Shown here: piece after piece, positions 1-64,000 of the stretch
Numbering within the stretch: position 1 is the stretch's first letter
Layout: each line of letters opens with the position of its first letter
Source of the DNA: Candidatus Geocrenenecus huangii
GTDB lineage: Archaea; Thermoproteota; Nitrososphaeria_A; Caldarchaeales; Wolframiiraptoraceae
Assembly: GCA_023268155.1 (NCBI GenBank)
Contig: JALNKM010000001.1
Location: forward strand, 310,001-374,000
Direction of reading: 5' to 3'
DNA: 64,000 bases
The notes under the pieces: model-generated
Databases searched by the model: none
What the model was told of the DNA's origin: nothing
Seen by the model: the letters and a program-made list of their open reading frames with translations, nothing else
Translations under genes and position numbers: made by a program

Positions 1-260
1 TAACGATTGGGTCTAGCGTAGATGACAAGACTGAGATAAGGGAACTAAATGAGGCGGAATTGGAAAAGATCGTTTTTCCGAAACCTAAGAAATATAAGCG
101 GAAGATAGGGCAGAGCAGAGAGGAGATAGGGTTCATAGCGGAAGAGCTACCTGAAATCGTAAGGAGGGAGAATGGATACGACCTAAAAGCCCTAATAGCC
201 ATACTTGTCTGGAAAATATCCAGGCTAGAAGAGAAGCTAAACAAAAACAATACAAGATGA
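1..260 (+). CDS. Tail-fibre/adhesin C-terminal fragment with Peptidase S74 chaperone domain (5' end outside window)
   Basis: The reading frame is already open at base 3 and runs to a stop at 260, so this is the last ~85 residues of a gene that starts left of the window. The sequence fits the C-terminal intramolecular chaperone auto-processing (S74) domain of tail fibres and endosialidases: a Ser-Val-Asp-Asp-Lys stretch where self-cleavage would occur, then a helix, a GFIAEELPEIV motif equal to the family's GLIAQEVxxxxPEAV, and an alternating hydrophobic ending (LKALIAILVWKISRLEEKL) like the terminal coiled coil. In the family this domain trimerises the fibre and then cuts itself off. Followed on the same strand by terminase and portal genes, it supports a head-tailed provirus. 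Family assignment is by motif only. Confidence 0.6.
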   Translation, partial: TIGSSVDDKTEIRELNEAELEKIVFPKPKKYKRKIGQSREEIGFIAEELPEIVRRENGYDLKALIAILVWKISRLEEKLNKNNTR

Positions 261-276
261 ATACATGGGTTGTAGA

Positions 277-801
277 TCATAGATCTGGTATTCTCTTCCC
301 ACTTTCTCCTTCAACCTTCTTTCTCAGTTGGATGTACCATCCAGGGAAACCCAAATCCATTACCGCTCTATCAAGCGTATATGGCTTGATATCTATTATT
401 GGTGTACCATCGAACAAGTCTAGTTTCTTCACGTATAGTATGTTTTCCTCTCTCTTCACGAGTTGAACTATTGTCAGAGCTACCGGGTTTGGACGATGAG
501 GTGAGTCTGTACAAAAGACTCCAACCTCTGGAAGGTCTTTCTCATTGAAACCGAGTCTCACTAATCTCTTATGCTTTACTTTAAGAACACTTCTTTGTTC
601 ACCGGTTACCTTGTGTAAATAAGCTATGACTATGAGATGAGTAAAGCCATCTATGCCCTCAAGTCCCTCCGCATATTCTTCAAATATCTCTAGTCTCCCA
701 TCAACACCTTCAAAAGAATCTTTGACTAATTCATCCTCGAGGTCAACTCTAACGACGCCTATCGGATTAAACGTAAACTTCACCATCCTGGGATCCGCCA
801 T
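277..801 (-). CDS. trmO: TrmO-family tRNA (t6A37) N6-methyltransferase (TsaA/YaeB)
   Basis: 174 residues, the normal size of a single-domain TrmO. The family methylates N6 of threonylcarbamoyladenosine 37 using S-adenosylmethionine. Visible signatures: an opening FNPIGVVRVDLED, a central DGFTHLIVIAYLH (family EGFSHLWVLFWFH), the strongly conserved FCTDSPHRPNPVALTIV (family TRSPxRPNPIGLS), and a closing LFDGTPIIDIKPY (family LLDGTPVLDIKPY). The start at 801 gives MADPRMVKF. The gene points left and lies between a viral tail-fibre end and the terminase gene, so it is either viral cargo or a host gene caught between two viral segments. Confidence 0.88.
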   Translation of the reverse strand: MADPRMVKFTFNPIGVVRVDLEDELVKDSFEGVDGRLEIFEEYAEGLEGIDGFTHLIVIAYLHKVTGEQRSVLKVKHKRLVRLGFNEKDLPEVGVFCTDSPHRPNPVALTIVQLVKREENILYVKKLDLFDGTPIIDIKPYTLDRAVMDLGFPGWYIQLRKKVEGESGKRIPDL

Positions 802-902
802 ACCTGATTAAACAACCATGCAACAAAATATAAGGATACAGGATATGGATCATCTAGGATTTCAAAGTACAGTGTTTCAGATTCTTAATGTGCTATTAGT
901 CG

Positions 903-1145
903 ATGAGTTCTGTGAGCTGGCTACTCCATAGTCGTAAAGAAGAGTACCCACCTAAGACTAGTGAAGTATTGTATGGGGTAAGCCTTGCCGTTAAGAAGGT
1001 CGGAGAAGACATAGTTATTGAAGGTAAAGCGAGGACGCTAAACGATATCATACGTCTTAAACGTTTAGCCGAGGAAATCCTAAGCGAGATGATTAGAGGA
1101 TATGGAGATAAGCGAGTTAGCTCAGCTTCTTCTAGATATCGCTGA
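903..1145 (+). CDS. Small hypothetical protein upstream of terminase
   Basis: 80 codons from an ATG, overlapping the first 44 bases of the terminase gene in another frame, a coupling typical of viral packaging modules. The protein is charged and likely alpha/beta; its C-terminal half (residues ~40-66) looks helical. The position is where a small terminase subunit often sits, but I see no helix-turn-helix or other recognisable motif. It is supported only by strand, position and overlap. Confidence 0.5.
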   Translation: MSSVSWLLHSRKEEYPPKTSEVLYGVSLAVKKVGEDIVIEGKARTLNDIIRLKRLAEEILSEMIRGYGDKRVSSASSRYR

Positions 1146-2403
1146 TGTAGGGATAAAGCTATATGATTGGCAGAGAAGATGGCTTGACGATAAAAGTAGG
1201 TTTAGAGTAATGTTGAAGTCTAGGGCGGTAGGTGGAAGCTTTACGATCGCTTTAGAATCATTAACGTGGAGCCTCATAAAACCACTCCATACAATCCTTC
1301 TTCTCAGCTACTCGTTAAGACAGAGCATGGAGCTATTCAAGAAGATTAAAGAATCCCTATCAATACTGAAAGGTAGGAAAGTAAGGATAGGAGAACATAC
1401 ATACTCTACAAACATCGTTGAATCTGAGTCTAAAACTGAGATAACATTCAAGAATGGAAGCAGGATCGTATGTTTGCCGAATAACCCAGACACGATACGA
1501 GGGTTTAGAGCTGACCACGTATACGTAGATGAGGTGGCCATGTTCAGGAACGATATGGAGATCAAAGCGGCTGTCATACCGATCATCGCTGGAAAATCGG
1601 GTAGATTATCATTGATATCGACTCCTAAAGGCAGGAGGGGTTGGTTCTATGAAGCATGGGTCAGCGGAGTCTACTCAAAACATAGAATACATTATACCGA
1701 CTCACCTCACATTACAAGCGAAGACCTCGAAGGATTGAGGAAGACCTTATCCCACATAGCATGGATGCAGGAGATGGAGATGGAGTTCCTCGAAGAATTA
1801 AACAGTTTATTCCCAACAGAATTAATATTTTCATGTCTAGAAGATTATCAATACGCTGACTATACAGAGGTCAAGACTTCTAATCCTCTATACGTTGGAA
1901 TCGATTTAGGAAGATATAGAGACTCCACCGTAATAATAGTCCTCGAGAAGACGACAGAAGACCTTCTAAGAATAGTCTTCGTCAAAGAATTCACCGAGGT
2001 AGACATGAATTACCAGAGAGATTATATATCCAAGCTTATAGACGACCTATCTCCAGTAAGAGTAATAATAGACAAGACCGGGATGGGCATACCGATTTAT
2101 GACTTCTTAACGAGAAATCACGTAAATGTCGAAGGACTAACCATAACTCAGAATATGAAAGAAGCATTAATCCTCAATCTATACAATCATATGAGGGCTC
2201 GACGGGTCAAGATACCGGTAGACTGCGAGAAACTAGTAAGACAGCTACAGCAATTTCAGAGAATACAAGATAAGAGTGGAAGAACTAGATATGAAGCGCC
2301 TTCAGGAGGCCACGACGATTATGTAATTGCTCTAGCTCTAGCAGTCTACGCAGCGTCAGCCCCACCGCAACAAGTGAAGATAACGGAAATATGGAGATGG
2401 TGA
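1102..2403 (+). CDS. Phage/archaeal virus terminase large subunit (ATPase + RNase H-fold nuclease)
   Basis: 433 residues, complete. This motor protein pumps viral DNA into the prohead and cuts it. An N-terminal DWQRRWLDD adenine-binding-like segment is followed by a deviant Walker A loop KSRAVGGS (residues 39-46), Walker B VYVDEVA (~140-146) with the catalytic Glu, and the coupling motif STPKG. The nuclease domain begins at VGIDLGRYRD (~263) and ends with GGHDDY (~403-408), giving the acidic residues of the RNase H fold. The ATG at 1102 lies 7 bases after AGAGG. The portal gene follows 46 bases downstream. The family is clear and the protein looks functional. Confidence 0.92.
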   Translation: MEISELAQLLLDIADVGIKLYDWQRRWLDDKSRFRVMLKSRAVGGSFTIALESLTWSLIKPLHTILLLSYSLRQSMELFKKIKESLSILKGRKVRIGEHTYSTNIVESESKTEITFKNGSRIVCLPNNPDTIRGFRADHVYVDEVAMFRNDMEIKAAVIPIIAGKSGRLSLISTPKGRRGWFYEAWVSGVYSKHRIHYTDSPHITSEDLEGLRKTLSHIAWMQEMEMEFLEELNSLFPTELIFSCLEDYQYADYTEVKTSNPLYVGIDLGRYRDSTVIIVLEKTTEDLLRIVFVKEFTEVDMNYQRDYISKLIDDLSPVRVIIDKTGMGIPIYDFLTRNHVNVEGLTITQNMKEALILNLYNHMRARRVKIPVDCEKLVRQLQQFQRIQDKSGRTRYEAPSGGHDDYVIALALAVYAASAPPQQVKITEIWRW

Positions 2404-2449
2404 AACGGCATATGTAGAAGGGCTCATTTACCTTACTAGGCTTTACTAC

Positions 2450-3709
2450 ATGTCTAAAGAAGTATTCTCAGAGATTATAGTGTTTGAGAATAGTAGTATA
2501 TGTATGAGGTTCTTCGAAAACTTCTTTAAATCTAGGAAAGAGGAGAAAGGGCTGGCTGAGACGATCCATGGATGGAGGTGGGGTGAACCTAAACCTCTCG
2601 ACCAGAGACAGTTACTTGAGCTTGTTGAGGGAAATCCAGATCTGAGGGCGGCTGTCGAAGTACTTGTCAACGCTTCGATAGTTAACGGATGGATGATTAT
2701 AGGAGAAGAGGATGATGTTAAGAAGGTTGAAGAATGGATTAACCAAAACGAGAACGACTTCATAATGTTCTTGAGAAACCTAGTAATGTCTTCAGTAATA
2801 TTCGGCGAATCGTATATTGAAGTCTACACAACCCCAGTCTTCAAGATACTTGATACCTACACTATGGAGGTAATTAGAGACGAGCATGGAAGGATAAAAG
2901 GGTATGTTCAAAAGATACATGGAATGGAGGTCTTATTCAAGCCTGAAGAAATAGTCCACATCGTACTCCACCCCTTAGGCACGAGAGCGTACGGGTCTCC
3001 GATAATCTCATCGCTTAGAAGAGTCTTAGAAGGTCAGATGCATGCAGAACTGCTTGTTAGGGATGCATTCATGAGGAAAGGTGTTCTAAGCAAAGTCTTC
3101 ATAATGAAGAGCGGTACGGAAGCAGACTTCGAGAGGCTTGTCAAAGTAGCTGAACAATCCAAACCCGGCTCAAGCTTCATACTTAAGGGAGACATAAATA
3201 TCCAAGACCTGGGACATCCATTCCGAGAACTACAAGTACTAGACATCTTGAATGAGTATAGACAGAAGATAGTTACTGTAACAGGTGTACCAGAGATAAT
3301 GCTCGGAGTAACGAAGGCGGCCACACTCGAGACTTCACGGAACCAGATAAATGCTTTCACCATGAAGGTTAAAAGTATTCAGCAAGCTATATCTGCGGCA
3401 GTAACCGAAGCATTGAGAAGAAGACATAGAGTAAACTTGAAGTTTAAGCTACTGGAGTGGACTAACCCTGAGCAGGAAACAAGGATACATGTAATGAGGA
3501 TCCAGTCAGGCATAGAAACAATTAATGAAGCGAGGAAGGCTCTAGGACTTAAAGAAGTCGACCACCCCATTGCGGATACGCCTCTCCCATTAATCCACCC
3601 CATTGACAAGAACATCTTACTTGAAACAGATGTGAGAGATATGCTTACTCAACTAGTAGAAGAGTCTAGACAATTAATTCCCGAGAAGAGCTTACAGAAG
3701 AAAGATTAG
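2450..3709 (+). CDS. Viral portal protein
   Basis: 419 residues. Portals form the dodecameric ring through which the terminase threads DNA. Features typical of PBSX/HK97-type portals are an early DLRAAVEVLVNASIVNGW (the family's hydrophobic helix where host DNA junctions are sensed), the wing segment with EIVHIVLHPLGTRAYGSP, a QKIVTVTGVPEIMLG stretch (family KVPPxxLG), and a C-terminal NPEQETRIHVMRIQSGIETINEARKALGL (family xNExRxxxGL). The start is uncertain: ATG 2450 has no obvious ribosome site, and ATG 2504 is an alternative. No protease or capsid gene follows, which is unusual. Confidence 0.88.
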   Translation: MSKEVFSEIIVFENSSICMRFFENFFKSRKEEKGLAETIHGWRWGEPKPLDQRQLLELVEGNPDLRAAVEVLVNASIVNGWMIIGEEDDVKKVEEWINQNENDFIMFLRNLVMSSVIFGESYIEVYTTPVFKILDTYTMEVIRDEHGRIKGYVQKIHGMEVLFKPEEIVHIVLHPLGTRAYGSPIISSLRRVLEGQMHAELLVRDAFMRKGVLSKVFIMKSGTEADFERLVKVAEQSKPGSSFILKGDINIQDLGHPFRELQVLDILNEYRQKIVTVTGVPEIMLGVTKAATLETSRNQINAFTMKVKSIQQAISAAVTEALRRRHRVNLKFKLLEWTNPEQETRIHVMRIQSGIETINEARKALGLKEVDHPIADTPLPLIHPIDKNILLETDVRDMLTQLVEESRQLIPEKSLQKKD

Positions 3710-3734
3710 ATCCCTCCAGCAACAGCATGCTCTT

Positions 3735-4109
3735 GTGAGGTTCTTAAAAACCGAGATGAATCCATTATCTGTGGAGCAAATCGTTCTTCTATCAATGTTA
3801 GGGTCGGGGTTGCTGGCATATATTACAATAAATCTTCTAAATAGATTTAGAAAGAGAAAGATAAAAAGAAAAGAGTGGGAAGAAAACAAGTTAATGTTGT
3901 TTCTCTTGTTAATCCAGTCTATAACCGTTGTCTTATCCATTATTGTCAACTCTATCTTCAGATCTCCTCCGTATCCAGTAGCAATCATCGAGTATATAAT
4001 CAACTTCATATTGTTCTTCCTAAGCTTCATAGAAAGCCTCCACTTAAGGAGGATACCATTGATGATGATATGCATAACGCTTCTATTATTATTTCTACTT
4101 TCCCACTAG
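3735..4109 (+). CDS. Small membrane protein, provirus-associated
   Basis: 124 codons from GTG 3735 (ATG 3756 is an alternative). It has three probable membrane segments: one near residues 15-35 followed by a strongly basic cytoplasmic stretch (RFRKRKIKRK), and two in the C-terminal half. It starts 25 bases after the portal stop on the same strand. The size and topology would fit a viral membrane protein such as a holin-type factor, but no family signature is visible. Alternative frames over the same bases are less protein-like. Confidence 0.45.
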   Translation: MRFLKTEMNPLSVEQIVLLSMLGSGLLAYITINLLNRFRKRKIKRKEWEENKLMLFLLLIQSITVVLSIIVNSIFRSPPYPVAIIEYIINFILFFLSFIESLHLRRIPLMMICITLLLLFLLSH

Positions 4110-4306
4110 CTTGTCCTCTTACTGAATAAGCTTTTGAACTTCCTGAAGTCCTCCCTCCTCCTGTAAGAGTAGATCAGAGGGAGAAGTATGGAAATGATAG
4201 TTAAGAGGTCTCTAACTAGGTCTTTATCGACTAGATTAAGTATACTAAGCATTGCAATTATCAAACCAAAAACTATGATTGCGCCTTCAATCATTGATGA
4301 ATACAT
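4106..4306 (-). CDS. Tiny two-segment membrane protein (doubtful)
   Basis: 66 codons opposite to its neighbours. It has two hydrophobic stretches (residues ~8-25 and ~32-48) and a basic C-terminal tail (YRRREDFRKFKSLFSKR). Its stop overlaps the stop of the preceding membrane gene by 4 bases, and its start overlaps the start region of the small-terminase-like gene, leaving little room for separate promoters. It could be a real viral gene or a chance frame. Confidence 0.3.
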   Translation of the reverse strand: MYSSMIEGAIIVFGLIIAMLSILNLVDKDLVRDLLTIISILLPLIYSYRRREDFRKFKSLFSKRTS

Positions 4307-4875
4307 CGAGATTAATTAAAAAATTGGTCGTTAAATTCGTTAGAATGTTCAGACCTGAGATCTATATAGTGAGAAACTTCAATGGAGAAGTAGTGATTAT
4401 TTCTAGGGATTGCCCAGTATGCGTTCATCCCGAGAGGATCGAAATAGATAGGAAAGTAATGCTAGCTCAGTCTATTAGAGAATTAGCGGAAGAATACGGA
4501 TTCAGATTAGATGATTTGGTTGAGCACTTTAGTCAGCACGTGATCAAAGCTGAAAAAATACGCTTACTCCAGTATAGATATCTTGAAAGACGCTTCGTAA
4601 GATACATAGACCTACAAGAAGAATTGTTGAAGCTGGTTGATAGACTGAACCTCCTGTTCGGTAGGCTCGAGAAGTTCGATGAACAATCCATTGATGTTTC
4701 GAGGTCTAAGCCTACTGCTAGGGATTACATTGCATCTATTAGCGAGAGGAGGAAGATAATCGGAGAGATCAGAGAGACTCTACACGTTATCAATAAGCTG
4801 AAGAACGAAGTTAAGAACGAAAAAGACTTGACGGAAATATTAAAGAAGCTCGGGGAACCTAAGAACTGTTCTTAG
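4297..4875 (+). CDS. Terminase small-subunit-like zinc/helix-turn-helix protein
   Basis: 192 codons from ATG 4297; an in-frame TTG at 4279 is a weaker start. Residues ~35-70 carry CPVCVHPERIEID followed by SIRELAEEYGFRLDDLVEHFSQHV. This matches the widespread phage arrangement Cys-x2-Cys-x-His-Pro-x2-x-x-Ile-Asp, then an HTH ending in a His-x3-His, found in small terminase subunits and related DNA-binding proteins. The remaining ~120 residues are charged helices that could form an oligomerisation coil. Its place downstream of TerL and portal, not upstream, is atypical. The role is inferred from motif and neighbourhood. Confidence 0.55.
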   Translation: MNTSRLIKKLVVKFVRMFRPEIYIVRNFNGEVVIISRDCPVCVHPERIEIDRKVMLAQSIRELAEEYGFRLDDLVEHFSQHVIKAEKIRLLQYRYLERRFVRYIDLQEELLKLVDRLNLLFGRLEKFDEQSIDVSRSKPTARDYIASISERRKIIGEIRETLHVINKLKNEVKNEKDLTEILKKLGEPKNCS

Positions 4876-5252
4876 ATATCTTCAATGATTATTTGACCCT
4901 TCTTTAATTTCTTTCTTACTTCAGGTATCTTTAATGCTGCACCTATATGCCCACAATATGTTGCTTTACATCTCGTACATATGAGAGTTTTCTTAATAGA
5001 ATCATAACGTAGGTCTACTGTTTCATTCAGCAGGTAATCCCATACAGATATTAAGCCATCCCTAAAATTGAAATGTATTATCTTATTGTACCCATGATTA
5101 TAAGCCCACTCCACTATGATGGATTCAACAAGGTCGGTCTTGTTTAACCCTCTCTCTTTCGCAACCCTTTCTAGAAGCTGGTCTATCTCCGGCTTTAAAC
5201 TGATAGTCCACCTCTCGATCCTCCCACTACTTTTTCGACCCATTCTCACCAT
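4872..5252 (-). CDS. Ribbon-helix-helix DNA-binding protein with C-terminal Cys/His (zinc) motif
   Basis: 126 residues. Residues ~10-50 form a ribbon-helix-helix (MetJ/Arc) domain: a short strand RWTISLKPEI, then two helices LLERVAKERG and KTDLVESIIVEW. After a strand-rich middle, residues ~90-105 hold CTRCKATYCGHI, a C-x2-C-x4-C-x-H pattern that could bind zinc and loosely resembles a SWIM finger. It is likely a transcription regulator of the provirus. Its start faces the next gene across a 64-base gap with one shared TATA element. Its stop overlaps the preceding gene's stop by 4 bases. Confidence 0.65.
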   Translation of the reverse strand: MVRMGRKSSGRIERWTISLKPEIDQLLERVAKERGLNKTDLVESIIVEWAYNHGYNKIIHFNFRDGLISVWDYLLNETVDLRYDSIKKTLICTRCKATYCGHIGAALKIPEVRKKLKKGQIIIEDI

Positions 5253-5275
5253 ATAAATATGTCGAGAACTGGTTA

Positions 5276-5292
5276 ATTAACATTTATATATT
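5276..5292. promoter_or_regulatory. Shared, near-palindromic TATA region between two divergent RHH genes
   Basis: The 64-base gap between the two ribbon-helix-helix genes contains TTAATTAACATTTATATAT. Read rightward, TTTATATA at 5283-5290 lies about 27-34 bases before ATG 5317. Read leftward, TATATAAATG lies about 30 bases before ATG 5252. Both fit archaeal TATA-to-start spacing for short-leader or leaderless transcripts, so one element may serve both genes, and either RHH protein could regulate it. Confidence 0.5.
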
Positions 5293-5316
5293 ATTGGTGA
5301 AATAACTGGTGCAGAA

Positions 5317-5553
5317 ATGACGGATAAAAAAATTTTAAAAGAACATGAGATGGAGAAGAACGAAAGAACTTTAAACAAGGTTTTATCAAGTAAAAGGAGA
5401 GGTCTGAGATTCGTCGGGGTTTTTCTACCAGTAGAAATGTTTGGGGAGTTAGAGAAGATTGCTAGAGAAGAGGAAAGGACGATTTCCCAGCTTGTACGGT
5501 TAGCGGTTAGGAAATATCTGGAGAGGAGGAAGAATGCCGAAGCTGAAAAATAA
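5317..5553 (+). CDS. Ribbon-helix-helix (CopG-like) protein
   Basis: 78 residues. The C-terminal half is a clear RHH domain: strand RFVGVFLPVEMFGEL, helix EKIAREEERT, then ISQLVRLAVRKYLERRK. A charged ~30-residue N-terminal tail precedes it. It is the first gene of a three-gene overlapping set (RHH, 97-residue protein, ParB-like), overlapping the next gene by 20 bases. It could be a repressor, a plasmid-type partition adaptor or an antitoxin; no toxin is next to it. Confidence 0.7.
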   Translation: MTDKKILKEHEMEKNERTLNKVLSSKRRGLRFVGVFLPVEMFGELEKIAREEERTISQLVRLAVRKYLERRKNAEAEK

Positions 5554-5827
5554 GAACGTAGCGGTTAGACAAGTCACAAGGATCGCGACAATACTGAGAG
5601 AAAATCTGGACAGCAAGCTAGGAGAATGGAATGAAGCAGTAATCGGTAGAGGTGAACTTAAAGACGTATTGGGAAAATACGGGGAGAGACTTAAAGACGT
5701 TTTCACACTTTCATTGAAGAAATTTAACGTAAACCACTTTCTAGATTCTGATGGTGAAATAGAGGTAATAGTCGAAGATTTTAATAAACCTGTATTGAAA
5801 ATTAGGAGGTTGAAGAATTGGAGATAG
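5534..5827 (+). CDS. Hypothetical protein between RHH and ParB-like genes
   Basis: 97 residues, overlapping both neighbours in other frames (20 bases before, 10 bases after), which argues that it is translated. It is basic at the N-terminus (MPKLKNKNVAVRQVTRI), with a central region rich in charged helices and a C-terminal strand-like IEVIVEDFNKPVLKIRRL. I recognise no family. GAGGAGG precedes its ATG closely. Confidence 0.55.
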   Translation: MPKLKNKNVAVRQVTRIATILRENLDSKLGEWNEAVIGRGELKDVLGKYGERLKDVFTLSLKKFNVNHFLDSDGEIEVIVEDFNKPVLKIRRLKNWR

Positions 5828-6675
5828 AATATATTCCGATAAACCAGCTCAAAATCGCAGACTACAATCCCCGAGAAGCTAGAAGTCCTGAAATCATTCA
5901 AGGCATAATCGAGACATACAGATCAAGGAACATCGTTAAACCTCTTCTCGTAAGGAAAAAAAGAGATGGAGAATATGAGGTATTCGATGGTGGAACGAGG
6001 CTAGAGGCGTTAAAGATTCTCAACGTAGATAAAGCACCATGTATCATATATGATTGTAGTCGTAGAGAAGCTATGGAGATGGCTGCAATAGTGCATACAA
6101 ACCGTGAAGAATTGACTCCAGCGGAGAAAGGAAAGTTTATTTTGAGATGCATCAACGAAGGTATTTGGAGAAATGTTGAGGAAGCGGCTAGAGCATTAGG
6201 ATTCTCTAAAGACACACTATATGACTGGATAAAGGAAGCAAGAATATCTTCAGCGATGATGAATACTGGGTTGAGGAATCTTCTAAACAGAGATTCTAGG
6301 AAAGCGCTTGCATCTATGCCGAAGCCTGTAAGAGAAGAATTAATTAACGAACTAGCTTCTCTAACAGAAGAGATTGCAGGAAAGATAAAGAGAGAACTCC
6401 CAAATATTCTGAACGAGATAGTTGAAATATCCTATGAATTGGAGCCGGAGGAAGTATTGAAAGAATTCAGAGAAAGAGTCTCGAAGATTATTGAATCCGA
6501 CCTGGACTACTCTGTGATATTTAGAGCATCAAGTGGATATATGTATCAACTAGAGAGAGTGGGGAACAATGTTGTCATCAAGGTCCTCAGCAAAACTTCC
6601 TCTACCGATCAGCTCACAATACCATGTATAGATGTGAAAGAACTTGTTAGGCGACTTTCGAAGTTTATCGAATGA
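5818..6675 (+). CDS. ParB/Spo0J-like nuclease-fold protein
   Basis: 285 codons from a TTG preceded by AGGAGG. The N-terminal ~110 residues are a ParB-like domain: IPINQLKIADYNPRE (family xxxLxxxxxNPR), a YEVFDGGTRLEALKIL box (family xxxxxGxRRxxAxxxL), and AAIVHTNREELTPAEKG (family xxENxxRxxLxPxExA). A helix-turn-helix, NVEEAARALGFSKDTLYDWIKEA, follows at ~125-150. The C-terminal third is helical and then strand-rich, with no match I know. No ParA ATPase is adjacent. It may act as a viral regulator, partition protein or nuclease. Confidence 0.75.
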   Translation: MEIEYIPINQLKIADYNPREARSPEIIQGIIETYRSRNIVKPLLVRKKRDGEYEVFDGGTRLEALKILNVDKAPCIIYDCSRREAMEMAAIVHTNREELTPAEKGKFILRCINEGIWRNVEEAARALGFSKDTLYDWIKEARISSAMMNTGLRNLLNRDSRKALASMPKPVREELINELASLTEEIAGKIKRELPNILNEIVEISYELEPEEVLKEFRERVSKIIESDLDYSVIFRASSGYMYQLERVGNNVVIKVLSKTSSTDQLTIPCIDVKELVRRLSKFIE

Positions 6676-6718
6676 GGAGAAAAGAGAGAAGAGAACTAGT
6701 CTCGAAGTCAATTTCCGG

Positions 6719-7822
6719 TTATGGAATTATCTCAACGGTATTATTATAATCAGGGTACAATATATCTTCAAGTGTAAGATTTCCATCTGATGCTGAATCT
6801 TTAATATGTTCAATGTTCTCCGAGACTAGGTCTATTAAGTGTTTGGAGCATTCACATACTGCTTTCATACCTTCTTCTCCCCACAACCTCTCCACATGAG
6901 TATAGAGGCATCTTGCACCACATATCCCGAAGTAGCTGCAAGATATACAGGGTTCAGATATCTGCGGCTTAAGTTCTTCTAAACGTTCCCTCGAGACTTC
7001 TTTGATGAAGCCTACGTGAGCCCACTTCTCAGAGACCGCTATTGGGCATGAGGTGACCCTGCCATCTGTAAGTATTGTAAATGACTCTGATCCAGAACCG
7101 CATGGTGGAGCTGGCCCACCCTCGATGATCCTCTTCAATACTCCCTGGAAAGGTGCTATCCCCTCTACTATCCCTATACCTAGTTTACGCAGCCAATCAT
7201 CAAAGAGTCTAGATAAGCCAGGCTCGTAGTTTTCTTTTATCCATCTCCATAGATTTTTCCATGGATCTGCCCAGACAAAGCTGATCTGCCAATGGATGTG
7301 GTCGAATAAGCTTAGAGATAGCAGATGCCTAACATCCCTATGTATATTGCTTTCTTCCGTTACGGTCATTCTCGCAACTATGTCTCCACAGAAACCCTCC
7401 CCTCTAATCTTCTTAACATTCTCTAGTACCTTCTTATAGACACCTCTACCTCTAAATCGGTCGGTTAAATCTTCAACGCCATCTACTGATACAAGTATCG
7501 TATCAAGATTCTCAAGTATCCTTCTATCTAGTTTATGGAGTAGAAGACCATTCGTCTGTATAACGTACCTGCTAGCTGTAAACGTATCCATGAAATCTTT
7601 AATGAGTTCTAGGTTGAGGAGAGGCTCACCACCATAGAACCCCACGATATCTTTATCTTTAATTAAGTGTTCGAGGTCACTTAAACTATATTTTATCTTC
7701 CAAGGAACGATCTCTGGGTTGAAGCTACCGCCACAATACCTACATTTTAAATTACATCTGCCGGTAGTGTAGATTATGAAGAGCATGCTTTTATTCTTCG
7801 GCAAACCATACATAAACAACAT
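6719..7822 (-). CDS. Putative peptide-modifying radical SAM/SPASM enzyme (Mhun_1560-like, TIGR04084 type)
   Basis: 367 codons from ATG 7822; the family start is more likely the in-frame ATG at 7786. CNLKCRYC at residues 23-30 is the radical SAM 4Fe-4S loop, and FYGGEPLL binds SAM. RYVIQTNGLLLHKL and TILVSVDGVEDLTDRYRGRG-like text follow. A C-terminal SPASM cluster has CGSGSESFTILTDG, CPIAV, then CISCSYFGICGARCLYTH. The last residues VEIIP and the whole order match an archaeal family annotated as putative peptide-modifying enzymes of unknown substrate. It is likely a host gene at the edge of the provirus. No obvious precursor peptide gene lies beside it. Confidence 0.85.
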   Translation of the reverse strand: MLFMYGLPKNKSMLFIIYTTGRCNLKCRYCGGSFNPEIVPWKIKYSLSDLEHLIKDKDIVGFYGGEPLLNLELIKDFMDTFTASRYVIQTNGLLLHKLDRRILENLDTILVSVDGVEDLTDRFRGRGVYKKVLENVKKIRGEGFCGDIVARMTVTEESNIHRDVRHLLSLSLFDHIHWQISFVWADPWKNLWRWIKENYEPGLSRLFDDWLRKLGIGIVEGIAPFQGVLKRIIEGGPAPPCGSGSESFTILTDGRVTSCPIAVSEKWAHVGFIKEVSRERLEELKPQISEPCISCSYFGICGARCLYTHVERLWGEEGMKAVCECSKHLIDLVSENIEHIKDSASDGNLTLEDILYPDYNNTVEIIP

Positions 7823-8112
7823 AATCGAGAATATAACTTAGAAGGCGTCGTTTAGGGTAACAAGATAGAGAAAGCCGATACGTGAAGAGACATACACTAG
7901 ATAACGTTCGCAAATCTACACCTTAAATCGATGATGCAAAAAAGCTTCTTAAAGAAAATTCCAGAGAAAACAAACAGGGAAATTATCCCGAGAATATGAA
8001 GAGGCTTGAAAGATAGAGCACCCGTATATTGGACAAAGAATCCCACTAGATAAAAATTAAATACACCAACGAATAATTCTTATAGACTGGGAAGATAAAA
8101 TAGCTTCATGAT
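7823..8112. other. Intergenic region upstream of tRNA-Asn
   Basis: No convincing gene. On the minus strand a frame of about 48 codons with a GTG start is very hydrophobic, but AT-rich non-coding strands often give such frames. A TATA-like AATTCTTATAGA lies about 30 bases before the tRNA and probably drives it. Confidence 0.5.
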
Positions 8113-8186
8113 GCCGCCGTAGCTCAGTCTGGTAGAGCAGCGGGCTGTTAACCCGTTGGTCGGTGGTTCAAATCCACCCGGCGGCG
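8113..8186 (+). tRNA. tRNA-Asn (GTT)
   Basis: 74 bases, no intron. Acceptor stem GCCGCCG pairs with CGGCGGC, with discriminator G at 8186. The D arm has AGCTCAGTCTGGTAGAGC, the anticodon arm CGGGC-TGTTAAC-CCG shows anticodon GTT (Asn), and the T arm GGTGGTTCAAATCCACC is canonical. CCA is not encoded. The stems are almost entirely G-C. Confidence 0.97.
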
Positions 8187-8616
8187 TATAATTACATCCA
8201 TTATGGTGAGTCTAAGCAGGTTGAAGAAAAAGAGGGATCATGGTGGGTCATTTCTTTAATAGCCGCTGCTTCTCGAGATAGTTTTCGAGTCGTCTTCACT
8301 TTCGTTGTATGGTGAAGTCGACGAGTTGATAGAATCTTGATGCATCCAACATTCTAGTATGGATACTGTATCCATATACTTTTCATTGGAGAGTCTTCAT
8401 ATATTCCTATTTAGGTCAAAGGTCTCTTCCATCCCGGATCAAGCTTTAAAGTTTACCTCCATCTGCTTTTATAATGATTGTCTAGTAAGCCGTAATCATG
8501 GTCTTCTCAGTATCGTATGAATGTTCTGGGCATCAAAGTTTTCGGAGATGATTTCCCCTATAAATAATTTGGCGGAACGTCGAATATATTTTTATGAATA
8601 TGTTTACCTTTCTGTG
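8187..8616. other. Intergenic region between tRNA-Asn and the SMC operon
   Basis: About 430 bases with no open frame that looks coding on either strand and no further tRNA. It is the 3' flank of the leftward SMC operon as well as of the tRNA. Short direct echoes (for example CTAGTATGGATACTGTATCCATATAC with an internal GGATAC/GTATCC palindrome near 8357-8372) could be a hairpin, but nothing identifies a named RNA. Confidence 0.4.
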
Positions 8617-9210
8617 TTATTCAGCTTTATCTTCTTTAATATCTTTTTCAGCTTTGTCTTCATGGGGTGGCTGGGCTTCTAGTATTGCTTTTAAGAGTTC
8701 CTTCTGGTCAAGTTCTACTCTCGCTCTCCAGCCTACTGTTAATATTTCATCTTCAGTTTTATTGATGTATCCTCTTCTTACAGCTCTCTCAATATATGTT
8801 TCAGCTTTCCATTTTGGGAATTTTGTTTCTAGAACATCCAGTACATCTCTTAACGATGCCTTCCCACCTCTACTATAGATTATGGATAAAGCGACTGCTA
8901 GAGCCGCTACTTCATCTATCCTATAATCGGAAGTCACTAGATCCGACATAGTTAGAGGATGCGTAAGAGTTACGTAGAATCTTGCTCTGTCAAGGTCTTG
9001 GCTTGACTCATCTTCAAAAACCGTTTTTATCTGTAATCCGAGTTCATTCAATTTATGGTTTAGTAGCTCTAAAACCTTCATATAGTTCTTGCCGAGCCTA
9101 TTCTTCAGTTCCCATCCTCTTACACCAGGGCTTCTATGACTCTTGAAGAAGAGCATCGTCGCAGCTATCATGAGTTTTCTAGATATTCTTTCTTCACTGT
9201 TCATCTCCAT
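8617..9210 (-). CDS. MAGE/Nse3-like winged-helix (KITE) subunit of an SMC complex
   Basis: 197 residues. The layout follows two tandem winged helices: residues ~8-85 end with FYVTLTHPL (family xYVLVNxL), and ~95-175 contain AALAVALSIIYSRGGKASLRDV, where MAGE domains have LLMVVLSxIFMxGNxAxExxxW. The domain closes with VGWRARVELDQKELLKAIL at ~159-177, close to the MAGE/Nse3 ending WGPRAxxExSKxKVLEFL. An acidic tail follows. KITE proteins bind the kleisin of bacterial and SMC5/6 complexes. It is the last gene of the operon and overlaps the kleisin-like gene by 10 bases. ScpB-like identity is the alternative; the MAGE resemblance is my own reading. Confidence 0.6.
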   Translation of the reverse strand: MEMNSEERISRKLMIAATMLFFKSHRSPGVRGWELKNRLGKNYMKVLELLNHKLNELGLQIKTVFEDESSQDLDRARFYVTLTHPLTMSDLVTSDYRIDEVAALAVALSIIYSRGGKASLRDVLDVLETKFPKWKAETYIERAVRRGYINKTEDEILTVGWRARVELDQKELLKAILEAQPPHEDKAEKDIKEDKAE

Positions 9211-9968
9211 CTACCCATTAAGCTTATAACAAGAGATGCAGCATTCTTTCTCGAAACCTTTCTAGTATTAGGTACGAGCTTCAATTCATCCCCTAAAGGA
9301 TTCTTCTTAACTTCTACGTATCCCTCCGAGATTAAGAAACTTAGAACATAGGCTCTATGATATGTTTCTTCCAGGCTAGGACGTAAGACGAAATCCCAAT
9401 AATCTACATCATTTTTTCCTCTGGCTTTCTCAACTAGCTCATCATATAGTACCTTCATCTTCTCCTCTACTTCTTCTCTCTCTTTCTCTAAGTATATCTG
9501 GGCGAGCTCAGCTTCCTTCTCTGTAAGCTTCCAACCATATCTTCTTTCATCTCTTCTAGGTGGGAGGTTTAGGAAATGTTCGTAACCATGATGTAGTCTC
9601 TGAGACGTGAGCTGGTCGATAGATATTATTGGTCTCCAAGCTTTAAGGAATGCTTGAACAATGGACTTCTTATCAAGTACGGTTACCCTAGAAGAGATAA
9701 GCTGAGAATCTATGAATAGGGATCTAGCTTTTTCCGTTAGCCATTTATGTTGTAGAGCTATTATAGTCGCAATTCTGTAGATTGTTTCAACATCTAGTAG
9801 ATAGTAGTCTAAATCAGGGTTTTCTTCAAGCATTTTACGAAGCTTAACCAATAGCTCTTTAACATCTAGACTGAAGGGGTCTAGACCTCTCTTCTCAATA
9901 TTCTCACATATGGAGATTATCCTCTCAATCTCTTCCCTACTATACTTTTTAACTAACTTGTTACTCAC
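9201..9968 (-). CDS. Kleisin-like (ScpA/Nse4-type) subunit of an SMC complex
   Basis: 255 residues. The N-terminal segment DPFSLDVKELLVKLRKMLEE, then VETIYRIATIIALQHKWLTEKARSLF, resembles the ScpA kleisin pattern (DPWxIDIxxLxxxF, then a helix of the form LxxAAxLLxxKSxxLL). A helical, charged middle (ELAQIYLEKEREEVEEKM) would be the linker. The C-terminus, LEETYHRAYVLSFLISEGYVEVKKN, looks like the winged helix that binds the SMC head. The gene overlaps both neighbours (8 and 10 bases), so it is co-translated with the SMC ATPase and the KITE gene. The function is inferred from partners as much as from sequence. Confidence 0.6.
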   Translation of the reverse strand: MSNKLVKKYSREEIERIISICENIEKRGLDPFSLDVKELLVKLRKMLEENPDLDYYLLDVETIYRIATIIALQHKWLTEKARSLFIDSQLISSRVTVLDKKSIVQAFLKAWRPIISIDQLTSQRLHHGYEHFLNLPPRRDERRYGWKLTEKEAELAQIYLEKEREEVEEKMKVLYDELVEKARGKNDVDYWDFVLRPSLEETYHRAYVLSFLISEGYVEVKKNPLGDELKLVPNTRKVSRKNAASLVISLMGRWR

Positions 9969-11703
9969 TTACTCTCCCCACCACGGAGCGGCCACTGATA
10001 TTCTGCACGAGGAGAATGTTCACGTTATCACCTACGGGGAGCTTACCAGGAGTTATGATGAAATATTGTGAGTCAGGAGAGTTTTTAGCGGAGGCTATCA
10101 TTAGCTTAACCATTCTCTCTCTATTCAATGGATCCAGGTGGACGTCGAATTCATCGACAGCTCTGAACGGAGACTTAACATAGTTCTGGAGAGCTAGGAG
10201 GAACGCTAGTGTAGCCACTATTCTTTCTCCACCGCTGTGAGTATGAGCATCGAGTAACGTAGGCTCGGCTCCTCTGAACCCTACGTAGAGTTCTATGCTC
10301 GCTTTTTCGGGGTCCTCTAAGCCTCTCAGGACAACTTTCCCCACACCATCAGCGTAGGAGAGTATAGAGTTGTATCGAGGCTCAACATCTTCGATTAGCT
10401 TTCTCAGAAAGTTTCTCCAATTTTCTTTCCTAACCTCGACTTCTTCTAATGCTTTCTTCAAGTTTTCTTCTACTTGCTGAGCTTTAACCTCACTCTCTCT
10501 ATATTTTGCGTCTGCTACAAGATACATGTCTTCAGCTTCTTCGGAAACCTCTCCTAGGGAGGCAATCTTCAGAGTAACGGTCTTGATGTCTTCAACTATC
10601 TCTAAGGACTTCCTTACATATCTAGGTCTATCTCCTAGGCTCACAGCCTTCGCGGTCTTCTCATTCCTCAAGAATTCAAGTTTGCTGATCTCGGAGGTAA
10701 GCTTCTTAACCGTGTTTTCACTTAGTTCAAGCTTGTATTTCGTAACCGCGGACTGAGCATACTCATCAATCATCAAGTTAAGTCTCTCCTCGAACTCTTC
10801 CACCGAATTCTTATTCATGAACAATTCTATCACTTCTTTCTTCAATTTCTCGGCTTCTTCCGTACGGTACGCAAGTTCTCCCCTAAGCTTCACTTGTTCA
10901 AGTTTAAGCGCTTCAACCTTTTCTTGTAATCTCTTGATGTCTTCTTCTACTTCCTGGACTTCAGACCATGCCAGTTCAGTTTCTAGCTTCTTCTTCTGCT
11001 CCTCCATCATCTTCTTCTTGACAAGCTTCTCATATTCCTCTCTCCAATATTCTACTGCTGCTCTAGCTTCTTCTAGAGCTCTCTTAAGAGTTTGAGCCTC
11101 AGATTGCACGTTCCTAAGTTTTTCTTCCGCCTCGATTATTCTTCTCCTGAAATGTGATGCTCCTACAGCGTCTTCAACCATCTTCAACTTCTCGATATTG
11201 CTCTTAGCAGCGAACTGCTCGATCATGTTTTGATGCATTATTATCAGCATGTTGTTCGGGTTTATTCCAAGCTGATGGAGGAGGTGGTCGACTTCCGCCT
11301 TCGTCTTAAATCTATTATTAACATAATGCCAGTAGTCCCCGTTCTTCTTTATGTATCTAGTTATCACAAGCTGGTCTGAAGTTATCCAGGGTATAGGTTT
11401 CCAGCCATCTACTTCATTGTTATCGAAGACCACGGATACTCTTGCCGCCTCTTCTCCTCTCCTAATAAGGTCGCTGAGCTTCTGGCTTCTCTCCGTATAT
11501 GTTTGTCCTAGAGCTACTGCTATGCCTAAAAGTATACTAGATTTTCCTGCACCGTTCGGTCCCGTGACGATGTTTATTCCAGGCTTAAGAGGTATCCTAG
11601 AATATTCATGGCTCATGAAATTCTCTAATATCACTTCACGGATATACGTCCTTCTAGCTGTTACTTCTCCTAAAGCTTCAACAGTACTCTTCGTCTGCTT
11701 CAT
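9961..11703 (-). CDS. Short SMC-family ATPase with SMC5/6-type head and no visible hinge
   Basis: 580 residues against ~1000-1200 for ordinary SMCs. Residues 24-60 read ILENFMSHEYSRIPLKPG, then Walker A GPNGAGKSS (48-56) and ALGQT, as in SMC5/6. IIMHQNMIEQFAAKSNIEKL is the Q-rich segment after it. The C-terminal head has signature SGGER (490-494), SPFRAVDEFDVHLDPLNR (Walker B plus the SMC6-type DEFDVxMDxxNR) and YFIITPGKL (SMC6 xFIxLTPQ). The ATPase halves are joined by only ~280 residues of charged coil. The usual LGxVxxxAxxxY element before the C-head is kept (near ~396-410), but no globular hinge with Gly pairs is visible. An AGGT precedes ATG 11703. First gene of the operon. Confidence 0.85.
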   Translation of the reverse strand: MKQTKSTVEALGEVTARRTYIREVILENFMSHEYSRIPLKPGINIVTGPNGAGKSSILLGIAVALGQTYTERSQKLSDLIRRGEEAARVSVVFDNNEVDGWKPIPWITSDQLVITRYIKKNGDYWHYVNNRFKTKAEVDHLLHQLGINPNNMLIIMHQNMIEQFAAKSNIEKLKMVEDAVGASHFRRRIIEAEEKLRNVQSEAQTLKRALEEARAAVEYWREEYEKLVKKKMMEEQKKKLETELAWSEVQEVEEDIKRLQEKVEALKLEQVKLRGELAYRTEEAEKLKKEVIELFMNKNSVEEFEERLNLMIDEYAQSAVTKYKLELSENTVKKLTSEISKLEFLRNEKTAKAVSLGDRPRYVRKSLEIVEDIKTVTLKIASLGEVSEEAEDMYLVADAKYRESEVKAQQVEENLKKALEEVEVRKENWRNFLRKLIEDVEPRYNSILSYADGVGKVVLRGLEDPEKASIELYVGFRGAEPTLLDAHTHSGGERIVATLAFLLALQNYVKSPFRAVDEFDVHLDPLNRERMVKLMIASAKNSPDSQYFIITPGKLPVGDNVNILLVQNISGRSVVGRVSE

Positions 11704-11940
11704 TCTAAACCTACTTCAGAAAACCAGTTATTAAGCATCCATATAAACAACTCTAAAAGTAAGACTTTAAAATTAATATGCGCTTCCAGCTTCTTATGAA
11801 AACATATTCAGAGATTGATTTCTTCATACTTGGATACTCTTCTCGAATCTACTTTGTCTTCAGAGCACAATATATAAGCATGTTGGAAGGTAAAATAGAA
11901 GCCTTGGCCATCTCTATATTAGGTGGAAGTGGAAGAATAG

Positions 11941-12414
11941 ATGGTTAAAATAGAGTGTAAAACAACTCTTGAACGTTTTAGACAGTTCATCATTCTGAAT
12001 ACTTGTAAGTCATTTATCCCCACAGAGTATCTCAAGGATCCGGGTATTTTCCCGGAAAGAGATATTTCTCAGGGATTGATATATGTTGAGGCTGTTTCGA
12101 AAACTGATTTAGAGAGGATTCGTGATATACGATTTGTTAAAGCCATCGAGGTTCTCGGAGTAATCTACAAGTCTAAAAGTGGAAATACTGACTTGAAGTG
12201 GAGGCAGATTAAAGGGGTTGTCGGGAAAGTAGTTGGTGAAGCATCTCCGAACTCTATTGTGAATCTGATAGAATCGGGTGTGCTACCTAGAAGCTCTATA
12301 AAGAAGATGCTCGAAAAGTTTACCTTAATATCCGTAGAAAAAAAGAACGAAGATAAAAATAATCTCGACGATGAATCTTTTAGTCAATCTCCTCCTGAAG
12401 GATTAGATTACTGA
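11941..12414 (+). CDS. Hypothetical protein with a possible NusG N-terminal (NGN)-like domain
   Basis: 157 residues. The region GLIYVEAVSKTDLERIRDIRFVKAIEVLG (residues ~45-73) resembles the NGN fold of Spt5/NusG, where GYIFVEAxxxxxVxxAIxxIxxVKG is usual. A basic stretch GKVVGEASPNSIVNLIESG follows, then an acidic, low-complexity tail (~130-157) that is probably disordered. No KOW domain is seen. A GGTGGAAG purine run lies before the ATG. It converges with the archaemetzincin gene, overlapping by 7 bases. Could be an unrelated conserved protein. Confidence 0.5.
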   Translation: MVKIECKTTLERFRQFIILNTCKSFIPTEYLKDPGIFPERDISQGLIYVEAVSKTDLERIRDIRFVKAIEVLGVIYKSKSGNTDLKWRQIKGVVGKVVGEASPNSIVNLIESGVLPRSSIKKMLEKFTLISVEKKNEDKNNLDDESFSQSPPEGLDY

Positions 12415-12932
12415 GCTCGGAGTTTCCCAAGCTTAGACTTACACTTCTGGCATAGCGTCCAAGACTTGTAATCTGTATCACCTATCCAGTTACTAAAGGC
12501 CATCACGCATCTTCTATCATTGCAGTGGGTTAACCCATTTAAATGCCCGACTTCATGTACCGCCTCCTTAACCAATCTCTCGATAAAGATTTGTCGGTCT
12601 GGTGACTGCCCATAAAATTCCTGTCTTAATCTATGTGTAGAAACTACAGCGACACCCTGCCATGCTAGTCCAAAGATATAGTTGAGTCCTGAAGCATATA
12701 TGTCTCCTTCAACTATAAGTAATAGGTATTCATTCATTCTACGTTTCTCGCCATATATCTCAACGAGCTTCCATGCATCATACTGTTTTCTCTTGTTATT
12801 GAAGCTGTTGTGGTCCAAGATTTTTCCAATATACTCTACAACAACTTCGAAGTTATACGTTTCCACTAATAATTTAGCAACCGTCTCTAAAGCCTCCTGA
12901 TTATCTAACTCGGAAAATATCTTAATCTTCAA
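12408..12932 (-). CDS. amzA: Archaemetzincin zinc metalloprotease
   Basis: 174 residues, the usual archaemetzincin size. The motif begins at residue ~126: HEVGHLNGLTHC, four residues, then CVM, and later CQKC. This is the family signature of a catalytic zinc bound by three His and a second structural zinc held by four Cys. The upstream part YLLLIVEGDIYASGLNYIFGLA (family xxLxxTDxDLxxPGLNFVFGxA) also fits. The substrate is unknown in archaea. The protein has no signal peptide and is probably cytoplasmic. Confidence 0.93.
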   Translation of the reverse strand: MKIKIFSELDNQEALETVAKLLVETYNFEVVVEYIGKILDHNSFNNKRKQYDAWKLVEIYGEKRRMNEYLLLIVEGDIYASGLNYIFGLAWQGVAVVSTHRLRQEFYGQSPDRQIFIERLVKEAVHEVGHLNGLTHCNDRRCVMAFSNWIGDTDYKSWTLCQKCKSKLGKLRAQ

Positions 12933-13044
12933 AAGACCCTTAGAATATTTATCTAAAAACCAAATATAAACTATGCTGTATTACTCAATCAGCAATTATA
13001 CCTCTCCATAAAAAGGAGAGTGTTTGATCGTGAGAACAAGTTAA

Positions 13045-13056
13045 CTTTTAAATAGG
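13045..13056 (+). promoter_or_regulatory. TATA box for the isocitrate/isopropylmalate-type dehydrogenase gene
   Basis: CTTTTAAATAGG, about 35 bases before ATG 13087, fits an archaeal TATA/BRE element with transcription starting ~25 bases later. The short leader includes GAGGT directly before the ATG. Confidence 0.55.
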
Positions 13057-13086
13057 TGCGTCCTTGTTTTTTGTGAGTGTTGAGGT

Positions 13087-14118
13087 ATGGGTAAGAAGGC
13101 AGCTATTATTAAAGGAGATGGTGTAGGTCCTGAGTTGACTGCATGTGCTTTGAAGGTTTTAGAAGCTGTAAACCCTGATGTAGAAATCCTGCCTGTCGAG
13201 GCAGGATATGAATGGTGGCTTCAACATGGAGGATCATCTTTCATACCACCTGAAACATGGAAGATCCTCGAAGAAGTAAATGCTGTTCTTAAAGCTCCTT
13301 GTACTACTCCACCTGACCCAGGCGCTCCCAGAAGCGTCGCCGTAACTATCAGGCAGAGGTTCGATCTATATGCAAACATTCGCCCCATCAAAACTTACAA
13401 AGGTCTTCCAAGCATGTATGGAGACTTAGACTTCATATGTGTTAGAGAAACTACAGAAGGATTGTATAGTGGGATAGAGCATAGGCTTGCACCTGATGTC
13501 GCCATAGCTGTTAGAAAGATTACTAGGAGGCAGTCGGAGAGAGTTGCTAGGAAGGCTTTCTCGATGGCTAAGGAGAGAGAGTGGAATAAAGTGATCGTTG
13601 TAACAAAGAGGAATATCATGAGGGAGTGTGATGGAATATTTATCGAATCTGTAGATAGGGTTTCAAAAGAGTTTCCAGGAATAACCTACGAAGAATACTT
13701 CATAGATAATATGGCTCAACAGCTAGTTAAGAACCCTGATAGATTCAACCATAACGTAATACTTGGGACAAACCTCTTCATGGACATAATAAGTGAAGAA
13801 GCTTCAGGTCTAGTCGCAAGTATAGGAATGATATACTCTGGAAACTTCGGAGACAATTATGCGATGTTTGAGCCTGCGCATGGAAGTGCTCCAAAATACA
13901 AAGGTCAAGACAAGGTAAACCCAACAGCAATGATCCTCTCCGCAGCTTGGATGCTTGAATATCTCGGAGAAAAAGAAGAAGCCAACTCAATATTCAGAGC
14001 GGTTGAAGAAGTGATAGCCGAAGGTAAAGTATTGACGTACGACCTTAGGGGTAACGCTAAATCATCGGAGATGGCGGCTGCGATAGCTCAGAAAGCAGCA
14101 CAACTACTTAAACGATAG
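13087..14118 (+). CDS. Isocitrate/isopropylmalate dehydrogenase family enzyme (NAD(P)-dependent)
   Basis: 343 residues, complete. Beta-hydroxyacid oxidative decarboxylase: GDGVGPELTACALKVL at the N-terminus, the substrate Arg cluster RQRFDLYANIRPIK, FICVRETTEGLYSGIEH (catalytic Tyr), KRNIMRECDGIF with the catalytic Lys-like segment, metal-binding acidic loop FIDNMAQQLVKNPDRFN, and NFGDNYAMFEPAHGSAPKYKGQDKVNPTA for nucleotide and substrate closure. The short NAD-type form could act on isocitrate, isopropylmalate or homoisocitrate; residues seen do not settle which. The stop overlaps the convergent Nob1 gene by 15 bases. Confidence 0.88.
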   Translation: MGKKAAIIKGDGVGPELTACALKVLEAVNPDVEILPVEAGYEWWLQHGGSSFIPPETWKILEEVNAVLKAPCTTPPDPGAPRSVAVTIRQRFDLYANIRPIKTYKGLPSMYGDLDFICVRETTEGLYSGIEHRLAPDVAIAVRKITRRQSERVARKAFSMAKEREWNKVIVVTKRNIMRECDGIFIESVDRVSKEFPGITYEEYFIDNMAQQLVKNPDRFNHNVILGTNLFMDIISEEASGLVASIGMIYSGNFGDNYAMFEPAHGSAPKYKGQDKVNPTAMILSAAWMLEYLGEKEEANSIFRAVEEVIAEGKVLTYDLRGNAKSSEMAAAIAQKAAQLLKR

Positions 14119-14631
14119 GCTACCAGGACGTCTCTTCAATCTACTCCCACATACGGGGCATTTACCACCCTTGAATACTCCTCCGGCATACTTGCAGTTA
14201 GGACAGTAGGATACCCATCTAATTTTCCCAGATACCCCTCTATGTATTATCTTCTCTATATTTATGTTGAAGATTAAGGAGAGGTTTTGAACAGAGTAAT
14301 CTGCTGAGACTACTATTGGCTGATATCCTTTATCTTTGAATTCTAGAGCTATCGCTAAGAGTTTTATGTCTGCTTCCGATAACCCTATCTCTCCTACTTC
14401 TTTGATCTTCTTTTCCACGATCTTGACATATTTTTCTTTCGGTTCAACTATCTTAGCTCTAGCCTCCTCTTTGATCAGTGTAGCTCTATAAGGTGCAGCT
14501 CCACCAAACCTGACCTCCTCGATTACCTCCCTACATGTTACTTGATGCCCTTCTGTCAACGTAAAACCGAATAAGATAGCTGAAGCGTCAAGAATGTAGA
14601 CTTTCTGTTCTTTAACTATAGAATTCCCCAC
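14104..14631 (-). CDS. nob1: Ribosome biogenesis endonuclease Nob1 (PIN domain + zinc ribbon)
   Basis: 175 residues. Nob1 matures the 3' end of 16S rRNA. The N-terminal PIN domain shows ILDASAILFG (first catalytic Asp), LSEADIKLLAIALE (second acidic site) and PIVVSADYSVQNLS (third). A zinc ribbon, CPNCKYAG then CPVCGSRLKRR, closes the protein, as in archaeal Nob1. Complete and of normal length. It lies 98 bases downstream of the NAD kinase gene's far side on the same strand and may be transcribed with it. Confidence 0.93.
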   Translation of the reverse strand: MGNSIVKEQKVYILDASAILFGFTLTEGHQVTCREVIEEVRFGGAAPYRATLIKEEARAKIVEPKEKYVKIVEKKIKEVGEIGLSEADIKLLAIALEFKDKGYQPIVVSADYSVQNLSLIFNINIEKIIHRGVSGKIRWVSYCPNCKYAGGVFKGGKCPVCGSRLKRRPGSLSFK

Positions 14632-14729
14632 CTATTCCACACTCTGCTATATCTTCTCACTGCTTATAGAATAATCGTTCTTGTTTATGTATTTATCTTT
14701 CAGTGGAGAGAGAAATTTCTATCAAGCTA

Positions 14730-15536
14730 CTACTTGAATCTTTTCTGAATTCTTCTTGCAAAGCTTATGTATCCTTCAAAATTTATAAATAAGACATGAT
14801 CCTCAGACTTCTCAACTTCTAGTTTAATATTTCCGCCGAAGACGGATTGTATGTGGCCATCAATCAATACTTGGAGGTTGAATCTCGACTGGGCCATGAC
14901 TATGAATTTCTCATCAATAGCTAGTACGACTGGCCTAGTATTTGTCAGTGGGCAGACAGGGACTATTACTGCGGATTCTAACGTATTATCTACTGCTGGC
15001 CCTCCTGCTGAGAAAGCATAGGCCGTTGACCCTATTGGAGTAGAGATTATTAGAGCATCACATATCCCTGAATAAAATACCGTGCCCTTCTTCATTATCG
15101 TAAACTCCATTATCTTGCCTGGAACGGCTGGAGAAATATATGCTTCATTGAGTGCGTTTCCTATTTTCCTACCCTCTGCTTTAAATGAAAGCATTAGAGT
15201 CTTCTCCACAAGATATCTTCCTTCGAGGATTTTTTCAACAGCTTCTATAGAATTTTCAGGCTCGACATTCATCAGGTATCCTCCTCTACCATAGTTTATA
15301 GTTAAGATAGGAATGCTTGACCTAGGTAGACGACTAATACTCTTTAACAATGTTCCATCTCCACCCAGTACAATTAATGCTTCTATGTCTGCTGGAATAC
15401 CGTTTTCCATAACTTCATCGATTTGGATCGAATCAACTATGAAGCCTCTACTCTTAATAAATTCTTCAATTTCTTTGACTTTTTCTATTACCGTGGGCTT
15501 CTTCCCTGAATAGATTATAAAATAGCGTGAAGCCAT
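14730..15536 (-). CDS. nadK: NAD kinase (inorganic polyphosphate/ATP-NAD kinase)
   Basis: 268 residues from ATG 15536, which has GGAG at the right distance; a TTG at 15551 is an in-frame alternative. It phosphorylates NAD to NADP. LIVLGGDGTLLKSI is the conserved GGDGT nucleotide motif, GYLMNVEPENS the LGFL-like segment, LNEAYIS the NE/D motif, and STPIGSTAYAFSAGGPAV the substrate loop. It ends in a basic tail. Standard single-domain archaeal form. Confidence 0.93.
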   Translation of the reverse strand: MASRYFIIYSGKKPTVIEKVKEIEEFIKSRGFIVDSIQIDEVMENGIPADIEALIVLGGDGTLLKSISRLPRSSIPILTINYGRGGYLMNVEPENSIEAVEKILEGRYLVEKTLMLSFKAEGRKIGNALNEAYISPAVPGKIMEFTIMKKGTVFYSGICDALIISTPIGSTAYAFSAGGPAVDNTLESAVIVPVCPLTNTRPVVLAIDEKFIVMAQSRFNLQVLIDGHIQSVFGGNIKLEVEKSEDHVLFINFEGYISFARRIQKRFK

Positions 15537-15551
15537 TGCTTCTCCAGACAA

Positions 15552-16222
15552 GTAAGCTACATATTATCTATAATATCTTTTTCTTTTCACTTCGGGGAGT
15601 GCCCGGATTCACTTTGAATGGAAGCATTAAAAACCTTATGATGCTTACAAATTCAATATTGAACGATGTTAGATTAAAACTAAAAATAGAAGTTAGGGTA
15701 GTGGACCTACTCTAAGAGCTGTCTAAGCAGCCCCGTAGCTCTAATACGTAGCAGACTATGATGGTAGGTCTTGAATTTCTAGCAGAGCTTTACTCTGAAG
15801 CATCCATAGAACTCCTACAAGAAGAATAAAGTAGATACGTAATAGATGGTATAAGATTAGAAAGTAGGCCATGAAACACTATGGTATTTATATGGTAGAT
15901 CATCCTCCTGAGAATATATTGGAATTACAGAAGATGATGATACATATGTAGATAATTGTTTAAAGGTTAAGCTGACAGATGAACAAGTAAAAGAAGTCTT
16001 AAAAGCAGTTCTATAATTTGAAAGTATAAGATGTCTTCATCAAGATAGATCTTAAGATCATAGAGGGGAAGTAGCCACAGCCATAGCCTTAATACATAGG
16101 CATATTCATAAACAACAGAAGAGGGACGTATTACTTGGTTGACAATATATTATCTAATAAAGTCTATTAATGGGGAGAAACATCCAGGATGTTTGGATCG
16201 ATGCCTTCCCGGTGGAGATGAG
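15552..16222. other. Gene-poor stretch with short eroded-looking frames
   Basis: About 670 bases without an intact gene. Around 15934-16016 a frame ending in DNCLKVKLTDEQVKEVLKAVL looks like the C-terminus of a small protein, and at 15758-15829 a start-to-stop frame of 23 codons reads as an amphipathic helix (GLEFLAELYSEASIELLQEE). They are in different frames with stops between. This could be the remains of a small gene, possibly toxin-antitoxin or HEPN-like, but the text is too short to assign. Low certainty. Confidence 0.3.
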
Positions 16223-16906
16223 TTGAAGAGCCTGGCGGCGTTATTTAGTGGTGGTAAAGACTCGACCTACGCTATCTATAAAGTAGAAGAGACAGGATTT
16301 AGAGTTGATCTTCTCTTAACAGTCTATCCTAGTTCCCCCGATTCTCTATACTTCCATTATCCAAACATTAAGCTAACAGAACTTCAAGCGGAAGCCATGA
16401 GAAAGAAACACGTTACCATGAAAGCTGGTGATGATGAGTTAAAAATTCTTAGAAGCTTGATTGAGAAGATCTCTCGAGAAGTAGACGGGATCGTTCTAGG
16501 AGTATCTTCAAGCACTTTTCAAAAGAATGCTGTGGAGAAGCTCTGCAGAGAATATGGATTAGATCTGCATACGCCTCTATGGGGAATGGATCCAAGCAAG
16601 CTGCTAGAAGATATAGTTGAGTCCGGCTTCCAAGTCATTGTTACTGGGGTCGCAGCTCTAGGCCTAGGTAGAGAATGGCTTGGGAGGATCCTCTCAAAAG
16701 AAGAGATCGATGAATTGAAGGAGATAAGTAGAAGATATGGTGTAAATATATCTGGTGAGGGAGGGGAGATGGAGACGATTGTTCTAGACAGCCCAATATT
16801 TAAGGAGAAGATAGAGATCTTAGATTATGAGATTGAGTGGAAGATGGATAGGGGATTCTTCATAATAAAGAAGGCTAGATTGAAAGAAAAGGCTATCCTT
16901 CTCTAA
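16223..16906 (+). CDS. dph6: Diphthine-ammonia ligase Dph6 (ATP-PPase family)
   Basis: 227 codons from TTG 16223, chosen because the protein then begins LKSLAALFSGGKDSTYAIYK, the normal family start, and GGTGGAG lies just upstream; the frame is open back to TTG 16139 but that part looks non-coding. SGGKDS is the PP-loop binding ATP. Later ELQAEAMRKKHV, DGIVLGVSSS and GVNISGEGGEMETIVLDSP are hallmarks of the Dph6/MJ0570 group. The family catalyses the last step of diphthamide synthesis on elongation factor 2. Tail-to-tail with aIF5A, overlapping by 14 bases. Confidence 0.9.
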   Translation: MKSLAALFSGGKDSTYAIYKVEETGFRVDLLLTVYPSSPDSLYFHYPNIKLTELQAEAMRKKHVTMKAGDDELKILRSLIEKISREVDGIVLGVSSSTFQKNAVEKLCREYGLDLHTPLWGMDPSKLLEDIVESGFQVIVTGVAALGLGREWLGRILSKEEIDELKEISRRYGVNISGEGGEMETIVLDSPIFKEKIEILDYEIEWKMDRGFFIIKKARLKEKAILL

Positions 16907-17288
16907 CATGTGTTATCATGTATCTCCCCATAACTCTCCAGTACTCTACGGTTGTACCAGGCTCAAGCTTCGATCTAAGTGTTTCATCCTGAGGTACCGG
17001 CACCTCAATAATCTCAAGTGTTTCATTATCCATCAAGCTTACTGTATCTGTTACTGATACTACTTGCCCGTTCCTCTTCTCAATTATCGGTACTTCGACT
17101 TTAGTATCAGCTGGCCCAACCATTGTTCTCTTAACTCCATCGAATATCCCTATAGCGACTAAGCGTACTTTAGCAGAGCCATGTTTTCCAGGTTTCGACT
17201 TCTCCAGTTCTACGATCCTGCATGGTTCTCCGTCAATCACTACATTATGTCCAATCTTCAAAGAACCTAAATCTACCGGTTTGCTCAT
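16893..17288 (-). CDS. Translation initiation factor aIF5A
   Basis: 131 residues from ATG 17288 (MSKPVDLGSLKIG); a TTG at 17303 is in frame but lacks support. aIF5A relieves ribosome stalling and must carry hypusine or deoxyhypusine on the lysine of KPGKHGSAK, which is present. IGHNVVIDGEPCRIVELEKSK is the SH3-like domain and the rest the OB domain. The TATA element GCTTTAAATTAAAG (17313-17327) lies about 25-30 bases upstream of the ATG, so the mRNA is probably leaderless. Confidence 0.95.
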   Translation of the reverse strand: MSKPVDLGSLKIGHNVVIDGEPCRIVELEKSKPGKHGSAKVRLVAIGIFDGVKRTMVGPADTKVEVPIIEKRNGQVVSVTDTVSLMDNETLEIIEVPVPQDETLRSKLEPGTTVEYWRVMGRYMITHVREG

Positions 17289-17312
17289 ATACCTCTCTAC
17301 CAAGTATGGTTA

Positions 17313-17327
17313 ACTTTAATTTAAAGC
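17313..17327 (-). promoter_or_regulatory. TATA box for aIF5A
   Basis: Minus-strand TTTAAATT core centred near 17321, about 33 bases before ATG 17288, placing the transcription start at or next to the start codon (leaderless mRNA). Confidence 0.55.
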
Positions 17328-17378
17328 TTGATTAGCAGAGTAGAAGAGTTTTATGGGCAGCAAACATGTATCTAAAAA

Positions 17379-17615
17379 TTATTTTCTAGCTTTTTCTCCA
17401 TTAAGGGTTACGAGGGCAGAAGCTCTATGGTACAGTATCCTCACTCTTTCCTCTATATCATACATAGGCATATTTTCCTTCTTCGCTTCTTCTATTTCAT
17501 TCATTAATTCTTCTAAAATCCTTAAGACTAAGTCTAATCTCGCCTCTTTCTTTAAGTATCCTTCACAGAGATTAAGGTCTTCGGTAAGCTTAGCTATCAA
17601 TCGGTCTTTCTCCAA
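17379..17615 (-). CDS. Small helical hypothetical protein
   Basis: 78 residues, almost wholly helical and charged, with a heptad-like run LDLVLRILEELMNEIEEAKKENMPMYDIEERV. It has no Cys cluster and no membrane segment. Probably a soluble helical bundle or coiled coil. It stands alone between aIF5A and a long intergenic region. I do not recognise a family. Confidence 0.5.
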   Translation of the reverse strand: MEKDRLIAKLTEDLNLCEGYLKKEARLDLVLRILEELMNEIEEAKKENMPMYDIEERVRILYHRASALVTLNGEKARK

Positions 17616-18074
17616 TTTACTCCAACATAATTATTTAGGGTCTCTACAATAAAAATCTATGCTGAAGCCTTTAAGAAAGATTGTTACGCGGAGTCCTTGA
17701 TCCGAAGATAGTTGCAAATGATCTTCTTGGATGGCTCGTATGAGTTTTGAAGCTTTCTAGATGCTGGCTGATTATTCTCAGAAAATCATTAAACTCGTCA
17801 ACTATAATTATGATAATAATGTTCATCACACTGTTTAGTACATGTTAGAGAGCTTTCCACATTTTGAAGAGTGGGCTCCCCTTTTTTCCTTAAATATATT
17901 TTTGCAGACTCTGGCCCTCTACTTTCAACTTGCTTCTTAGGTGCCGATGATTTTAAGAGTTCTCGACGCTCGATTATACAAACTCTATGGATGTGGTATG
18001 TGTTGATGAATGCTGAGATCATGAAGATGTAATAAATCTTTTCGATGCTGCTGGATGCCTAGGCGTTTACTCTT
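17616..18074. other. Intergenic region
   Basis: About 460 AT-rich bases with no convincing gene. A T-rich tract CCCCTTTTTTCC at 17877-17888 is followed by TTAAATATATTTTT, which could be a terminator or a TATA element depending on strand. Confidence 0.4.
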
Positions 18075-19664
18075 CTACCATTCTCGAGGAGGTGGTGGAA
18101 GACGCTTTCTCCTAAAGATCATTATTAAGAAAGCGGAGATTATTGCTATAGTTATTATGATTATTGAGAGGTAATGCATGATGTTATTTGAGGGTGGGAG
18201 AGGCTTAACAGTAACAGTTACTACGACAGTCTCCGTAACAGTTCCATAAGTGGCCACCGTAGTATACGCCGTCTCCGTGTATTCTCCTGTAATAGTCTTA
18301 GTAATGGTTGCTTCTGCCGGGGTCTCGGCTCCATCTAAACTAACACGTATCTTAGCGATCCCTTCCTCTTCTTCAAATTCAGTAACTTTCATGTAGTAGC
18401 CTTCTTCTGTAGCAACGTCTTCGGTCAGGAGATTTATGACGAATTTTCTTCCACTAGCGTCTCTCCACTCTCCGCTGTAATGTTCATGATCGAAGTAGGG
18501 CGCATCGAGAGTCTCACAAAGCCTAATTGCTTCCTTTCTAAATGAGTTACATTCTACAGGTGTTTCAGGATTTGCATCAAAGAATCTAACCATATATGGT
18601 TCTCCCTCAATATTCCGGGATCTATATTTGTTAACTTTGAATACCAGCACGCCTGGGCCAGGTAGAGCAGAATCCTGACCTACGGGTCTTCTTGCATGTA
18701 TGAAGTAATATTCCTTATCATTTATCGGTATTATTATTCCATGAGGTTCAACAGGTTTATCTAAAGTATTAATAGTGTATTCACCGTCTACTTTCACCTC
18801 GACAACCTCTATCCAGCCAAGCAGGTATTTAGACCATCCATCAATGTCGACGGGAGGATCTAGGTATGGGCCGGAATCCATGTTGGTCCATACTCCTACT
18901 TCAGATCCTGCGCTGTAACCATCTTTTGAGTATGCATACAAATCATATATCCACATACTGTGAGTAAACTCATGAATCATAATCGATGGCATATCTTCTT
19001 CGGCTACTGTTTCCACTCCAGCGAGTAAGTATGCCTCTCCATTCGGCTTCCTATGCATAAGTGTATCTCTAAGCATCTGATATTCTAGGTCGGATCTCCC
19101 AAGCTCTTCATAGATGGCTTCGAATCCATACTTTTCTATAAGGAAGTATATGCCTTTAGACATCATGCAGCTACTCCATATATCGTTAGGTGAACTACTT
19201 ACAGCTTCATCTCCACCTGCATGTACTATTATCACATGTGTAAACTGGGTTATATCCATACCAGAGCTTTCCTTAAATAACTTGATAGTTTGATACTTGA
19301 ACTCTATTGATCTTAATGGGTCGTCCCCCCTTTGACTTCCAGGGCTTGGCCCACCGTAGTATGCCATATTCTTCGGCAACCTTATCACTCTCGGATAAAT
19401 GTAGTAGTCTAACCATGTTTTACCGTAAGAGCTGGTCTTGATGAAGTTGTTAACTATATTCACGAATCCTTCCAATCTCTGTATCGAGGTTCTCAATCTA
19501 ACATCTGTGAACTCCACCATAACCACCAAAGTTTTTTGAGGCCCCAAGAAATGTATAGGCCTATTCCATTCAAATTCTTCTTGAGGAATACACGCTGGAA
19601 GAATAAAAGTAACCGTCAAAGACAATATCAGTATGAAAGCTAATAGCGCGGCCTTATTATACAG
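18075..19664 (-). CDS. Secreted, membrane-anchored M6-like metalloprotease (CTG start proposed)
   Basis: 529 residues if started at CTG 19664. AGGAGGT sits 9 bases before that codon, and the frame then reads a full signal peptide (YNKAALLAFILILSLTVTF). The first TTG (19625) would remove most of it. Zinc site HEFTHSMWIYDLY resembles the immune-inhibitor-A HEFGHxLGxxDLY, followed by GVWTNMDSGPY and IDGWSKYLLGWIEVVEV as in M6 peptidases. A Thr/Val-rich stalk (~440-490) leads to a C-terminal membrane helix and RRKRLPPPP tail. It would face outside, anchored at the C-terminus. The family is clear; the start codon is inferred. Confidence 0.82.
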   Translation of the reverse strand: MYNKAALLAFILILSLTVTFILPACIPQEEFEWNRPIHFLGPQKTLVVMVEFTDVRLRTSIQRLEGFVNIVNNFIKTSSYGKTWLDYYIYPRVIRLPKNMAYYGGPSPGSQRGDDPLRSIEFKYQTIKLFKESSGMDITQFTHVIIVHAGGDEAVSSSPNDIWSSCMMSKGIYFLIEKYGFEAIYEELGRSDLEYQMLRDTLMHRKPNGEAYLLAGVETVAEEDMPSIMIHEFTHSMWIYDLYAYSKDGYSAGSEVGVWTNMDSGPYLDPPVDIDGWSKYLLGWIEVVEVKVDGEYTINTLDKPVEPHGIIIPINDKEYYFIHARRPVGQDSALPGPGVLVFKVNKYRSRNIEGEPYMVRFFDANPETPVECNSFRKEAIRLCETLDAPYFDHEHYSGEWRDASGRKFVINLLTEDVATEEGYYMKVTEFEEEEGIAKIRVSLDGAETPAEATITKTITGEYTETAYTTVATYGTVTETVVVTVTVKPLPPSNNIMHYLSIIIITIAIISAFLIMIFRRKRLPPPPREW

Positions 19665-20115
19665 TGTAGCGGCACCTCCTACAAGATATGTCTCTAAGAT
19701 ATGCTAGACACCCATGTGCAGAACGGTATCCAATATCTTGTGGAGAAGCTTGTTGAATAGATGGATGTGCAGGAACAATGTTTGAGTCTAATCTAGCCAG
19801 TATTGAGAAAAACGCTATCTCTATCAATACCATCTTAGCGAAATAGTGTGTTAACCCTTTGTGAAAAATTGTTACTGAGAAAAAACGTAGATGCACAACC
19901 CATAAACCTATTGTAGCAAGTATTCCTAAGTATTCATTAGAAATTATGTTATGAAGAGTGAGCTTAAAATGATCGTCAAGCCGACGCCCATATAGACTAC
20001 TCCAGACTTCTCTAAGGGATGTATCTTGCTTTCTTGATAGGCATCCGCTATTTGGAGACCTCGTCGGGTTTAGGTTTAAAGACGAACATTGAATCCGTAT
20101 TTCTTCACTCAACAT
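19657..20115 (-). CDS. Doubtful membrane-like frame between DUF350-like and protease genes
   Basis: 152 codons starting 6 bases after the DUF350-like stop and overlapping the protease start by 8 bases, which is operon-like spacing. The middle (ISNEYLGILATIGLWVVHL, then MVLIEIAFFSILARL) is hydrophobic; both ends are polar and Ser/Cys-rich and look non-coding. No ribosome site precedes the ATG. It may be a decayed membrane protein or chance frame; about 450 bases here have no better gene. Confidence 0.28.
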   Translation of the reverse strand: MLSEEIRIQCSSLNLNPTRSPNSGCLSRKQDTSLREVWSSLYGRRLDDHFKLTLHNIISNEYLGILATIGLWVVHLRFFSVTIFHKGLTHYFAKMVLIEIAFFSILARLDSNIVPAHPSIQQASPQDIGYRSAHGCLAYLRDISCRRCRYTV

Positions 20116-20121
20116 AAGATT

Positions 20122-20664
20122 CTACACCACGGGTAGAAGCAGCGCAACATAGACTATTGCACCTAAGAATATTAAGTATCCCATTAAGTATATTCCGACA
20201 GCTATAGGTTCTTTATCAACGTCGTCTAAGTCGATTCCATAAGGTTCTATCTTTGCAAGGATCCTATAATATATGAATGCGAATAGAAGAGAGATTAATA
20301 CCCCAAAGAATAACGTTATCAACTTATACGTCAGCAACACTAGAGGGTTAACTCCCGACACTAATCCCGTAGTAGTTCCAATGGGTAGAGGAGAGATCAT
20401 GGAGGCTATAACCGCGAAGGAAAGATAGACGAAGAAACCAGCAGCAAACAGTGCTACCGCTATAGGGTTACTTCTAACCTTAGAGATCTCACTTATTCCA
20501 GGTGTAATGTAATCTAGTACACGTAAAGAACCAATGCCGATGAAGAAAATTAAGAGAAATGTTACAAAGGTTCTCAGCAGAACCCAGCCTAGATTAGTAA
20601 GATATACTGTAGGGTCCAGCCATGGAGGGGGTTGAGGAGGCACTATCTCGGCGAGGGACAACAT
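20122..20664 (-). CDS. DUF350-like duplicated membrane protein
   Basis: 180 residues from ATG 20664; a longer frame to 20742 would run through the promoter. The TATA-like TTTATATAAGC at 20692-20702 lies ~30 bases before this ATG, suggesting a leaderless mRNA. Two repeats are visible, each a membrane helix, then a Leu-x-x-Ile-x-Pro-Gly/Tyr segment, then NPIAVALFAAGFFVY or EPIAVGIYLMGYLIF. This matches DUF350 proteins, in which each repeat has two membrane helices. Function unknown. Confidence 0.65.
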   Translation of the reverse strand: MLSLAEIVPPQPPPWLDPTVYLTNLGWVLLRTFVTFLLIFFIGIGSLRVLDYITPGISEISKVRSNPIAVALFAAGFFVYLSFAVIASMISPLPIGTTTGLVSGVNPLVLLTYKLITLFFGVLISLLFAFIYYRILAKIEPYGIDLDDVDKEPIAVGIYLMGYLIFLGAIVYVALLLPVV

Positions 20665-20691
20665 AACTTCACACAATTTCTGCGTGATATA

Positions 20692-20702
20692 AAGCTTATA
20701 TA
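20692..20702 (-). promoter_or_regulatory. TATA box for the DUF350-like gene
   Basis: Minus-strand TTTATATAAGC, about 28-38 bases before ATG 20664, the spacing expected for a leaderless archaeal transcript. Confidence 0.5.
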
Positions 20703-20910
20703 AACACATTGTTTGTTTAATAATCAAACATGAATTACCCAATGCGGCGTCTCCAATTCCATTGTTTACTCAAAATCTCTCTTCTGCTTTGCTAAAAGAA
20801 TCTTACTCTGCCTGGTTTATTTCCCTCTATAAACTGTTATAATCCAAGAAGTAAACAGCTATTTTACCATTGATAATACTGGTTTACGATTAATAAAACC
20901 GGGAGGAGGG

Positions 20911-20958
20911 TTGCATTTGGAAGAACTAATTAGAGAGCAGTACGCAGTATCTGGGTGA
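20911..20958 (+). CDS. Possible 15-codon leader peptide before coaD
   Basis: A strong GGGAGGAGGG (20901-20910) is followed by TTG codons at 20911 and 20917 opening a 15- or 13-residue frame (LHLEELIREQYAVSG) that stops at 20958, five bases before the coaD ATG. The stop region overlaps the coaD ribosome site GGTGAT. It could be a translated leader coupling or regulating coaD, or simply a chance frame behind a misplaced ribosome site. Confidence 0.3.
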   Translation: MHLEELIREQYAVSG

Positions 20959-20963
20959 TCAAG

Positions 20964-21725
20964 ATGTATGAAGCATTCTTAGGCTTGAAACGTGTTCCTC
21001 GAGACTTAAAGAATAATCCTTTATGGAGCATATTAGTCGAGCTCGTTAAATCCATGCCTCTTTATGGTGAACATAAGGCATATGTAAGAGAAGTAGTCTT
21101 GATGGAAGACCCAGATATATCTTTTGGGGAGCTTTCAGCATTACTAAATATACCTATTGGGGAAGCGATGGTTATCCTCGATGAAGTTAGGATGTGGAGA
21201 GAAGATGTTGAAGAAGAAATCATGAAGGAATTTCCAGATCCAAAATATAGTAAGGCGGCTATAGGTGGAACATTCAATGAAGTGCATTATGGACATTTGA
21301 TGTTAGTCTACACTGCTTTAAAGTATAGTGAGAGACTAGTTATAGGTGTTACTGGAGATGAATTTGTTAAAACTCTAGTTAAGAGTCACCCAGTCAGCCC
21401 TTATAATGAAAGAATTGAGAAATTGGCTTCCATACTCTCCTCCAGGAACTGGCTTGATAGATGCGAGATAGTTATGTTAAGAGATGCGTATGGTCCAACT
21501 ATAGAAGATGAATCGATAGAGTTGCTTGTGGTAAGCCCTATGACATATACGAGAGCTATAGAGATAAACGACATTAGAGTAAAGAAAGGCTTAAAACCTC
21601 TAGATGTTATCGTATGCCCACTTGTATTAGCAGACGATGGTAAACCAATCTCTAGTACGAGGATAATGGATAGAGAGATAGACCATGCTGGAAGAATCTT
21701 AAAGCAAGATAATCGTATAGCCTAA
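20964..21725 (+). CDS. coaD: Phosphopantetheine adenylyltransferase, archaeal type, with N-terminal helical extension
   Basis: 253 residues from ATG 20964 (GGTGATC upstream); GTG 20955 is an alternative. The C-terminal ~155 residues are archaeal CoaD: AIGGTFNEVHYGHLML (nucleotidyltransferase GTFxxxHxGH), LVIGVTGDEF, a Lys/Arg-rich binding loop, VVSPMTYTRAIEIN and PISSTRIMDREID (ISSTRI). It joins ATP to 4'-phosphopantetheine to make dephospho-CoA. Residues 1-~95 are an added, mainly helical domain with an HTH-like SFGELSALLNIPIGEAMVIL segment, not part of the usual ~155-residue enzyme. Confidence 0.88.
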   Translation: MYEAFLGLKRVPRDLKNNPLWSILVELVKSMPLYGEHKAYVREVVLMEDPDISFGELSALLNIPIGEAMVILDEVRMWREDVEEEIMKEFPDPKYSKAAIGGTFNEVHYGHLMLVYTALKYSERLVIGVTGDEFVKTLVKSHPVSPYNERIEKLASILSSRNWLDRCEIVMLRDAYGPTIEDESIELLVVSPMTYTRAIEINDIRVKKGLKPLDVIVCPLVLADDGKPISSTRIMDREIDHAGRILKQDNRIA

Positions 21726-21846
21726 AGAGTGATTACTCCATCATAGTATTGAGAGAAAGCTCGCCTATGATATACTCGGAAAGGGTGATGCGGTACTTCA
21801 CTAGGTAGGTTGACCAGATAGGTATACTCTTACTGTTTCTTTCATC

Positions 21847-22791
21847 CTACATTAATCCCATGATGAAGAAAATGAAGTAGGTTAATATCCAGAGGAGTGC
21901 AGCCGCCGACATAGAGGTTTGATATGTTTTCATGAAGCATCTAGTTATGAATAGGAGTGTTAGCCCCCAGCTTATCGGCGAGAACATCGAGAAGATCTGG
22001 GTTGAGATAGATGGCCCGACATTAAGCCACATAGCATTAACGTATATGTTGTAACGCATAGTCGTCCACTGTCCAGTAGCAAGTTCTAATCTGTCCAGGT
22101 TCTTTTCTACCCCTTCTTCAACCCACTTGATGCTACTCATATTGAGTACTGTTCTAGATTCCTGGACTAGTTTTTCTATCTCTTCTATACTTTGAACTCT
22201 CCAATCTACCATCTTCATGTCTGGCATAACTCTATAAGCTCTGAGATATCCTATGTTTAGTACTGGCGAGGTGATTGTTACTATGCCTTGCTCTGCATAT
22301 CCTGTGAAAGAACCATTATATACTGTAACGTCTTGAAGCTCTGTCTCCACTATTACGTATGGAGCTTTAGGCTGTGCGACCAGTATAGGGGCTACTACCG
22401 CCGTTGCTATTACCATGACAATGAAAGAACTAAGGATGAACGTTGCTAGAACGCTTATCTTCGCATCTTCTCTCTTAATGAAATACAATGCAAGTCTTGA
22501 TATAATGAATACAATTAATATGGCTAGCCCAGTATAGATAATCCTAGTTATAAGTATTTGAGAGAAACTTGGATAAGGTAGCTCGACATTCTCGAACCCG
22601 CTTAACAAGAATTTTGCCTCGATCTTTTCTTCTATGAAGAATGAGGAGAGAAATGTTAATGCGATTATAGATACTGCTACGAAAACCACACCGGATATAA
22701 GCTTATTCTTAAGCTCGCTCCTACTAGATAGAATAGATTGGACGAGTCTTCCAGGAATAAAGAAGCTAAGAATATCCATTGATTCCCCCAT
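21847..22791 (-). CDS. Multi-pass membrane protein (Yip1-like topology)
   Basis: 314 residues. Five or six hydrophobic helices: ~30-50, ~80-105, ~115-140, and two or three in the last 60 residues. A large loop (~145-250) between them, with one Asn-Gly-Ser type glycosylation site, is probably extracellular. The overall plan resembles YIP1-domain proteins, but the signature is weak. It is the last gene of a leftward set headed by a winged-helix regulator; a TATA-like CTTATATGA about 50 bases upstream may give it its own promoter. Confidence 0.6.
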   Translation of the reverse strand: MGESMDILSFFIPGRLVQSILSSRSELKNKLISGVVFVAVSIIALTFLSSFFIEEKIEAKFLLSGFENVELPYPSFSQILITRIIYTGLAILIVFIISRLALYFIKREDAKISVLATFILSSFIVMVIATAVVAPILVAQPKAPYVIVETELQDVTVYNGSFTGYAEQGIVTITSPVLNIGYLRAYRVMPDMKMVDWRVQSIEEIEKLVQESRTVLNMSSIKWVEEGVEKNLDRLELATGQWTTMRYNIYVNAMWLNVGPSISTQIFSMFSPISWGLTLLFITRCFMKTYQTSMSAAALLWILTYFIFFIMGLM

Positions 22792-22883
22792 CCAGATGAA
22801 TCTCGTTAAACACTACTGTAAGGAAATCGACCAAGTCTCATATAAGTATTTTCACGTAAACCTGTCCAGGTAGAACAACAACA

Positions 22884-23216
22884 TCATCTATAAATTCTCC
22901 TAACTATGGTGTAAGCCATCATAGCCGTAATCATAGAGATGAAGATATTGGAGATAAATATTTGAATAGGCTTACCCATGGCACCATCCTGGACGGAGCC
23001 CTTCTCGAGAGTAGATCCAGCCACGGTATTCTGAGTCGAGTTATCTGCGAAAAATCTTAAGGTTCCCACATCTGTCCGAGTATCAACTACCGTGGGGGCC
23101 AAAGTTTTACGTTCTATACCTATCGTACTCACGCTAAACCCTATAAAGAATGATGGCATATAATATACTATTATCGATAAGATTACTGCTAACCCTACTA
23201 TCTTCACCAGCTTCAA
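22884..23216 (-). CDS. Small protein with two membrane helices
   Basis: 110 residues starting at TTG one base after the stop of the 59-codon gene. An N-terminal hydrophobic stretch (IVGLAVILSIIVYYMP) and a C-terminal one (IQIFISNIFISMITAMMAYTIV) frame a polar loop with Asn-Ser-Thr sites, likely outside the cell. No family recognised. It appears to be in one operon with the genes on both sides. Confidence 0.55.
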   Translation of the reverse strand: MKLVKIVGLAVILSIIVYYMPSFFIGFSVSTIGIERKTLAPTVVDTRTDVGTLRFFADNSTQNTVAGSTLEKGSVQDGAMGKPIQIFISNIFISMITAMMAYTIVRRIYR

Positions 23217-23217
23217 G

Positions 23218-23397
23218 TTAGCCCACCATATAGACGTTCATCTTATTGATAAGTCTAGAGATTAGATCGCCTATTATTCTATGTCTCAGAGAACTAATGG
23301 CTGAGTAAGTCTTATCATAGATTGTTAGAAAATATCCTATACAGTATTCATAAATCAGTTTATCCCCCATTGATAAATAGCTGAGATGATTCTTCAT
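23218..23397 (-). CDS. 59-residue protein with strong ribosome site, in a membrane-protein operon
   Basis: Start ATG 23397, stop 23218. GGAGGT lies 8 bases before the ATG, an ideal ribosome site, and begins a few bases after the upstream regulator gene ends; the next gene starts one base after this stop. The protein is helical and basic, with aromatic residues (YEYCIGYFLTIYDKTYSAI), ending MNVYMVG. It has no clear membrane helix. Spacing, not homology, is the evidence. Confidence 0.6.
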   Translation of the reverse strand: MKNHLSYLSMGDKLIYEYCIGYFLTIYDKTYSAISSLRHRIIGDLISRLINKMNVYMVG

Positions 23398-23415
23398 TAC
23401 AGGTAACCTCCATGT

Positions 23416-23841
23416 TCACCATTCTCTACGTTTCCAGATTCTCGCAGTTTCATACCATGAGATTATCATCGAAGCCGATGAGAATGTTAAAGCATAGACG
23501 TCTAAGCCAGGGTAATGGTTTAGTATGTAGAGTAGAGTTAGGGACGTGAAGAATACTGCATAGAATAGGAATCGGGGTAGGAATCTACCTCCAACCACTA
23601 TAAACATCTTAAGTATCCCGACATCCACTTTCTCTGAAACACTGTATCTACCTAGCTCGTCTTTTACAACTATCTTCATTTCTTTAAGTTTCTCGAGATG
23701 ATGGTATGCTATGCTCGGGCTTGAGAATCCTAATTCTCTCTGGACTTCTCTAATGCCTAGGGGTTTCCCTCTTCTCAGCAGGAGTAGATATACTTGGAGA
23801 GTCTTGCCTCTCAGGTCGTAAAGCTCTTCCCTACTCATCAT
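23416..23841 (-). CDS. Membrane-anchored winged-helix regulator (ArsR/MarR-like)
   Basis: 141 residues; ATG 23838 is an equally good start. Residues ~8-70 form a winged helix: LQVYLLLLRRGKPLGIREVQRELGFSSPSIAYHHLEKLKEMKIV, with the wing DELGRYSV. Two membrane helices follow (~80-105, ~108-128), ending in WKRREW. The archaeal pattern of a DNA-binding domain fused to two C-terminal membrane helices suggests regulation at the membrane. It heads a four-gene leftward operon of small membrane proteins and probably controls it. Confidence 0.75.
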   Translation of the reverse strand: MMSREELYDLRGKTLQVYLLLLRRGKPLGIREVQRELGFSSPSIAYHHLEKLKEMKIVVKDELGRYSVSEKVDVGILKMFIVVGGRFLPRFLFYAVFFTSLTLLYILNHYPGLDVYALTFSSASMIISWYETARIWKRREW

Positions 23842-23910
23842 CTATCCAAGGAAAGATAGAATAAATCATTAATAAATAAATTGTAATTGTATGTGATAAT
23901 TATCTTAGAG

Positions 23911-24198
23911 ATGAGGGTCGGGAAGCTTGTAGGCGTAACAGTCATGTCTTTATCCATGGTCTTCGGAGTATTCTATGTATTATGGTTTTTCGGTCTTCTT
24001 CCAATAGACCCAGAGCTTGCAGTTAAGATCCCTGTACTGATGATCGTTCTTGGAGCATGTTTCGTAGCTGCATGGATCGGATACATTATGGTTACATCTC
24101 CAGGTCCCATATCCTATCCTGCTAGATGCATAACCCTACGGATGGTCAACGATAGTCCTACAAACGATCTACATAATCAAGCTATCATTCTTCTGTGA
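23911..24198 (+). CDS. Small conserved-looking two-helix membrane protein
   Basis: 95 codons from ATG 23911; TTG 23887 is an in-frame alternative but falls where transcription should begin, about 25 bases after AATAAATAAA. Two membrane helices (~6-26 and ~34-55) surround [17 protein letters not shown], and the second ends [13 protein letters not shown]. Short proteins of this layout (LLP-DP, then WIGYxMxTxPxP) occur in other TACK archaea as I recall them. The last ~30 residues overlap the end of rpoH by 14 bases and look random. Confidence 0.5.
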
Positions 24199-24472
24199 CT
24201 ACCAAGCGATAGTATAATGCTTCTCCAGCTGTTGGAGATCTTCTTCTGATCTCTATTATGTCTCCCGGCTTGGCTCCTAGCTCTTTAACCACCGGGTCTG
24301 TCACTAGAATGTATGGTAGCTGCTGTGGCTGGACACCGTAACGGGCAAGTATCTCTTTTGCTTCTTCTGGGCTAAGTATTCTATGTTGCGGGACAAGCTC
24401 ATGTTCAAGGATTGACATTCTACGGAGCTCAGCCTTCTTCGATGGCGTCTCCTTCTTCCTACTCTTCGACAT
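24185..24472 (-). CDS. rpoH: DNA-directed RNA polymerase subunit H (Rpo5)
   Basis: 95 residues from ATG 24472 (ATG 24484 is an alternative). The archaeal H subunit equals the C-terminal domain of eukaryotic RPB5 and binds the downstream DNA channel. The conserved text is [34 protein letters not shown], then [34 protein letters not shown] basic N-terminal tail precedes it. In most archaea rpoH sits directly before rpoB; here it is 14 kb away, next to a small membrane protein and tRNA-Arg. Confidence 0.95.
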
Positions 24473-24689
24473 AATAGACCACATGGAAAAGAAACAAAGC
24501 TACTAATAAACTATATATCTTTTACCCTGTTTACGTTAGTCCACCCATTAGTATCATCTAAACCAGATTCCTAAGACTGAAGTATCAGCTACATATTGCT
24601 GTTAAGGAGATATTGTTTCTATGTTATCTCTACATTTACTCGAATCAAAGTATTGTCTACATCGGCAGCATAGATGGTGCGTGAAACTG

Positions 24690-24792
24690 CGGGCCCGGTG
24701 GGACTCGAACCCACGACCCCCGGCTTTCTCACATCGATTATGCTGGTAGGATTTAGGAGGCCGGCGCCATATCCGTGCTAGGCCACGGGCCC
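24690..24792 (-). tRNA. tRNA-Arg (CCT) with a 28-nt intron
   Basis: On the minus strand, acceptor GGGCCCG pairs with CGGGCCC, discriminator G at 24690. The D arm is GCCTAGCACGGATATGGC; the T arm CGTGGGTTCGAGTCCCACG is canonical. Anticodon stem CCGGC / GCCGG encloses loop C-T-CCT-A | A, anticodon CCT (Arg). Between positions 37 and 38 lies an intron at 24753-24726. Exon CTC can pair with intron GAG, leaving a three-base AAA bulge at the 3' splice site, as in the bulge-helix-bulge cut by archaeal splicing endonuclease. Mature length 75. CCA is not encoded. Confidence 0.93.
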
Positions 24793-24911
24793 ACTGCTAA
24801 CAAAGATGCGTTATCCATTTATATCTTTCTTAGTATTTATTTGTTCCTGATTATTAATTGCTTAGCTTATTAAACTAGTTGATTCTATGATTCTATAGGT
24901 TCAGGATTTCT

Positions 24912-25646
24912 ATGAATGTCAGCGTCGTTTTTCCTTCTAGGAATCGGGAGAAGTATGTTGCAAAAGCTGTACGTACAGCTTTTAAGGCTAAGCATGTCCA
25001 TGAAGTTATAGTTGTCGATGGTGGGAGCTCTGACAATACGGTAAATATTGCTTTAAAAGAGGGGGCCAGGGTAATTATTCAAAGCGACTTGGTTTATCCT
25101 GGCAAGGGTGTAGCTATGAGGGATGGGGTTTATCTTTCATCTGGAGACATAGTAGTCTTTGTAGATATTGATGTCACTAATCTTACACCACAATTTATTG
25201 AGAAACTATACATGCCGATAATGAGGGAGAAGGCAGAATTTGTCAAAGGATGTTTTGAGAGAGCTGCAGGCAGGGTCACAGAACTCGTAGCTAAACCTCT
25301 TCTAAGAATGTTTTACCCTGAGTTAGCTAAGTTTAAACAGCCATTGAGTGGGGAGATTGCTGGATTGAGGAAAATCTTCTACCAGGTAGAGTTCGAAAGT
25401 GGATGGGGGGTGGATGTAGGTCTATTGATAGACTTATACATCCAAGGTGTGAAGATTGTTGAAGAAAATCTAGGATTTAAAGAACATGAAATGAAGCCTC
25501 TCCACTCTCTTACAGATATGGCTTATCAAGTAGCTGAAGCAATATTGAAAAGAGCTCTCAGGGATAAAAAAATAGACGAGGTCTGGGCGAAAAAATATAT
25601 TTCAACTATAAGTGAAATAGATCTAGGTGTGGAGGGATACGTATGA
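24912..25646 (+). CDS. Glucosyl-3-phosphoglycerate synthase-like glycosyltransferase (GT2/GT81 fold)
   Basis: 244 residues. GT-A glycosyltransferase: VSVVFPSRNREKYVAKAV, VHEVIVVDGGSSDNTV, GKGVAMRDG, and VVFVDIDVTN (the metal-binding D-x-D). PLSGEIAGLRKIF and ESGWGVDVGLLIDLYIQGVKIVEENLGFKEHEMKPLHSLTDMA are the acceptor-side motifs of GpgS-type enzymes, which make glucosyl-3-phosphoglycerate, precursor of the compatible solute glucosylglycerate. It starts an overlapping operon with an RCK-like protein, an MscS channel and a HAD phosphatase. Mannosyl-type specificity cannot be excluded. Confidence 0.78.
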   Translation: MNVSVVFPSRNREKYVAKAVRTAFKAKHVHEVIVVDGGSSDNTVNIALKEGARVIIQSDLVYPGKGVAMRDGVYLSSGDIVVFVDIDVTNLTPQFIEKLYMPIMREKAEFVKGCFERAAGRVTELVAKPLLRMFYPELAKFKQPLSGEIAGLRKIFYQVEFESGWGVDVGLLIDLYIQGVKIVEENLGFKEHEMKPLHSLTDMAYQVAEAILKRALRDKKIDEVWAKKYISTISEIDLGVEGYV

Positions 25647-26305
25647 GATCTATAGTGATAGGCGGAGGTCATCTAGCATATTTTGCAGTTACAACTCTTA
25701 GAGAGATAGACTCGAAGGGAAGAATAGTAATCATCGAATTTACATCTGAGAAAATTGAAATGCTTAAGAAGACTTTCCCATATGCGGAAGCCATACAACA
25801 AAGTGTAGACAAGGTAGAGGAATATATTGTTAAAAATCGTTCTCTAATAGATATCCTTATATCTGCAACAGACTCTGACGCTCTCAACCTAAGATATGCT
25901 AAACACTCGGTTAGGAATGAGATACCCATCGTAATCGCTGTATTGAACAATCCTCTCAATGAACCGATATTCAGAAGAGAAAACATAAAATATCTAATCA
26001 ACCCATACAAGACAATTACATCTAAAGTAAAGGAAATAGTAAATAAGTTTTTGGCCAACACGATATACGAGTTTTCTAGAATTAATGGAGGAATCTATGC
26101 TCTTAAAATCGAGGATGCGAGAATTCTACGCAAAGTCCGGAATTTCATACTAAAGAACGATCCTCCATTCTTTTCAACATCAGTTGACAGTAGAGTAAGA
26201 ACCAGCTCTGCAGAGAATATTGAAGTCGGAGATGTAGTGTACGTCGCATGCCTAGATAAAGATATTAAAGATCTTCTAGAGAAGATCAAGGAAGGTGGAA
26301 AATGA
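25643..26305 (+). CDS. TrkA/RCK-type NAD-binding protein
   Basis: 220 residues; overlaps the preceding gene by 4 bases (ATGA) and the following one by 4. The N-terminal Rossmann domain has VIGGGHLAYFAVTTLRE, VIIEFTSEKIEML, and DILISATDSDALNLRYAKH (RCK_N, as in TrkA and channel regulators). The C-terminal ~70 residues, with VRTSSAENIEVGDVVYVACLDKDIKDLLEKI, fit an RCK_C (TrkA_C) domain. It would sense nucleotide or ions and gate a transporter; the partner may be the adjacent MscS channel or a potassium channel elsewhere. GGHLA departs from the usual GxGxxG. Confidence 0.7.
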   Translation: MRSIVIGGGHLAYFAVTTLREIDSKGRIVIIEFTSEKIEMLKKTFPYAEAIQQSVDKVEEYIVKNRSLIDILISATDSDALNLRYAKHSVRNEIPIVIAVLNNPLNEPIFRRENIKYLINPYKTITSKVKEIVNKFLANTIYEFSRINGGIYALKIEDARILRKVRNFILKNDPPFFSTSVDSRVRTSSAENIEVGDVVYVACLDKDIKDLLEKIKEGGK

Positions 26306-27039
26306 CTCCAGAGGAATATTCTCTCATGATAAGAATAATCCTCGCAGTATTATCTATAATTCTCTCGATCTTCCTAGGCTCAGGGTTGAGAAAGATAATA
26401 ACGAAGAATCTAAGCAAGTTTGGTCAAGCATTTGCTTCTAAGTTCGCCGAAGTCTTAAGATACTTTCTTATAATATTAGGAGCGGTCATAGCATTCAGCA
26501 TACTCAGTCTGGATATAGTGGTTCTGACGGGTGTATCCATCGGGATATTCATATTTGTATTGATAAGCATGAGAGACATATTTTCAAATTACGCGGGAGA
26601 AATCTATCTAAGAGTTAGGAGACCATTTGGTGAGGGAGACTTCATAAAAATTGGAAAGATCTCTGGCAGGATATTATCGATAAATAGTCAAGATGTAGAG
26701 ATTGTATCTCTTGAAGGAGAGAAGATAATAATCCCAAACCAATTCTTTCTTAAGCATCCAGTAATAAACAAATCATCAACCATTCCTACATCGATAGAGT
26801 TGAAGATAGTTTTCAAGGGATTAGAACTTGATAAAACTGAAGAAACCATTATGGAGGCATTAAACGAGATCAGACCGGAGCTCTTCGAGGATCCAAGAAT
26901 AATCTCAATCAATCAGACAGATGATAGAATCGAGGTTGATCTACTGCTCCACATAGTAAACCAGCGGAAGATGAAATGGGTAGTAAACAAACTCTCCAGC
27001 GAGTTTCATAAAAGAGGAGTTGAGATTGAGATCGAGTAA
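26302..27039 (+). CDS. mscS: MscS-family mechanosensitive channel
   Basis: 245 residues. Three membrane helices (~10-30, ~50-72, ~74-100), the last being the pore-type helix (VVLTGVSIGIFIFVLISMRDIFSNYAGEIYL). The beta domain follows: RPFGEGDFIKIGKISGRILSINSQDVEIVSLEGEKIIIPNQFFLKHPVINKS, matching the MscS pattern FxxGDxIxxxxxxGxVxxIxxxxTxIxxxDxxxxxIPNxxxxxxxIxN. The C-terminal alpha/beta domain completes it. It releases solutes on hypo-osmotic shock. Its place with a compatible-solute synthase suits this role. Overlaps the phosphatase gene. Confidence 0.9.
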   Translation: MTPEEYSLMIRIILAVLSIILSIFLGSGLRKIITKNLSKFGQAFASKFAEVLRYFLIILGAVIAFSILSLDIVVLTGVSIGIFIFVLISMRDIFSNYAGEIYLRVRRPFGEGDFIKIGKISGRILSINSQDVEIVSLEGEKIIIPNQFFLKHPVINKSSTIPTSIELKIVFKGLELDKTEETIMEALNEIRPELFEDPRIISINQTDDRIEVDLLLHIVNQRKMKWVVNKLSSEFHKRGVEIEIE

Positions 27040-27706
27040 AGCACTCGTATTGGACCTTGACGGAACACTGACGAAAGGCGGAGAAGATAGGGTAACTCCA
27101 GAGTTGAGAAACATGCTAGAGCAGTTTAAGAAAGCGGGATGGCTACTTATATTGGCTACTGGGAGAGATAGAAGATATCTTGAGTCTAGAGATGATTTAA
27201 GAAACTTATTTGATGGATGGGTTTGCGAAGCAGGCATCTCGATATACATTCCTTCAACAAACGAATATAGAATCTTGGTTGATGAACGTTGGCTTCAGTT
27301 TATCAGTGAAGTAAAGAAGAAAGTAGAATATGTAATCTTTAAAGAGAACACAGTGAACCTATTATCTAAAAGATGCTTGGAAGAAATCGATGAGATCGCT
27401 TCTAGAATCGGTGTAGAATATAAGGTATTGAATAATAAGGGTTCGCTATTACTACTTCCCAGGAATACTGATAAATCTACGGGGTTAAATGAATTATTGA
27501 GATCAATAGATTTTCATGGATATCTAGTTGCGGTAGGCGACTCGGAGATGGATATTGGGATTCTTAAGAACGCTGATCTAAAGGCTGCCCCGTCAAATGC
27601 GGACGGATCCGTCAAAGAAGTAGTGGACTATCTTTCTTCGAGAGAAGACGGTGAGGGGGTAATCGAGATATTGAAGAACCTTAGACAAAAGTATATCGAA
27701 GAATAA
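27026..27706 (+). CDS. HAD-family phosphatase (phosphoglycolate / glucosyl-phosphoglycerate phosphatase-like)
   Basis: 226 residues from TTG 27026, 6 bases after GAGGAG; TTG 27020 is an alternative. HAD motifs: VLDLDGTLT (nucleophile Asp), LILATGRDR, KSTGLNELL (motif III lysine) and VAVGDSEMDIGIL (motif IV). A C2-type cap lies between motifs II and III, as in archaeal phosphoglycolate phosphatase and sugar-phosphatases. Since it overlaps the MscS gene in an operon begun by a GpgS-like enzyme, it probably removes phosphate from glucosyl-3-phosphoglycerate to give glucosylglycerate. That role is inferred from context. Confidence 0.78.
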   Translation: MRSSKALVLDLDGTLTKGGEDRVTPELRNMLEQFKKAGWLLILATGRDRRYLESRDDLRNLFDGWVCEAGISIYIPSTNEYRILVDERWLQFISEVKKKVEYVIFKENTVNLLSKRCLEEIDEIASRIGVEYKVLNNKGSLLLLPRNTDKSTGLNELLRSIDFHGYLVAVGDSEMDIGILKNADLKAAPSNADGSVKEVVDYLSSREDGEGVIEILKNLRQKYIEE

Positions 27707-27761
27707 TTGGAGGATTTCAGGTAGCCTTTTCGTGGCTTCTCCTCTGAGAAACATGGCCTCT

Positions 27762-28577
27762 TTATCTTGTTGTGGTGAGGAACGTTGTTACTATGCTCGC
27801 AGTGACTGCACCTATAACTGTTGCTACAAAGTTCACCGTATGAGTATTAATGTATTCTATACCTTCTACCTGCTCAGCTCTAAGACCGCAGTGAATGGGT
27901 GACTCAGTCTTCTTCCCACATATCCTACATCTGTACTTTGCTTGGACTGTTGCCCCAAGTAAGCTGTCAACAGTCATTCCAACCAGCCCTGATGAATATA
28001 TTATCGCTAATACTTCATGTATTGTAAACTTTCTATCTATCGTAGAGCTTATGAGTGCTAGGATAGTCATACCTATTAATCCGCCAAGATATCCTAGCGT
28101 GGTTACCGCTCCAGGTGTGCCCGGCTTAACCTTCCTCATACTCGTTATCAGCCTAGGCATTTTAGGATAGAGTAAGCCTATCTCCGTTGCTAAAGTATCT
28201 GCAAACGCAGAAGATAATGCTCCAAGATACGCGGCATAGAATATCTTTTCCTCCCCTGATAGCCCGGAAGCTATGGCCGCGATGGTTGCTGTGATACCAT
28301 TTGCGACGACATTCCGCCAACCTCTAATTCCAGACTCCTTATTTTCCACTTCTCTTACCTTTCTAACTCGAATCTTCGTGAAGACTACTGAGACTAGGTA
28401 GAAAGCGATTAATGCTAGGAAATAGTTTCTTCCACCAAAGACGTATATCACGTATCCAACTACGAACGATGCAGTCACTCCTCCGACGTCGACAAACTTG
28501 AACTTTATGGAGAGTAGGAAGATGATGGCTAGAATGGTTATTGCCTCAAGATGCGTGAGAGGGTCAAGGTAGCTCAA
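27762..28577 (-). CDS. DUF92 integral membrane protein
   Basis: 271 residues with about seven membrane helices. DUF92/TIGR00297 features: VDVGGVTASFVVGYVIYV near the start, FTKIRVRK, RGWRNVVANGI, GALSSAFADTLATEIG, KPGTPGAVTTLGYLGG and GLVGMTVDSLLGATVQ. A Cys-x2-Cys motif (YRCRICGK) with a later Cys lies in the loop before the last helices. The family includes plant phytyl-phosphate kinase-type enzymes and eukaryotic TMEM19; the archaeal substrate is unknown. It starts one base after the HisS stop and is co-transcribed with it. Confidence 0.85.
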   Translation of the reverse strand: MSYLDPLTHLEAITILAIIFLLSIKFKFVDVGGVTASFVVGYVIYVFGGRNYFLALIAFYLVSVVFTKIRVRKVREVENKESGIRGWRNVVANGITATIAAIASGLSGEEKIFYAAYLGALSSAFADTLATEIGLLYPKMPRLITSMRKVKPGTPGAVTTLGYLGGLIGMTILALISSTIDRKFTIHEVLAIIYSSGLVGMTVDSLLGATVQAKYRCRICGKKTESPIHCGLRAEQVEGIEYINTHTVNFVATVIGAVTASIVTTFLTTTR

Positions 28578-28578
28578 C

Positions 28579-29898
28579 CTAATTCACTTCTTCCAGCATC
28601 TTCTTGATCCTGCCCACCTCTTCTATCTTGAACCTCGTCTGGATCTTCTTCTCCAAATCCCTTATACTGACTTCGTTTGATTCTTCTTCAGATTTACCGA
28701 TTATCAGCAGATACTTGAAGTCATTCTTTACAGCGTATTCTAGTGCAGAGGTTATCCTCCTCTCTATCAAGTCCACTTCTAGAGGGATGTTCTCTCTCCT
28801 CAAGATGTTTAAAACCTTAGCTATATACCTCTTATCCACATCCTGCAGATATGCTAAGAATATTCTAGGTCTCTTTGGTCTCACTCTAATACCTCTCTTC
28901 TCTACCATGTACTGCATTATTCTAGATATTCCAATGGCGCATCCCACTGCAGGTGTTGGTTTCCCACCGAATAACTCAACAAGCTTATCATATCTTCCCC
29001 CTCCATTAAGCGAGACTTCTGCGTCTGGTACTGACTGCTCGAATATGAAGCCTGTATAGTATTCTAGCCCTCTAGCCATACCGGGCATTAGATACATCGG
29101 TGAATCTACACCACTCGTATTAGCTAGTTCTACTATCTCTAGTAGATTCTCGAAAGCTTGTAAGGCTCCCCTCCAGGAAGAGAGTATACCTTTTATCCTG
29201 TTAAGAATATTTTTATCCATTGAGTCTACTCCCCAAGCAATAGGCGGTGACTCTACTAATTCCTTGATTGTTTTTATGGCTTCGTCCTCTACATGCGAGC
29301 TTCTCATCATACTGTATGCTTCCTCGACTCTCCCCCTATCTATTGATGTCAGAATTCTATCTTGTGTCTTCTCATCTACCTTATATGACTCTAGTATGCT
29401 TCTAAGTATGCCTGCGTGACCGATCTTGAAATATTGTTCTCCTAATCCTATCTTCTTGAAGACTTGATAACTCACTTGTAGTATCTCTGCATCCGAGAGT
29501 GGGTTGCTTGACCCGAAGACCTCGAATCCTCCTTGCCAAAATCTACGCCTTCTACCCCATTGAGGCTCATCATATCTATAGCAGTCAGCAATGTATCCCA
29601 GTCTTATAGGTGGAGCAACTGCTTTTAACTTAGTAGATACAAGCCTAGCTATTGATGCGGTCACTTCAGGTCTCAGAACGCATCTTCTACCAGCTTTATC
29701 ATGGAAGTCGAACATCCTATCTCTAATCTCTTCTCCCGATTTGGCTTCGAAGAGCTCGTAATATTCTACTGTAGGCGTTTCAACTTCTAGGTACCCGTAA
29801 TCACTGTAAACATGCCTTATAGTGTCTACTATCCATTGTTTCAACGCATATTCTTCAGGGAGGAGGTCGTCCATCCCCCTAGGAGGCTCCAGCAACAT
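28579..29898 (-). CDS. hisS: Histidyl-tRNA synthetase
   Basis: 439 residues, full length. Class II motifs: PPRGMDDLLPEEYAL and EVETPTVEYYELF (motif 1 area), DFHDKAGRRCVLRPEVTASIAR (motif 2 area, TxxxxR), RYDEPQWGRRRRFWQGGFEVFGS (the QxxxE-type loop), LMPGMARGLEYYTGFIFE (histidine-A/B region), and GGRYDKLVELFGGKPTPAVGCAIGISRI (motif 3). The C-terminal anticodon domain begins at RPKRPRIFLAYLQD. Complete and expected to work. Confidence 0.96.
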   Translation of the reverse strand: MLLEPPRGMDDLLPEEYALKQWIVDTIRHVYSDYGYLEVETPTVEYYELFEAKSGEEIRDRMFDFHDKAGRRCVLRPEVTASIARLVSTKLKAVAPPIRLGYIADCYRYDEPQWGRRRRFWQGGFEVFGSSNPLSDAEILQVSYQVFKKIGLGEQYFKIGHAGILRSILESYKVDEKTQDRILTSIDRGRVEEAYSMMRSSHVEDEAIKTIKELVESPPIAWGVDSMDKNILNRIKGILSSWRGALQAFENLLEIVELANTSGVDSPMYLMPGMARGLEYYTGFIFEQSVPDAEVSLNGGGRYDKLVELFGGKPTPAVGCAIGISRIMQYMVEKRGIRVRPKRPRIFLAYLQDVDKRYIAKVLNILRRENIPLEVDLIERRITSALEYAVKNDFKYLLIIGKSEEESNEVSIRDLEKKIQTRFKIEEVGRIKKMLEEVN

Positions 29899-30001
29899 CT
29901 CTAGAAACCTCTCTACGTTAGTTAATAATTGTTTGCTAGGTTATCTATGGATACATTTAATGTATTTCTAGGTTTAAGGTAGCTCTATTTATCAGGGCTT
30001 G

Positions 30002-30973
30002 CTAAAACTTCTGATATTTCAAGTAGAAGACTGAATGAAGAATGTTTATCCTGCTGCTGAGTTCTTCAAGCTCAAGCCAGTCTGTGTAATTCATCCTCCA
30101 CCCAACCGAGTCTACCAACTCTTCAACCTGCTGAGTATTCTTTGCTCCAGGTATTGGGACTATGACAGGACTAGACATTATCAACCAGTTTAAAGCGACT
30201 TGGATAGGCTTCTTCCCATACTTTTCAGCTATCTCTTTCAGTTTAACGATGACAGGCCATATCCTCGTGAAATTATCTGGATGAAATATTGGCTCTCCAG
30301 CTCTAACATCCTCGAATCTTGGAAGATTGTCTAATGTATATTTCCCAGTCAATGCTCCTTTAGCGATAGGGCTCCAGGCCTGAACAGTTATTTTACATGC
30401 CTCTGCATACGGTATCAATTCTTCTTCAGCCCACCTTTCCACCAAGTTATACCTAATCTGAAAGACTTCGATGTCTGTAGAGGCGAGGCTACTTCTAAAA
30501 CTTTCAACCAATTCTACAGGATAATCGCTTAGACCTAGGTAATTTACTAAACCCATCTTTACCAGTTTCTCCATCGTTCTAGCATACTTGTATGTTGGGT
30601 AATTGTGCCAGCATGGAGGCCAATGAGCTAGAAGCACATCAATATACTTTAGGCCAAGTATCTCTAAAGATTTATTGACTGACTTATAGACATCTTCAGG
30701 GTTTAAGAACTCTCCAGGGATCTTCGTAGATACGATGATCTGGTCTCTCTTCACCCCTATCTCGTTTAATGCTTTTCCAAGAATGTTTTCACTAACCCCT
30801 TGTCCATACACCATCGCCGTATCAAAGAAATTTATACCGTGTTCTACGGCTTTACTAACTATTTTTCTAGCTTCCTGGTATTCTGTCAGCCCCCAATCTT
30901 CACTGAACTGCCATGCTCCAAGCCCTATCCTAGAAACTTTTACATCTGTCTTACCTAAACTTGTATACTCCAT
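30002..30973 (-). CDS. Aldo/keto reductase
   Basis: 323 residues, complete. NADPH-dependent carbonyl reductase barrel: MEYTSLGKTDVKVSRIGLGAWQF, INFFDTAMVYGQGVSENILGKAL (catalytic Asp and Tyr), STKIPGEF (Lys), YIDVLLAHWPPC (His), YLGLSDYP, AWSPIAKGALTGKYT and VPIPGAKNTQQVEE (cofactor phosphate). It belongs to the AKR group with a PLP-free, monomeric TIM barrel. The substrate is not evident. It stands alone between HisS and L30e. Confidence 0.9.
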   Translation of the reverse strand: MEYTSLGKTDVKVSRIGLGAWQFSEDWGLTEYQEARKIVSKAVEHGINFFDTAMVYGQGVSENILGKALNEIGVKRDQIIVSTKIPGEFLNPEDVYKSVNKSLEILGLKYIDVLLAHWPPCWHNYPTYKYARTMEKLVKMGLVNYLGLSDYPVELVESFRSSLASTDIEVFQIRYNLVERWAEEELIPYAEACKITVQAWSPIAKGALTGKYTLDNLPRFEDVRAGEPIFHPDNFTRIWPVIVKLKEIAEKYGKKPIQVALNWLIMSSPVIVPIPGAKNTQQVEELVDSVGWRMNYTDWLELEELSSRINILHSVFYLKYQKF

Positions 30974-31066
30974 ACTTTCTACTCCCGCTGATTTTTCTGC
31001 TAGGTCTCATAAATAGTTTCCAGAACATTTAATACATTATCAGCATAATGTTGTATCAACCATATT

Positions 31067-31435
31067 TTAGAACTGTTCTTGTGTTCCTGTAATTTGTTCT
31101 AGGAGATTGGATGAGCCGAAATCTACTATTGAGATGACTGCTGAGGTAAAAGGCTTCCCCGCCATGTAGCTTAGCTCTCTACTCGAGGCGTTAGATTTCA
31201 AGTAGGGTGTTGCTGACATTTTGCAAACGATCTTTATCTCTCTTTCAAGACTCGGTGGGCAGTCTCTCGATAAGATGACGAGCTTCGCTTTCCTATTCAA
31301 TACGGCGAGTTTACTCTGCCTGAATCCAAAGATTATCTTACCTGTTCTACTTATTACCTCTAGATGTCTCTTGAGGTCTTTCAGCTCTATTTCGATCGGC
31401 TCTGTAGAGGACAGTATAGACATCTCATTGACCAT
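31067..31435 (-). CDS. Ribosomal protein L30e
   Basis: 122 residues; ATG 31423 is an equally good start. The L7Ae/L30e fold: KTGKIIFGFRQSKLAVLNRKAKLVILSRDCPPSLEREIKIVCKMSATPYLK (family GKxxLGxxxTLKxLRxGKAKLVIIAxNCPPxxxxxIExYAxLxxxPVxxF), then SSRELSYMAGKPFTSAVISIVD (ELGxACGKPFxVSxLAIxD). In archaea this gene normally follows rpoA, as here. The ~20-residue C-terminal tail is extra. The nusA and S12 genes that usually come next are absent. Confidence 0.9.
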   Translation of the reverse strand: MVNEMSILSSTEPIEIELKDLKRHLEVISRTGKIIFGFRQSKLAVLNRKAKLVILSRDCPPSLEREIKIVCKMSATPYLKSNASSRELSYMAGKPFTSAVISIVDFGSSNLLEQITGTQEQF

Positions 31436-31564
31436 ACGTTAAAGGAACAATAAATACTTAATTAAAGATAAAATAAAATTCAGGTATAACCATAGCTATC
31501 CCGCTCTAATGCAATGGTCCAGTTTTTACCTGTTATCTTCTATGGCTAGCTAATTCTTTTTCCC

Positions 31565-34500
31565 CTAGAGATTGCTATCCGTAGATTCCTCCTCCAACAT
31601 ATTTGCGACTCTTGGATGCTTCATTAGTAATGTTACCTGCCCTGTTCCCACCAGTATCTCTCTACCTATTAATATACGTTCAACGTTTCCTCTCAAAGTA
31701 TCCACTTCTCCTCTCACAGCAGCGTCTAGTAGTGTCTGGACGCTTATCTCGAAGGCCGCTCTAGCTAGCGGGCTACTCTTTAACCTAACTACTCCATGTC
31801 TGCCTACTTGCTTGACCGAGCCGTTTAGGGTCATTACATCTGCTAGGAGTAGAAGATGCCTTACATCTACGTCTAGGCCTTGCTCTTCGAGAACATGTTT
31901 TAACTCTCTAACTATTGCTTCTCTCGCTGCTTCTATTCCAAGGACCTCTGCTATCTCATGTATGTTGTTCGTCCATACTCGTCTATTATCTACTCCTGGA
32001 AGAGTCATTATCTCTCTCAGGTTAGAGCCTTCCGTGAGAATAACGTATTCTCCCTTCTCATACTTTAGTATAGCTTTCGTTATTTTCCTTACTCCTTTAA
32101 CTCTTGAAGAAAGTATTTTTTCTTTCAGCTGATCGAGGCTTAGAGTACTTTCTTCAGGAGCGTAGATCGTCAACTTGTCCTCTTTATATTCATAGCTGTA
32201 CTTCATCTGTTTCACTGCCTCCTCGATATCGCTAAGTGTTACGTTATGTTCTTTCATTGCCTGCTCATCTAGTTGGAGGATCAACGCGTTCTTCTTCAAG
32301 TTGAATCCCACACTTGATACGATATCCTCAAAGTAAGTGGACTGGATCTGTTTAACTAGCTTTTGAGCTTTAGCTTTATTCTGTGCGTATTCTGGCTCAA
32401 GCGGTATCCTCATAATAGGTGTTGAGGGGGTTTTTCGCGCATCAACTATCTCTATAAGTCTTGGAAGCCCTAAGAGTATACTCTGCTCTCTAACTCCCGC
32501 AAAGTGAAATGTTCTAAGGGTTAACTGCGTGCTAGGTTCTCCAATCGATTGGGCTGTGACTATTCCTATAGCTTCACCAGGCTCTACCCTATTCTTCAAA
32601 TACTCTCTGTAGACTTCTTTGATAAACTTCTCCGCATCCTCTCTGCTAAACTTCATATCCGTTATCTTCTTCTTAATTTTCCCTAATACAAGCCTCGGAA
32701 GTCTATCGGTGTATTTTGAGGTTAGCTGCTCTACTTCTTCTATGGGAAGTTGTTCTCGACCAGGCCTTAGTCCTAGCCTACTTATTATTATGTCCAGGTT
32801 TACGGCTTCCCCATGATAGCTTTTAGAGGGATCTATCCCATCTTCACCGTAGAGGAACTGGACGATCTTCTTGTGATCCATCATCCTGACCGTTCCATCA
32901 TACTCGACGTAAAGAGATTCTAATGCATTGATCAATCTTCTCTGCATGTATCCGCTTTGCTGTGTTCTTACAGCTGTATCTACCAGTCCGTCTCTTCCTC
33001 CCGCCATGTGGAAGAATGTTTCTATAGGATCTAATCCTTGGATGAATGAGTGATATACGAATCCTCTGGCTTTCGGTGAAGCATCTCCAGGCTTGAAGAA
33101 TGGTAATACTCTGTCTGTGAATCCTCTCTTTACTCTTTCTCTCCTAACTGCTTGCTGACCTACTACCCCAACCATCTGGTCTATGTTTAGTAGTGACCCT
33201 CTGGCCCCCGTCCTAGTCATTACTACTGCGCTGCTCTCCGGAGATATGTGTCTCCTAACGACTTTACCTGCAGCGTCTCTCGCCTCAGCGAGTATAGTCA
33301 GAATATTCGATTCAAAAGCTTGTTCAGATGTTTCTCCAGGTTTAATCTCTATCCTACCCTTCTCATACTCTGATTTAAGCGTATTGAACGCCTCGTCCAT
33401 CTTCTTGAATATGTTCTCTATTTCTTTGTAGGCTTCTTCAGGGACGTATAGGTCGTCTATTCCGAAACTGAAGCCTCTAAGATTCAAATAGGTGTTAGCT
33501 ATCCTAACAATATTGTTGATGAATTCTTTAGCTGCCTCAGAGCCATACTCCATGGCTATCCTGTGAAGTATACTGTTAGCTTTCTCAACTCCTATCGCAC
33601 CTTTGTCTATCACACCTTTAACTAGTTTTCCATCTTCTATGACAACCTCGATATCTGGAGAGAAAGATGCTTTAAACCTATGATTGAATCCTTTCGGTAG
33701 TAGAAGGCTGAAGACCTGTCTTCCACTCCACTTAGGCTCAGGCTCTTTAATCTCAGGCTCGGGAAGTTCTCCAATATACGATATCTGAGATAAGAGGTAT
33801 GATAGCTCCTTTTTGTTTAGGTATGTGCCTGGCTTCGTGAGAAGATATAAGGCCGTAATGAAATCTCTTATGGCCCCTATGATTGGTGCGCCGTACCTCG
33901 GTGAGAGTATGTTGTTTTGAACTATGAGGAGAAGTCTCGCCTCTGTCTGTGCCTCTTCACTTTGAGGTACATGTAGATTCATCTCATCTCCGTCAAAGTC
34001 CGCATTATATGGTGTGCATACACAAAGATTTAATCTAAAAGTCTTGTATGGCAAGACCTTAACTCTGTGAGCCATTATAGACATCCTGTGAAGACTTGGT
34101 TGACGGTTAAAGAGAACTATGTCTCCATCTATCAAGTGTCTTTCAACAATGTAGCCTGGCTCAAGAGCGTTTGCAACCTCATCCAAGTCCTGTGCGAATT
34201 TTAATCTTATCCTCTTACCATCAGGTCTAGTCACGTATTTCGCACCCGGATACTTTTCTGGACCATTCCTAACATATTGTCTAAGCCTCTCAATGTTCCA
34301 TTCTGTTACTCTTTCTGGAACAGTTAACTGCATGGAGACATCTAGAGGTACTCCTACTTCATCTATGCTAATTTTTGGATCGGGAGAGATGACGGTTCTA
34401 GCAGAGAAGTCCACCCTCTTACCGCTTAGATTTAATCTAAATCTCCCCTCCTTCCCTTTTAGACGTTGTGCTAACGTCTTCAATGGTCTACCGCTTCTAT

Positions 34501-35365
34501 GGGTTGCTGGAGCTACTCCAGGCACCTCATTATTCAGATATGTTGTTACATGGTATTGGAGGAGGTCTGCAAGCTCGACTATCACGGGTGAAGGTGAACC
34601 TGCATTAATATTCTCTTTAAGTCTTTGGGCTACTCTAAGTATGTCGACCAGCTTATGGGTTAGGTCGTCTTCACTCCTGAATCCCGATTCAAGGGTTATA
34701 CTGGGTCTCACGTATACGGGCGGGACAGGAAGTACCGTTAGAACCATCCACTCTGGTCTAGCAACCTTCGGGTCTACGTCCAGCAGCTCTAGGTCTTCGT
34801 CAGGAATTCTCTCAAGTCTCGCTCTAACAGCGTGAGGTGTAAGCCTTCTAGGTCCTTCATCCGTTATTTCTATGAAGGTCGTCGGCTTCTCCAACTCGAT
34901 CTTCAGCTGGCGTTCATCACAATGTGGGCAGGTAGTCGTAGACATCGCCTTCTGGAGAATCTTGTAGAAGATTTCTCTACTTATCTTTCCAGCCTTCTTC
35001 ATTTCCTCTATCTTAGCTTTATAGTGTAAGACATCCTCGTCCGATAGCAGGATTCTTCCACAACTTCTACATGTTGATTTAAGCAGGTTATAGATCTGCT
35101 TTACGAATCCTACATGTATTACCGGGACTGGAAGCTCTATGTGACCGAAATGGCCTGGACAGTTTAGATAGGTGTTACCACACGTCTTACATCTCTGCCC
35201 CGGCTCCAGTGTTCCAAGCCTTGGATCCATTACTCCGCCGGGCACAGGCATGCCGTCCTCATCATATGTATCGGGGTTCTGTATTTCTGCTACACTCATC
35301 TCTCTTATCAAGTCTGGAGAAAGTATTCCAAACTTTATTGCTGATACAGTCCCAATATATGACGT
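31565..35365 (-). CDS. rpoA: RNA polymerase largest subunit, A' and A'' fused in one chain (ACG start proposed)
   Basis: About 1266 residues if started at ACG 35365; TTG 35311 is the first ordinary start but cuts off conserved [10 protein letters not shown]. N-terminal zinc sites [17 protein letters not shown] and CRSCG...CPHC; active-site [12 protein letters not shown]; bridge-helix region; then without a break the A'' part [28 protein letters not shown] and a complete C-terminus ([20 protein letters not shown]). Most archaea split the gene before that point. Korarchaeota, Caldarchaeales and Nitrososphaeria keep it whole. Separated from rpoB's stop by one or two bases; translation is likely coupled. 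Confidence 0.95.
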   Translation of the reverse strand, partial: [1266 protein letters not shown]

Positions 35366-35380
35366 TCTACATCACCTCCT
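35366..35380 (-). promoter_or_regulatory. Ribosome binding site of rpoA inside the end of rpoB
   Basis: Minus-strand AGGAGGTGAT (35380-35371) is nearly a full match to the 3' end of archaeal 16S rRNA. Counting from GGAGGT, eight bases separate it from ACG 35365, the only codon at proper spacing in the rpoA frame. The first ordinary start, TTG 35311, is over 60 bases away. Confidence 0.75.
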
Positions 35381-38300
35381 CGAATATGAGCTTAGGCATG
35401 ATGCCCATGCTTATCATCTCTTCAAGTAGTAGATAGAATGCATAAGACATTGTTACAGGCTTAACCTTGACGTCCTTCCCATGAACGGGGCATATGAATC
35501 TCTCCTGCTTCAAGTCGTAGTATGCTGGAAGACCGCATTCCTGGCAGAAGTATGCGGTATACTTATCGCTCTGTTCTAAGAGCCTATCTAGTAGAAGGTA
35601 GCTTGCACCATGAGCTATGAGGCAATCCCTCTCCATCTCCCCAAACTTTAATCCTCCACCTCTGCTTCTACCCTCGGTAGGCTGTCTTGTAAGTATCTGA
35701 ACTTGTCCACGTGCTCTTGCATGGATCTTGTCTCTTACGAGGTGGTGTAGTCTCTGATAATATACTACCCCCACGAAGATCTCTGCCTCAAACTTTTTAC
35801 CTGACAGGCCATCATACATTATCTCTTTACCAGTGTTCTTGAACCCTAATGCCTCTAGCTCTCTTCTAAGTTCTTCGAGAGGTTTACCCATGAAAGGTGT
35901 TCCATCTATGAATTCTCCTCTCAGTGCTGCTAATTTTCCAGCCATACTCTCTATGAGCTGACCCACGGTCATCCTGCTTGGGAAAGCATGCGGGTTAATT
36001 ATCAGGTCAGGTACTATTCCGCTTTCGGTGTAGGGCATGTCTTCCTGAGAGAAGACCATCCCTATTACTCCCTTCTGTCCATGTCTTGAAGAGAATTTAT
36101 CACCTATCTCAGCGAAACAGAATGTTCTAACCTTTGCTTTGATAAGCTTGTTTCCTTCATCGGTCCTCGTAATGAATATGTCTTCGACTACTCCAGCCTC
36201 TGACGGTCTAACAGTCTCGGATGCATCACGCCAAACCATTTCTCTAGCCGGAGCTCTCTGATATTCTTCCATGAATCTAGGTGGGCTCTTTACACCTATT
36301 ATTACAGTCCCTCCAGTAACTTCTGACTCGATGTGCGCTAACCCATCATCATCTAAGACTCTGTAAGCTTGTTCTCCCCTGTAGCCTCTGACGGATGGGT
36401 CTGGTACCTCTATTCTATCTCTCTGTCCCCCAATGTATGTTCTTGCCTCGATCTCGTATGTTCTATAGCTTAGTGATAATCCTAGGCCTCTCTCAATAGC
36501 CGACTTGTTTAAGACTATTGCGTCCTCCATGTTGTATCCTTGCCCGGTTAAGACTGCTACAACCATGTTTTGACCTACGGGTCTCTCATTCATTCCAAGC
36601 AGGTTTATAGCCTTGGTGGTTACAAGAGGTTTCTGAGGATAGACTAGGATATGCATTCTAGAATCTACTCTAAGCTCATAGTTGATAGCAAACATTCCGA
36701 GAGCCTGCTTACCCATAGCTCCTTGATAGACGTTCCTCGGAGATTGATTATGTTCTGCGTAAGGTATGGTTGCTGCAACGACTCCGAACATCGCGTAGGG
36801 GCATATCTCTAGATGAGTATGCTCGTGGGTAACAGTTTCAGGCGATAAAGCTACATACGCGTTTTCTTCTTCTTCAGCATCTACGAACTCTATTTTTCCC
36901 TGAGCCACCAAGTCTCTGAATCTTAGAGTCTTATTCTTCAAGTTTTCTATATCAGATTTCGTAAGTAGGGGCTTACCATTCTCCACGATTATTAATGGTC
37001 TCATAACTCTCCCTTCATCAGTGTTTACCCAGACCTCTTGTACATGCTCGTAACTATAGAGTACGATGCTCACCTCACTGCTTATCTCATTTCTTCTCCT
37101 AAGCTCTCTAAGCGTTTTGACAAGCTCTCTCCCATTTGTATGGAAACCTACGAGTAACCCGTCAACGAATACTTTAGTTGGGTATGCTCTCTTCCTAGAC
37201 CACATCTCTGTAAATGGGAGTACTCCAGCAGAGTAGAGCTTCTCTAAGAGTTCTCTCTTCTTAGCTTGACGGCTTACAGTAGCGCTTAATGCAAGGTTCT
37301 TAACTAAACCACAGTTTGACCCTTCAGGTGTTTCCGCTGGACAGATCCTCCCAAAATGTGTTCCATGCAGATCCCTTGCCTCGAAGTGTGGCTGGCTTCT
37401 ACTTAGTGAGGACTGGACTCTCCTTAGATGGCTTAATGTAGCTAGGTAGTTTGTTCTATTCAATAGCTGCGTTACCCCTACTCTTCCTCCAGGCCAATTG
37501 CCTGTGGCGAAAGCATGTTTTACAAAATCCGTTACTATTCCAGGTCTAACGAATGTTGATACGTTTACAGGATACCGGGAGGAGGCCAGCCTCTCAAGCT
37601 GATATCTTACATCTCTGAGAAGCTTCATGAAGGCCATTCTATAAAGCTCCATCAATAATGGTCCAGCGAGCTTCACTCTCTTATTAGCGTAATGGTCTCT
37701 ATCGCTTGTCTTTCTAATCTTAAGACTCGTCTCTAATAGTTTGCCGATCATCTCGCAGAGGAAGATTGCCTTCTGGTATCTGGCAGCTTTAGACGTACCA
37801 ATATGTGGAAGGAAGACAGTATCTATTAGTTGTTCAGCTCTCTGTACACGATATTCTTCAGCGTATCCGAAGGCTATCCTGTTACCAATATATCTTAATG
37901 CTTCCGCCTCACTATCTACTCCTTCGGCCTCTTGGAATGATGAAGCTAGAAGCTCCTGAACTTCTCTCAAGCTTGAAACCATGTTAACTATGTCTTTATC
38001 ATTTACCATTCCCAATGCTCTAAGCATTATGATGGCAGGTATGCCTTTGTAGATTCTTGAGAAGAATACTTTTAGTGGTCCACCATGTTTATATGTTACC
38101 TCCACTCTGGACTGCCTGCCATGTATAGTAGACAAGACTATGGCGCTTAGCTGCCCACCCTCTAAATCTTTCTCTGTTACAAGTATCCTATTAGGTGCGA
38201 GGTCCTCGATAGCTACTATCACTCTCTCCGAACCATTTATAATAAAGTATCCTCCAGGATCTTTCGGATCCTCACCTATTTCTATCAATTCTTCGTCGGT

Positions 38301-38714
38301 CATCTTTGATAATGGGCATATCTCAGACTTCACCATTACAGGTAAGATCCCTACTTCTATCCGGTCGCTTGAAATAGGTTTACCATCTAGATACAGGCTT
38401 ACTCTAACATAAAGAGGTGCAGCATAAGTTAGATTTCTTAACCTGCATTCCATCGGTTTAACATTCTCTATTACTGTCCCATCCATCTCGACAAGCCTAG
38501 GAGCCCCAACCTCCGGGTTGCTCAACTTAAGTATTAGAGTACCGTATCTTGTTTTTACTTCAAGGTCTCCGAGAGACTGAACTAATTCTCTTAATCCTTC
38601 TCTCACAAAATAGTTGTATGACTTCATGTGATGCTCCACTAATCCTTCCTCTTCGATAAACGCTCTCATGACTTCCCATAAATCATCCTTTGTTAATTCA
38701 ATCTGCTTTAACAT
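35367..38714 (-). CDS. rpoB: RNA polymerase second-largest subunit B (unsplit)
   Basis: 1115 residues from ATG 38714, 10 bases after GGAGGG; ATGs at 38732 and 38723 are in frame but overlap that ribosome site. It is undivided (not B' plus B''). Landmarks: PGGYFIINGSERVIVAIEDLAPNR, LAGPLLMELYR, ETPEGSNCGLVKNLAL, GYNMEDAIVLNKSAIERG, FSSRHGQKGVIG, the C-terminal clamp zinc site CQECGLPAYYDLKQERFICPVHG (~1060-1085) and PYAFxLLLxEL-like closing helix. Its last bases hold the AGGAGGTGAT ribosome site of rpoA. Confidence 0.97.
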   Translation of the reverse strand: MLKQIELTKDDLWEVMRAFIEEEGLVEHHMKSYNYFVREGLRELVQSLGDLEVKTRYGTLILKLSNPEVGAPRLVEMDGTVIENVKPMECRLRNLTYAAPLYVRVSLYLDGKPISSDRIEVGILPVMVKSEICPLSKMTDEELIEIGEDPKDPGGYFIINGSERVIVAIEDLAPNRILVTEKDLEGGQLSAIVLSTIHGRQSRVEVTYKHGGPLKVFFSRIYKGIPAIIMLRALGMVNDKDIVNMVSSLREVQELLASSFQEAEGVDSEAEALRYIGNRIAFGYAEEYRVQRAEQLIDTVFLPHIGTSKAARYQKAIFLCEMIGKLLETSLKIRKTSDRDHYANKRVKLAGPLLMELYRMAFMKLLRDVRYQLERLASSRYPVNVSTFVRPGIVTDFVKHAFATGNWPGGRVGVTQLLNRTNYLATLSHLRRVQSSLSRSQPHFEARDLHGTHFGRICPAETPEGSNCGLVKNLALSATVSRQAKKRELLEKLYSAGVLPFTEMWSRKRAYPTKVFVDGLLVGFHTNGRELVKTLRELRRRNEISSEVSIVLYSYEHVQEVWVNTDEGRVMRPLIIVENGKPLLTKSDIENLKNKTLRFRDLVAQGKIEFVDAEEEENAYVALSPETVTHEHTHLEICPYAMFGVVAATIPYAEHNQSPRNVYQGAMGKQALGMFAINYELRVDSRMHILVYPQKPLVTTKAINLLGMNERPVGQNMVVAVLTGQGYNMEDAIVLNKSAIERGLGLSLSYRTYEIEARTYIGGQRDRIEVPDPSVRGYRGEQAYRVLDDDGLAHIESEVTGGTVIIGVKSPPRFMEEYQRAPAREMVWRDASETVRPSEAGVVEDIFITRTDEGNKLIKAKVRTFCFAEIGDKFSSRHGQKGVIGMVFSQEDMPYTESGIVPDLIINPHAFPSRMTVGQLIESMAGKLAALRGEFIDGTPFMGKPLEELRRELEALGFKNTGKEIMYDGLSGKKFEAEIFVGVVYYQRLHHLVRDKIHARARGQVQILTRQPTEGRSRGGGLKFGEMERDCLIAHGASYLLLDRLLEQSDKYTAYFCQECGLPAYYDLKQERFICPVHGKDVKVKPVTMSYAFYLLLEEMISMGIMPKLIFEEVM

Positions 38715-38760
38715 ATTTTGCATTCCCTCCATTAACTTTTAAGATAAACGTTTTTCTCAA

Positions 38761-38769
38761 AATATAAAC
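38761..38769 (-). promoter_or_regulatory. TATA box of the rpoB-rpoA operon
   Basis: Minus-strand GTTTATATT lies about 25 bases before the expected transcription start near 38738, leaving a ~24-base leader that carries GGAGGG before the rpoB ATG. Confidence 0.55.
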
Positions 38770-39044
38770 ACTCTTAATCTCCAAGTCTTCATATGTGAGA
38801 TGGTATTCTTTATTTTAAAGTTTACGCTAGCCGGCGGCCCAGCAAATAATAAAGATGTCTCCCAATATATACATTCAATGCTCAATCACAGAGTATCTAG
38901 AAATTACTCCAACCTATGGAAGATTGACGCATATCTGGACTTGCTGTCAAATAGCCAGAAAATCTTCAAGCAGGCGAAAGCTCTTCAAGCCATCTTATGC
39001 AACGTCCATAAAATAGGTCGAGTTGTTAGTTTCGCCTTAAATTT

Positions 39045-40256
39045 TTAAGCTAATAGCTTTAGTCTCATTTTTTTATACATTCTCTGCGCTACGGTTGTTA
39101 AGACTACTATGATGAGTAAGATCGGTGCGACCAATACTGCTAAGACAGTGAGCCCTATTACCAGATACTGTATGAGGGCTGAGGTTATATGAGAGATCCT
39201 TCCTAGATTAACTGTTGGGGGCTCTGAAGATTTATCAAACCTGACTATTATTGTCTTGTTCGAATTTATTATTTCTTGAATCATTGCTTTCAATACTTCA
39301 CCATCAGATCTATAGAATGTCGCCATAATGGTTATGTTCTGATCTTTCTTGAAAGCCGCTTCAGCCTCTCCAAACTCATCTGTGATGAGTCTCTTTATTT
39401 CGTCACCTTTGACATAGATATTAGTGTTCGGCACAGGGCTATCTCTCGAGTCTAGGACCCTGAAGAGTATCTCCACGTATTCCTTCCTCATCTCCTCCGA
39501 GATCCAGATAGATACAGTTGAATATGTGACGCTCTTCTCCAAATTCTCTAATTGTGCTTTCATAACCTCTATCTCCTCTCTAACCTTGGAGAGTTCTCTC
39601 ATTACTTCAAGCATTTCACTCACTTTCTCGGCTTTTTCTAAAAGCTCTAGAAGGTTGGCCTCCAGCGTTTCTGCATTCCTAATTCTGGCTCTTAAGTCTA
39701 GGATCTGGTCTGTCATATCCATTCCTGAAACAGACTTCTTGATAACTTCTCCAGTTCTGGAGATCTCCTCTATGAAGGTGAAGAAACTCTTCTGCGGAAT
39801 CTTAACAGTCAAATAAGCATCTTCCTCTCCAACATTCATAGAGGTAAGGTAGCCCCTACACATGTCGGTGAATAAGAGAACTCTATCTACAGTCTCCCTA
39901 ATCTTACCCTTATCTACTTTTAGGTCGATATCTGCTTTGTAAGCTATGAGTTTCTCCTGATCAGAGTAGACTACAACCTCCTTGGAGGTCGCTTCAATTT
40001 TAGATCCTCTAGTTTCAGCAGGAGAAGTTGATCCCGTTGTTGTAGCAATGACGGTTTCAGTATCAATTGCTCCTAGTTTAACATAACTTTGATACCCTGA
40101 TTGCGGTGCAAGGAGTCCGAGTCCAATATTATATACTAGCATAGTCGCAAGGTATCCTGAGATCATTATGGTTGCGAGACCTACTACAAGGAATATAATC
40201 ATTAACCTCCACTTTTTCACCTTACATCCCTGTGAAAAATAATCGGTTATGCACAA
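39045..40256 (-). CDS. DUF4349-like membrane protein with coiled coil
   Basis: 403 residues. A membrane helix at ~18-45, an extracellular part with the DUF4349 pattern (KLIAYKADIDLKVDKGKIRETVDRV, GYLTSMNVGEEDAYLTVKIPQKSFFTFIEEISRTGEVIKKSVSGMDMTDQILDLRARIRNAE), a long coiled coil (~195-255, LLELLEKAEKVSEMLEVMRELSKVREEIEVMKAQLENLEKS in outline), a small beta domain, and a final membrane helix (~355-390). The family is common in bacteria and archaea; its role is unknown, probably at the envelope. The ~310 bases between this gene and rpoB show no gene. Confidence 0.8.
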   Translation of the reverse strand: MCITDYFSQGCKVKKWRLMIIFLVVGLATIMISGYLATMLVYNIGLGLLAPQSGYQSYVKLGAIDTETVIATTTGSTSPAETRGSKIEATSKEVVVYSDQEKLIAYKADIDLKVDKGKIRETVDRVLLFTDMCRGYLTSMNVGEEDAYLTVKIPQKSFFTFIEEISRTGEVIKKSVSGMDMTDQILDLRARIRNAETLEANLLELLEKAEKVSEMLEVMRELSKVREEIEVMKAQLENLEKSVTYSTVSIWISEEMRKEYVEILFRVLDSRDSPVPNTNIYVKGDEIKRLITDEFGEAEAAFKKDQNITIMATFYRSDGEVLKAMIQEIINSNKTIIVRFDKSSEPPTVNLGRISHITSALIQYLVIGLTVLAVLVAPILLIIVVLTTVAQRMYKKMRLKLLA

Positions 40257-40474
40257 TAAAATACCAGTTCTTAGAATGAAGCGTTCTAAATACTGGACGG
40301 CGTATACTAGTTTATTTCGATGAGTATGGTTTAACTGAATTAAGAGCGGTATCCTCTAGGTGAGGAATAGAAAGATTTGTGAATGTTTATTTATGTAAGG
40401 TATTGCTGGCTGAAAGTCGGCGGCTATACTTCTTGCAGAGATTAGCCGTTCTACTGATTACCTCTTTTCGTCAT

Positions 40475-41767
40475 CTATGCGGGTAAACCTACTGAGAGCA
40501 GTAGGTCTATAAGCCATTGAGGTTTGACTGGGAACCACACTATGAACCATACTACCTGTACTCCAACCATGAAATATAGCATAGCCTTAGAGAATCTATC
40601 TTCGCTTAGTATATGTGGTAATCCTATAGCCAGTATCGGTACTGTCGAATAGAAGTAGAATGGATAGACCCATCTGTGTAGAATATACGCTAGAGGGAAG
40701 AAGATTATATAGGTTAGAGTGATCCATGAAAGTATTAGTATCTCGTTATCTGGAAAGAGCCTCTTCTTTAATGAGATTGTAGATGAATAGATTGAGAACG
40801 CGAGTACAAGCCAGGTCATCCACCATAAAGGTGACTGCATACCGTAGTAAGCTACTGGATGATATTCCTTACCATCAACAGTTACTGTTACAACGAAGTA
40901 TGATTCACGTGGGTAAGGCATAATAGGGTTAGCCCAAGTAAGAGGCATATGGACAACGTCTCCTTCCTTGAATGTTAATATTGTATGGTAGTTCAGCATG
41001 TAGTCTAGATGTTCGAATGGCGTAGAATAAGCTTTAAAAGAGTAATCATATACTGAGAGGCCGGCTATCAAGATTATCAGAGAGATTATGGCCATCTTCT
41101 CAATAATCTTCAAAGTCTCTCTAACCGCATCTATCAGCCTTTCCTGGAGGTAAGACATCTTCAGAAAATAATACAATAACAGACCAAGCAATATGAATAC
41201 GCTGGAGACCTTGCATAGTAGTGAGAAGCCGAAAGCTATACCTGAGAAGAAATATCTACTTCGAAGAAAAAGTAATACTGATAGCAAGCTGAACATCATG
41301 GCGGGAGCATCTAGAATCGCCATCGAGCTGAGATTGAATGAGGTAATATCACATGCGAATAGTATGGATGAACATAAGGCTAGGACGTTATTCTTTAAAA
41401 CTATGTTGGCGATCTTGCCTAGCAGGTATACTGATACTGCTCCAGAAATGGCCATAAAGATCCTCCACCCTATCGGGTTATCTCCGAACAAAAGTATCCC
41501 GAGCATTATCAATGCCTTAGAAAGAGGTGGATGCTCATTATTCACAGACATCCCCATAAGCATTTTACGAGCCGCTGGAATGTAGTGGGCTTCGTCAAAG
41601 ATGAATGCGCAATCTGTCGGAAATGGTGGGTCAATGCATTCAGATGGTGGAAGCTTAGGCCAAGGCTCACTCATTATCAGTAACTTCATGACTAGGATTA
41701 TAATTGATAAGCAAACCAGTTGGAGATCTAGCTCACCTAGATACTTCCTAAGAAAAGCTGGAATCAT
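40475..41767 (-). CDS. PMT/ArnT-like membrane glycosyltransferase (GT39 type)
   Basis: 430 residues with about ten membrane helices. The first external loop carries FDEAHYIPAARKML and NNEHPPLSKALIMLG; the D-E pair and the EHPP box are the catalytic-site features of dolichyl-phosphate-mannose protein mannosyltransferases and ArnT. SSMAILDAPAMMFSLLSVLLF and a large loop with GMQSPLWWMTW follow, as in the PMT family. It would transfer a sugar from a lipid phosphate to proteins or lipids on the outer face. It lies near a second multi-pass glycosyltransferase gene. Confidence 0.8.
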   Translation of the reverse strand: MIPAFLRKYLGELDLQLVCLSIIILVMKLLIMSEPWPKLPPSECIDPPFPTDCAFIFDEAHYIPAARKMLMGMSVNNEHPPLSKALIMLGILLFGDNPIGWRIFMAISGAVSVYLLGKIANIVLKNNVLALCSSILFACDITSFNLSSMAILDAPAMMFSLLSVLLFLRSRYFFSGIAFGFSLLCKVSSVFILLGLLLYYFLKMSYLQERLIDAVRETLKIIEKMAIISLIILIAGLSVYDYSFKAYSTPFEHLDYMLNYHTILTFKEGDVVHMPLTWANPIMPYPRESYFVVTVTVDGKEYHPVAYYGMQSPLWWMTWLVLAFSIYSSTISLKKRLFPDNEILILSWITLTYIIFFPLAYILHRWVYPFYFYSTVPILAIGLPHILSEDRFSKAMLYFMVGVQVVWFIVWFPVKPQWLIDLLLSVGLPA

Positions 41768-41828
41768 AAAATCTCCACCATTATATGAATAATACTAGGA
41801 TATTAAATTCTAGGATATTACATTATCT

Positions 41829-42959
41829 CTATTCGTCCCCTCCTTTTACAACCCTTGTCTTCAGTAAAGGCTTAACCAGTCCTTGAATGTTCATTTTCTT
41901 CCCAGAAGCCTTTAGATAGGTTTCGGTCAACATGTATAGTAGTGTGGCGGCTCTTATCAATGCGAGGTTTTGGGGTAGTGTTCCAGGCAGAAGAGGATCT
42001 TCCTCCATAAACCATGTAAGTATTATTCCTACATTGGCAAGTTCAAGGATGTAAAAGATTGGCCGAAAAGAATTAGATATTACTGCTAAGAAGGGAAGGA
42101 GGAATATTAGCATCTGGGGTGTAAAAACGTAGTTCGTTAATAAGAACACTGATAGGAGTATGAATGACTTCTCGTATAGGTCTCCAATGTTGCTTACATA
42201 CATTTTCAGCAAACCGTAAACCATGAGAGTAGCGCTGAATAGTTTAGCTGTATCCCATGAATCCCTCGAAGGAAATAGATAAACAAACCAAGCATTCTCA
42301 AGCCCCCATTCAGCATGGTAAATATATGTCTCCTTGAAAAAACTTGGATTAAGTAGCTGCAACACTACGTTGACTATCGCGACTGGTAGGATGAAGTAGA
42401 ATATGTAGGAGAATCTATCCTTCCAGTCTTTCATATGGAGTAACAGTATTGGAAGAAGTATAATGTTAATCAGCTTGGTGAGAGTAGCGATGGAAAATAG
42501 TAGTGCTGAAAGCTTATACCTGCCTTTCTCGAAGTACATCAACGACAAGATCAAGAATGCTACAAAGACTACGTCGAAGTTATAGTTTAGATAGAAGATC
42601 ATGGTCGGTGCGAAGATGAGATAGATAAAGATATAGATGAATGAGTTTCTTCTCTCTTCAATGATCCTCGACACTGTTAAGACTAGGAACATGTAGAATA
42701 CGAAGAGGATTAAAGAGAATGAATTATAGTAAGGTATCAGTTCCCCCCGACCGATGAGTGACGAGATGTAGGTTATCAAGCCTGATAAGGGTGGGTACTC
42801 GAACCCCTCTTGGATGTACGGTATCTTAACGTCCCTCACCAGAGGTCTATACCAGAAGGAGACGATGTCAGAGTATATGTACCCCTGAATCTTTGGGTGG
42901 TGAAGTAAGTACGATGCTATGAATGATAATGTAGCCGAAGATATGATTATCTTCTTCAT
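41829..42959 (-). CDS. Multi-pass GT87-like mannosyltransferase candidate
   Basis: 376 residues with nine or more membrane helices. The first outer loop (~25-60) contains YSDIVSFWYRPLVRDVKIPYIQEGFEYPPLSGLI; the Asp early in the loop and the E-Y-P-P box are typical of GT-C transferases such as PIM mannosyltransferases (GT87). The rest is hydrophobic with short polar loops. Probably a lipid-linked sugar transferase for glycan or glycolipid synthesis. Its start overlaps the stop of Elp3 by 4 bases. Confidence 0.65.
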   Translation of the reverse strand: MKKIIISSATLSFIASYLLHHPKIQGYIYSDIVSFWYRPLVRDVKIPYIQEGFEYPPLSGLITYISSLIGRGELIPYYNSFSLILFVFYMFLVLTVSRIIEERRNSFIYIFIYLIFAPTMIFYLNYNFDVVFVAFLILSLMYFEKGRYKLSALLFSIATLTKLINIILLPILLLHMKDWKDRFSYIFYFILPVAIVNVVLQLLNPSFFKETYIYHAEWGLENAWFVYLFPSRDSWDTAKLFSATLMVYGLLKMYVSNIGDLYEKSFILLSVFLLTNYVFTPQMLIFLLPFLAVISNSFRPIFYILELANVGIILTWFMEEDPLLPGTLPQNLALIRAATLLYMLTETYLKASGKKMNIQGLVKPLLKTRVVKGGDE

Positions 42960-44551
42960 TGGTTATCGAGCCTCTTGCTTACATATGGCCCATCACGAAT
43001 GTATCCTCTCCTATAATAATATTCTCTAACTCCTACTCCGCTAATTACAGCAATCTTTTTTACTCCAAGTTCCACTGATGCTATCTCTTCCGCCTTGGCT
43101 AGAAGTCTCGATCCATAACCTTTATGCTGCCACGAGTCTTCCGACCTATGCTTGACCGGGGACATTTTACCATATACGTGAAGTTCTCTAATTATTGCCG
43201 CATTCTCTAATTCTTTTCTCAATGCTTTAGATGGTAGCCTGAGTCTAATAAACCCGATCAAAGCGTCGGTAACGGGATCTTCATAGGATATGAAGTACTC
43301 AATTCCTTGAGATGCCTTATACTTTAGAATGCTTAGTCTTATATTTTCTTGATTTATCTCTATTCCCATTCTAGTCTTTCTACCAACTTCTCTACACCTA
43401 ATACATCTACAGCTTAATCCAAGGCTCTCCAAGTATTGTTCAATTCTTTCTCTAAGATTCCCTATCTTGTTTCCATCTATAGTTATCTGTAAAGGTATTT
43501 CTCTCTGGACACGCTGTATCCTGACGTATGGAGGGGTTTCAAGAAGCCACTCGGCTAGAAGTTTTACGAGAACATCCTCTGGATATGGTCTGTATTCTTT
43601 CCTCTTCCATAATTCGTATAAACCTGTGTCTGGAAGTACTAGAGTAGGATAGATCTTAATGAGGTCTGGTCTAAACCTACTATCTCTCCACATAATGCGG
43701 TATATCTCCAAGTCTTTCTCATAGCTTGACCCTGGAAGATTAGGCATTAAATGGTATCCAACTTTGAATCCTAGATCTTTGAGGACCTGTGTAGCTTCAA
43801 CGACGTCCTCTATTGTGTGGCCTCTATTAACTAGTTTATAGATTTCATCGTCTAGTGTCTGTACGCCCAACTCAACTCTTGTTACTCCCAATTCAAGGAG
43901 CTTGTTTGCTTGAGTTTGTTTCGCCCAGTCAGGTCTCGTCTCAACAGTAATACCTGAAACTCTAGTAGACGCTTTCTCTGCTATCTCTAATGCTTCCTCA
44001 AAGCATCTAGAATTAAACCTATTCAATGCATCTAGGCATCTCTTCACAAACCATCTCTGGAATCCCTGCGGCATCGCATTAAACGTTCCACCTATAAATA
44101 TCAATTCAACTTTGTCCACTCTATGTCCAAGCCTCTCTAGCTTATTGACTTGGCTCAAGACTTGAAGATATGGGTCGTATCCTGCTTTCGAAGCATTCTC
44201 CACGGATTCTTCTCTACCTGTATAGCTTCTAGGGCTACTTTTTCCTCCAGGGCAGTATATGCATCCGCCATGGGGGCACTCGTATATAGGTGCAACAACA
44301 GTTATTACTGTTACTCCAGATATGAGCCTCGTAGGTTTTTTCGAAATCTTCTTCCTAACTTCTTCAAGTAGCTCAGCCGGCGCATTATCAAGAATCTCTA
44401 TATTTGATGGGACCTTAATGAGTTTGTATTCTTGAGATACTTTGAGCTTAACGTTCTCTATATCTTTCATACTAGCTTTCTTCATGGAGGCTATCTGTAG
44501 AGCCATCTTTCTGCAAGCTTCACGGTACTGGTCGCTGAAGGTCATCTGCAT
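42956..44551 (-). CDS. elp3: Elp3 tRNA wobble-uridine carboxymethylation enzyme (radical SAM + acetyltransferase)
   Basis: 531 residues, the normal archaeal length; start may be ATG 44545. The N-terminal TRLISGVTVITVVAPIYECPHGGCIYCPGG gives the Elp3 4Fe-4S loop (C-x4-C-x2-C with a preceding YKCPHGxCxxCPGG style), then FIGGTFNA, ETRPDW, LGVTRVELGVQTLDD and YHLMPNLPGSS. A zinc-type CRCIRCREVG connects to the GNAT domain, ending WQHKGYGSRLLAKAEEIA and REYYYRRGY. It modifies U34 of tRNAs with acetyl-CoA. Confidence 0.95.
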   Translation of the reverse strand: MQMTFSDQYREACRKMALQIASMKKASMKDIENVKLKVSQEYKLIKVPSNIEILDNAPAELLEEVRKKISKKPTRLISGVTVITVVAPIYECPHGGCIYCPGGKSSPRSYTGREESVENASKAGYDPYLQVLSQVNKLERLGHRVDKVELIFIGGTFNAMPQGFQRWFVKRCLDALNRFNSRCFEEALEIAEKASTRVSGITVETRPDWAKQTQANKLLELGVTRVELGVQTLDDEIYKLVNRGHTIEDVVEATQVLKDLGFKVGYHLMPNLPGSSYEKDLEIYRIMWRDSRFRPDLIKIYPTLVLPDTGLYELWKRKEYRPYPEDVLVKLLAEWLLETPPYVRIQRVQREIPLQITIDGNKIGNLRERIEQYLESLGLSCRCIRCREVGRKTRMGIEINQENIRLSILKYKASQGIEYFISYEDPVTDALIGFIRLRLPSKALRKELENAAIIRELHVYGKMSPVKHRSEDSWQHKGYGSRLLAKAEEIASVELGVKKIAVISGVGVREYYYRRGYIRDGPYVSKRLDNQ

Positions 44552-44648
44552 CGTCTACACCATTCACTCATATTTAGTTTAACCTCTATATATTAGTCAT
44601 CTCTCAGAAGAATGTCTAGACGACACAACATATCGAATTGGAGAATAG

Positions 44649-45686
44649 CTACCTGCTTCTCCTATTCGTGATTTCTTCGATTAACGCTGGCACCGCTTCT
44701 CTATAGTCTGCAACTATGCCATAATCTGCATTCTCAAAGATGGGTGCTTCGGGGTCATTATTTATCGCTACAACTATTCCAGCCTCACGTATACCGAAAA
44801 GATGCTGCGCCGCTCCAGAGATCCCTACAGCTATATAGAGAGATGCTTTCACGGACTTCCCTGTTTGGCCCACCTGTCTCTCATGCGGTATCCACCCAGC
44901 ATCTACCGCTTTCCTAGATCCCGCAACAACTCCACCGACCAACTCAGCTAGCTTCTCAAGTAGTTTGAATCCTTCAGGCGAGCCTAGCCCTCTACCCCCT
45001 GAAACTATTATCTCAGCTTTCTCTATCGGGACCTCTTCGACCTTTACTTCCTCGCTTGAGATCAGTTTTATCCTAGGTGGAGGCACATCTACTTTCTCTT
45101 CGATGAGTTCTCCTCTTCTAGAAACGTCTCTAGAAGGAAGCTTGAAGACGTTCGGTCTTACAGTTGATAGTTGCGGTCTCCTTTCAGGTGCTCTTATATG
45201 TGCTAGCAGGGTTGCGCCGAACGGCGGCCTGATCATTATCAAGTCTCTGGTATTCACATCTACGTCGAAGTCCGTGCAGTCTGCCGTTATCCCAGCTCTC
45301 AATATATTGGCTACGTAGGGTATCATCTCACGTCCTCTAAGTGTTCCAGCCGCTAGAATAATCTCAGGCTTATACTTTCTAACTAGAGATATTAGAGTCT
45401 CAGCATAGACTTCGGGGGTATAGGTTGATAGAGCAGGATCGTCTACGTAGATAACTTCATCTGCTCCATAATATATCGGCTCTCTAACAAGGTGCCTAAT
45501 ATTGTGTCCGAGCATTACTCCTACAAGCTTTGCCTTGATCTTGTCAGCTATCATTCTACCTGGATTTAGAAGTTGGAGAGATGCTTCATTCACTTCTCCA
45601 TCAAAGGTCTCTACAAATATCCATACACCACGCCATTCATCCTTGATTATGAGATCCCATTCTGGACAGATCCCCGCCGTACTCAT
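44649..45686 (-). CDS. etfA: Electron transfer flavoprotein alpha subunit
   Basis: 345 residues from ATG 45686, which overlaps the etfB stop as ATGA; the frame is open 14 codons further but inside etfB. The N-terminal WRGVWIFVETFDGEVNEASLQLL and the central RPPFGATLLAHIRAPERRPQLSTVRPNVF are typical. The C-terminal FAD domain carries AEIIVSGGRGLGSPEGFKLLEKLAELVGGVVAGSRKAVDAGWIPHERQVGQTGKSVKASLYIAVGISGAAQHLFGI in outline. With EtfB it passes electrons between dehydrogenases and a quinone or ferredoxin. No acyl-CoA dehydrogenase or FixC/X is adjacent. Confidence 0.93.
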   Translation of the reverse strand: MSTAGICPEWDLIIKDEWRGVWIFVETFDGEVNEASLQLLNPGRMIADKIKAKLVGVMLGHNIRHLVREPIYYGADEVIYVDDPALSTYTPEVYAETLISLVRKYKPEIILAAGTLRGREMIPYVANILRAGITADCTDFDVDVNTRDLIMIRPPFGATLLAHIRAPERRPQLSTVRPNVFKLPSRDVSRRGELIEEKVDVPPPRIKLISSEEVKVEEVPIEKAEIIVSGGRGLGSPEGFKLLEKLAELVGGVVAGSRKAVDAGWIPHERQVGQTGKSVKASLYIAVGISGAAQHLFGIREAGIVVAINNDPEAPIFENADYGIVADYREAVPALIEEITNRRSR

Positions 45687-46486
45687 ACTATCTTCAACCC
45701 CTCCTCTACAAGCTTGTCTACAAGCCATTTCACAGCCGTTTTAACATCTTGACCATCGAATTTCTGTTTCTTTCTCGGCACGGATGGTGTAGCGATAGAT
45801 TTCTCAACTCTAGTCGGTGAACCTCTTAGACCTATGCATTCTCTAGTCAATCCGAGCTCATTGTTTGTCCATACCTCTATGCAGTTCTCCATCTTAGCTT
45901 TAAGCTTGTAGGATAACTTGACAGACCTAGGCTCATTGCTCTTCATAGCTACGACTAGTAGGCATGGGATTGGAAGCTCATATACTTCTATCCTCTTCTC
46001 GAGTTTTCTCTTCACTTTAACTACCCCATTTAGATACTCAACATCGGTAACATAGTAGATGTAGGGAATTCTCAGCCATGAAGCCGTCTGTGCACCTATA
46101 TGTGCCGTAGAGCTATCTATGGTTTCTTGACCGAAGACTAGTATATCGAATGGTTTCAGTCTTTCTATTGCTTTCGATAAAGTATATGAAGTGGCGAGCG
46201 TATCTGCTCCAGCGAATACTCTATCGGTTACTAGTATGGCCCTATCAACACCCATCCCTATGATGAATTCTAACCCAGCTCTAGCAGATGTTGGAGCCAT
46301 GGAGATTGCTGTAACAGTTCCACCATATCTTTCTTTTAGTTGTAGAGCCAGTTCAACAGCATTCAAATCATGAGGATTAATTATGCTCGGTATACCTTCT
46401 CTAATCAATGTCCCCGTCTTAGGATCAATATTTACTACCTGAGTATTGGGAACCCATTTGACAGCTACTACAATATTCAAACTCAT
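45683..46486 (-). CDS. etfB: Electron transfer flavoprotein beta subunit
   Basis: 267 residues, complete. NIVVAVKWVPNTQVVNIDPKTGTLIREGIPSIINPHDLNAVELALQLKE is the FixA/EtfB start; VTAISMAPTSARAGLEFIIGMGVDRAILVTDRVFAGADTLATSYTLSKAI and DILVFGQETIDSSTAHIGAQTASWL follow as expected; PRKKQKFDG lies near the end. It is the first gene of the etfB-etfA pair, with the 4-base overlap showing translational coupling. Confidence 0.95.
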   Translation of the reverse strand: MSLNIVVAVKWVPNTQVVNIDPKTGTLIREGIPSIINPHDLNAVELALQLKERYGGTVTAISMAPTSARAGLEFIIGMGVDRAILVTDRVFAGADTLATSYTLSKAIERLKPFDILVFGQETIDSSTAHIGAQTASWLRIPYIYYVTDVEYLNGVVKVKRKLEKRIEVYELPIPCLLVVAMKSNEPRSVKLSYKLKAKMENCIEVWTNNELGLTRECIGLRGSPTRVEKSIATPSVPRKKQKFDGQDVKTAVKWLVDKLVEEGLKIV

Positions 46487-47206
46487 ATCTTTCGCCTAGA
46501 ATAATGTAAAAAAGAAGAAAATAAAGATTAAGACATTAAACAGTATAGACTACAGCCGACATAAATTATTAAAACTCTTCATTCTTCCATGACCTTTAAT
46601 GAGTCTAGATGCTTCCACGATAAAAAGTTATTAGAGCATGTTTTCTGTTTTGTTTACAAGGATCCACATAGAACTTTTTCATATAACGTTGTTCCTTAAT
46701 TACTCAGGTCAAGTCCTCACTTATGATATGCGCCTAGAATATGCGGAGACAGGATATTATAGCTCGTCCTTTAATTTTTATATTTGTATCATCACCTAAT
46801 TTCGCTCTTTGGAGAAGATAATAATGTTCTCAACCATTTGAAGAACGTTTATGGCTCTATAATGAGAAAATGAAAACCTGGAATTATTCAACTATTCATC
46901 TTTCCCCTCGTATCGGAGATGTTTATCCTAGTGCATCAAAATATACGAATAGAAATTGTGTAATTTATCATGATGTCTATAAAAAGATTCTCGACCTCTC
47001 TCACCTCACACTTTCAAAATCTTCAAAGGATGAATATATTATGCAAGATGTAAGAAGCTCGTAATAATCCATTTACCATTATTTAGAGTCTAACGTTTCA
47101 AAGTTTTTCATGTAATAGGATAGTGTCCGCATCTTGATGAAACAAAAGAACCTATAAAAAAACTATATGCTTAAGTTCTAGATATGCGCATCATGTAATA
47201 CAGAGG
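46487..47206. other. Long intergenic region
   Basis: About 720 AT-rich bases between divergent genes. A 64-codon frame at 46870-47064 has mixed composition (many Ser, Tyr) and no ribosome site, and I do not accept it. CCTATAAAAAAAC at 47152-47164 is a likely TATA element for the following rightward gene. No RNA gene recognised. Confidence 0.45.
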
Positions 47207-47215
47207 TTGAGAATT

Positions 47216-47536
47216 TTGAGTGAGGGTGTAAGATATTGGAAATTTACATGTAACCGAGAGATCGAGGAAGAATGTTTCCAGAAGAAGCTGGTAGGAGCTC
47301 CCGCAAGAATGTGGAAAGAGGTTAAAGAAGTCAAGAAAGGAGATATAATCTTCCTCCACAACATTGATACAGATATTCTCCACGGGCCGTTTATCGCTGG
47401 CACTGAAGGTACAATGAACATAGATCCCTATGCTTTAGGGAGGAAGAACCCCTCTCAAGTGAAAATCGAATGGGTAAACCTCTCCAAGATCACAGAGCCT
47501 CTAAGAAATTCCCATTCCTTGAAAGAAAAACACTAA
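47216..47536 (+). CDS. Small DCD/EVE-like (PUA-superfamily-type) domain protein
   Basis: 106 codons from TTG 47216, nine bases after GAGG; TTG 47207 is in frame too. The text YWKFTCNREIEEECFQKKLVGAP (residues ~8-30) and KKGDIIFLHNIDTDILHGPFIAGTEG (~42-68) follows the plant DCD domain, whose hallmarks are an N-terminal FxCNxxTxxECxxxxLFGxP and then PGLxLFLYNxxxxxLxGIFEA. EVE/PUA-like RNA-binding folds share part of this pattern. The ending is basic and polar. Probably binds RNA, protein or a small ligand; assignment by motif only. Confidence 0.55.
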   Translation: MSEGVRYWKFTCNREIEEECFQKKLVGAPARMWKEVKEVKKGDIIFLHNIDTDILHGPFIAGTEGTMNIDPYALGRKNPSQVKIEWVNLSKITEPLRNSHSLKEKH

Positions 47537-48011
47537 GTCTTAGTAATGATGAAGGAAAAATAATTCTTGATTCATTACAGATAGAGTAGAAGACCTCGGA
47601 GAGGGCCTGTCTCTGGACTTTTCAAATTCCTGAGCATCGACTTAACTCTGCCCGAACTCTTAGATTCATACTTTTTTCTTTGAGAGATTTTCTGAACTTA
47701 AAAATCTGACCGATACAATAAAGAACACGGAGGATGGCGTCGTCATCTCTGAATCTAATATTGCAATAACTATGAGGGGTTGAAAAATAGCATGTAGTAA
47801 GAAGAGATGAAACATTCTTCTAGGAAGTGAGACAAATCATTAACATCCAGGAAAATATGAAAAGATGTGCTGGCCAACCTATTTTAATCTCTCAAACAGC
47901 TCTGGACTCATTCAGTATTCGGTATACCTTCTTGTAAGTATCATGCCATCAATGGAGTTGTCAAGCAGTAAAAACAAAGTCCTCACCTGCTAAACACTAA
48001 TCAAGTCTTGG
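47537..48011. other. Intergenic region
   Basis: About 475 bases between convergent genes. I see no gene, RNA or repeat in it. Confidence 0.45.
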
Positions 48012-48956
48012 TCATTTAAAAGATGGAATTATTTCTTTAGCAAATATCTCAGCATTTTTCAAATCTTTATCGAAAAGGAAGTGCGGTATGAAGTATGTTA
48101 TACCTAGATCTGCGTACTTCTGAATCTTCTCAATGCATTCATCGACATCTCCTGAAATAATTTTACGTAGAAAGGTTTCCACAGTCGATCTTTTCACTTT
48201 GTAGATATTAGTGTCCTTAATGAATTTTGAGGCTTTTTCTCTTATCTCATTTTCATTTCCTATAATGGCAAATCCATGCCACGTCTTCTTGATCTCATTA
48301 AAGTTTCTATTTACTTCTGCGCACCTCTCCTCTAATAGTTTGAGCTTCTCTTCGCATTCCTCAATACTTAGATTATTGAGGTTCGCATAGTCTGCATGTT
48401 TTGCGGTCACTCTTAGTAACCTGCTGCCACTACCGCCGATCCAGATCGGAGGATATGGTTTCTGAATAGGCTTCGGATATGAGACCAGGCCTTTAACCTT
48501 ATAATATTTTCCATTGAAATAAACTTTCTCACTAGTCCATATAGATTTTATCAGTTCAACTGCCTCGTCGAGTTGTTCTATCCTTATCTTCGCATTCGGG
48601 AAAGGTATTCCATAAGCATCAAATTCATCCTTAAACCAGCCTGCACCTATAGCAAAATCCAGCCTCCCATTACTTACTACATCGACTGTCGCAGCAATCT
48701 TAGCTAAGATCGCGGGATTCCTATAAGAGTTGCATGTAACCATGATCCCTAGTCTTAGGGTGGAGGATTCGTTTACTAGAATAGAAAGAGTAGTCCATGG
48801 TTCAAGGATATTAAATCCAGATCCTGCATACATAGGATAGAAATGGTCATAGAGCCAAGCTGAGCTATATCCTAGCTCTTCGACCTTTCTCCAATTCTTT
48901 CTTAAAGCATGATAGTCGTATTCTTCAAGCCAGAGCTGAACACCGAACTCGACCAT
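48012..48956 (-). CDS. Luciferase-like (LLM) F420/FMN-dependent oxidoreductase
   Basis: 314 residues from ATG 48956 (ATG 48974 is an in-frame alternative). Barrel landmarks of F420-dependent LLM enzymes: EFGVQLWLEEYDY, LGYSSAWLYDHF, LEPWTTLSILVNESSTLRLGIMVTCNSYRNPAILAKIAATVDVVSNGRLDFAIGAGW in outline, PKPIQKPYPPIWIGGSGSRLLRVTAKHADYANL. The C-terminal part ends YADLGITYFIPHF. This is the group with F420-dependent tetrahydromethanopterin reductase and alcohol dehydrogenases. The substrate is unknown. Confidence 0.88.
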   Translation of the reverse strand: MVEFGVQLWLEEYDYHALRKNWRKVEELGYSSAWLYDHFYPMYAGSGFNILEPWTTLSILVNESSTLRLGIMVTCNSYRNPAILAKIAATVDVVSNGRLDFAIGAGWFKDEFDAYGIPFPNAKIRIEQLDEAVELIKSIWTSEKVYFNGKYYKVKGLVSYPKPIQKPYPPIWIGGSGSRLLRVTAKHADYANLNNLSIEECEEKLKLLEERCAEVNRNFNEIKKTWHGFAIIGNENEIREKASKFIKDTNIYKVKRSTVETFLRKIISGDVDECIEKIQKYADLGITYFIPHFLFDKDLKNAEIFAKEIIPSFK

Positions 48957-48974
48957 CGAGCAATATAAAACCAT

Positions 48975-49318
48975 GCATACATTTAAACATAATCATCAAT
49001 ACTTCAAGAGTAAACATAAGGGATAATCCCGTATATTTCCGGCCAGATTACATGTTTTCTCTAACGATACTCTCTTGTTTGGTTAGAGCTTCACAGAAAT
49101 ATATTAGCATCGTAGAGATATGTTAAAGCTTCCATAACTTATTGCAGCTATCCCACCAATTTCTTTTCACTTGAGGAATATTTATCAGAGGGGGTTCCGA
49201 TCTTAAGACTGGGTTAACATATGCCGATAATGCTTCTTAACAGGTTGAAAGTAAGCAAGAGAATCTCAAGGAGCTTTGCAGGCGGTGAGAATACTGGTAA
49301 GTCTTGGAGGTGAATCAG
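48975..49318. other. Intergenic region
   Basis: About 345 bases between divergent genes; nothing recognised beyond likely promoters. Confidence 0.4.
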
Positions 49319-50757
49319 GTGGAAAGATATCTCATGTATATTGGCGGAGAGTGGGTTGAGGCAAGTAGTAAGGAGTACCTTGGTGTTAAAAATCCAGCGA
49401 TGGAAGAAGTTTTCGCCGAGGTCCCGTCTGCAGGAGCAGAGGATGTTGATCAAGCGTCCAAGCCGCTCATAAGGCATTTAAGGAGTGGTCTGAGACATCG
49501 CTGGATGAGCGTAGAAGTCTTTTTCGCAGAGCAGCTGACATAGTTGAGAAACGTGCTGAAGAAATAGCGAAGCATCTCACATTAGAGCAGGGAAAACCAT
49601 TCAAGCAGGCAGTCAACGAGGTAATTAACGCTGCTTACGCTCTCAAATACTTCTCAGAAGAAATTTTCAGAGTCTATGGACAGGTTATTCCTCTACCTGA
49701 CAAGGGTTATGATAGCATAGTCATCTGGCAGCCTGTTGGAGTTGTCGCCTCAATAACTCCCTGGAACTACCCCGTCCAACTTTTATCTTGGAAGGTTGGG
49801 GCAGCGCTAGCCGCTGGATGTACCATTGTTGCGAAGCCCCCATCGTATACGCCTATTTCACCTATAAAGTTCATTGAAAGCCTGGCTGATGCAGGAGCAC
49901 CGAAAGGCATAGTGAATATAGTTACTGGCTCGGCGAGAAATGTGGGCGAGACCCTAGTAGCTCACCCACTAGTACGAAAGGTGGCCTTCACGGGGTCAAC
50001 TGAGGTAGGCAAGAGAATTATGAGTCTGGCAGCTCAAGGTTTAAAGAGACTTACGTTAGAGCTTGGAAATCAGACTCCAATGCTCGTCTTCAGGGATGCG
50101 GATTTAGATCTTGCAGTTAAAGGAGCTGTTAGAAGGTCATTTAGGAATATGGGTCAGATATGCAATTCCGTGAATAGGATTTACGTAGAGAAGAGCATAT
50201 ATAATGATTTCTTGGAGAAATTCGTTAAAGAAACCAAGAAGCTTAGGATCGATGATCCATTCGACCCTAATACAGATTTAGGTCCCATGGCTAATAGTGA
50301 AGTATTAAGTAAAGTAATAGAGCACGTCAATGACGCAGTTAACAAGGGGGCGAAATTGCTCTACGGAGGCAAAAGACCCGATGGCCAGTTATTCCGCAGA
50401 GATTACTGGTATGAGCCAACAATACTATCTAACACCACCTATGAGATAAAGGTGATGAGTGAAGAGACTTTTGGACCCGTTGTCGGCGTAATGGCATTTG
50501 AATCAATTGAACAAGCCATAGAATGAGCTAATCAAACAGAGTATGGGCTTGTCGCATATGTTTACACTATGAATCTTAAGACCGCTAGAGAAGTTGCCCG
50601 CAAACTTGAATTCGGAAGCATAGGGGTTAACAATGTTGATGTCACTTCGGTTGAGGCTCCGTATCCCGCTTGGAAAGAAAGTTGGGTTGGACACGAGCTT
50701 GGCAGAATTGGATTGATGCAGTACCTAGAACCGAAGCACATAAAAATTCATTACTAA
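49319..50757 (+). pseudogene. Aldehyde dehydrogenase (succinate-semialdehyde dehydrogenase-like), broken by a frameshift and a stop
   Basis: GTG 49319 follows GGAGGTGA and opens YLMYIGGEWVEASSKEYLGVKNPAMEEVFAEVPSA. Near 49453-49458 one base is missing: the family text QAAHKAFKEWSETSLDERRSLFRRAADIVEKRAEEIAKHLTLEQGKP continues in the next frame. It then runs through ITPWNYPVQ, the NAD-site FTGSTEVGK, LELGNQTPML and the catalytic-Cys box GQICNS to a TGA at 50524-50526, where Arg or Trp is expected (AIE-x-ANQTEYGL). The remaining ~75 codons complete the protein to 50757. Two separate lesions argue for a true pseudogene; sequencing error is possible for one. Confidence 0.85.
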
Positions 50758-50853
50758 GACTTAAACCACTAAAGCCGTGAGTCAATAAGGGTGAATAATA
50801 TCTAGTGGAGATTCTATTCAAAAATCTCGGATGGGCCTCCATATGTTTTCGAA

Positions 50854-50862
50854 ACTTTAAAT
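50854..50862 (+). promoter_or_regulatory. TATA box for the thioredoxin reductase-like gene
   Basis: CTTTAAATA, about 27-33 bases before ATG 50887, implying a leaderless mRNA and supporting that start over TTG 50875. Confidence 0.5.
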
Positions 50863-50886
50863 AAATGTACAACTTTGAAATGGTTG

Positions 50887-51834
50887 ATGAATGCATACAA
50901 AACATATGATGTGATAATTCTCGGTTCAGGACCGGCTGGATGCACTGCTGCAATATATACTGCTAGAGCTGGGCTAAAGACGTTGGTAATAGCTGGAGCC
51001 GCTTCGGGCGGGCAACTCATGAAAACTACGCTTGTTGAGAATTTTCCAGGATTTCCTGAAGGTATCATGGGGCCTGATCTGATGTTTAACATGATGAAGC
51101 AGGCTGAGAAATTTGGTGCAGAGATAATTCATGAAAATGCAACTCATGTGGATTTTTCCTCAAGACCGTTCATGATCTCCGTTGAGGGGGAGGTATTTAG
51201 AGGGTTATCGGTTATAATTGCGACTGGCGCATCCCCTAAGTGGCTTGGACTGCAATCGGAGCAAAGATTAGTAGGAAGAGGCGTGTCGAGTTGTGCTCCC
51301 TGTGATGCCCCACTTTTTAGGGGAGCTAAAAACCTTGTGGTTGTCGGAGGTGGGGATAGCGCTGTAGAATATGCCTTGTTCTGCGCTAATATAGCTCAGG
51401 AAGTTACTCTAATACATAGGAGGGATAGATTTAGAGCATCAAAGATCCTGCAGGACAGACTATTTTCTGAGCCGAGAATCAAGATTTTGTTGAATAGCGT
51501 AGTTGAGGATATAATCGGTCAGGAAAAAGTTGAAGGTGTAATTGTTAGAAACCTAGTAAGCAACGAGCGCTGGAGAATTGACTGCGACGCCGTCTTCATA
51601 GCAATAGGCTATAAGCCTGAGACGGAGATATTTAGAGGCTGGCTTCAACTTGATGAAGAAGGTTACATAATGACAAGGAATTTCGTTAAAACTGGTGTTG
51701 ACGGTGTTTTCGCCGCTGGCGAGGTCATGGATAAGCTCTATAGGCAGGCCATATCTTCCGCAGGATTTGGATGCATGGCAGCGTTGGAGGCAATAAAATA
51801 CGTTGAGATGATTAAATCCCAAGATCGTATTTAA
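50887..51834 (+). CDS. trxB: Thioredoxin reductase-like flavoprotein
   Basis: 315 residues from ATG 50887. FAD motif VIILGSGPAGCTAAIYTARAG, GGQLMKTTLVENFPGFPEGIMGPDLM, the redox pair CAPCD (Cys-x2-Cys), the NADPH motif VVVGGGDSAVEYALF and HRRDRFRAS, then GVFAAGEVMDKLYRQAISSAGFGCMAALEA (usual text has AAGDV, here AAGEV). It reduces thioredoxin or glutaredoxin-like proteins with NADPH. No thioredoxin gene is adjacent. Confidence 0.93.
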   Translation: MNAYKTYDVIILGSGPAGCTAAIYTARAGLKTLVIAGAASGGQLMKTTLVENFPGFPEGIMGPDLMFNMMKQAEKFGAEIIHENATHVDFSSRPFMISVEGEVFRGLSVIIATGASPKWLGLQSEQRLVGRGVSSCAPCDAPLFRGAKNLVVVGGGDSAVEYALFCANIAQEVTLIHRRDRFRASKILQDRLFSEPRIKILLNSVVEDIIGQEKVEGVIVRNLVSNERWRIDCDAVFIAIGYKPETEIFRGWLQLDEEGYIMTRNFVKTGVDGVFAAGEVMDKLYRQAISSAGFGCMAALEAIKYVEMIKSQDRI

Positions 51835-52125
51835 TAGTTATCCTCATGTTACTCTGCTCGACAATATAGGCTGAGAAGAAACTTCATTCATTATCAATTA
51901 TCGACTATACATCGCCATGTGAATACTGTTATACGTTATGCATGGCTAGAGTATGTTCCTTAACACCACCCCTCTATCTTATACACGTCTTGATATTCCT
52001 TTAAGTGTTCAACCCTAATTCACGGAACATCTCGATCACCACTACTTTCCTTCCAAACACAAATAACATAGTTCTGGTGTGTAGATATGGACACTTTTTA
52101 AGAGCGTAGCAACAATATATCGAGT

Positions 52126-53553
52126 GTGGAGAGAGGGATTTCCAACCCGAAATATAGGATTGAGAAGGATGCAATGGGTGAGGTGTATGTCCCCATAAAT
52201 GCTTATTACGGTGCTCAGACCTCCAGGGCAGTTGAGAACTTCAAGTTCTCCGAACTTCGTTTCCCCCGCGCGTTCATTAGAGCTCTGGGTCTAATAAAGG
52301 CTGGTGCGGCAAAGGCAAACATGGAGCTGGGTCTTCTTCCACGCCACCTAGGAGAAGCCATCTATACCGCAGCCCTCGAAGTTGCTGATGGACTTTACGA
52401 TGACCAGTTTGTTGTAGACGTCTTCCAGACTGGTTCTGGGACTTCTACAAACATGAATGCGAACGAGGTAATTGCCAGCAGAGCTTCAGAGCTGCTCGGC
52501 GGAAAGAGAGGGGATAAGATGCTGGTTCATCCTAACGACCATGTAAATATGTGTCAGTCTACGAATGATGTTATACCCACAGCTATCAGAGTTGCAGCGG
52601 CTTCGATGATTTATGACTCTCTTCTGAAAAAGCTGGACCTGCTGGCTAGTAACCTTGATAAGAAAGCGCAGGAGTTCAGGGACGTCGTAAAAAGTGGGAG
52701 GACCCACCTCAGAGATGCTGTTCCTATGACTCTAGGGCAGGAGTTCAATGGCTATGCAGAGATGATGAGGAAAGGGATTGACAGGATTAGGAAAGCTTCA
52801 GAAGCAATCCTAGAACTACCGATAGGCGGAACCGCCGTTGGGACGGGATTGAACGCTCATCCAGAATTTGCAGTGAAGGTTGTCAAATTTCTCTCCGATA
52901 CACTCAGAATACCGTTTACTATATCGAGGAGTAGGTTTGAGGCGATAGGCTCCCAGGATGCCTGCGTTGAATTAAGCGGGGCATTAAGATGCGTTGCAGG
53001 CAGCATACTTAAAATCTGTAACGATCTGAGACTACTTTCATCTGGACCTGTAACAGGTTTCGGAGAGATAGAGATCCCTGCAGTTCAGCCCGGCTCATCA
53101 ATAATGCCCGGCAAGGTGAACCCGGTGATAGTGGAAGCATCTATGCTTGCCGCTTGTATGGTTGTAGGCTATGATGCGGCAATATTCGAGGCCTCGCGCA
53201 TCGGAGAGCTTGAACTCAATATGGGTCTTCCACTCATAGCCTATTGTCTACTGAACTCTATAGACCTTCTATCGAGAACTGCGGACTCTCTGGCGGACAA
53301 GGTGATTCCGGGAATAGCTGCAAACGAAGAAAGATGCAGGCTTTACGCTGAGAGCAGCTTATCTATCATAACAGTCTTAGCGCCTATGATAGGGCATGAC
53401 ATGGCGGCTGAGATTGCTAAAAGAGTACTAAAGGAGAAGCGGCCAATCAAAGACATTGCAGTGGAGATAGGCATTGTGAGTGAGGAAGATGTAGATAAAG
53501 TATTTGATGTTCGCCGTATGGCTGAGGGTGGAATATTGACTATGAGGAAATAA
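52126..53553 (+). CDS. fumC: Fumarase class II (fumarase/aspartase superfamily)
   Basis: 475 codons from GTG 52126, about 25 bases after a CTTTTTAAGAG TATA-like element. YYGAQTSRAVENFKFS, TGSGTSTNMNANEVIASRA, HPNDHVNMCQSTND, GRTHLRDAVPMTLGQEFNGYA, GGTAVGTGLNAHPEFA and the catalytic loop GSSIMPGKVNP are all present. GKVNP and an ending with SLSIITVLAPMIGHDMAAEIAKRVL suit fumarase more than aspartase (which has PAKVNP). It interconverts fumarate and malate. An aspartase role cannot be fully excluded. Confidence 0.88.
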   Translation: MERGISNPKYRIEKDAMGEVYVPINAYYGAQTSRAVENFKFSELRFPRAFIRALGLIKAGAAKANMELGLLPRHLGEAIYTAALEVADGLYDDQFVVDVFQTGSGTSTNMNANEVIASRASELLGGKRGDKMLVHPNDHVNMCQSTNDVIPTAIRVAAASMIYDSLLKKLDLLASNLDKKAQEFRDVVKSGRTHLRDAVPMTLGQEFNGYAEMMRKGIDRIRKASEAILELPIGGTAVGTGLNAHPEFAVKVVKFLSDTLRIPFTISRSRFEAIGSQDACVELSGALRCVAGSILKICNDLRLLSSGPVTGFGEIEIPAVQPGSSIMPGKVNPVIVEASMLAACMVVGYDAAIFEASRIGELELNMGLPLIAYCLLNSIDLLSRTADSLADKVIPGIAANEERCRLYAESSLSIITVLAPMIGHDMAAEIAKRVLKEKRPIKDIAVEIGIVSEEDVDKVFDVRRMAEGGILTMRK

Positions 53554-53737
53554 TAGCAGCATGCTCATGGAAAATAAGTAGCTCGAGGTTAAGGCTTCCA
53601 AAATCATGCGAAGCTTCTAGCATAGCTACCAAGTAGTCTCAGGCCCTCTGCTAGTTAGCTAGTCAACATAATCTCCATATCTATTTTCTAAAACATGAGA
53701 CTGATTGTTAAGAGCTTTAGTCGATTCTTACCTATAG

Positions 53738-55333
53738 TCATTCGACTACTTTGGTTCTAGCCTGTTCTCTCAAGAAGGTTAACAGGTAGTGAGGGCCACC
53801 TACACCCTTCCCAGTAGCGCCGCTTGCTTTCCAGCCTACAAATGTCTGGGCTCCAGGCCAAGCCCCTGTGGTTGAGCCGCCTCTCCTGTTAGCGTAGACT
53901 ACGCCGAATTGTATATTGTTGAAGAAGTATTCAACCTCTTTTTCATCTTCAGAGAATATTCCAGCGGTAAGTCCATACTCAGTGTTGTTCGCTTCTCTAA
54001 GCGCATCCTCAAGTTTCTCAAATTCGGAGACGACGAGTATTGGCAGGAAAAGCTCCTCTTTGAAGAGTGTGTGGACGCGTGGAAGATCATCTATTATGGT
54101 TGGCTGAACATAGAAGCCTTTATCGTACTCGCTTCCACTCAACACCTCGCCCCCGAAGAGTATTCTGCCACCATCTTTCCTAGCTATCTCCACATATCGT
54201 TTAAAGTTCTCTACAGCTTTTTTATTTATGACTGGACCCATGAAGATCTCCCTCTTACGTGGGTCTCCTATCTTCAACATGCTCGTCTCTTTGACGAGTT
54301 CCTGGATAAATCTATCCTTGACCCCTTTCTGGACATAGATTCTCGACGTCGCTGAACATTTCTGTCCACAGTACCCGAAGGCTGCTCTGATAACGCCCAT
54401 CACCGCCTTCTTTATGTCTGCTTTATCAGTCACAATAGTCGGGTTCTTGCTCCCCATCTCAAGCACTATCGGCTTAGGATAAAGCTGTGAGCTGGTAAAC
54501 TTCCTGTAAAGCCTCATCCCAACATCTCTCGAGCCTGTGAAAGCTATGCCATCAACATTGGGGTTCATGGTTATTTCATCCTCAAAGGCATCACCGGATC
54601 CTGTGATATAGTTTATTGCTCCCGCAGGAACTTCAGCGTCTCTAAATACTCTATATAGCATGAGGCCTGATAGAGGCGCCTCGCTGGCCGGTTTAAAGAC
54701 TACAGTGTTTCCTGTTATCAAGGCTCCAAGTATCATTCCGTTTGCCAGCATGAATGGGAAGTTGAAGGGTGAAATAACAATCCATACACCGTAGGGTCTT
54801 GCCACTATTCTGCAGATCTCGCCAGGCCCACCTGGCCCCATCTCCTTATCATAACCATTATTCTCCTCCATTATCTTTGCATAGTATCTTAAGGCGTCAA
54901 TCGCCTCCCAGCATTCAGCCAATGCTTCAAGCCTATTTTTCCCTGACTCGTAAGTTATAATCGCAGCTATCTCAAACTTTCTCTCATCAACTATCTCTGC
55001 AACCCTCCTGATTATCCTCACTCTTTCCCGCCAGTCTACGGCAGACCATTCTACGAACTTTTCCTTAGCTATCTCGATAGCTTGACGCATATGCTTCGAG
55101 TTTCCTCTTTGAAAATATCCAACAACTATGGAGGTATCTATGGGGCTTCTCTTCTCAAACTCTCCATCCTCAGAAAATAATTCTTCGTCTCCGACATGTA
55201 TTGGATAATGCCTTTTAAGATAAGTTTTCTCAACTTTTTCTAAAGCTTTTTCATAGGCTGGGTGAATTTCTTCATCAGCAATTAGGGAAACATAAGTGAT
55301 CTTCTGCCTTCCAGCTTTGTTCTTACCAATCAT
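53738..55333 (-). CDS. 1-pyrroline-5-carboxylate dehydrogenase (PruA/RocA type)
   Basis: 531 residues. The long N-terminal part with KRHYPIHVGDEELF and EKRSPIDTSIVVGYFQRG is typical of P5C dehydrogenases. ISPFNFPFMLANGMILGALITGNTVVFKPASEAP, FTGSRDVGMRLYRK, EMGSKNPTIV and the catalytic Cys box GYCGQKCSATSR follow, then RIYVQKGVKDRF. It ends RRGGSTTGAWPGAQTFVGWKASGATGKGVGGPHYL, the RocA-type C-terminus. It oxidises glutamate-semialdehyde to glutamate in proline or arginine breakdown. No proline dehydrogenase is in view. Confidence 0.9.
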   Translation of the reverse strand: MIGKNKAGRQKITYVSLIADEEIHPAYEKALEKVEKTYLKRHYPIHVGDEELFSEDGEFEKRSPIDTSIVVGYFQRGNSKHMRQAIEIAKEKFVEWSAVDWRERVRIIRRVAEIVDERKFEIAAIITYESGKNRLEALAECWEAIDALRYYAKIMEENNGYDKEMGPGGPGEICRIVARPYGVWIVISPFNFPFMLANGMILGALITGNTVVFKPASEAPLSGLMLYRVFRDAEVPAGAINYITGSGDAFEDEITMNPNVDGIAFTGSRDVGMRLYRKFTSSQLYPKPIVLEMGSKNPTIVTDKADIKKAVMGVIRAAFGYCGQKCSATSRIYVQKGVKDRFIQELVKETSMLKIGDPRKREIFMGPVINKKAVENFKRYVEIARKDGGRILFGGEVLSGSEYDKGFYVQPTIIDDLPRVHTLFKEELFLPILVVSEFEKLEDALREANNTEYGLTAGIFSEDEKEVEYFFNNIQFGVVYANRRGGSTTGAWPGAQTFVGWKASGATGKGVGGPHYLLTFLREQARTKVVE

Positions 55334-55561
55334 CTTCTATTCCCATCACTTATAGTTATCTGCATCACTTCATAAATACGCTTTTGTAGATAACGTGAAG
55401 AGGATATTAGAGAACATATAATAAGAGCAATTACGCATCGTGTATGAATATCCTCTACAGTTACCTTGAGTCTTCTTTTTCAACCATCTTTATGAGATAA
55501 GGGAGAAGCATAGATACAGCCCTTCATCGTCTCTCAGACTTTGTGGAGGATTGTTTAAAAA

Positions 55562-56140
55562 TTAAAGTTTAGAGATGAATCTGTTGCCTTTTATGTAGAA
55601 TCTTAGTTTTTCCTGTAAGTCTCTCCTAACACCTATTCTATGAGAGGATTCTATTTCAAAATTTTCTCTAACCCCTTGAACGATTAAAAGCTCACTATTA
55701 CTGTCCGTAACGTCAACCCCACTCAGTTTATTTGTTATAGCAAAAGCTTTAGTAAGTCTTCCAGGTCCACTTGTCAAGGAACATATGTTCTCCACCTTTC
55801 TATTCTTCATCATTATCTCTATTCCCTGTATTGGCTCTAATGCTCTTATCAAGACTGCTCCTACACCTCCTGAAGAATGTGAAACTATGTTTAAGAGCCA
55901 GTTACCGTGAACCATGTAGATGAATGTCTTCCCAACTTCCAGAAACATTAATTCATTAAATATTTTCCTCCCTGTATATGCTCTCGATGCAGGATCGTTT
56001 TCCCCATAGTATGCTTCGGTCTCAACTATCCTACCAATTAGCAAATGTTTTCTAAGTCTTCTCACCAACATGTTTCCAAGTAGATCTTTAGCGACAAGTG
56101 CTGGGTCCCTTTCGTAGAATGATCTTGGGAGGATCTTCAC
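55562..56140 (-). CDS. DNA-3-methyladenine glycosylase (AAG/MPG family)
   Basis: 192 residues, normal for the family. The start MKILPRSFYERDPALVAKDLLGNMLVRRL matches the family's FxxxxxxxVAxxLLGxxLV. RIVETEAYYGENDPASRAYTGR holds the catalytic Glu, and FLEVGKTFIYMVHGNWLLNIVS, GAVLIRALEP and SGPGRLTKAFAI (SGPGKLxxALGI) follow. It removes alkylated purines from DNA in base-excision repair. Complete. Confidence 0.93.
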   Translation of the reverse strand: MKILPRSFYERDPALVAKDLLGNMLVRRLRKHLLIGRIVETEAYYGENDPASRAYTGRKIFNELMFLEVGKTFIYMVHGNWLLNIVSHSSGGVGAVLIRALEPIQGIEIMMKNRKVENICSLTSGPGRLTKAFAITNKLSGVDVTDSNSELLIVQGVRENFEIESSHRIGVRRDLQEKLRFYIKGNRFISKL

Positions 56141-56193
56141 AAGCTTAATTACAACTTAAGTAACCGATAAGCGTTTACCTAGTGAGTTCTCAA

Positions 56194-56439
56194 TTATAGA
56201 TAAGCTTCCGTATATTCAGCTCTTTTCCTCTTCTTCTTGCTAAGCCATGCTTTTATGAATTCTTCTATTAAATGTCTATTGTATGGATCTTTCCATGAAC
56301 TTTCTAGAGCTTGACACTCATCTCTAGCACCGACTAACCCGAAATACGTTAATAAGTCATAGTATAATTCTTGTATTTCTGGTTTAGCCAACCAGATACC
56401 CATCTGGGAAAGTATGGTCATTAACACTAAGATACTCAT
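56194..56439 (-). CDS. Small hypothetical protein
   Basis: 81 residues, 54 bases upstream of the glycosylase gene on the same strand, so possibly co-transcribed. An N-terminal hydrophobic stretch (LVLMTILSQMGIWLA), a middle LYYDLLTYFGLVG and a basic end (AWLSKKKRKRAE). One Cys. No family recognised; a TATA-like CCGTCTCCATATATC lies upstream. Confidence 0.5.
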   Translation of the reverse strand: MSILVLMTILSQMGIWLAKPEIQELYYDLLTYFGLVGARDECQALESSWKDPYNRHLIEEFIKAWLSKKKRKRAEYTEAYL

Positions 56440-56707
56440 TTATACCTACTAAAGATATATGGAGACGGTATAAAAAATTTATTACTAAATTGAGCCAAAT
56501 CGATCTAGCGTATAATAATATGAGTCGAGTTGCCTAAAGATTTTATGAATTCATTTCAAAAATATTTGAAGTTAGTTGGTAGAGAACGATTCTCGAAAAA
56601 TTGAAGGGATAGATGATTTGGTAAAAGATACATTTGATTTAAATATTCTTAGGTAACTTTAATCAAAGCAGATGTTACTGTAGGTATGGGTAGCTTACAT
56701 AGTTTAG

Positions 56708-57716
56708 AAGAGACTAAATAAATCATGTAATTATAATTCCTCGTTATTATCAACCATTCAAGAAGCTATTGAATCAGCAAATACAAACGACGTCATACAC
56801 GTGAAAAATGGAATATACAAGGAGAACATCATAATTGACAAAACATTATGGCTGGTAGGTGAAGACTCAGATAAAGTGATTATAGATGGCGGAGGTCAGG
56901 ATTTCACTATAATTGTTAAAGCTGAACGAGTCATCATTACAAGATTTACTATTATGGGAGAGAGTTCTAAAAGGGGAATAATAGGCAGAGGGGTTGGTTT
57001 AAAGCTGCATAGAGCAAATAGGTCGAGAATAGTAAAAATGTGATTAAAGAGAATAGGATGGGCATATACCTCCACTCTACACATGAAGTGGTCATCGCAG
57101 ATAACGTCATAAAAGATGATAGAGAGGGGACATACTTATACAACTCGACTAATAACCACATATTAAACAATATTGTCCCCGACAATGAATACTTTCCAAT
57201 TCAACTCTTTTCATCAACTCTAAACAATCTAATAAATAATACTATATCTCATAATTGTATAGGGATTTACTTTTATAGATACTCAGCTGAAAATATCGTT
57301 GAACATAATAAGATAAAAGAGGGCGGGTTATTCATAGTAGACTCGACAGATAATAAAGTCTTAGATAACATTTTAGAATATAGAGGATTATATGTAACAG
57401 ACCCAGGTAATAAGATTAAGAATAACACTCTTAATGGAAAACAATTAATCTATCTGGAAGGAGCGACAGACAAAGTAATTGAGGATGCTGGGCAACTCAT
57501 ACTCTTTCAGTGTAGTAACATAACTTTGAGAAACTTAAGAATCCAGATAGCTGGAGTCGCAGTTTTTTATGGAATACGAATTCTAGCAGAATACTAATCC
57601 TCGGAATACTAATCCTCCACTCATCTAGAAATAATATTCACGATAACGAGTTCTACTATAACTCATTCAACGTCTCCGCTTATAACTCAACTATTGAACA
57701 TGGTGTTAAACTGTAA
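56708..57716 (+). pseudogene. Decayed NosD-like right-handed beta-helix (PbH1 repeat) surface protein
   Basis: Three frames carry one continuous protein. Frame 1 (to 57043): TIQEAIESANTNDVIHVKNGIYKENIIIDKTLWLVGE, the NosD opening, then GGGQDFTIIVKA. A deletion of one A in the run at 57034-57038 shifts to frame 2 (to 57597): NRMGIYLHSTHEVVIADNVIKDD, STNNHILNNIV, CIGIYFYRYSAENIVEHNKI, repeated PbH1 coils. A second shift near the T run at 57563-57568 leads to frame 3, SSRNNIHDNEFYYNSFNVSAYNS, ending 57716. No start codon or signal peptide precedes frame 1. Both shifts are at homopolymers, so error is possible; the missing 5' end favours decay. Confidence 0.8.
57589..57618 (+). repeat. 15-bp tandem duplication inside the beta-helix pseudogene
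   Basis: GAATACTAATCCTCG is followed at once by GAATACTAATCCTCC, 14 of 15 bases the same. In the reading frame it gives RILILG-ILIL and looks like replication slippage in a gene no longer under selection. Confidence 0.8.
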
Positions 57717-57823
57717 TATGTTAAAAGAGTTGGACTACCATGCTAATGCTAAGGATATCGGTCGAATAGAGGATCCAGCTTCAATGATAAAATTTATTAT
57801 TTTGGTAGATAAGCCATCCTACT

Positions 57824-58465
57824 ATGGGTATTTTGCAAGGTCTAACTTACTATCTTACAAGTTTTATTGAAGAATTTGGAGTGATCGGAATATTCTTGAC
57901 TATGACGGCTGAGAGCTGCTTGATACCCATACCGAGCGAGATCGTTATGCCCTTCTCAGGTTATGTCGCATGGATAAATGATTCAGAAAACTTTCTAATA
58001 GAAGCATCGATTGTAGCATCCGTGGGGAATCTAGCTGGGTCTATAATCCTCTACTATATTGGTGCGAGGATTGGAAGACCATTTATAGAAAGATATGGGA
58101 AGTATTTTTTAGTACGCGAGCATGAGTTCGAGTATGCGGAAAGATTATTCGAGAAATATGGGTTGTATGCTGTCTTCTTCGGAAGGATGATGCCTGCTGT
58201 TAGAACTGTGATTTCTCTTCCGGCTGGCATATTCAAGATGAACATGGTAAAATTTACTGTATTAACCTTAATCGGCTCAATACCATGGAACTTCACGCTA
58301 ACATATCTAGGCTTCACGCTGGGCCCGTACTGGACGATCCTGCTAGACTACTCAGCATACATCGACCCATTGATCATAGCTATCGCGATAATCCTAGTCG
58401 CAGTCATTATATTCAGATCTAGGAGAGAAATCTCAAAGAAGAGGCACACTCTACCTTACACTTAG
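57824..58465 (+). CDS. DedA-family membrane protein
   Basis: 213 residues with four to five membrane segments. DedA landmarks: FLTMTAESCLIPIPSEIVMPFSGYVA (the E-x3-P-x-P re-entrant loop), GNLAGSIILYYIGARIGRPFIERYGKYFLV, FEKYGLYAVFFGRMMPAVRTVISLPAGIFKMNMVKFT (the family's FxGRFxPxxRxxxxxxAGxxxM), and GSIPWNFTLTYLGFTLG. The family flips phospholipids or carries isoprenoid phosphates. Complete. Confidence 0.92.
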   Translation: MGILQGLTYYLTSFIEEFGVIGIFLTMTAESCLIPIPSEIVMPFSGYVAWINDSENFLIEASIVASVGNLAGSIILYYIGARIGRPFIERYGKYFLVREHEFEYAERLFEKYGLYAVFFGRMMPAVRTVISLPAGIFKMNMVKFTVLTLIGSIPWNFTLTYLGFTLGPYWTILLDYSAYIDPLIIAIAIILVAVIIFRSRREISKKRHTLPYT

Positions 58466-58687
58466 ATTATTGTTAAAACTCTACATCAGTCACCTAATGA
58501 AGCATTGAGATGCCTTTTTGATCTAGGAAATATTTTTGTGTAGGCTCCTAAACAAGAGTAATGTCCGACTGTTTTCCAGTTACCTTTAAAATTATAAAGT
58601 ATGATGAGAAGGTATTTCGAATTCGGGGTACTTCGACTTCATCTGTAGATGACTTGTATTTTCTCTGTTCCTAGATGGATTGTTAGA

Positions 58688-59053
58688 TTATTTTGTTAGA
58701 CGATATGCATCATAAGTCTGCAGGATCCATAGTGTGAATATAGAGAAGATATTGACCATGAGCAGAATTCTACCTAGATTACCGATAAGGTTCTCAGTTA
58801 TGAACAACATCGATAAACGGAGCACAACCCCAGTTACTAGTAGCAATATTCCTCTTAGAATTCTTCCAATGTAAAAGTGTCCTAGTCCCAGCAAGAAAAC
58901 ACCACCGATAAATGCTAGGACGATTGCAATGAACGTGTTCTTCTTTTTCCTCTTTATTGTTGATGATGCTTGCTCGGGTGTAGTTGCAGTATTCAAAAGA
59001 AGATGAAATGAATTTTCAACCTCTTCATCATTCTTAGAGGGCCGAAAATGCAT
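58688..59053 (-). CDS. TM2-domain-like membrane protein
   Basis: 121 residues. After a polar, charged 38-residue N-terminus comes the TM2 pattern: AIVLAFIGGVFLLGLGHFYIGRILRGILLLVTGVVL (GxFGxHxFYxGxxxxGxxxLxTxG), then a second and third helix ending ILQTYDAYRL (usual WxIxDxxxxxx). Two to three membrane helices. Function unknown; a divergent partner of the following large exoprotein gene. Confidence 0.7.
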   Translation of the reverse strand: MHFRPSKNDEEVENSFHLLLNTATTPEQASSTIKRKKKNTFIAIVLAFIGGVFLLGLGHFYIGRILRGILLLVTGVVLRLSMLFITENLIGNLGRILLMVNIFSIFTLWILQTYDAYRLTK

Positions 59054-59176
59054 ATTTTCACATGATATTCATGTTTAGCAGCCATATAAGTCTTCTGAAT
59101 AACGGATAACCCGACATCGATGGTCTCCTGCGTTTTATGCGGTGGATTTTCCTGAGACATTAGAAACTATTATATA

Positions 59177-62100
59177 ATGGTACGTACTCTTTTAGACGAG
59201 GTCCTTGGAGTGGTTTTTATCCATGTAAGAAAAGCCAAGTACCCCATTTTTTGCTTCATTATTATCATCATGTTGCTTCTCCCAATAAAAGGATACTTTT
59301 TGGAAAGATTTGTTTCTGCTGGAGGAGGAGCTTATGATTTCATAGAGCATGCTCCCGAAGCATCATGGACTAGCAGTGCGGGTCCTCTACCGTTTCCCGG
59401 AAGAGATGATGACCCGCGGGGTTTCGCATTATACAGATATAATTGGGTGCTAGAGGACGGGGGCAGAAGAGAGAGAATTTTAGAAACTCATCCACAGTGG
59501 CTTGATAAGAGGGGCTATATCATGGGGACTTATCCTGAGACAATAGTTCCGGAGAATGCCAAGCTGAACGTTGAGATAGGTTTTCTACAAGGAGCTTTGA
59601 ACACGGATGGCGTCATCTTCGAAGTGAGGTTCATGGATGAAGAAGGAAGTGTAACCACCTTAATGAGTCAACAAATATTATACGATAATAAGTTGGACTC
59701 ATTTACCCAAGACCTGCATTCACTAGCTGGTAAGATGGGACGGTTCATTCTATACGTTGGTGTTAAAGGAACTTCAGCCCAAGATTGGGCCGCTTGGGTA
59801 GAAGCAAAAATCGAGGTGTCCACATTTCCAGACCTAGTTGTCACCGACATATGGAGGGAGGGGGACATAATACATTATATGATGAAAAATATTGGAGATG
59901 AGGTAGTAGGAAGCCCGGGAAAACCTGCAACAATATACAACGACCTGATCATCGATGGCGTTAGGGTGGCGAGAGACAAGTTCCTCGGAACAATTGGTGT
60001 AAATCAAGAAGTAGAAAGAGTTTTCGAATATTATTGGCAAGCAAAACTTCAAGATCACGATATTAGGGTCTGCATGGATTCGGAGAACTCCGTCAAGGAA
60101 GGAAATGAGAAAAATAATTGCCGCGGGGAAAGATGGGTCTCATTAGCGGACTTAACAGTATCCTCTGTAAGCTTCTCACCTAAAAATCCTAAAGTAGGAG
60201 AAAAGGTCGATTTAACATTCGTCATCTCCAATTTAGGAAACTTTACTTCTGGTGCTTGCAGAGGAGCATTATTGATTGAAAAAACCGTCGTGCTATTAAC
60301 GGGTGTGACGGATTTGCCTCCTGGCGAGAGTAGGAAGATCGAATTAACATGGACTCCTGTAAGCGCAGGAACCCTAGAGATAGTATTTTATATTGATTAC
60401 GAGAATAATGTAAGGGAGTTTAAAGAGGATAATAATTACCTCAAGTTTAAAGTGGAAGTAGTCCCGGGAATTCCGATAAAACCTGAAAAACCCGACCTCG
60501 AAGCATTAGGCATATCCTGGGAGCCGGAGAGAATATCTGCTGGGGATAATGTTAAGCTAAAGCCTCTGATTCGGAATACTGGAAGTAGCTTATCTCCACC
60601 TTGTACAGTCGAGTTTAAAGTAAACGGGATCCATATAGGTTCGACAACTATACCGCGTATACCTGCGGGTGGTCAGCTAGAAGATGTTGCGGATATATCG
60701 TTATCTTGGGTACCACTGGAGGCAGGGACATATCAAGTTAGCTTCTTCGCTGATGCAAACAACGAAGTCGATGAAGTAGATGAGGAAAACAACGAGGTCG
60801 TGGTTTCGATCGAGGTTGGTCCGAAAATTATAGCTCCGCCTCCAACTGCAACCATGGCATTTATTGCTGGATACATAGAGAATTTCCCATATAATTCTGA
60901 TACTCTTAAAATAGAGTTGTGCGCAGCTAGGCAGGCTTGTGGATTTAGGATAGACCCAATTACAGGTGAAAGAACATGGTACTGTACGTCGGTCTGCATT
61001 GAGGGCACAGTCCCACATAGATACGAGGTGATGCCCACACAGATATTTAGAAAGTATTATTACTCTATTGGAGGATTAGATCCTTTTGGTAGTTATATTG
61101 TAAGGCCAGTTTATCAACGATGTGAGGGGCAGGAATGTGTGCTTGAATGTGAATGGAGAGGCATGTGGAATCCAGAATATGCCTTCGTCATAATGGAGGG
61201 GGGAAGCAAAAGTGCTAACTTTACATTTCAGCCACTGGGATTGGAGCCTCCGACGGTGGATATATCTTTCAGTAACGAGCATCCATCTGCGAATGAAGAT
61301 GTCGAGATAAGTGTTTCTGCAAGAGATGATAAAGGCGTAGAAAAAATGTTCATAAAAGTTGATGTCTCCTATTGGGATGGAAGTGTTACAGAAGGAGTGT
61401 GGAGAGAGATATCCTTTACAAGCAGCTATGATTCTTCAAGTAGAATGTATCATGCGCTAGGAAGAGAAGAGTTCTCCCAAGACAATGTACGTAGTATAGT
61501 AGTAAATGCAGTAGGCTGTGATATTGAAGGTAATAGAAGAATAAGCAGCCCAAGAGTGCTCCACTTTGGATGCCCGGACATCAATTTCCGATTTTCGATG
61601 AATGGAAGAATGATGGAGAGTGATTTGCCTATATTCGGTTTCCCTGACCGGGATGGAGATGGCCTAAACGATTGTTGGGAAGATGCTGCCATGAGACAGG
61701 TAAATCCTTACATAGAACTTGATGAATACGAAGATTTATTGGCTACTCTAGGAGATCACGTGGTCAATTTCGCTAGAATTACTCCATATCCAAGCAGGGA
61801 AAATCCAACCCACATATTATTCTACTATGTCGTGTCATGGAGTAGTGATTATGGACGTACAGTGGTAGTCACCTTTGAAGAACACCCTGGAGATACTGAA
61901 CCTCTTATAATGGCGTGGAGCGTAGTGGACGACCATACAATTGTTCTAGAGTATGTCTACATTGGAGCGCATGGAGGATGCTGTAAGCGGTATGATCTCT
62001 GGAGTGCTTATGGAACATCATGCAACGATGCAGGCGTCTGCAGCTTTAGCCAAGAAAAAGTTTTTGAGCAAACCCTCTGCTCGAACTTAAGATTCCGTAA

Positions 62101-63223
62101 CAACAGGTTATATCTTTATGCCTCGGAAGATAAACACGCCCTATATCCAACATGTGAAATCTGTGAGAATGTACTGCTTGTTGAGCCGGATTTTCTAGGT
62201 ACAGGAGACTGTGGTGAAAGCTGGGAAAGCTTTGGAATATGCCTAGCCGACATCATAGTTGGAATTTGGAATTTTCTTGTAGAGATAGTCAAAGCGCTTT
62301 TATCATCCATTCTATCATTCATATTACACTTATTTACATTCTGGGAGGATGACCACCTAGAAGATCAGATAGTTATGCTAGATTACGCGACTCTGCAAAG
62401 AATGACTGAGGAACAGCAGGAAATACATTTCCAGAGAGGTAACTACCATTACATACTCTATTGGCATGTAGAAAAATATATGTTCCCATACGTTGCCATA
62501 GTTTTGGATTCCGTATATTCTGAGGTTGCGGATGATGATTGGGGCTCAAGCGAACCATTTTACGTTATAGTTGGAGTATCCCTAACCCCTGAAGGGATTA
62601 GGACATGGGTCCCCGAACCCGTCCCCCCAGTAGGAGACGACGTCGATAGCGGGGAGTGGGATGAAGACTTTCCAAGAATCGTAGTATACAGCGACGTATT
62701 TTCCCCCCATTCATTGATAGGGTTTAGTGTCTCACTTTTCGAAGCGGACGACCCTCGGGGAAGAGATATATTGTCCATAGCGATAAACATCGCTCAAGAA
62801 CTAAAAGATAGATTAAGTTCCGAGGAAGAAGGAGGCGGATGTGGACCAGGCGTATTCCAGTTACTGATTGAGAAGATCTTCTTCCCCGAGCTGGAAGTAG
62901 GTGAAGACTGTGCAGGAGGCGAAGTACGGCTATTCCCAGTCTACAATGTTGGAGAACTAGATTCGATGGACCACCTATTTTTCAACGACTTAGGAGGAGA
63001 GCCACTTGCACCTGAAGATCGCTTCCCAGGCAACTCTCTTATCGGAATAGAGCAAATCTGTGATAGCAACATAAATTACAAGTTTTGCGGAGTCCAGACG
63101 ACATCATGCAGTTGTGGAACATCGATCCTAAGTTGGATGAAGATTCCGGGAAGAGATACGATACCATTCAACACTAAAGGGAGTGGAATGCCTGAAAAGC
63201 TAGAAAGAGTCTTAAAACCCTGA
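59177..63223 (+). CDS. 1348-residue exoprotein: CARDB repeats, calcium-type DxDGDG motif and Vps62/DUF946-like region
   Basis: An N-terminal membrane/signal helix (~20-38) leads outside. Three CARDB/APHP-type domains follow: FPDLVVTDIWREGD (~215-320), LADLTVSSVSFSPKNPKVGEKVDL (~323-432) and KPDLEALGISWEPERISAGDNVKL (~436-550), each with ENNVREFKEDNN-like ends. At ~821 FPDRDGDGLNDCWED resembles a calcium loop. From ~880, HILFYYVVSW, FEEHPGDTEPLIMAW, YIGAHGGCC and ASEDKHALYPTCE resemble the Vps62/DUF946 pattern (HxGDxE, HG, SxxxHAxY). A hydrophobic segment lies at ~1023-1055. About 30 Cys suggest disulfides. No C-terminal anchor or S-layer signal was recognised. Confidence 0.75.
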   Translation: MVRTLLDEVLGVVFIHVRKAKYPIFCFIIIIMLLLPIKGYFLERFVSAGGGAYDFIEHAPEASWTSSAGPLPFPGRDDDPRGFALYRYNWVLEDGGRRERILETHPQWLDKRGYIMGTYPETIVPENAKLNVEIGFLQGALNTDGVIFEVRFMDEEGSVTTLMSQQILYDNKLDSFTQDLHSLAGKMGRFILYVGVKGTSAQDWAAWVEAKIEVSTFPDLVVTDIWREGDIIHYMMKNIGDEVVGSPGKPATIYNDLIIDGVRVARDKFLGTIGVNQEVERVFEYYWQAKLQDHDIRVCMDSENSVKEGNEKNNCRGERWVSLADLTVSSVSFSPKNPKVGEKVDLTFVISNLGNFTSGACRGALLIEKTVVLLTGVTDLPPGESRKIELTWTPVSAGTLEIVFYIDYENNVREFKEDNNYLKFKVEVVPGIPIKPEKPDLEALGISWEPERISAGDNVKLKPLIRNTGSSLSPPCTVEFKVNGIHIGSTTIPRIPAGGQLEDVADISLSWVPLEAGTYQVSFFADANNEVDEVDEENNEVVVSIEVGPKIIAPPPTATMAFIAGYIENFPYNSDTLKIELCAARQACGFRIDPITGERTWYCTSVCIEGTVPHRYEVMPTQIFRKYYYSIGGLDPFGSYIVRPVYQRCEGQECVLECEWRGMWNPEYAFVIMEGGSKSANFTFQPLGLEPPTVDISFSNEHPSANEDVEISVSARDDKGVEKMFIKVDVSYWDGSVTEGVWREISFTSSYDSSSRMYHALGREEFSQDNVRSIVVNAVGCDIEGNRRISSPRVLHFGCPDINFRFSMNGRMMESDLPIFGFPDRDGDGLNDCWEDAAMRQVNPYIELDEYEDLLATLGDHVVNFARITPYPSRENPTHILFYYVVSWSSDYGRTVVVTFEEHPGDTEPLIMAWSVVDDHTIVLEYVYIGAHGGCCKRYDLWSAYGTSCNDAGVCSFSQEKVFEQTLCSNLRFRNNRLYLYASEDKHALYPTCEICENVLLVEPDFLGTGDCGESWESFGICLADIIVGIWNFLVEIVKALLSSILSFILHLFTFWEDDHLEDQIVMLDYATLQRMTEEQQEIHFQRGNYHYILYWHVEKYMFPYVAIVLDSVYSEVADDDWGSSEPFYVIVGVSLTPEGIRTWVPEPVPPVGDDVDSGEWDEDFPRIVVYSDVFSPHSLIGFSVSLFEADDPRGRDILSIAINIAQELKDRLSSEEEGGGCGPGVFQLLIEKIFFPELEVGEDCAGGEVRLFPVYNVGELDSMDHLFFNDLGGEPLAPEDRFPGNSLIGIEQICDSNINYKFCGVQTTSCSCGTSILSWMKIPGRDTIPFNTKGSGMPEKLERVLKP

Positions 63224-64000
63224 ATTCCGTTAAGGTATGTTCATAGCGACAAGAGCAATGCCCCTTAGCAATTTATGTTACAGGCGTTGTAATACTCATT
63301 AATGATGATCTGCATAAAACAGAGGTTAGAGTATCGGGAAATTACATCGACAAAAGCATCCGTATTTGCTAAGGTAAAGTGACCCAATAAGTGAATTATT
63401 AGACTTAGCCCTTTTTGTTCTCTCTCAAATTCAACGCCTGTAACAAAGAGAGTAGGTTACAAGGGTTACCCTTAGTAAGGACAGGATTTTAGCAGATCTC
63501 ATAGACCTTCATCCCATCTCATGACTCTATTATTGAAAAATAATTAAAAACTTTCAAGAATACAGACCTCTCAACATGTTAAACGTTTAGTTACACTTTC
63601 ATCATGTCTTAATTTTCTGAATGATTCTCCACTATAAGATTTCATAGGTATCATTGAGAGTATAGCATCTATGAATACCTCGTAATCCTTACTAACCTAT
63701 TACGAGATTACGTATTTTAAAATTAAGAAATATCATTGAAAAATTCTCGAATTTTCTAAGAGTCCGAGAACATTTTCAAACCTAAACTCATCTTGCATTC
63801 CTAGACTTTGATTCTAGATTATAGGCATGTTAATTCTGTAGAGAGTGTTACCGATAGGGTGGCTCTGAGGAGGGAGCAAAAAATACTTTACTGCTTGATT
63901 CATGTAAGGATGGACCATACTTCACAGCGAATATGAAGAATGGTGCTCAGAGATAATTAATTTGACGACCTTTCTTTAAATGATAAAGTCAGGTTAAATT
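63224..64000. other. Gene-poor end of window
   Basis: About 777 AT-rich bases with no convincing gene. A frame of ~35 codons near 63260-63360 ends INDDLHKTEVRVSG and could be a fragment, without a start. At 63679-63686 / 63699-63706, CTCGTAAT and ATTACGAG form a perfect 8-bp inverted repeat with a 12-base loop, followed by T/A-rich sequence. Confidence 0.4.

Follow-up and report, generated by a model that had tools for sequence, protein, structure and literature searches.

In eukaryotes the SMC5/6 pair acts with Nse4, a kleisin, and with the KITE proteins Nse1 and Nse3, the latter being a MAGE protein, and bacteria use SMC together with ScpA and ScpB. Reviews of KITE-based SMC complexes list Smc5/6 as eukaryotic and Smc-ScpAB, MukBEF and Wadjet as prokaryotic (PMC10512200), and it has been argued that SMC complexes in archaea have no KITE subunit (PMC7055376); a whole Smc5/6 machine is not known to have been described outside eukaryotes. 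Archaeal "SMC5/6-related" ATPases, which cluster with SMC5 and SMC6, have already been described (PMC9389158, citing Yoshinaga and Inagaki 2021). They very probably represent the same family as the ATPase reported here, although this family identity is unconfirmed, and the relevant text treats the ATPase alone, without mention of a kleisin, a KITE or an operon. In the literature searched we found no report of an archaeal Nse4, of an archaeal KITE of SMC5/6, or of an operon encoding them. An earlier note on this locus had supposed its compact three-gene form to be unstudied, and this holds in part: an archaeal SMC5/6-related ATPase was known before, and what is likely to be new is the ternary, compact form.

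A conserved three-gene operon

The locus lies in a 64,000-nt window (the whole stretch of DNA analysed) from the hot-spring archaeon Candidatus Geocrenenecus huangii, contig JALNKM010000001.1 of assembly GCA_023268155.1, and comprises three minus-strand ORFs at 8617-11703 encoding an ATPase, a kleisin and a KITE protein (Table 1). That the three genes overlap, by 8 and 10 bases, had been claimed at the outset and was confirmed with its coordinates; the 8-base overlap probably couples translation of the ATPase and the kleisin.

Table 1. Features of the three-gene locus, in window positions
Feature	Positions	Strand	Size or residues	Basis or remark
MAGE/Nse1-type KITE, ATG start	8617..9210	-	197 aa	tandem winged helices, RING absent
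KITE winged helix B and conserved GWRxxxExD ending	8713..8919	-	residues 98-166	Pfam, AF2 model
KITE winged helix A	8965..9198	-	residues 5-82	secondary structure of AF2 model
Overlap, kleisin stop/KITE start	9201..9210	-	10 bases	sequence
Nse4-type kleisin, GTG start	9201..9968	-	255 aa	profile against PDB, Nse4_C, Foldseek
Kleisin C-terminal winged helix	9267..9473	-	residues 166-234	Nse4_C, Foldseek, hhalign
Kleisin N-terminal helical domain	9639..9965	-	residues 2-110	AF2 helices
Overlap, ATPase stop/kleisin start	9961..9968	-	8 bases	sequence
SMC5/6-type ATPase, ATG start	9961..11703	-	580 aa	both head lobes, short coiled-coil arms, hinge absent
ITP motif at H-loop position	10048..10056	-	residues 550-552	T551, P552 invariant in 34 homologues
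Walker B/D-loop FRAVDEFDVHLDP	10129..10167	-	residues 513-525	profile alignments to Smc6 and Smc5
ABC signature HSGGERI	10219..10239	-	residues 489-495	S-G-G-E invariant (34 homologues)
Coiled-coil arms	10429..11142	-	residues 188-425	no hinge, no CxxC zinc hook
Walker A GPNGAGKSS	11536..11562	-	residues 48-56	sequence

A survey of archaea sharing the trio found both the kleisin and the KITE gene in 121 of the 122 carrier genomes of the phylum (Thermoproteota), adjacent and on the same strand in 119 of those 121, and extended the trio to Hadarchaeota. Nearly all relatives have one copy per genome, with no patchy spread apparent within the order; the archaeal copies are deeply diverged and their neighbours are housekeeping genes. 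No conserved nuclease was seen in or near the operon among the neighbours compared, and the three-gene unit itself contains no Nse2, Nse5 or Nse6 gene. The ATPase, kleisin and KITE genes, as these computations show, constitute a conserved operonic unit that recurs across many archaea. One locus (L068) is labelled Hodarchaeaceae, an Asgard family name; because its phylum group contains the Hadarchaeota loci of the set, we did not accept the label as an Asgard record.

Family assignment of the three proteins

The ATPase matches PF02463 (E 3.4e-36), and its family profile, compared with the PDB, scores 224 bits with yeast Smc6, 223 with Smc5, 186 with Pyrococcus SMC and 59 with Rad50. A profile of the heads of these short ("mini") ATPases favours SMC5 (157-184 bits; yeast Smc5 184) and SMC6 (128-135; yeast Smc6 131) over SMC1-4 (60-106), whereas a profile built from canonical archaeal SMC heads gives the reverse order, with 197-250 bits for SMC1-4 and 68-92 for SMC5/6. 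The motifs originally singled out (ENFMSHE, GPNGAGKSS, PFRAVDEFDVHLDPLNR and FIITPGKL) are all present. Within the alignment of 34 homologues G-P-N-G-x-G-K-S is invariant; the Walker B/D-loop FRAVDEFDVHLDP aligns with ALDEFDVFMD of Smc6 and PFRVVDEINQGMD of Smc5, and contains a DEFDV Walker B like that of SMC5/6. The ITP motif has counterparts in yeast Smc6 (IIITPQD), yeast Smc5 (FLITPKLL) and human SMC5 (FFITPKLL), whereas the genome's own canonical SMC reads VISLKD at this position. The two-profile test, the full profile and the ITP and DEFDV motifs show computationally that the head is of SMC5/6 type, and the initial description of the ATPase as SMC6-style holds in that form. Phylogeny groups SMC5/6 with the mini ATPases (support 88/94) and resolves mini and canonical ATPases as separate clades; it cannot exclude a grouping of eukaryotic SMC5/6 with canonical SMC (p-AU 0.22), and the branches of Smc6 and Rad50 are long. 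SMC1-4 were left out of the tree, a comparison for which the two-profile head test substitutes. The placement of the mini ATPases with SMC5/6 in the tree is possible and suggestive only, not conclusive.

The lengths and Pro/Gly content of the ATPase arms, taken without a structure model, show that there is no room for a hinge. The arms measure roughly 115-120 residues each, the apex being set near residues 297-310 as their midpoint, and Pro/Gly content is low across residues 196-345, which make up most of the arms. The head lobes are separated by 235-336 residues in the family (34 homologues); the corresponding span is 757 residues in the genome's canonical SMC. The CxxC zinc hook is absent from all 34 homologues. 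A missing Pfam SMC_hinge match was not counted as evidence, because the genome's full-length canonical SMC is also unmatched by that model; the argument relies on arm lengths and Pro/Gly content. The SMC_N matches of the genome include one ATPase gene of mini type; separate canonical SMC-ScpA-ScpB genes occupy their own operon.

As single sequences, the second and third proteins match Pfam only weakly, below its cut-offs, and their assignment rests on family profiles, models and genome-wide searches. The four top solved-structure matches of the kleisin profile are all of Nse4 type (Nse4 chains 2.7e-5; human EID3, an Nse4 paralogue, 1.1e-4). Nse4_C is matched by 22 of 35 kleisin members (best 5.3e-6) and the next family by 3; SMC_ScpA does not appear in the family list for these 35. 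Foldseek with the kleisin model places the Nse4 chain 7tve_G first (2.5e-4), with other kleisins or Nse4 at ranks 2-10. When all six frames of the genome are searched with Nse4_C, the kleisin gene is the best match, and the two are reciprocal genome-wide best hits in five of six genomes. The winged helix is also homologous to the C-WHD of ScpA (TM-score 0.79 on target for 4i99; hhalign 94.8% for canonical archaeal ScpA). Computation thereby shows that the second protein carries an Nse4-type kleisin C-terminal winged helix, its binding to an SMC cap being inferred. The winged C-terminus proposed in the earlier note is solidly supported, while the ScpA-like N-terminus it proposed finds only a weak match to the archaeal ScpA N-domain 6ivh (E 0.28); that the N-terminal domain binds the neck is a possibility resting on inference alone.

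The AF2 model of the third protein (pLDDT 86) has a tandem winged-helix fold, for which Foldseek returns NSE1, MAGE or Nse3 at all of ranks 1-7, ScpB lower, and MukE at rank 13. Pfam MAGE is matched by 18 of 38 members, SMC_Nse1 by 14 and the next family by 5. Positions 117-206 of the 207 of Pfam MAGE align with residues 81-169, ending GWRARVELD, so that the MAGE/Nse3-like segment first proposed is upheld; the assignment as a MAGE/Nse3 KITE also stands, except that Nse1 is equally close. In a six-frame whole-genome search with the MAGE model, the KITE gene is the sole match at E<=1. No RING was matched in its 197 aa by Pfam or in the model, and a charged tail follows winged helix B. We conclude from these computations that the third protein is a KITE equally close to Nse1 and Nse3; kleisin binding and dimerisation are inferred. 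Two other identities were discarded: Mu-like_Pro, the top single-sequence Pfam hit (0.0099), is a chance match found in only 2 of 38 members, and ScpB is ruled out by hhalign, which detected no match. The recurrence of the trio, together with the genome-wide MAGE and Nse4_C searches, shows that the resemblance is not due to chance.

A proposed minimal SMC complex and its rivals

The likely product of the operon is a minimal, KITE-based SMC complex belonging to the SMC5/6 branch. Computation shows which families the three proteins belong to, that their genes are linked in an operon and co-occur, which fold the KITE adopts, and that the ATPase leaves no room for a hinge, whereas stoichiometry, assembly, the clamp mechanism, a role in repair or chromosome maintenance and shared ancestry with the eukaryotic complex are inferred. 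Two short ATPase copies would meet at their heads around ATP, the kleisin bridging them from one neck to the opposite cap by way of its C-terminal winged helix, and a KITE dimer on the kleisin middle would close the clamp over DNA atop the heads. ATP binding and hydrolysis would drive loading of the complex onto DNA and its movement or tethering there, so that it would hold together broken, branched or replicating DNA, working beside the cell's SMC-ScpA-ScpB as Smc5/6 does beside condensin and cohesin. How two ATPases might pair at the apex is unexplained, since neither hinge nor zinc hook is visible, and this counts against the proposal. The evidence for a complex consists of sequence and single-protein models, with contacts among the three proteins inferred.

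A function in DNA repair or chromosome maintenance is likely, by inference. Of the two functions the earlier note had offered, repair is retained on that footing and defence has no support, only generic ATPase models of PADLOC being matched. Its claim of an archaeal relative of SMC5/6 held in independent tests, the ancestor part being inferred; neither of two outcomes that would have refuted it, a third protein matching only ScpB or an unrelated winged helix, or an ATPase grouping with Rad50 or RecN, was borne out by profiles and scores.

The most serious rival, itself unlikely, is a second, shortened copy of canonical Smc-ScpAB, arisen by duplication within archaea, whose SMC5/6 likeness reflects convergence of fast-evolving heads. 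In its favour are the clear homology of the kleisin C-WHD to canonical archaeal ScpA, the shortening of canonical SMCs elsewhere (732-775 aa in Hadarchaeota and other lineages), and the failure of the tree to reject eukaryotic SMC5/6 outside the mini clade. Against it stand the opposite rankings of SMC1-6 by the two head profiles, the separate ATPase clades, kleisin members that match Nse4_C with SMC_ScpA unlisted, and a KITE without a detectable ScpB match for which NSE1/MAGE structures are preferred. We consider it very improbable that the ATPase is a RecN, Rad50 or ASRP/coalescin-type repair enzyme with accessory winged-helix proteins that are neither kleisin nor KITE. Its size and missing hinge do recall ASRP and RecN, and weak NCBIfam scores exist, but these reach only 77 bits for ASRP (cut-off 300) and 75 for Rad50 (cut-off 1000), ASRPs are mostly zinc-hooked (PMC9389158) whereas no member here has CxxC, and the partners match Nse4 and Nse1/MAGE. 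Membership in ASRP/coalescin, Rad50 or RecN was rejected on scores and the missing zinc hook.

A Wadjet- or Lamassu-like defence system is also very unlikely. Wadjet likewise combines SMC, kleisin and KITE, the ATPase matches generic PADLOC models (mad3 1e-32, LmuB 2e-18), and eukaryotic Smc5/6 and Wadjet both restrict extrachromosomal DNA (PMC10586767); however, neither kleisin nor KITE matches a PADLOC family, a conserved operon nuclease is absent, JetA/JetB/JetD membership is not met, and the single copies in nearly all relatives, the lack of apparent patchy spread within the order and the housekeeping neighbours speak against it. Acquisition of three eukaryotic genes by archaea is all but excluded: nothing beyond similarity to eukaryotic families supports it, whereas the trio is wide in Thermoproteota and Hadarchaeota, deeply diverged, and arranged in one operon with one SMC and one KITE rather than two of each.

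A bolder form of the preferred reading, that of a minimal SMC5/6-branch complex, would make the trio a hinge-less SMC-kleisin-KITE machine, at odds with the closed-ring picture, and the counterpart in archaea of the form from which eukaryotic Smc5/6 descends, duplication of one SMC having given Smc5 and Smc6 and that of one KITE Nse1 and Nse3. We could as readily doubt this as accept it, ancestor and reduced cousin not being distinguished. A ternary SMC5/6-type complex in archaea would itself mean that SMC5/6 had parted from the condensin/cohesin branch, each as a complex of its own, before eukaryotes, and would supply Smc5/Smc6 and Nse1/Nse3/MAGE each with a natural ancestor encoded by one gene. 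The origin of eukaryotic Smc5/6 becomes testable on a far simpler relative, and the trio offers a small thermophilic three-protein system for asking whether an SMC motor requires a hinge; stable recombinant proteins are realistic because carriers include genomes of hot-spring lineages.

Comparison with described systems

With eukaryotic Smc5/6 the trio shares SMC5/6-type heads with the ITP H-loop, the Nse4-type kleisin C-WHD and a tandem winged-helix KITE of MAGE/Nse1 type. It differs in having a single gene each for SMC and KITE where eukaryotes have two, so that there is no heterodimer of different SMC subunits and a single KITE gene stands for both Nse1 and Nse3/MAGE. It further lacks the hinge and long arms, the RING present on eukaryotic Nse1, and Nse2, Nse5 and Nse6, and its genes, unlike the eukaryotic ones, overlap in one operon. 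Smc-ScpAB likewise joins SMC, kleisin and KITE in adjacent genes of the same order, and its kleisin C-WHD is homologous; its head, however, is of another branch, its full-length SMC bears a hinge, and ScpB is unrelated to the KITE at profile level. Profiles show that the trio fails membership in Smc-ScpAB, since head, kleisin and KITE are not of the canonical SMC, ScpA and ScpB kinds. Like the mini ATPase, ASRP/coalescin/Sph is an archaeal ATPase of the SMC superfamily and short, at about 600 aa; the mini ATPase is set apart from it by the absence of a zinc hook, a score far under the ASRP cut-off, and its kleisin and KITE partners. Wadjet, MukBEF and MksBEF share the KITE-based SMC architecture; the trio differs from them in having no nuclease subunit and no kleisin or KITE sequence match.

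The trio and its ATPase

The earlier note had described three open reading frames on the minus strand with overlaps of 8 and 10 bases; these held exactly in the sequence, as did the start codons. The source genome comprises 1.7 Mb in 21 contigs (completeness 96.5%), and the ATPase shares 89% identity with that of Candidatus Geocrenenecus arthurdayi (Wolframiiraptoraceae; Aigarchaeota/Caldarchaeales group).

Locations of the trio genes and of genes near or within the operon, in the window or in relatives' loci (L numbers)
Feature	Location	Strand	Remarks
Mini ATPase gene	window 9961..11703	-	
Kleisin gene	window 9201..9968	-	
KITE gene	window 8617..9210	-	
ParB_N/HTH protein	window 5818-6675	+	2 kb from trio; stays nearby in close relatives L010, L011 and L020
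Spt5-NGN-like protein (E 0.0081) and archaemetzincin	window 11941-12932		Just upstream of ATPase gene; kept at this spot in 24 and 23 loci, respectively, Caldarchaeales-type where named
Lhr-type helicase	L032:9034-11886	-	DEAD, WH_Lhr and DEAD_assoc domains; 31 further loci
234-aa protein without convincing family match	L047:3714-4418	-	Close upstream of trio; 15 further loci
Two genes between kleisin and KITE genes	L110:3565-5191 (genome G080)		No Pfam match

Both head lobes are complete in all members of the mini ATPase family. Compared with solved structures, a 34-member profile placed yeast and human SMC6 and SMC5 on top (224-186 bits), with Pyrococcus SMC (186 bits) level with or below them, and SMC2 (164 bits) and Rad50 (59 bits) well behind. 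Chain length and coiled coil were controlled for with head-only profiles of eight sequences each, one of canonical archaeal heads (A4, which takes in the canonical SMC head of the window's own genome) and one of mini heads (A5). A4 scored SMC1-4 at 197-250 bits, SMC5 at 80-92 and SMC6 at 68-71; A5 scored SMC5 at 157-184, SMC6 at 128-135, SMC1-4 at 60-106 and Pyrococcus SMC at 131-138. Exchanging A4 for A5 raised SMC5 and SMC6 by some 60-100 bits and lowered SMC1-4 by more than 100, and from these opposite rankings it follows that each SMC branch loses its preference when the profiles are swapped. The ITP at the H-loop is invariant in the 34 members and recurs in yeast Smc5, yeast Smc6 and human SMC5, whereas the H-loop of the same genome's canonical SMC reads VISLKD; the Walker B of the mini ATPases is DEFDV, as in Smc6. 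These shared motifs agree with the profile test in indicating, on sequence evidence alone, an ATPase of SMC5/6 type.

Published ATPase-only trees unite eukaryotic SMC5/6 and archaeal "SMC5/6-related" SMC in a clade with 100% bootstrap (PMC9389158). Our rooted head tree, which contains two long branches, likewise groups SMC5/6 with the mini ATPases (support 88/94), in agreement with the published trees; the alternative grouping is not rejected (p-AU 0.22), and our tree on its own is no more than suggestive.

The head lobes of the mini ATPases are separated by only 235-336 residues (median 260), against 757 in the window genome's own canonical SMC. Residues 196-345 contain few prolines and glycines, residues 309-330, around the expected apex, are moderately conserved, and no CxxC occurs in the inter-lobe region. 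The absence of a hinge is inferred from length and composition only, without structure prediction of the ATPase. Canonical SMC is also short (732-775 aa, versus about 1150) in Hadarchaeota and some Thermoproteota carriers (L085-L090, from genomes G299, G300, G301, G302, G305 and G306), and arms or hinge may therefore have been shortened twice in these archaea.

The kleisin and KITE partners

For the single kleisin sequence, Nse4_C was the sole family match (E 0.046); across the family it was matched by 22 of 35 members (best 5.3e-6; runner-up family, 3). The family profile placed yeast Nse4 (2.7e-5) and human EID3 (1.1e-4) on top, with nothing else below 0.25, and six-frame Nse4_C searches of whole genomes returned the operon's kleisin gene as top match in five of six. 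AF2 gave a model of fair quality (pLDDT 78, pTM 0.42), with the C-terminal winged helix mostly above 85, and Foldseek ranked Nse4 first (2.5e-4), followed at ranks 2-10 by kleisins, Nse4 again among them. Kinship with ScpA is shown only for the C-terminal winged-helix domain (C-WHD): the ScpA C-WHD matched the model (TM 0.79 of target), profile-profile comparison with canonical ScpA confirmed this common domain (94.8%), and in three genomes examined the secondary weak matches of the profile fell on ScpA from the canonical SMC-ScpA-ScpB operon. For the N-terminal half, which is helical, kinship to ScpA was not shown.

Among KITE members, Pfam MAGE matched 18 of 38 and SMC_Nse1 matched 14 (runner-up family, 5). 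The AF2 model (pLDDT 86) has two winged helices; its Foldseek ranks 1-7 were MAGE-G1, NSE1, Nse3 or MAGE-A proteins (from 7.8e-7), with ScpB at rank 9 and MukE at rank 13. In a whole-genome search the MAGE model matched the trio's KITE gene alone, and in 14 control genomes it matched nothing. The KITE has no RING. It is about as close to Nse1 as to Nse3, which is consistent with one ancestor-like subunit that presumably forms a homodimer.

Conservation, distribution and neighbours

With the ATPase alone as query, 63 loci were gathered; counting the window, 60 have the second gene and 55 the third. The strand is the same throughout, and with few exceptions, mostly at contig ends, the genes adjoin or overlap. 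Across 299 genomes of the phylum, two independent surveys found 122 carriers with the second-protein profile and 121 with the third, the sets being identical but for one genome whose contig stops inside the second gene. The third gene lies -60 to 150 bases after the second in 119 of 121 genomes, and nearly all carriers have one trio. Of the 28 genomes in the phylum group that holds the Hadarchaeota loci, 22 gave a match, in three cases through fragments or weak matches only. Record titles span Caldarchaeales families, Hadesarchaea, Bathyarchaeota, Geothermarchaeota, Methanomethylicota, Methanodesulfokora and deep Thaumarchaeota. Locus L068 (JASEGJ010000011.1) bears the label Candidatus Hodarchaeaceae, which NCBI uses for an Asgard family, and its genome falls in the group holding this set's Hadarchaeota loci; the label seems to be wrong. 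The operon is interrupted in only two of the 121 genomes, G080 and, with the same spacing, G182, both of one family, by two genes with N-termini like those of archaeal secreted or pilin-type proteins. At L037 and L039 (G341 and G342) the KITE gene does not adjoin the kleisin gene; it is located elsewhere in G342, and none was found in G341.

In the window's genome the trio coexists with other SMC machines. The genes for canonical SMC (1135 aa), for a divergent ScpA (218 aa) and for ScpB (203 aa) adjoin one another on another contig, and the genome also has an adjacent pair of Mre11-like nuclease and Rad50-like ATPase. Canonical SMC as query found a match in all of 18 other carriers, the mini ATPase being the sole match in G303 and G307.

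Among the trio's neighbours, only a convergent Lhr-type helicase (32 loci, several archaeal lineages) is widely conserved, and a functional link between the two is possible. Lhr helicases are associated with DNA repair. Defence would be the alternative role; PADLOC gave no match for kleisin or KITE, and this, with the helicase, leads us to lean towards genome maintenance, without direct proof. The 234-aa upstream protein lies on the strand opposite to the trio in 15 of 16 loci; the carriers concerned include Hadarchaeota and Methanomethylicota. ParB, to which the ParB_N/HTH protein near the trio may be compared, is an SMC loader in bacteria.

Proposed mechanism and relation to known complexes

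Solved KITE complexes (PMC10512200) suggest, by analogy, that the heads would engage in an ATP-dependent manner, that the kleisin would bridge them, and that DNA would be clamped on the heads beneath the KITE dimer. The closed-ring compartment of a hinge-less complex is predicted to be small or open, which would make a clamp or tether likelier than long-arm loop extrusion.

Archaeal SMC5/6-related ATPases were already known; their kleisin, KITE, operon and hinge-less form are unreported in the literature searched, which excluded preprints and most subscription papers. The trio is not classed as a eukaryotic Smc5/6 complex, because the heterodimerisation, hinge and RING that mark that complex are not seen. 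It is likely a new form of KITE-based SMC complex on the SMC5/6 branch, its assembly being inferred, and its function, also inferred, is probably like that of Smc5/6.
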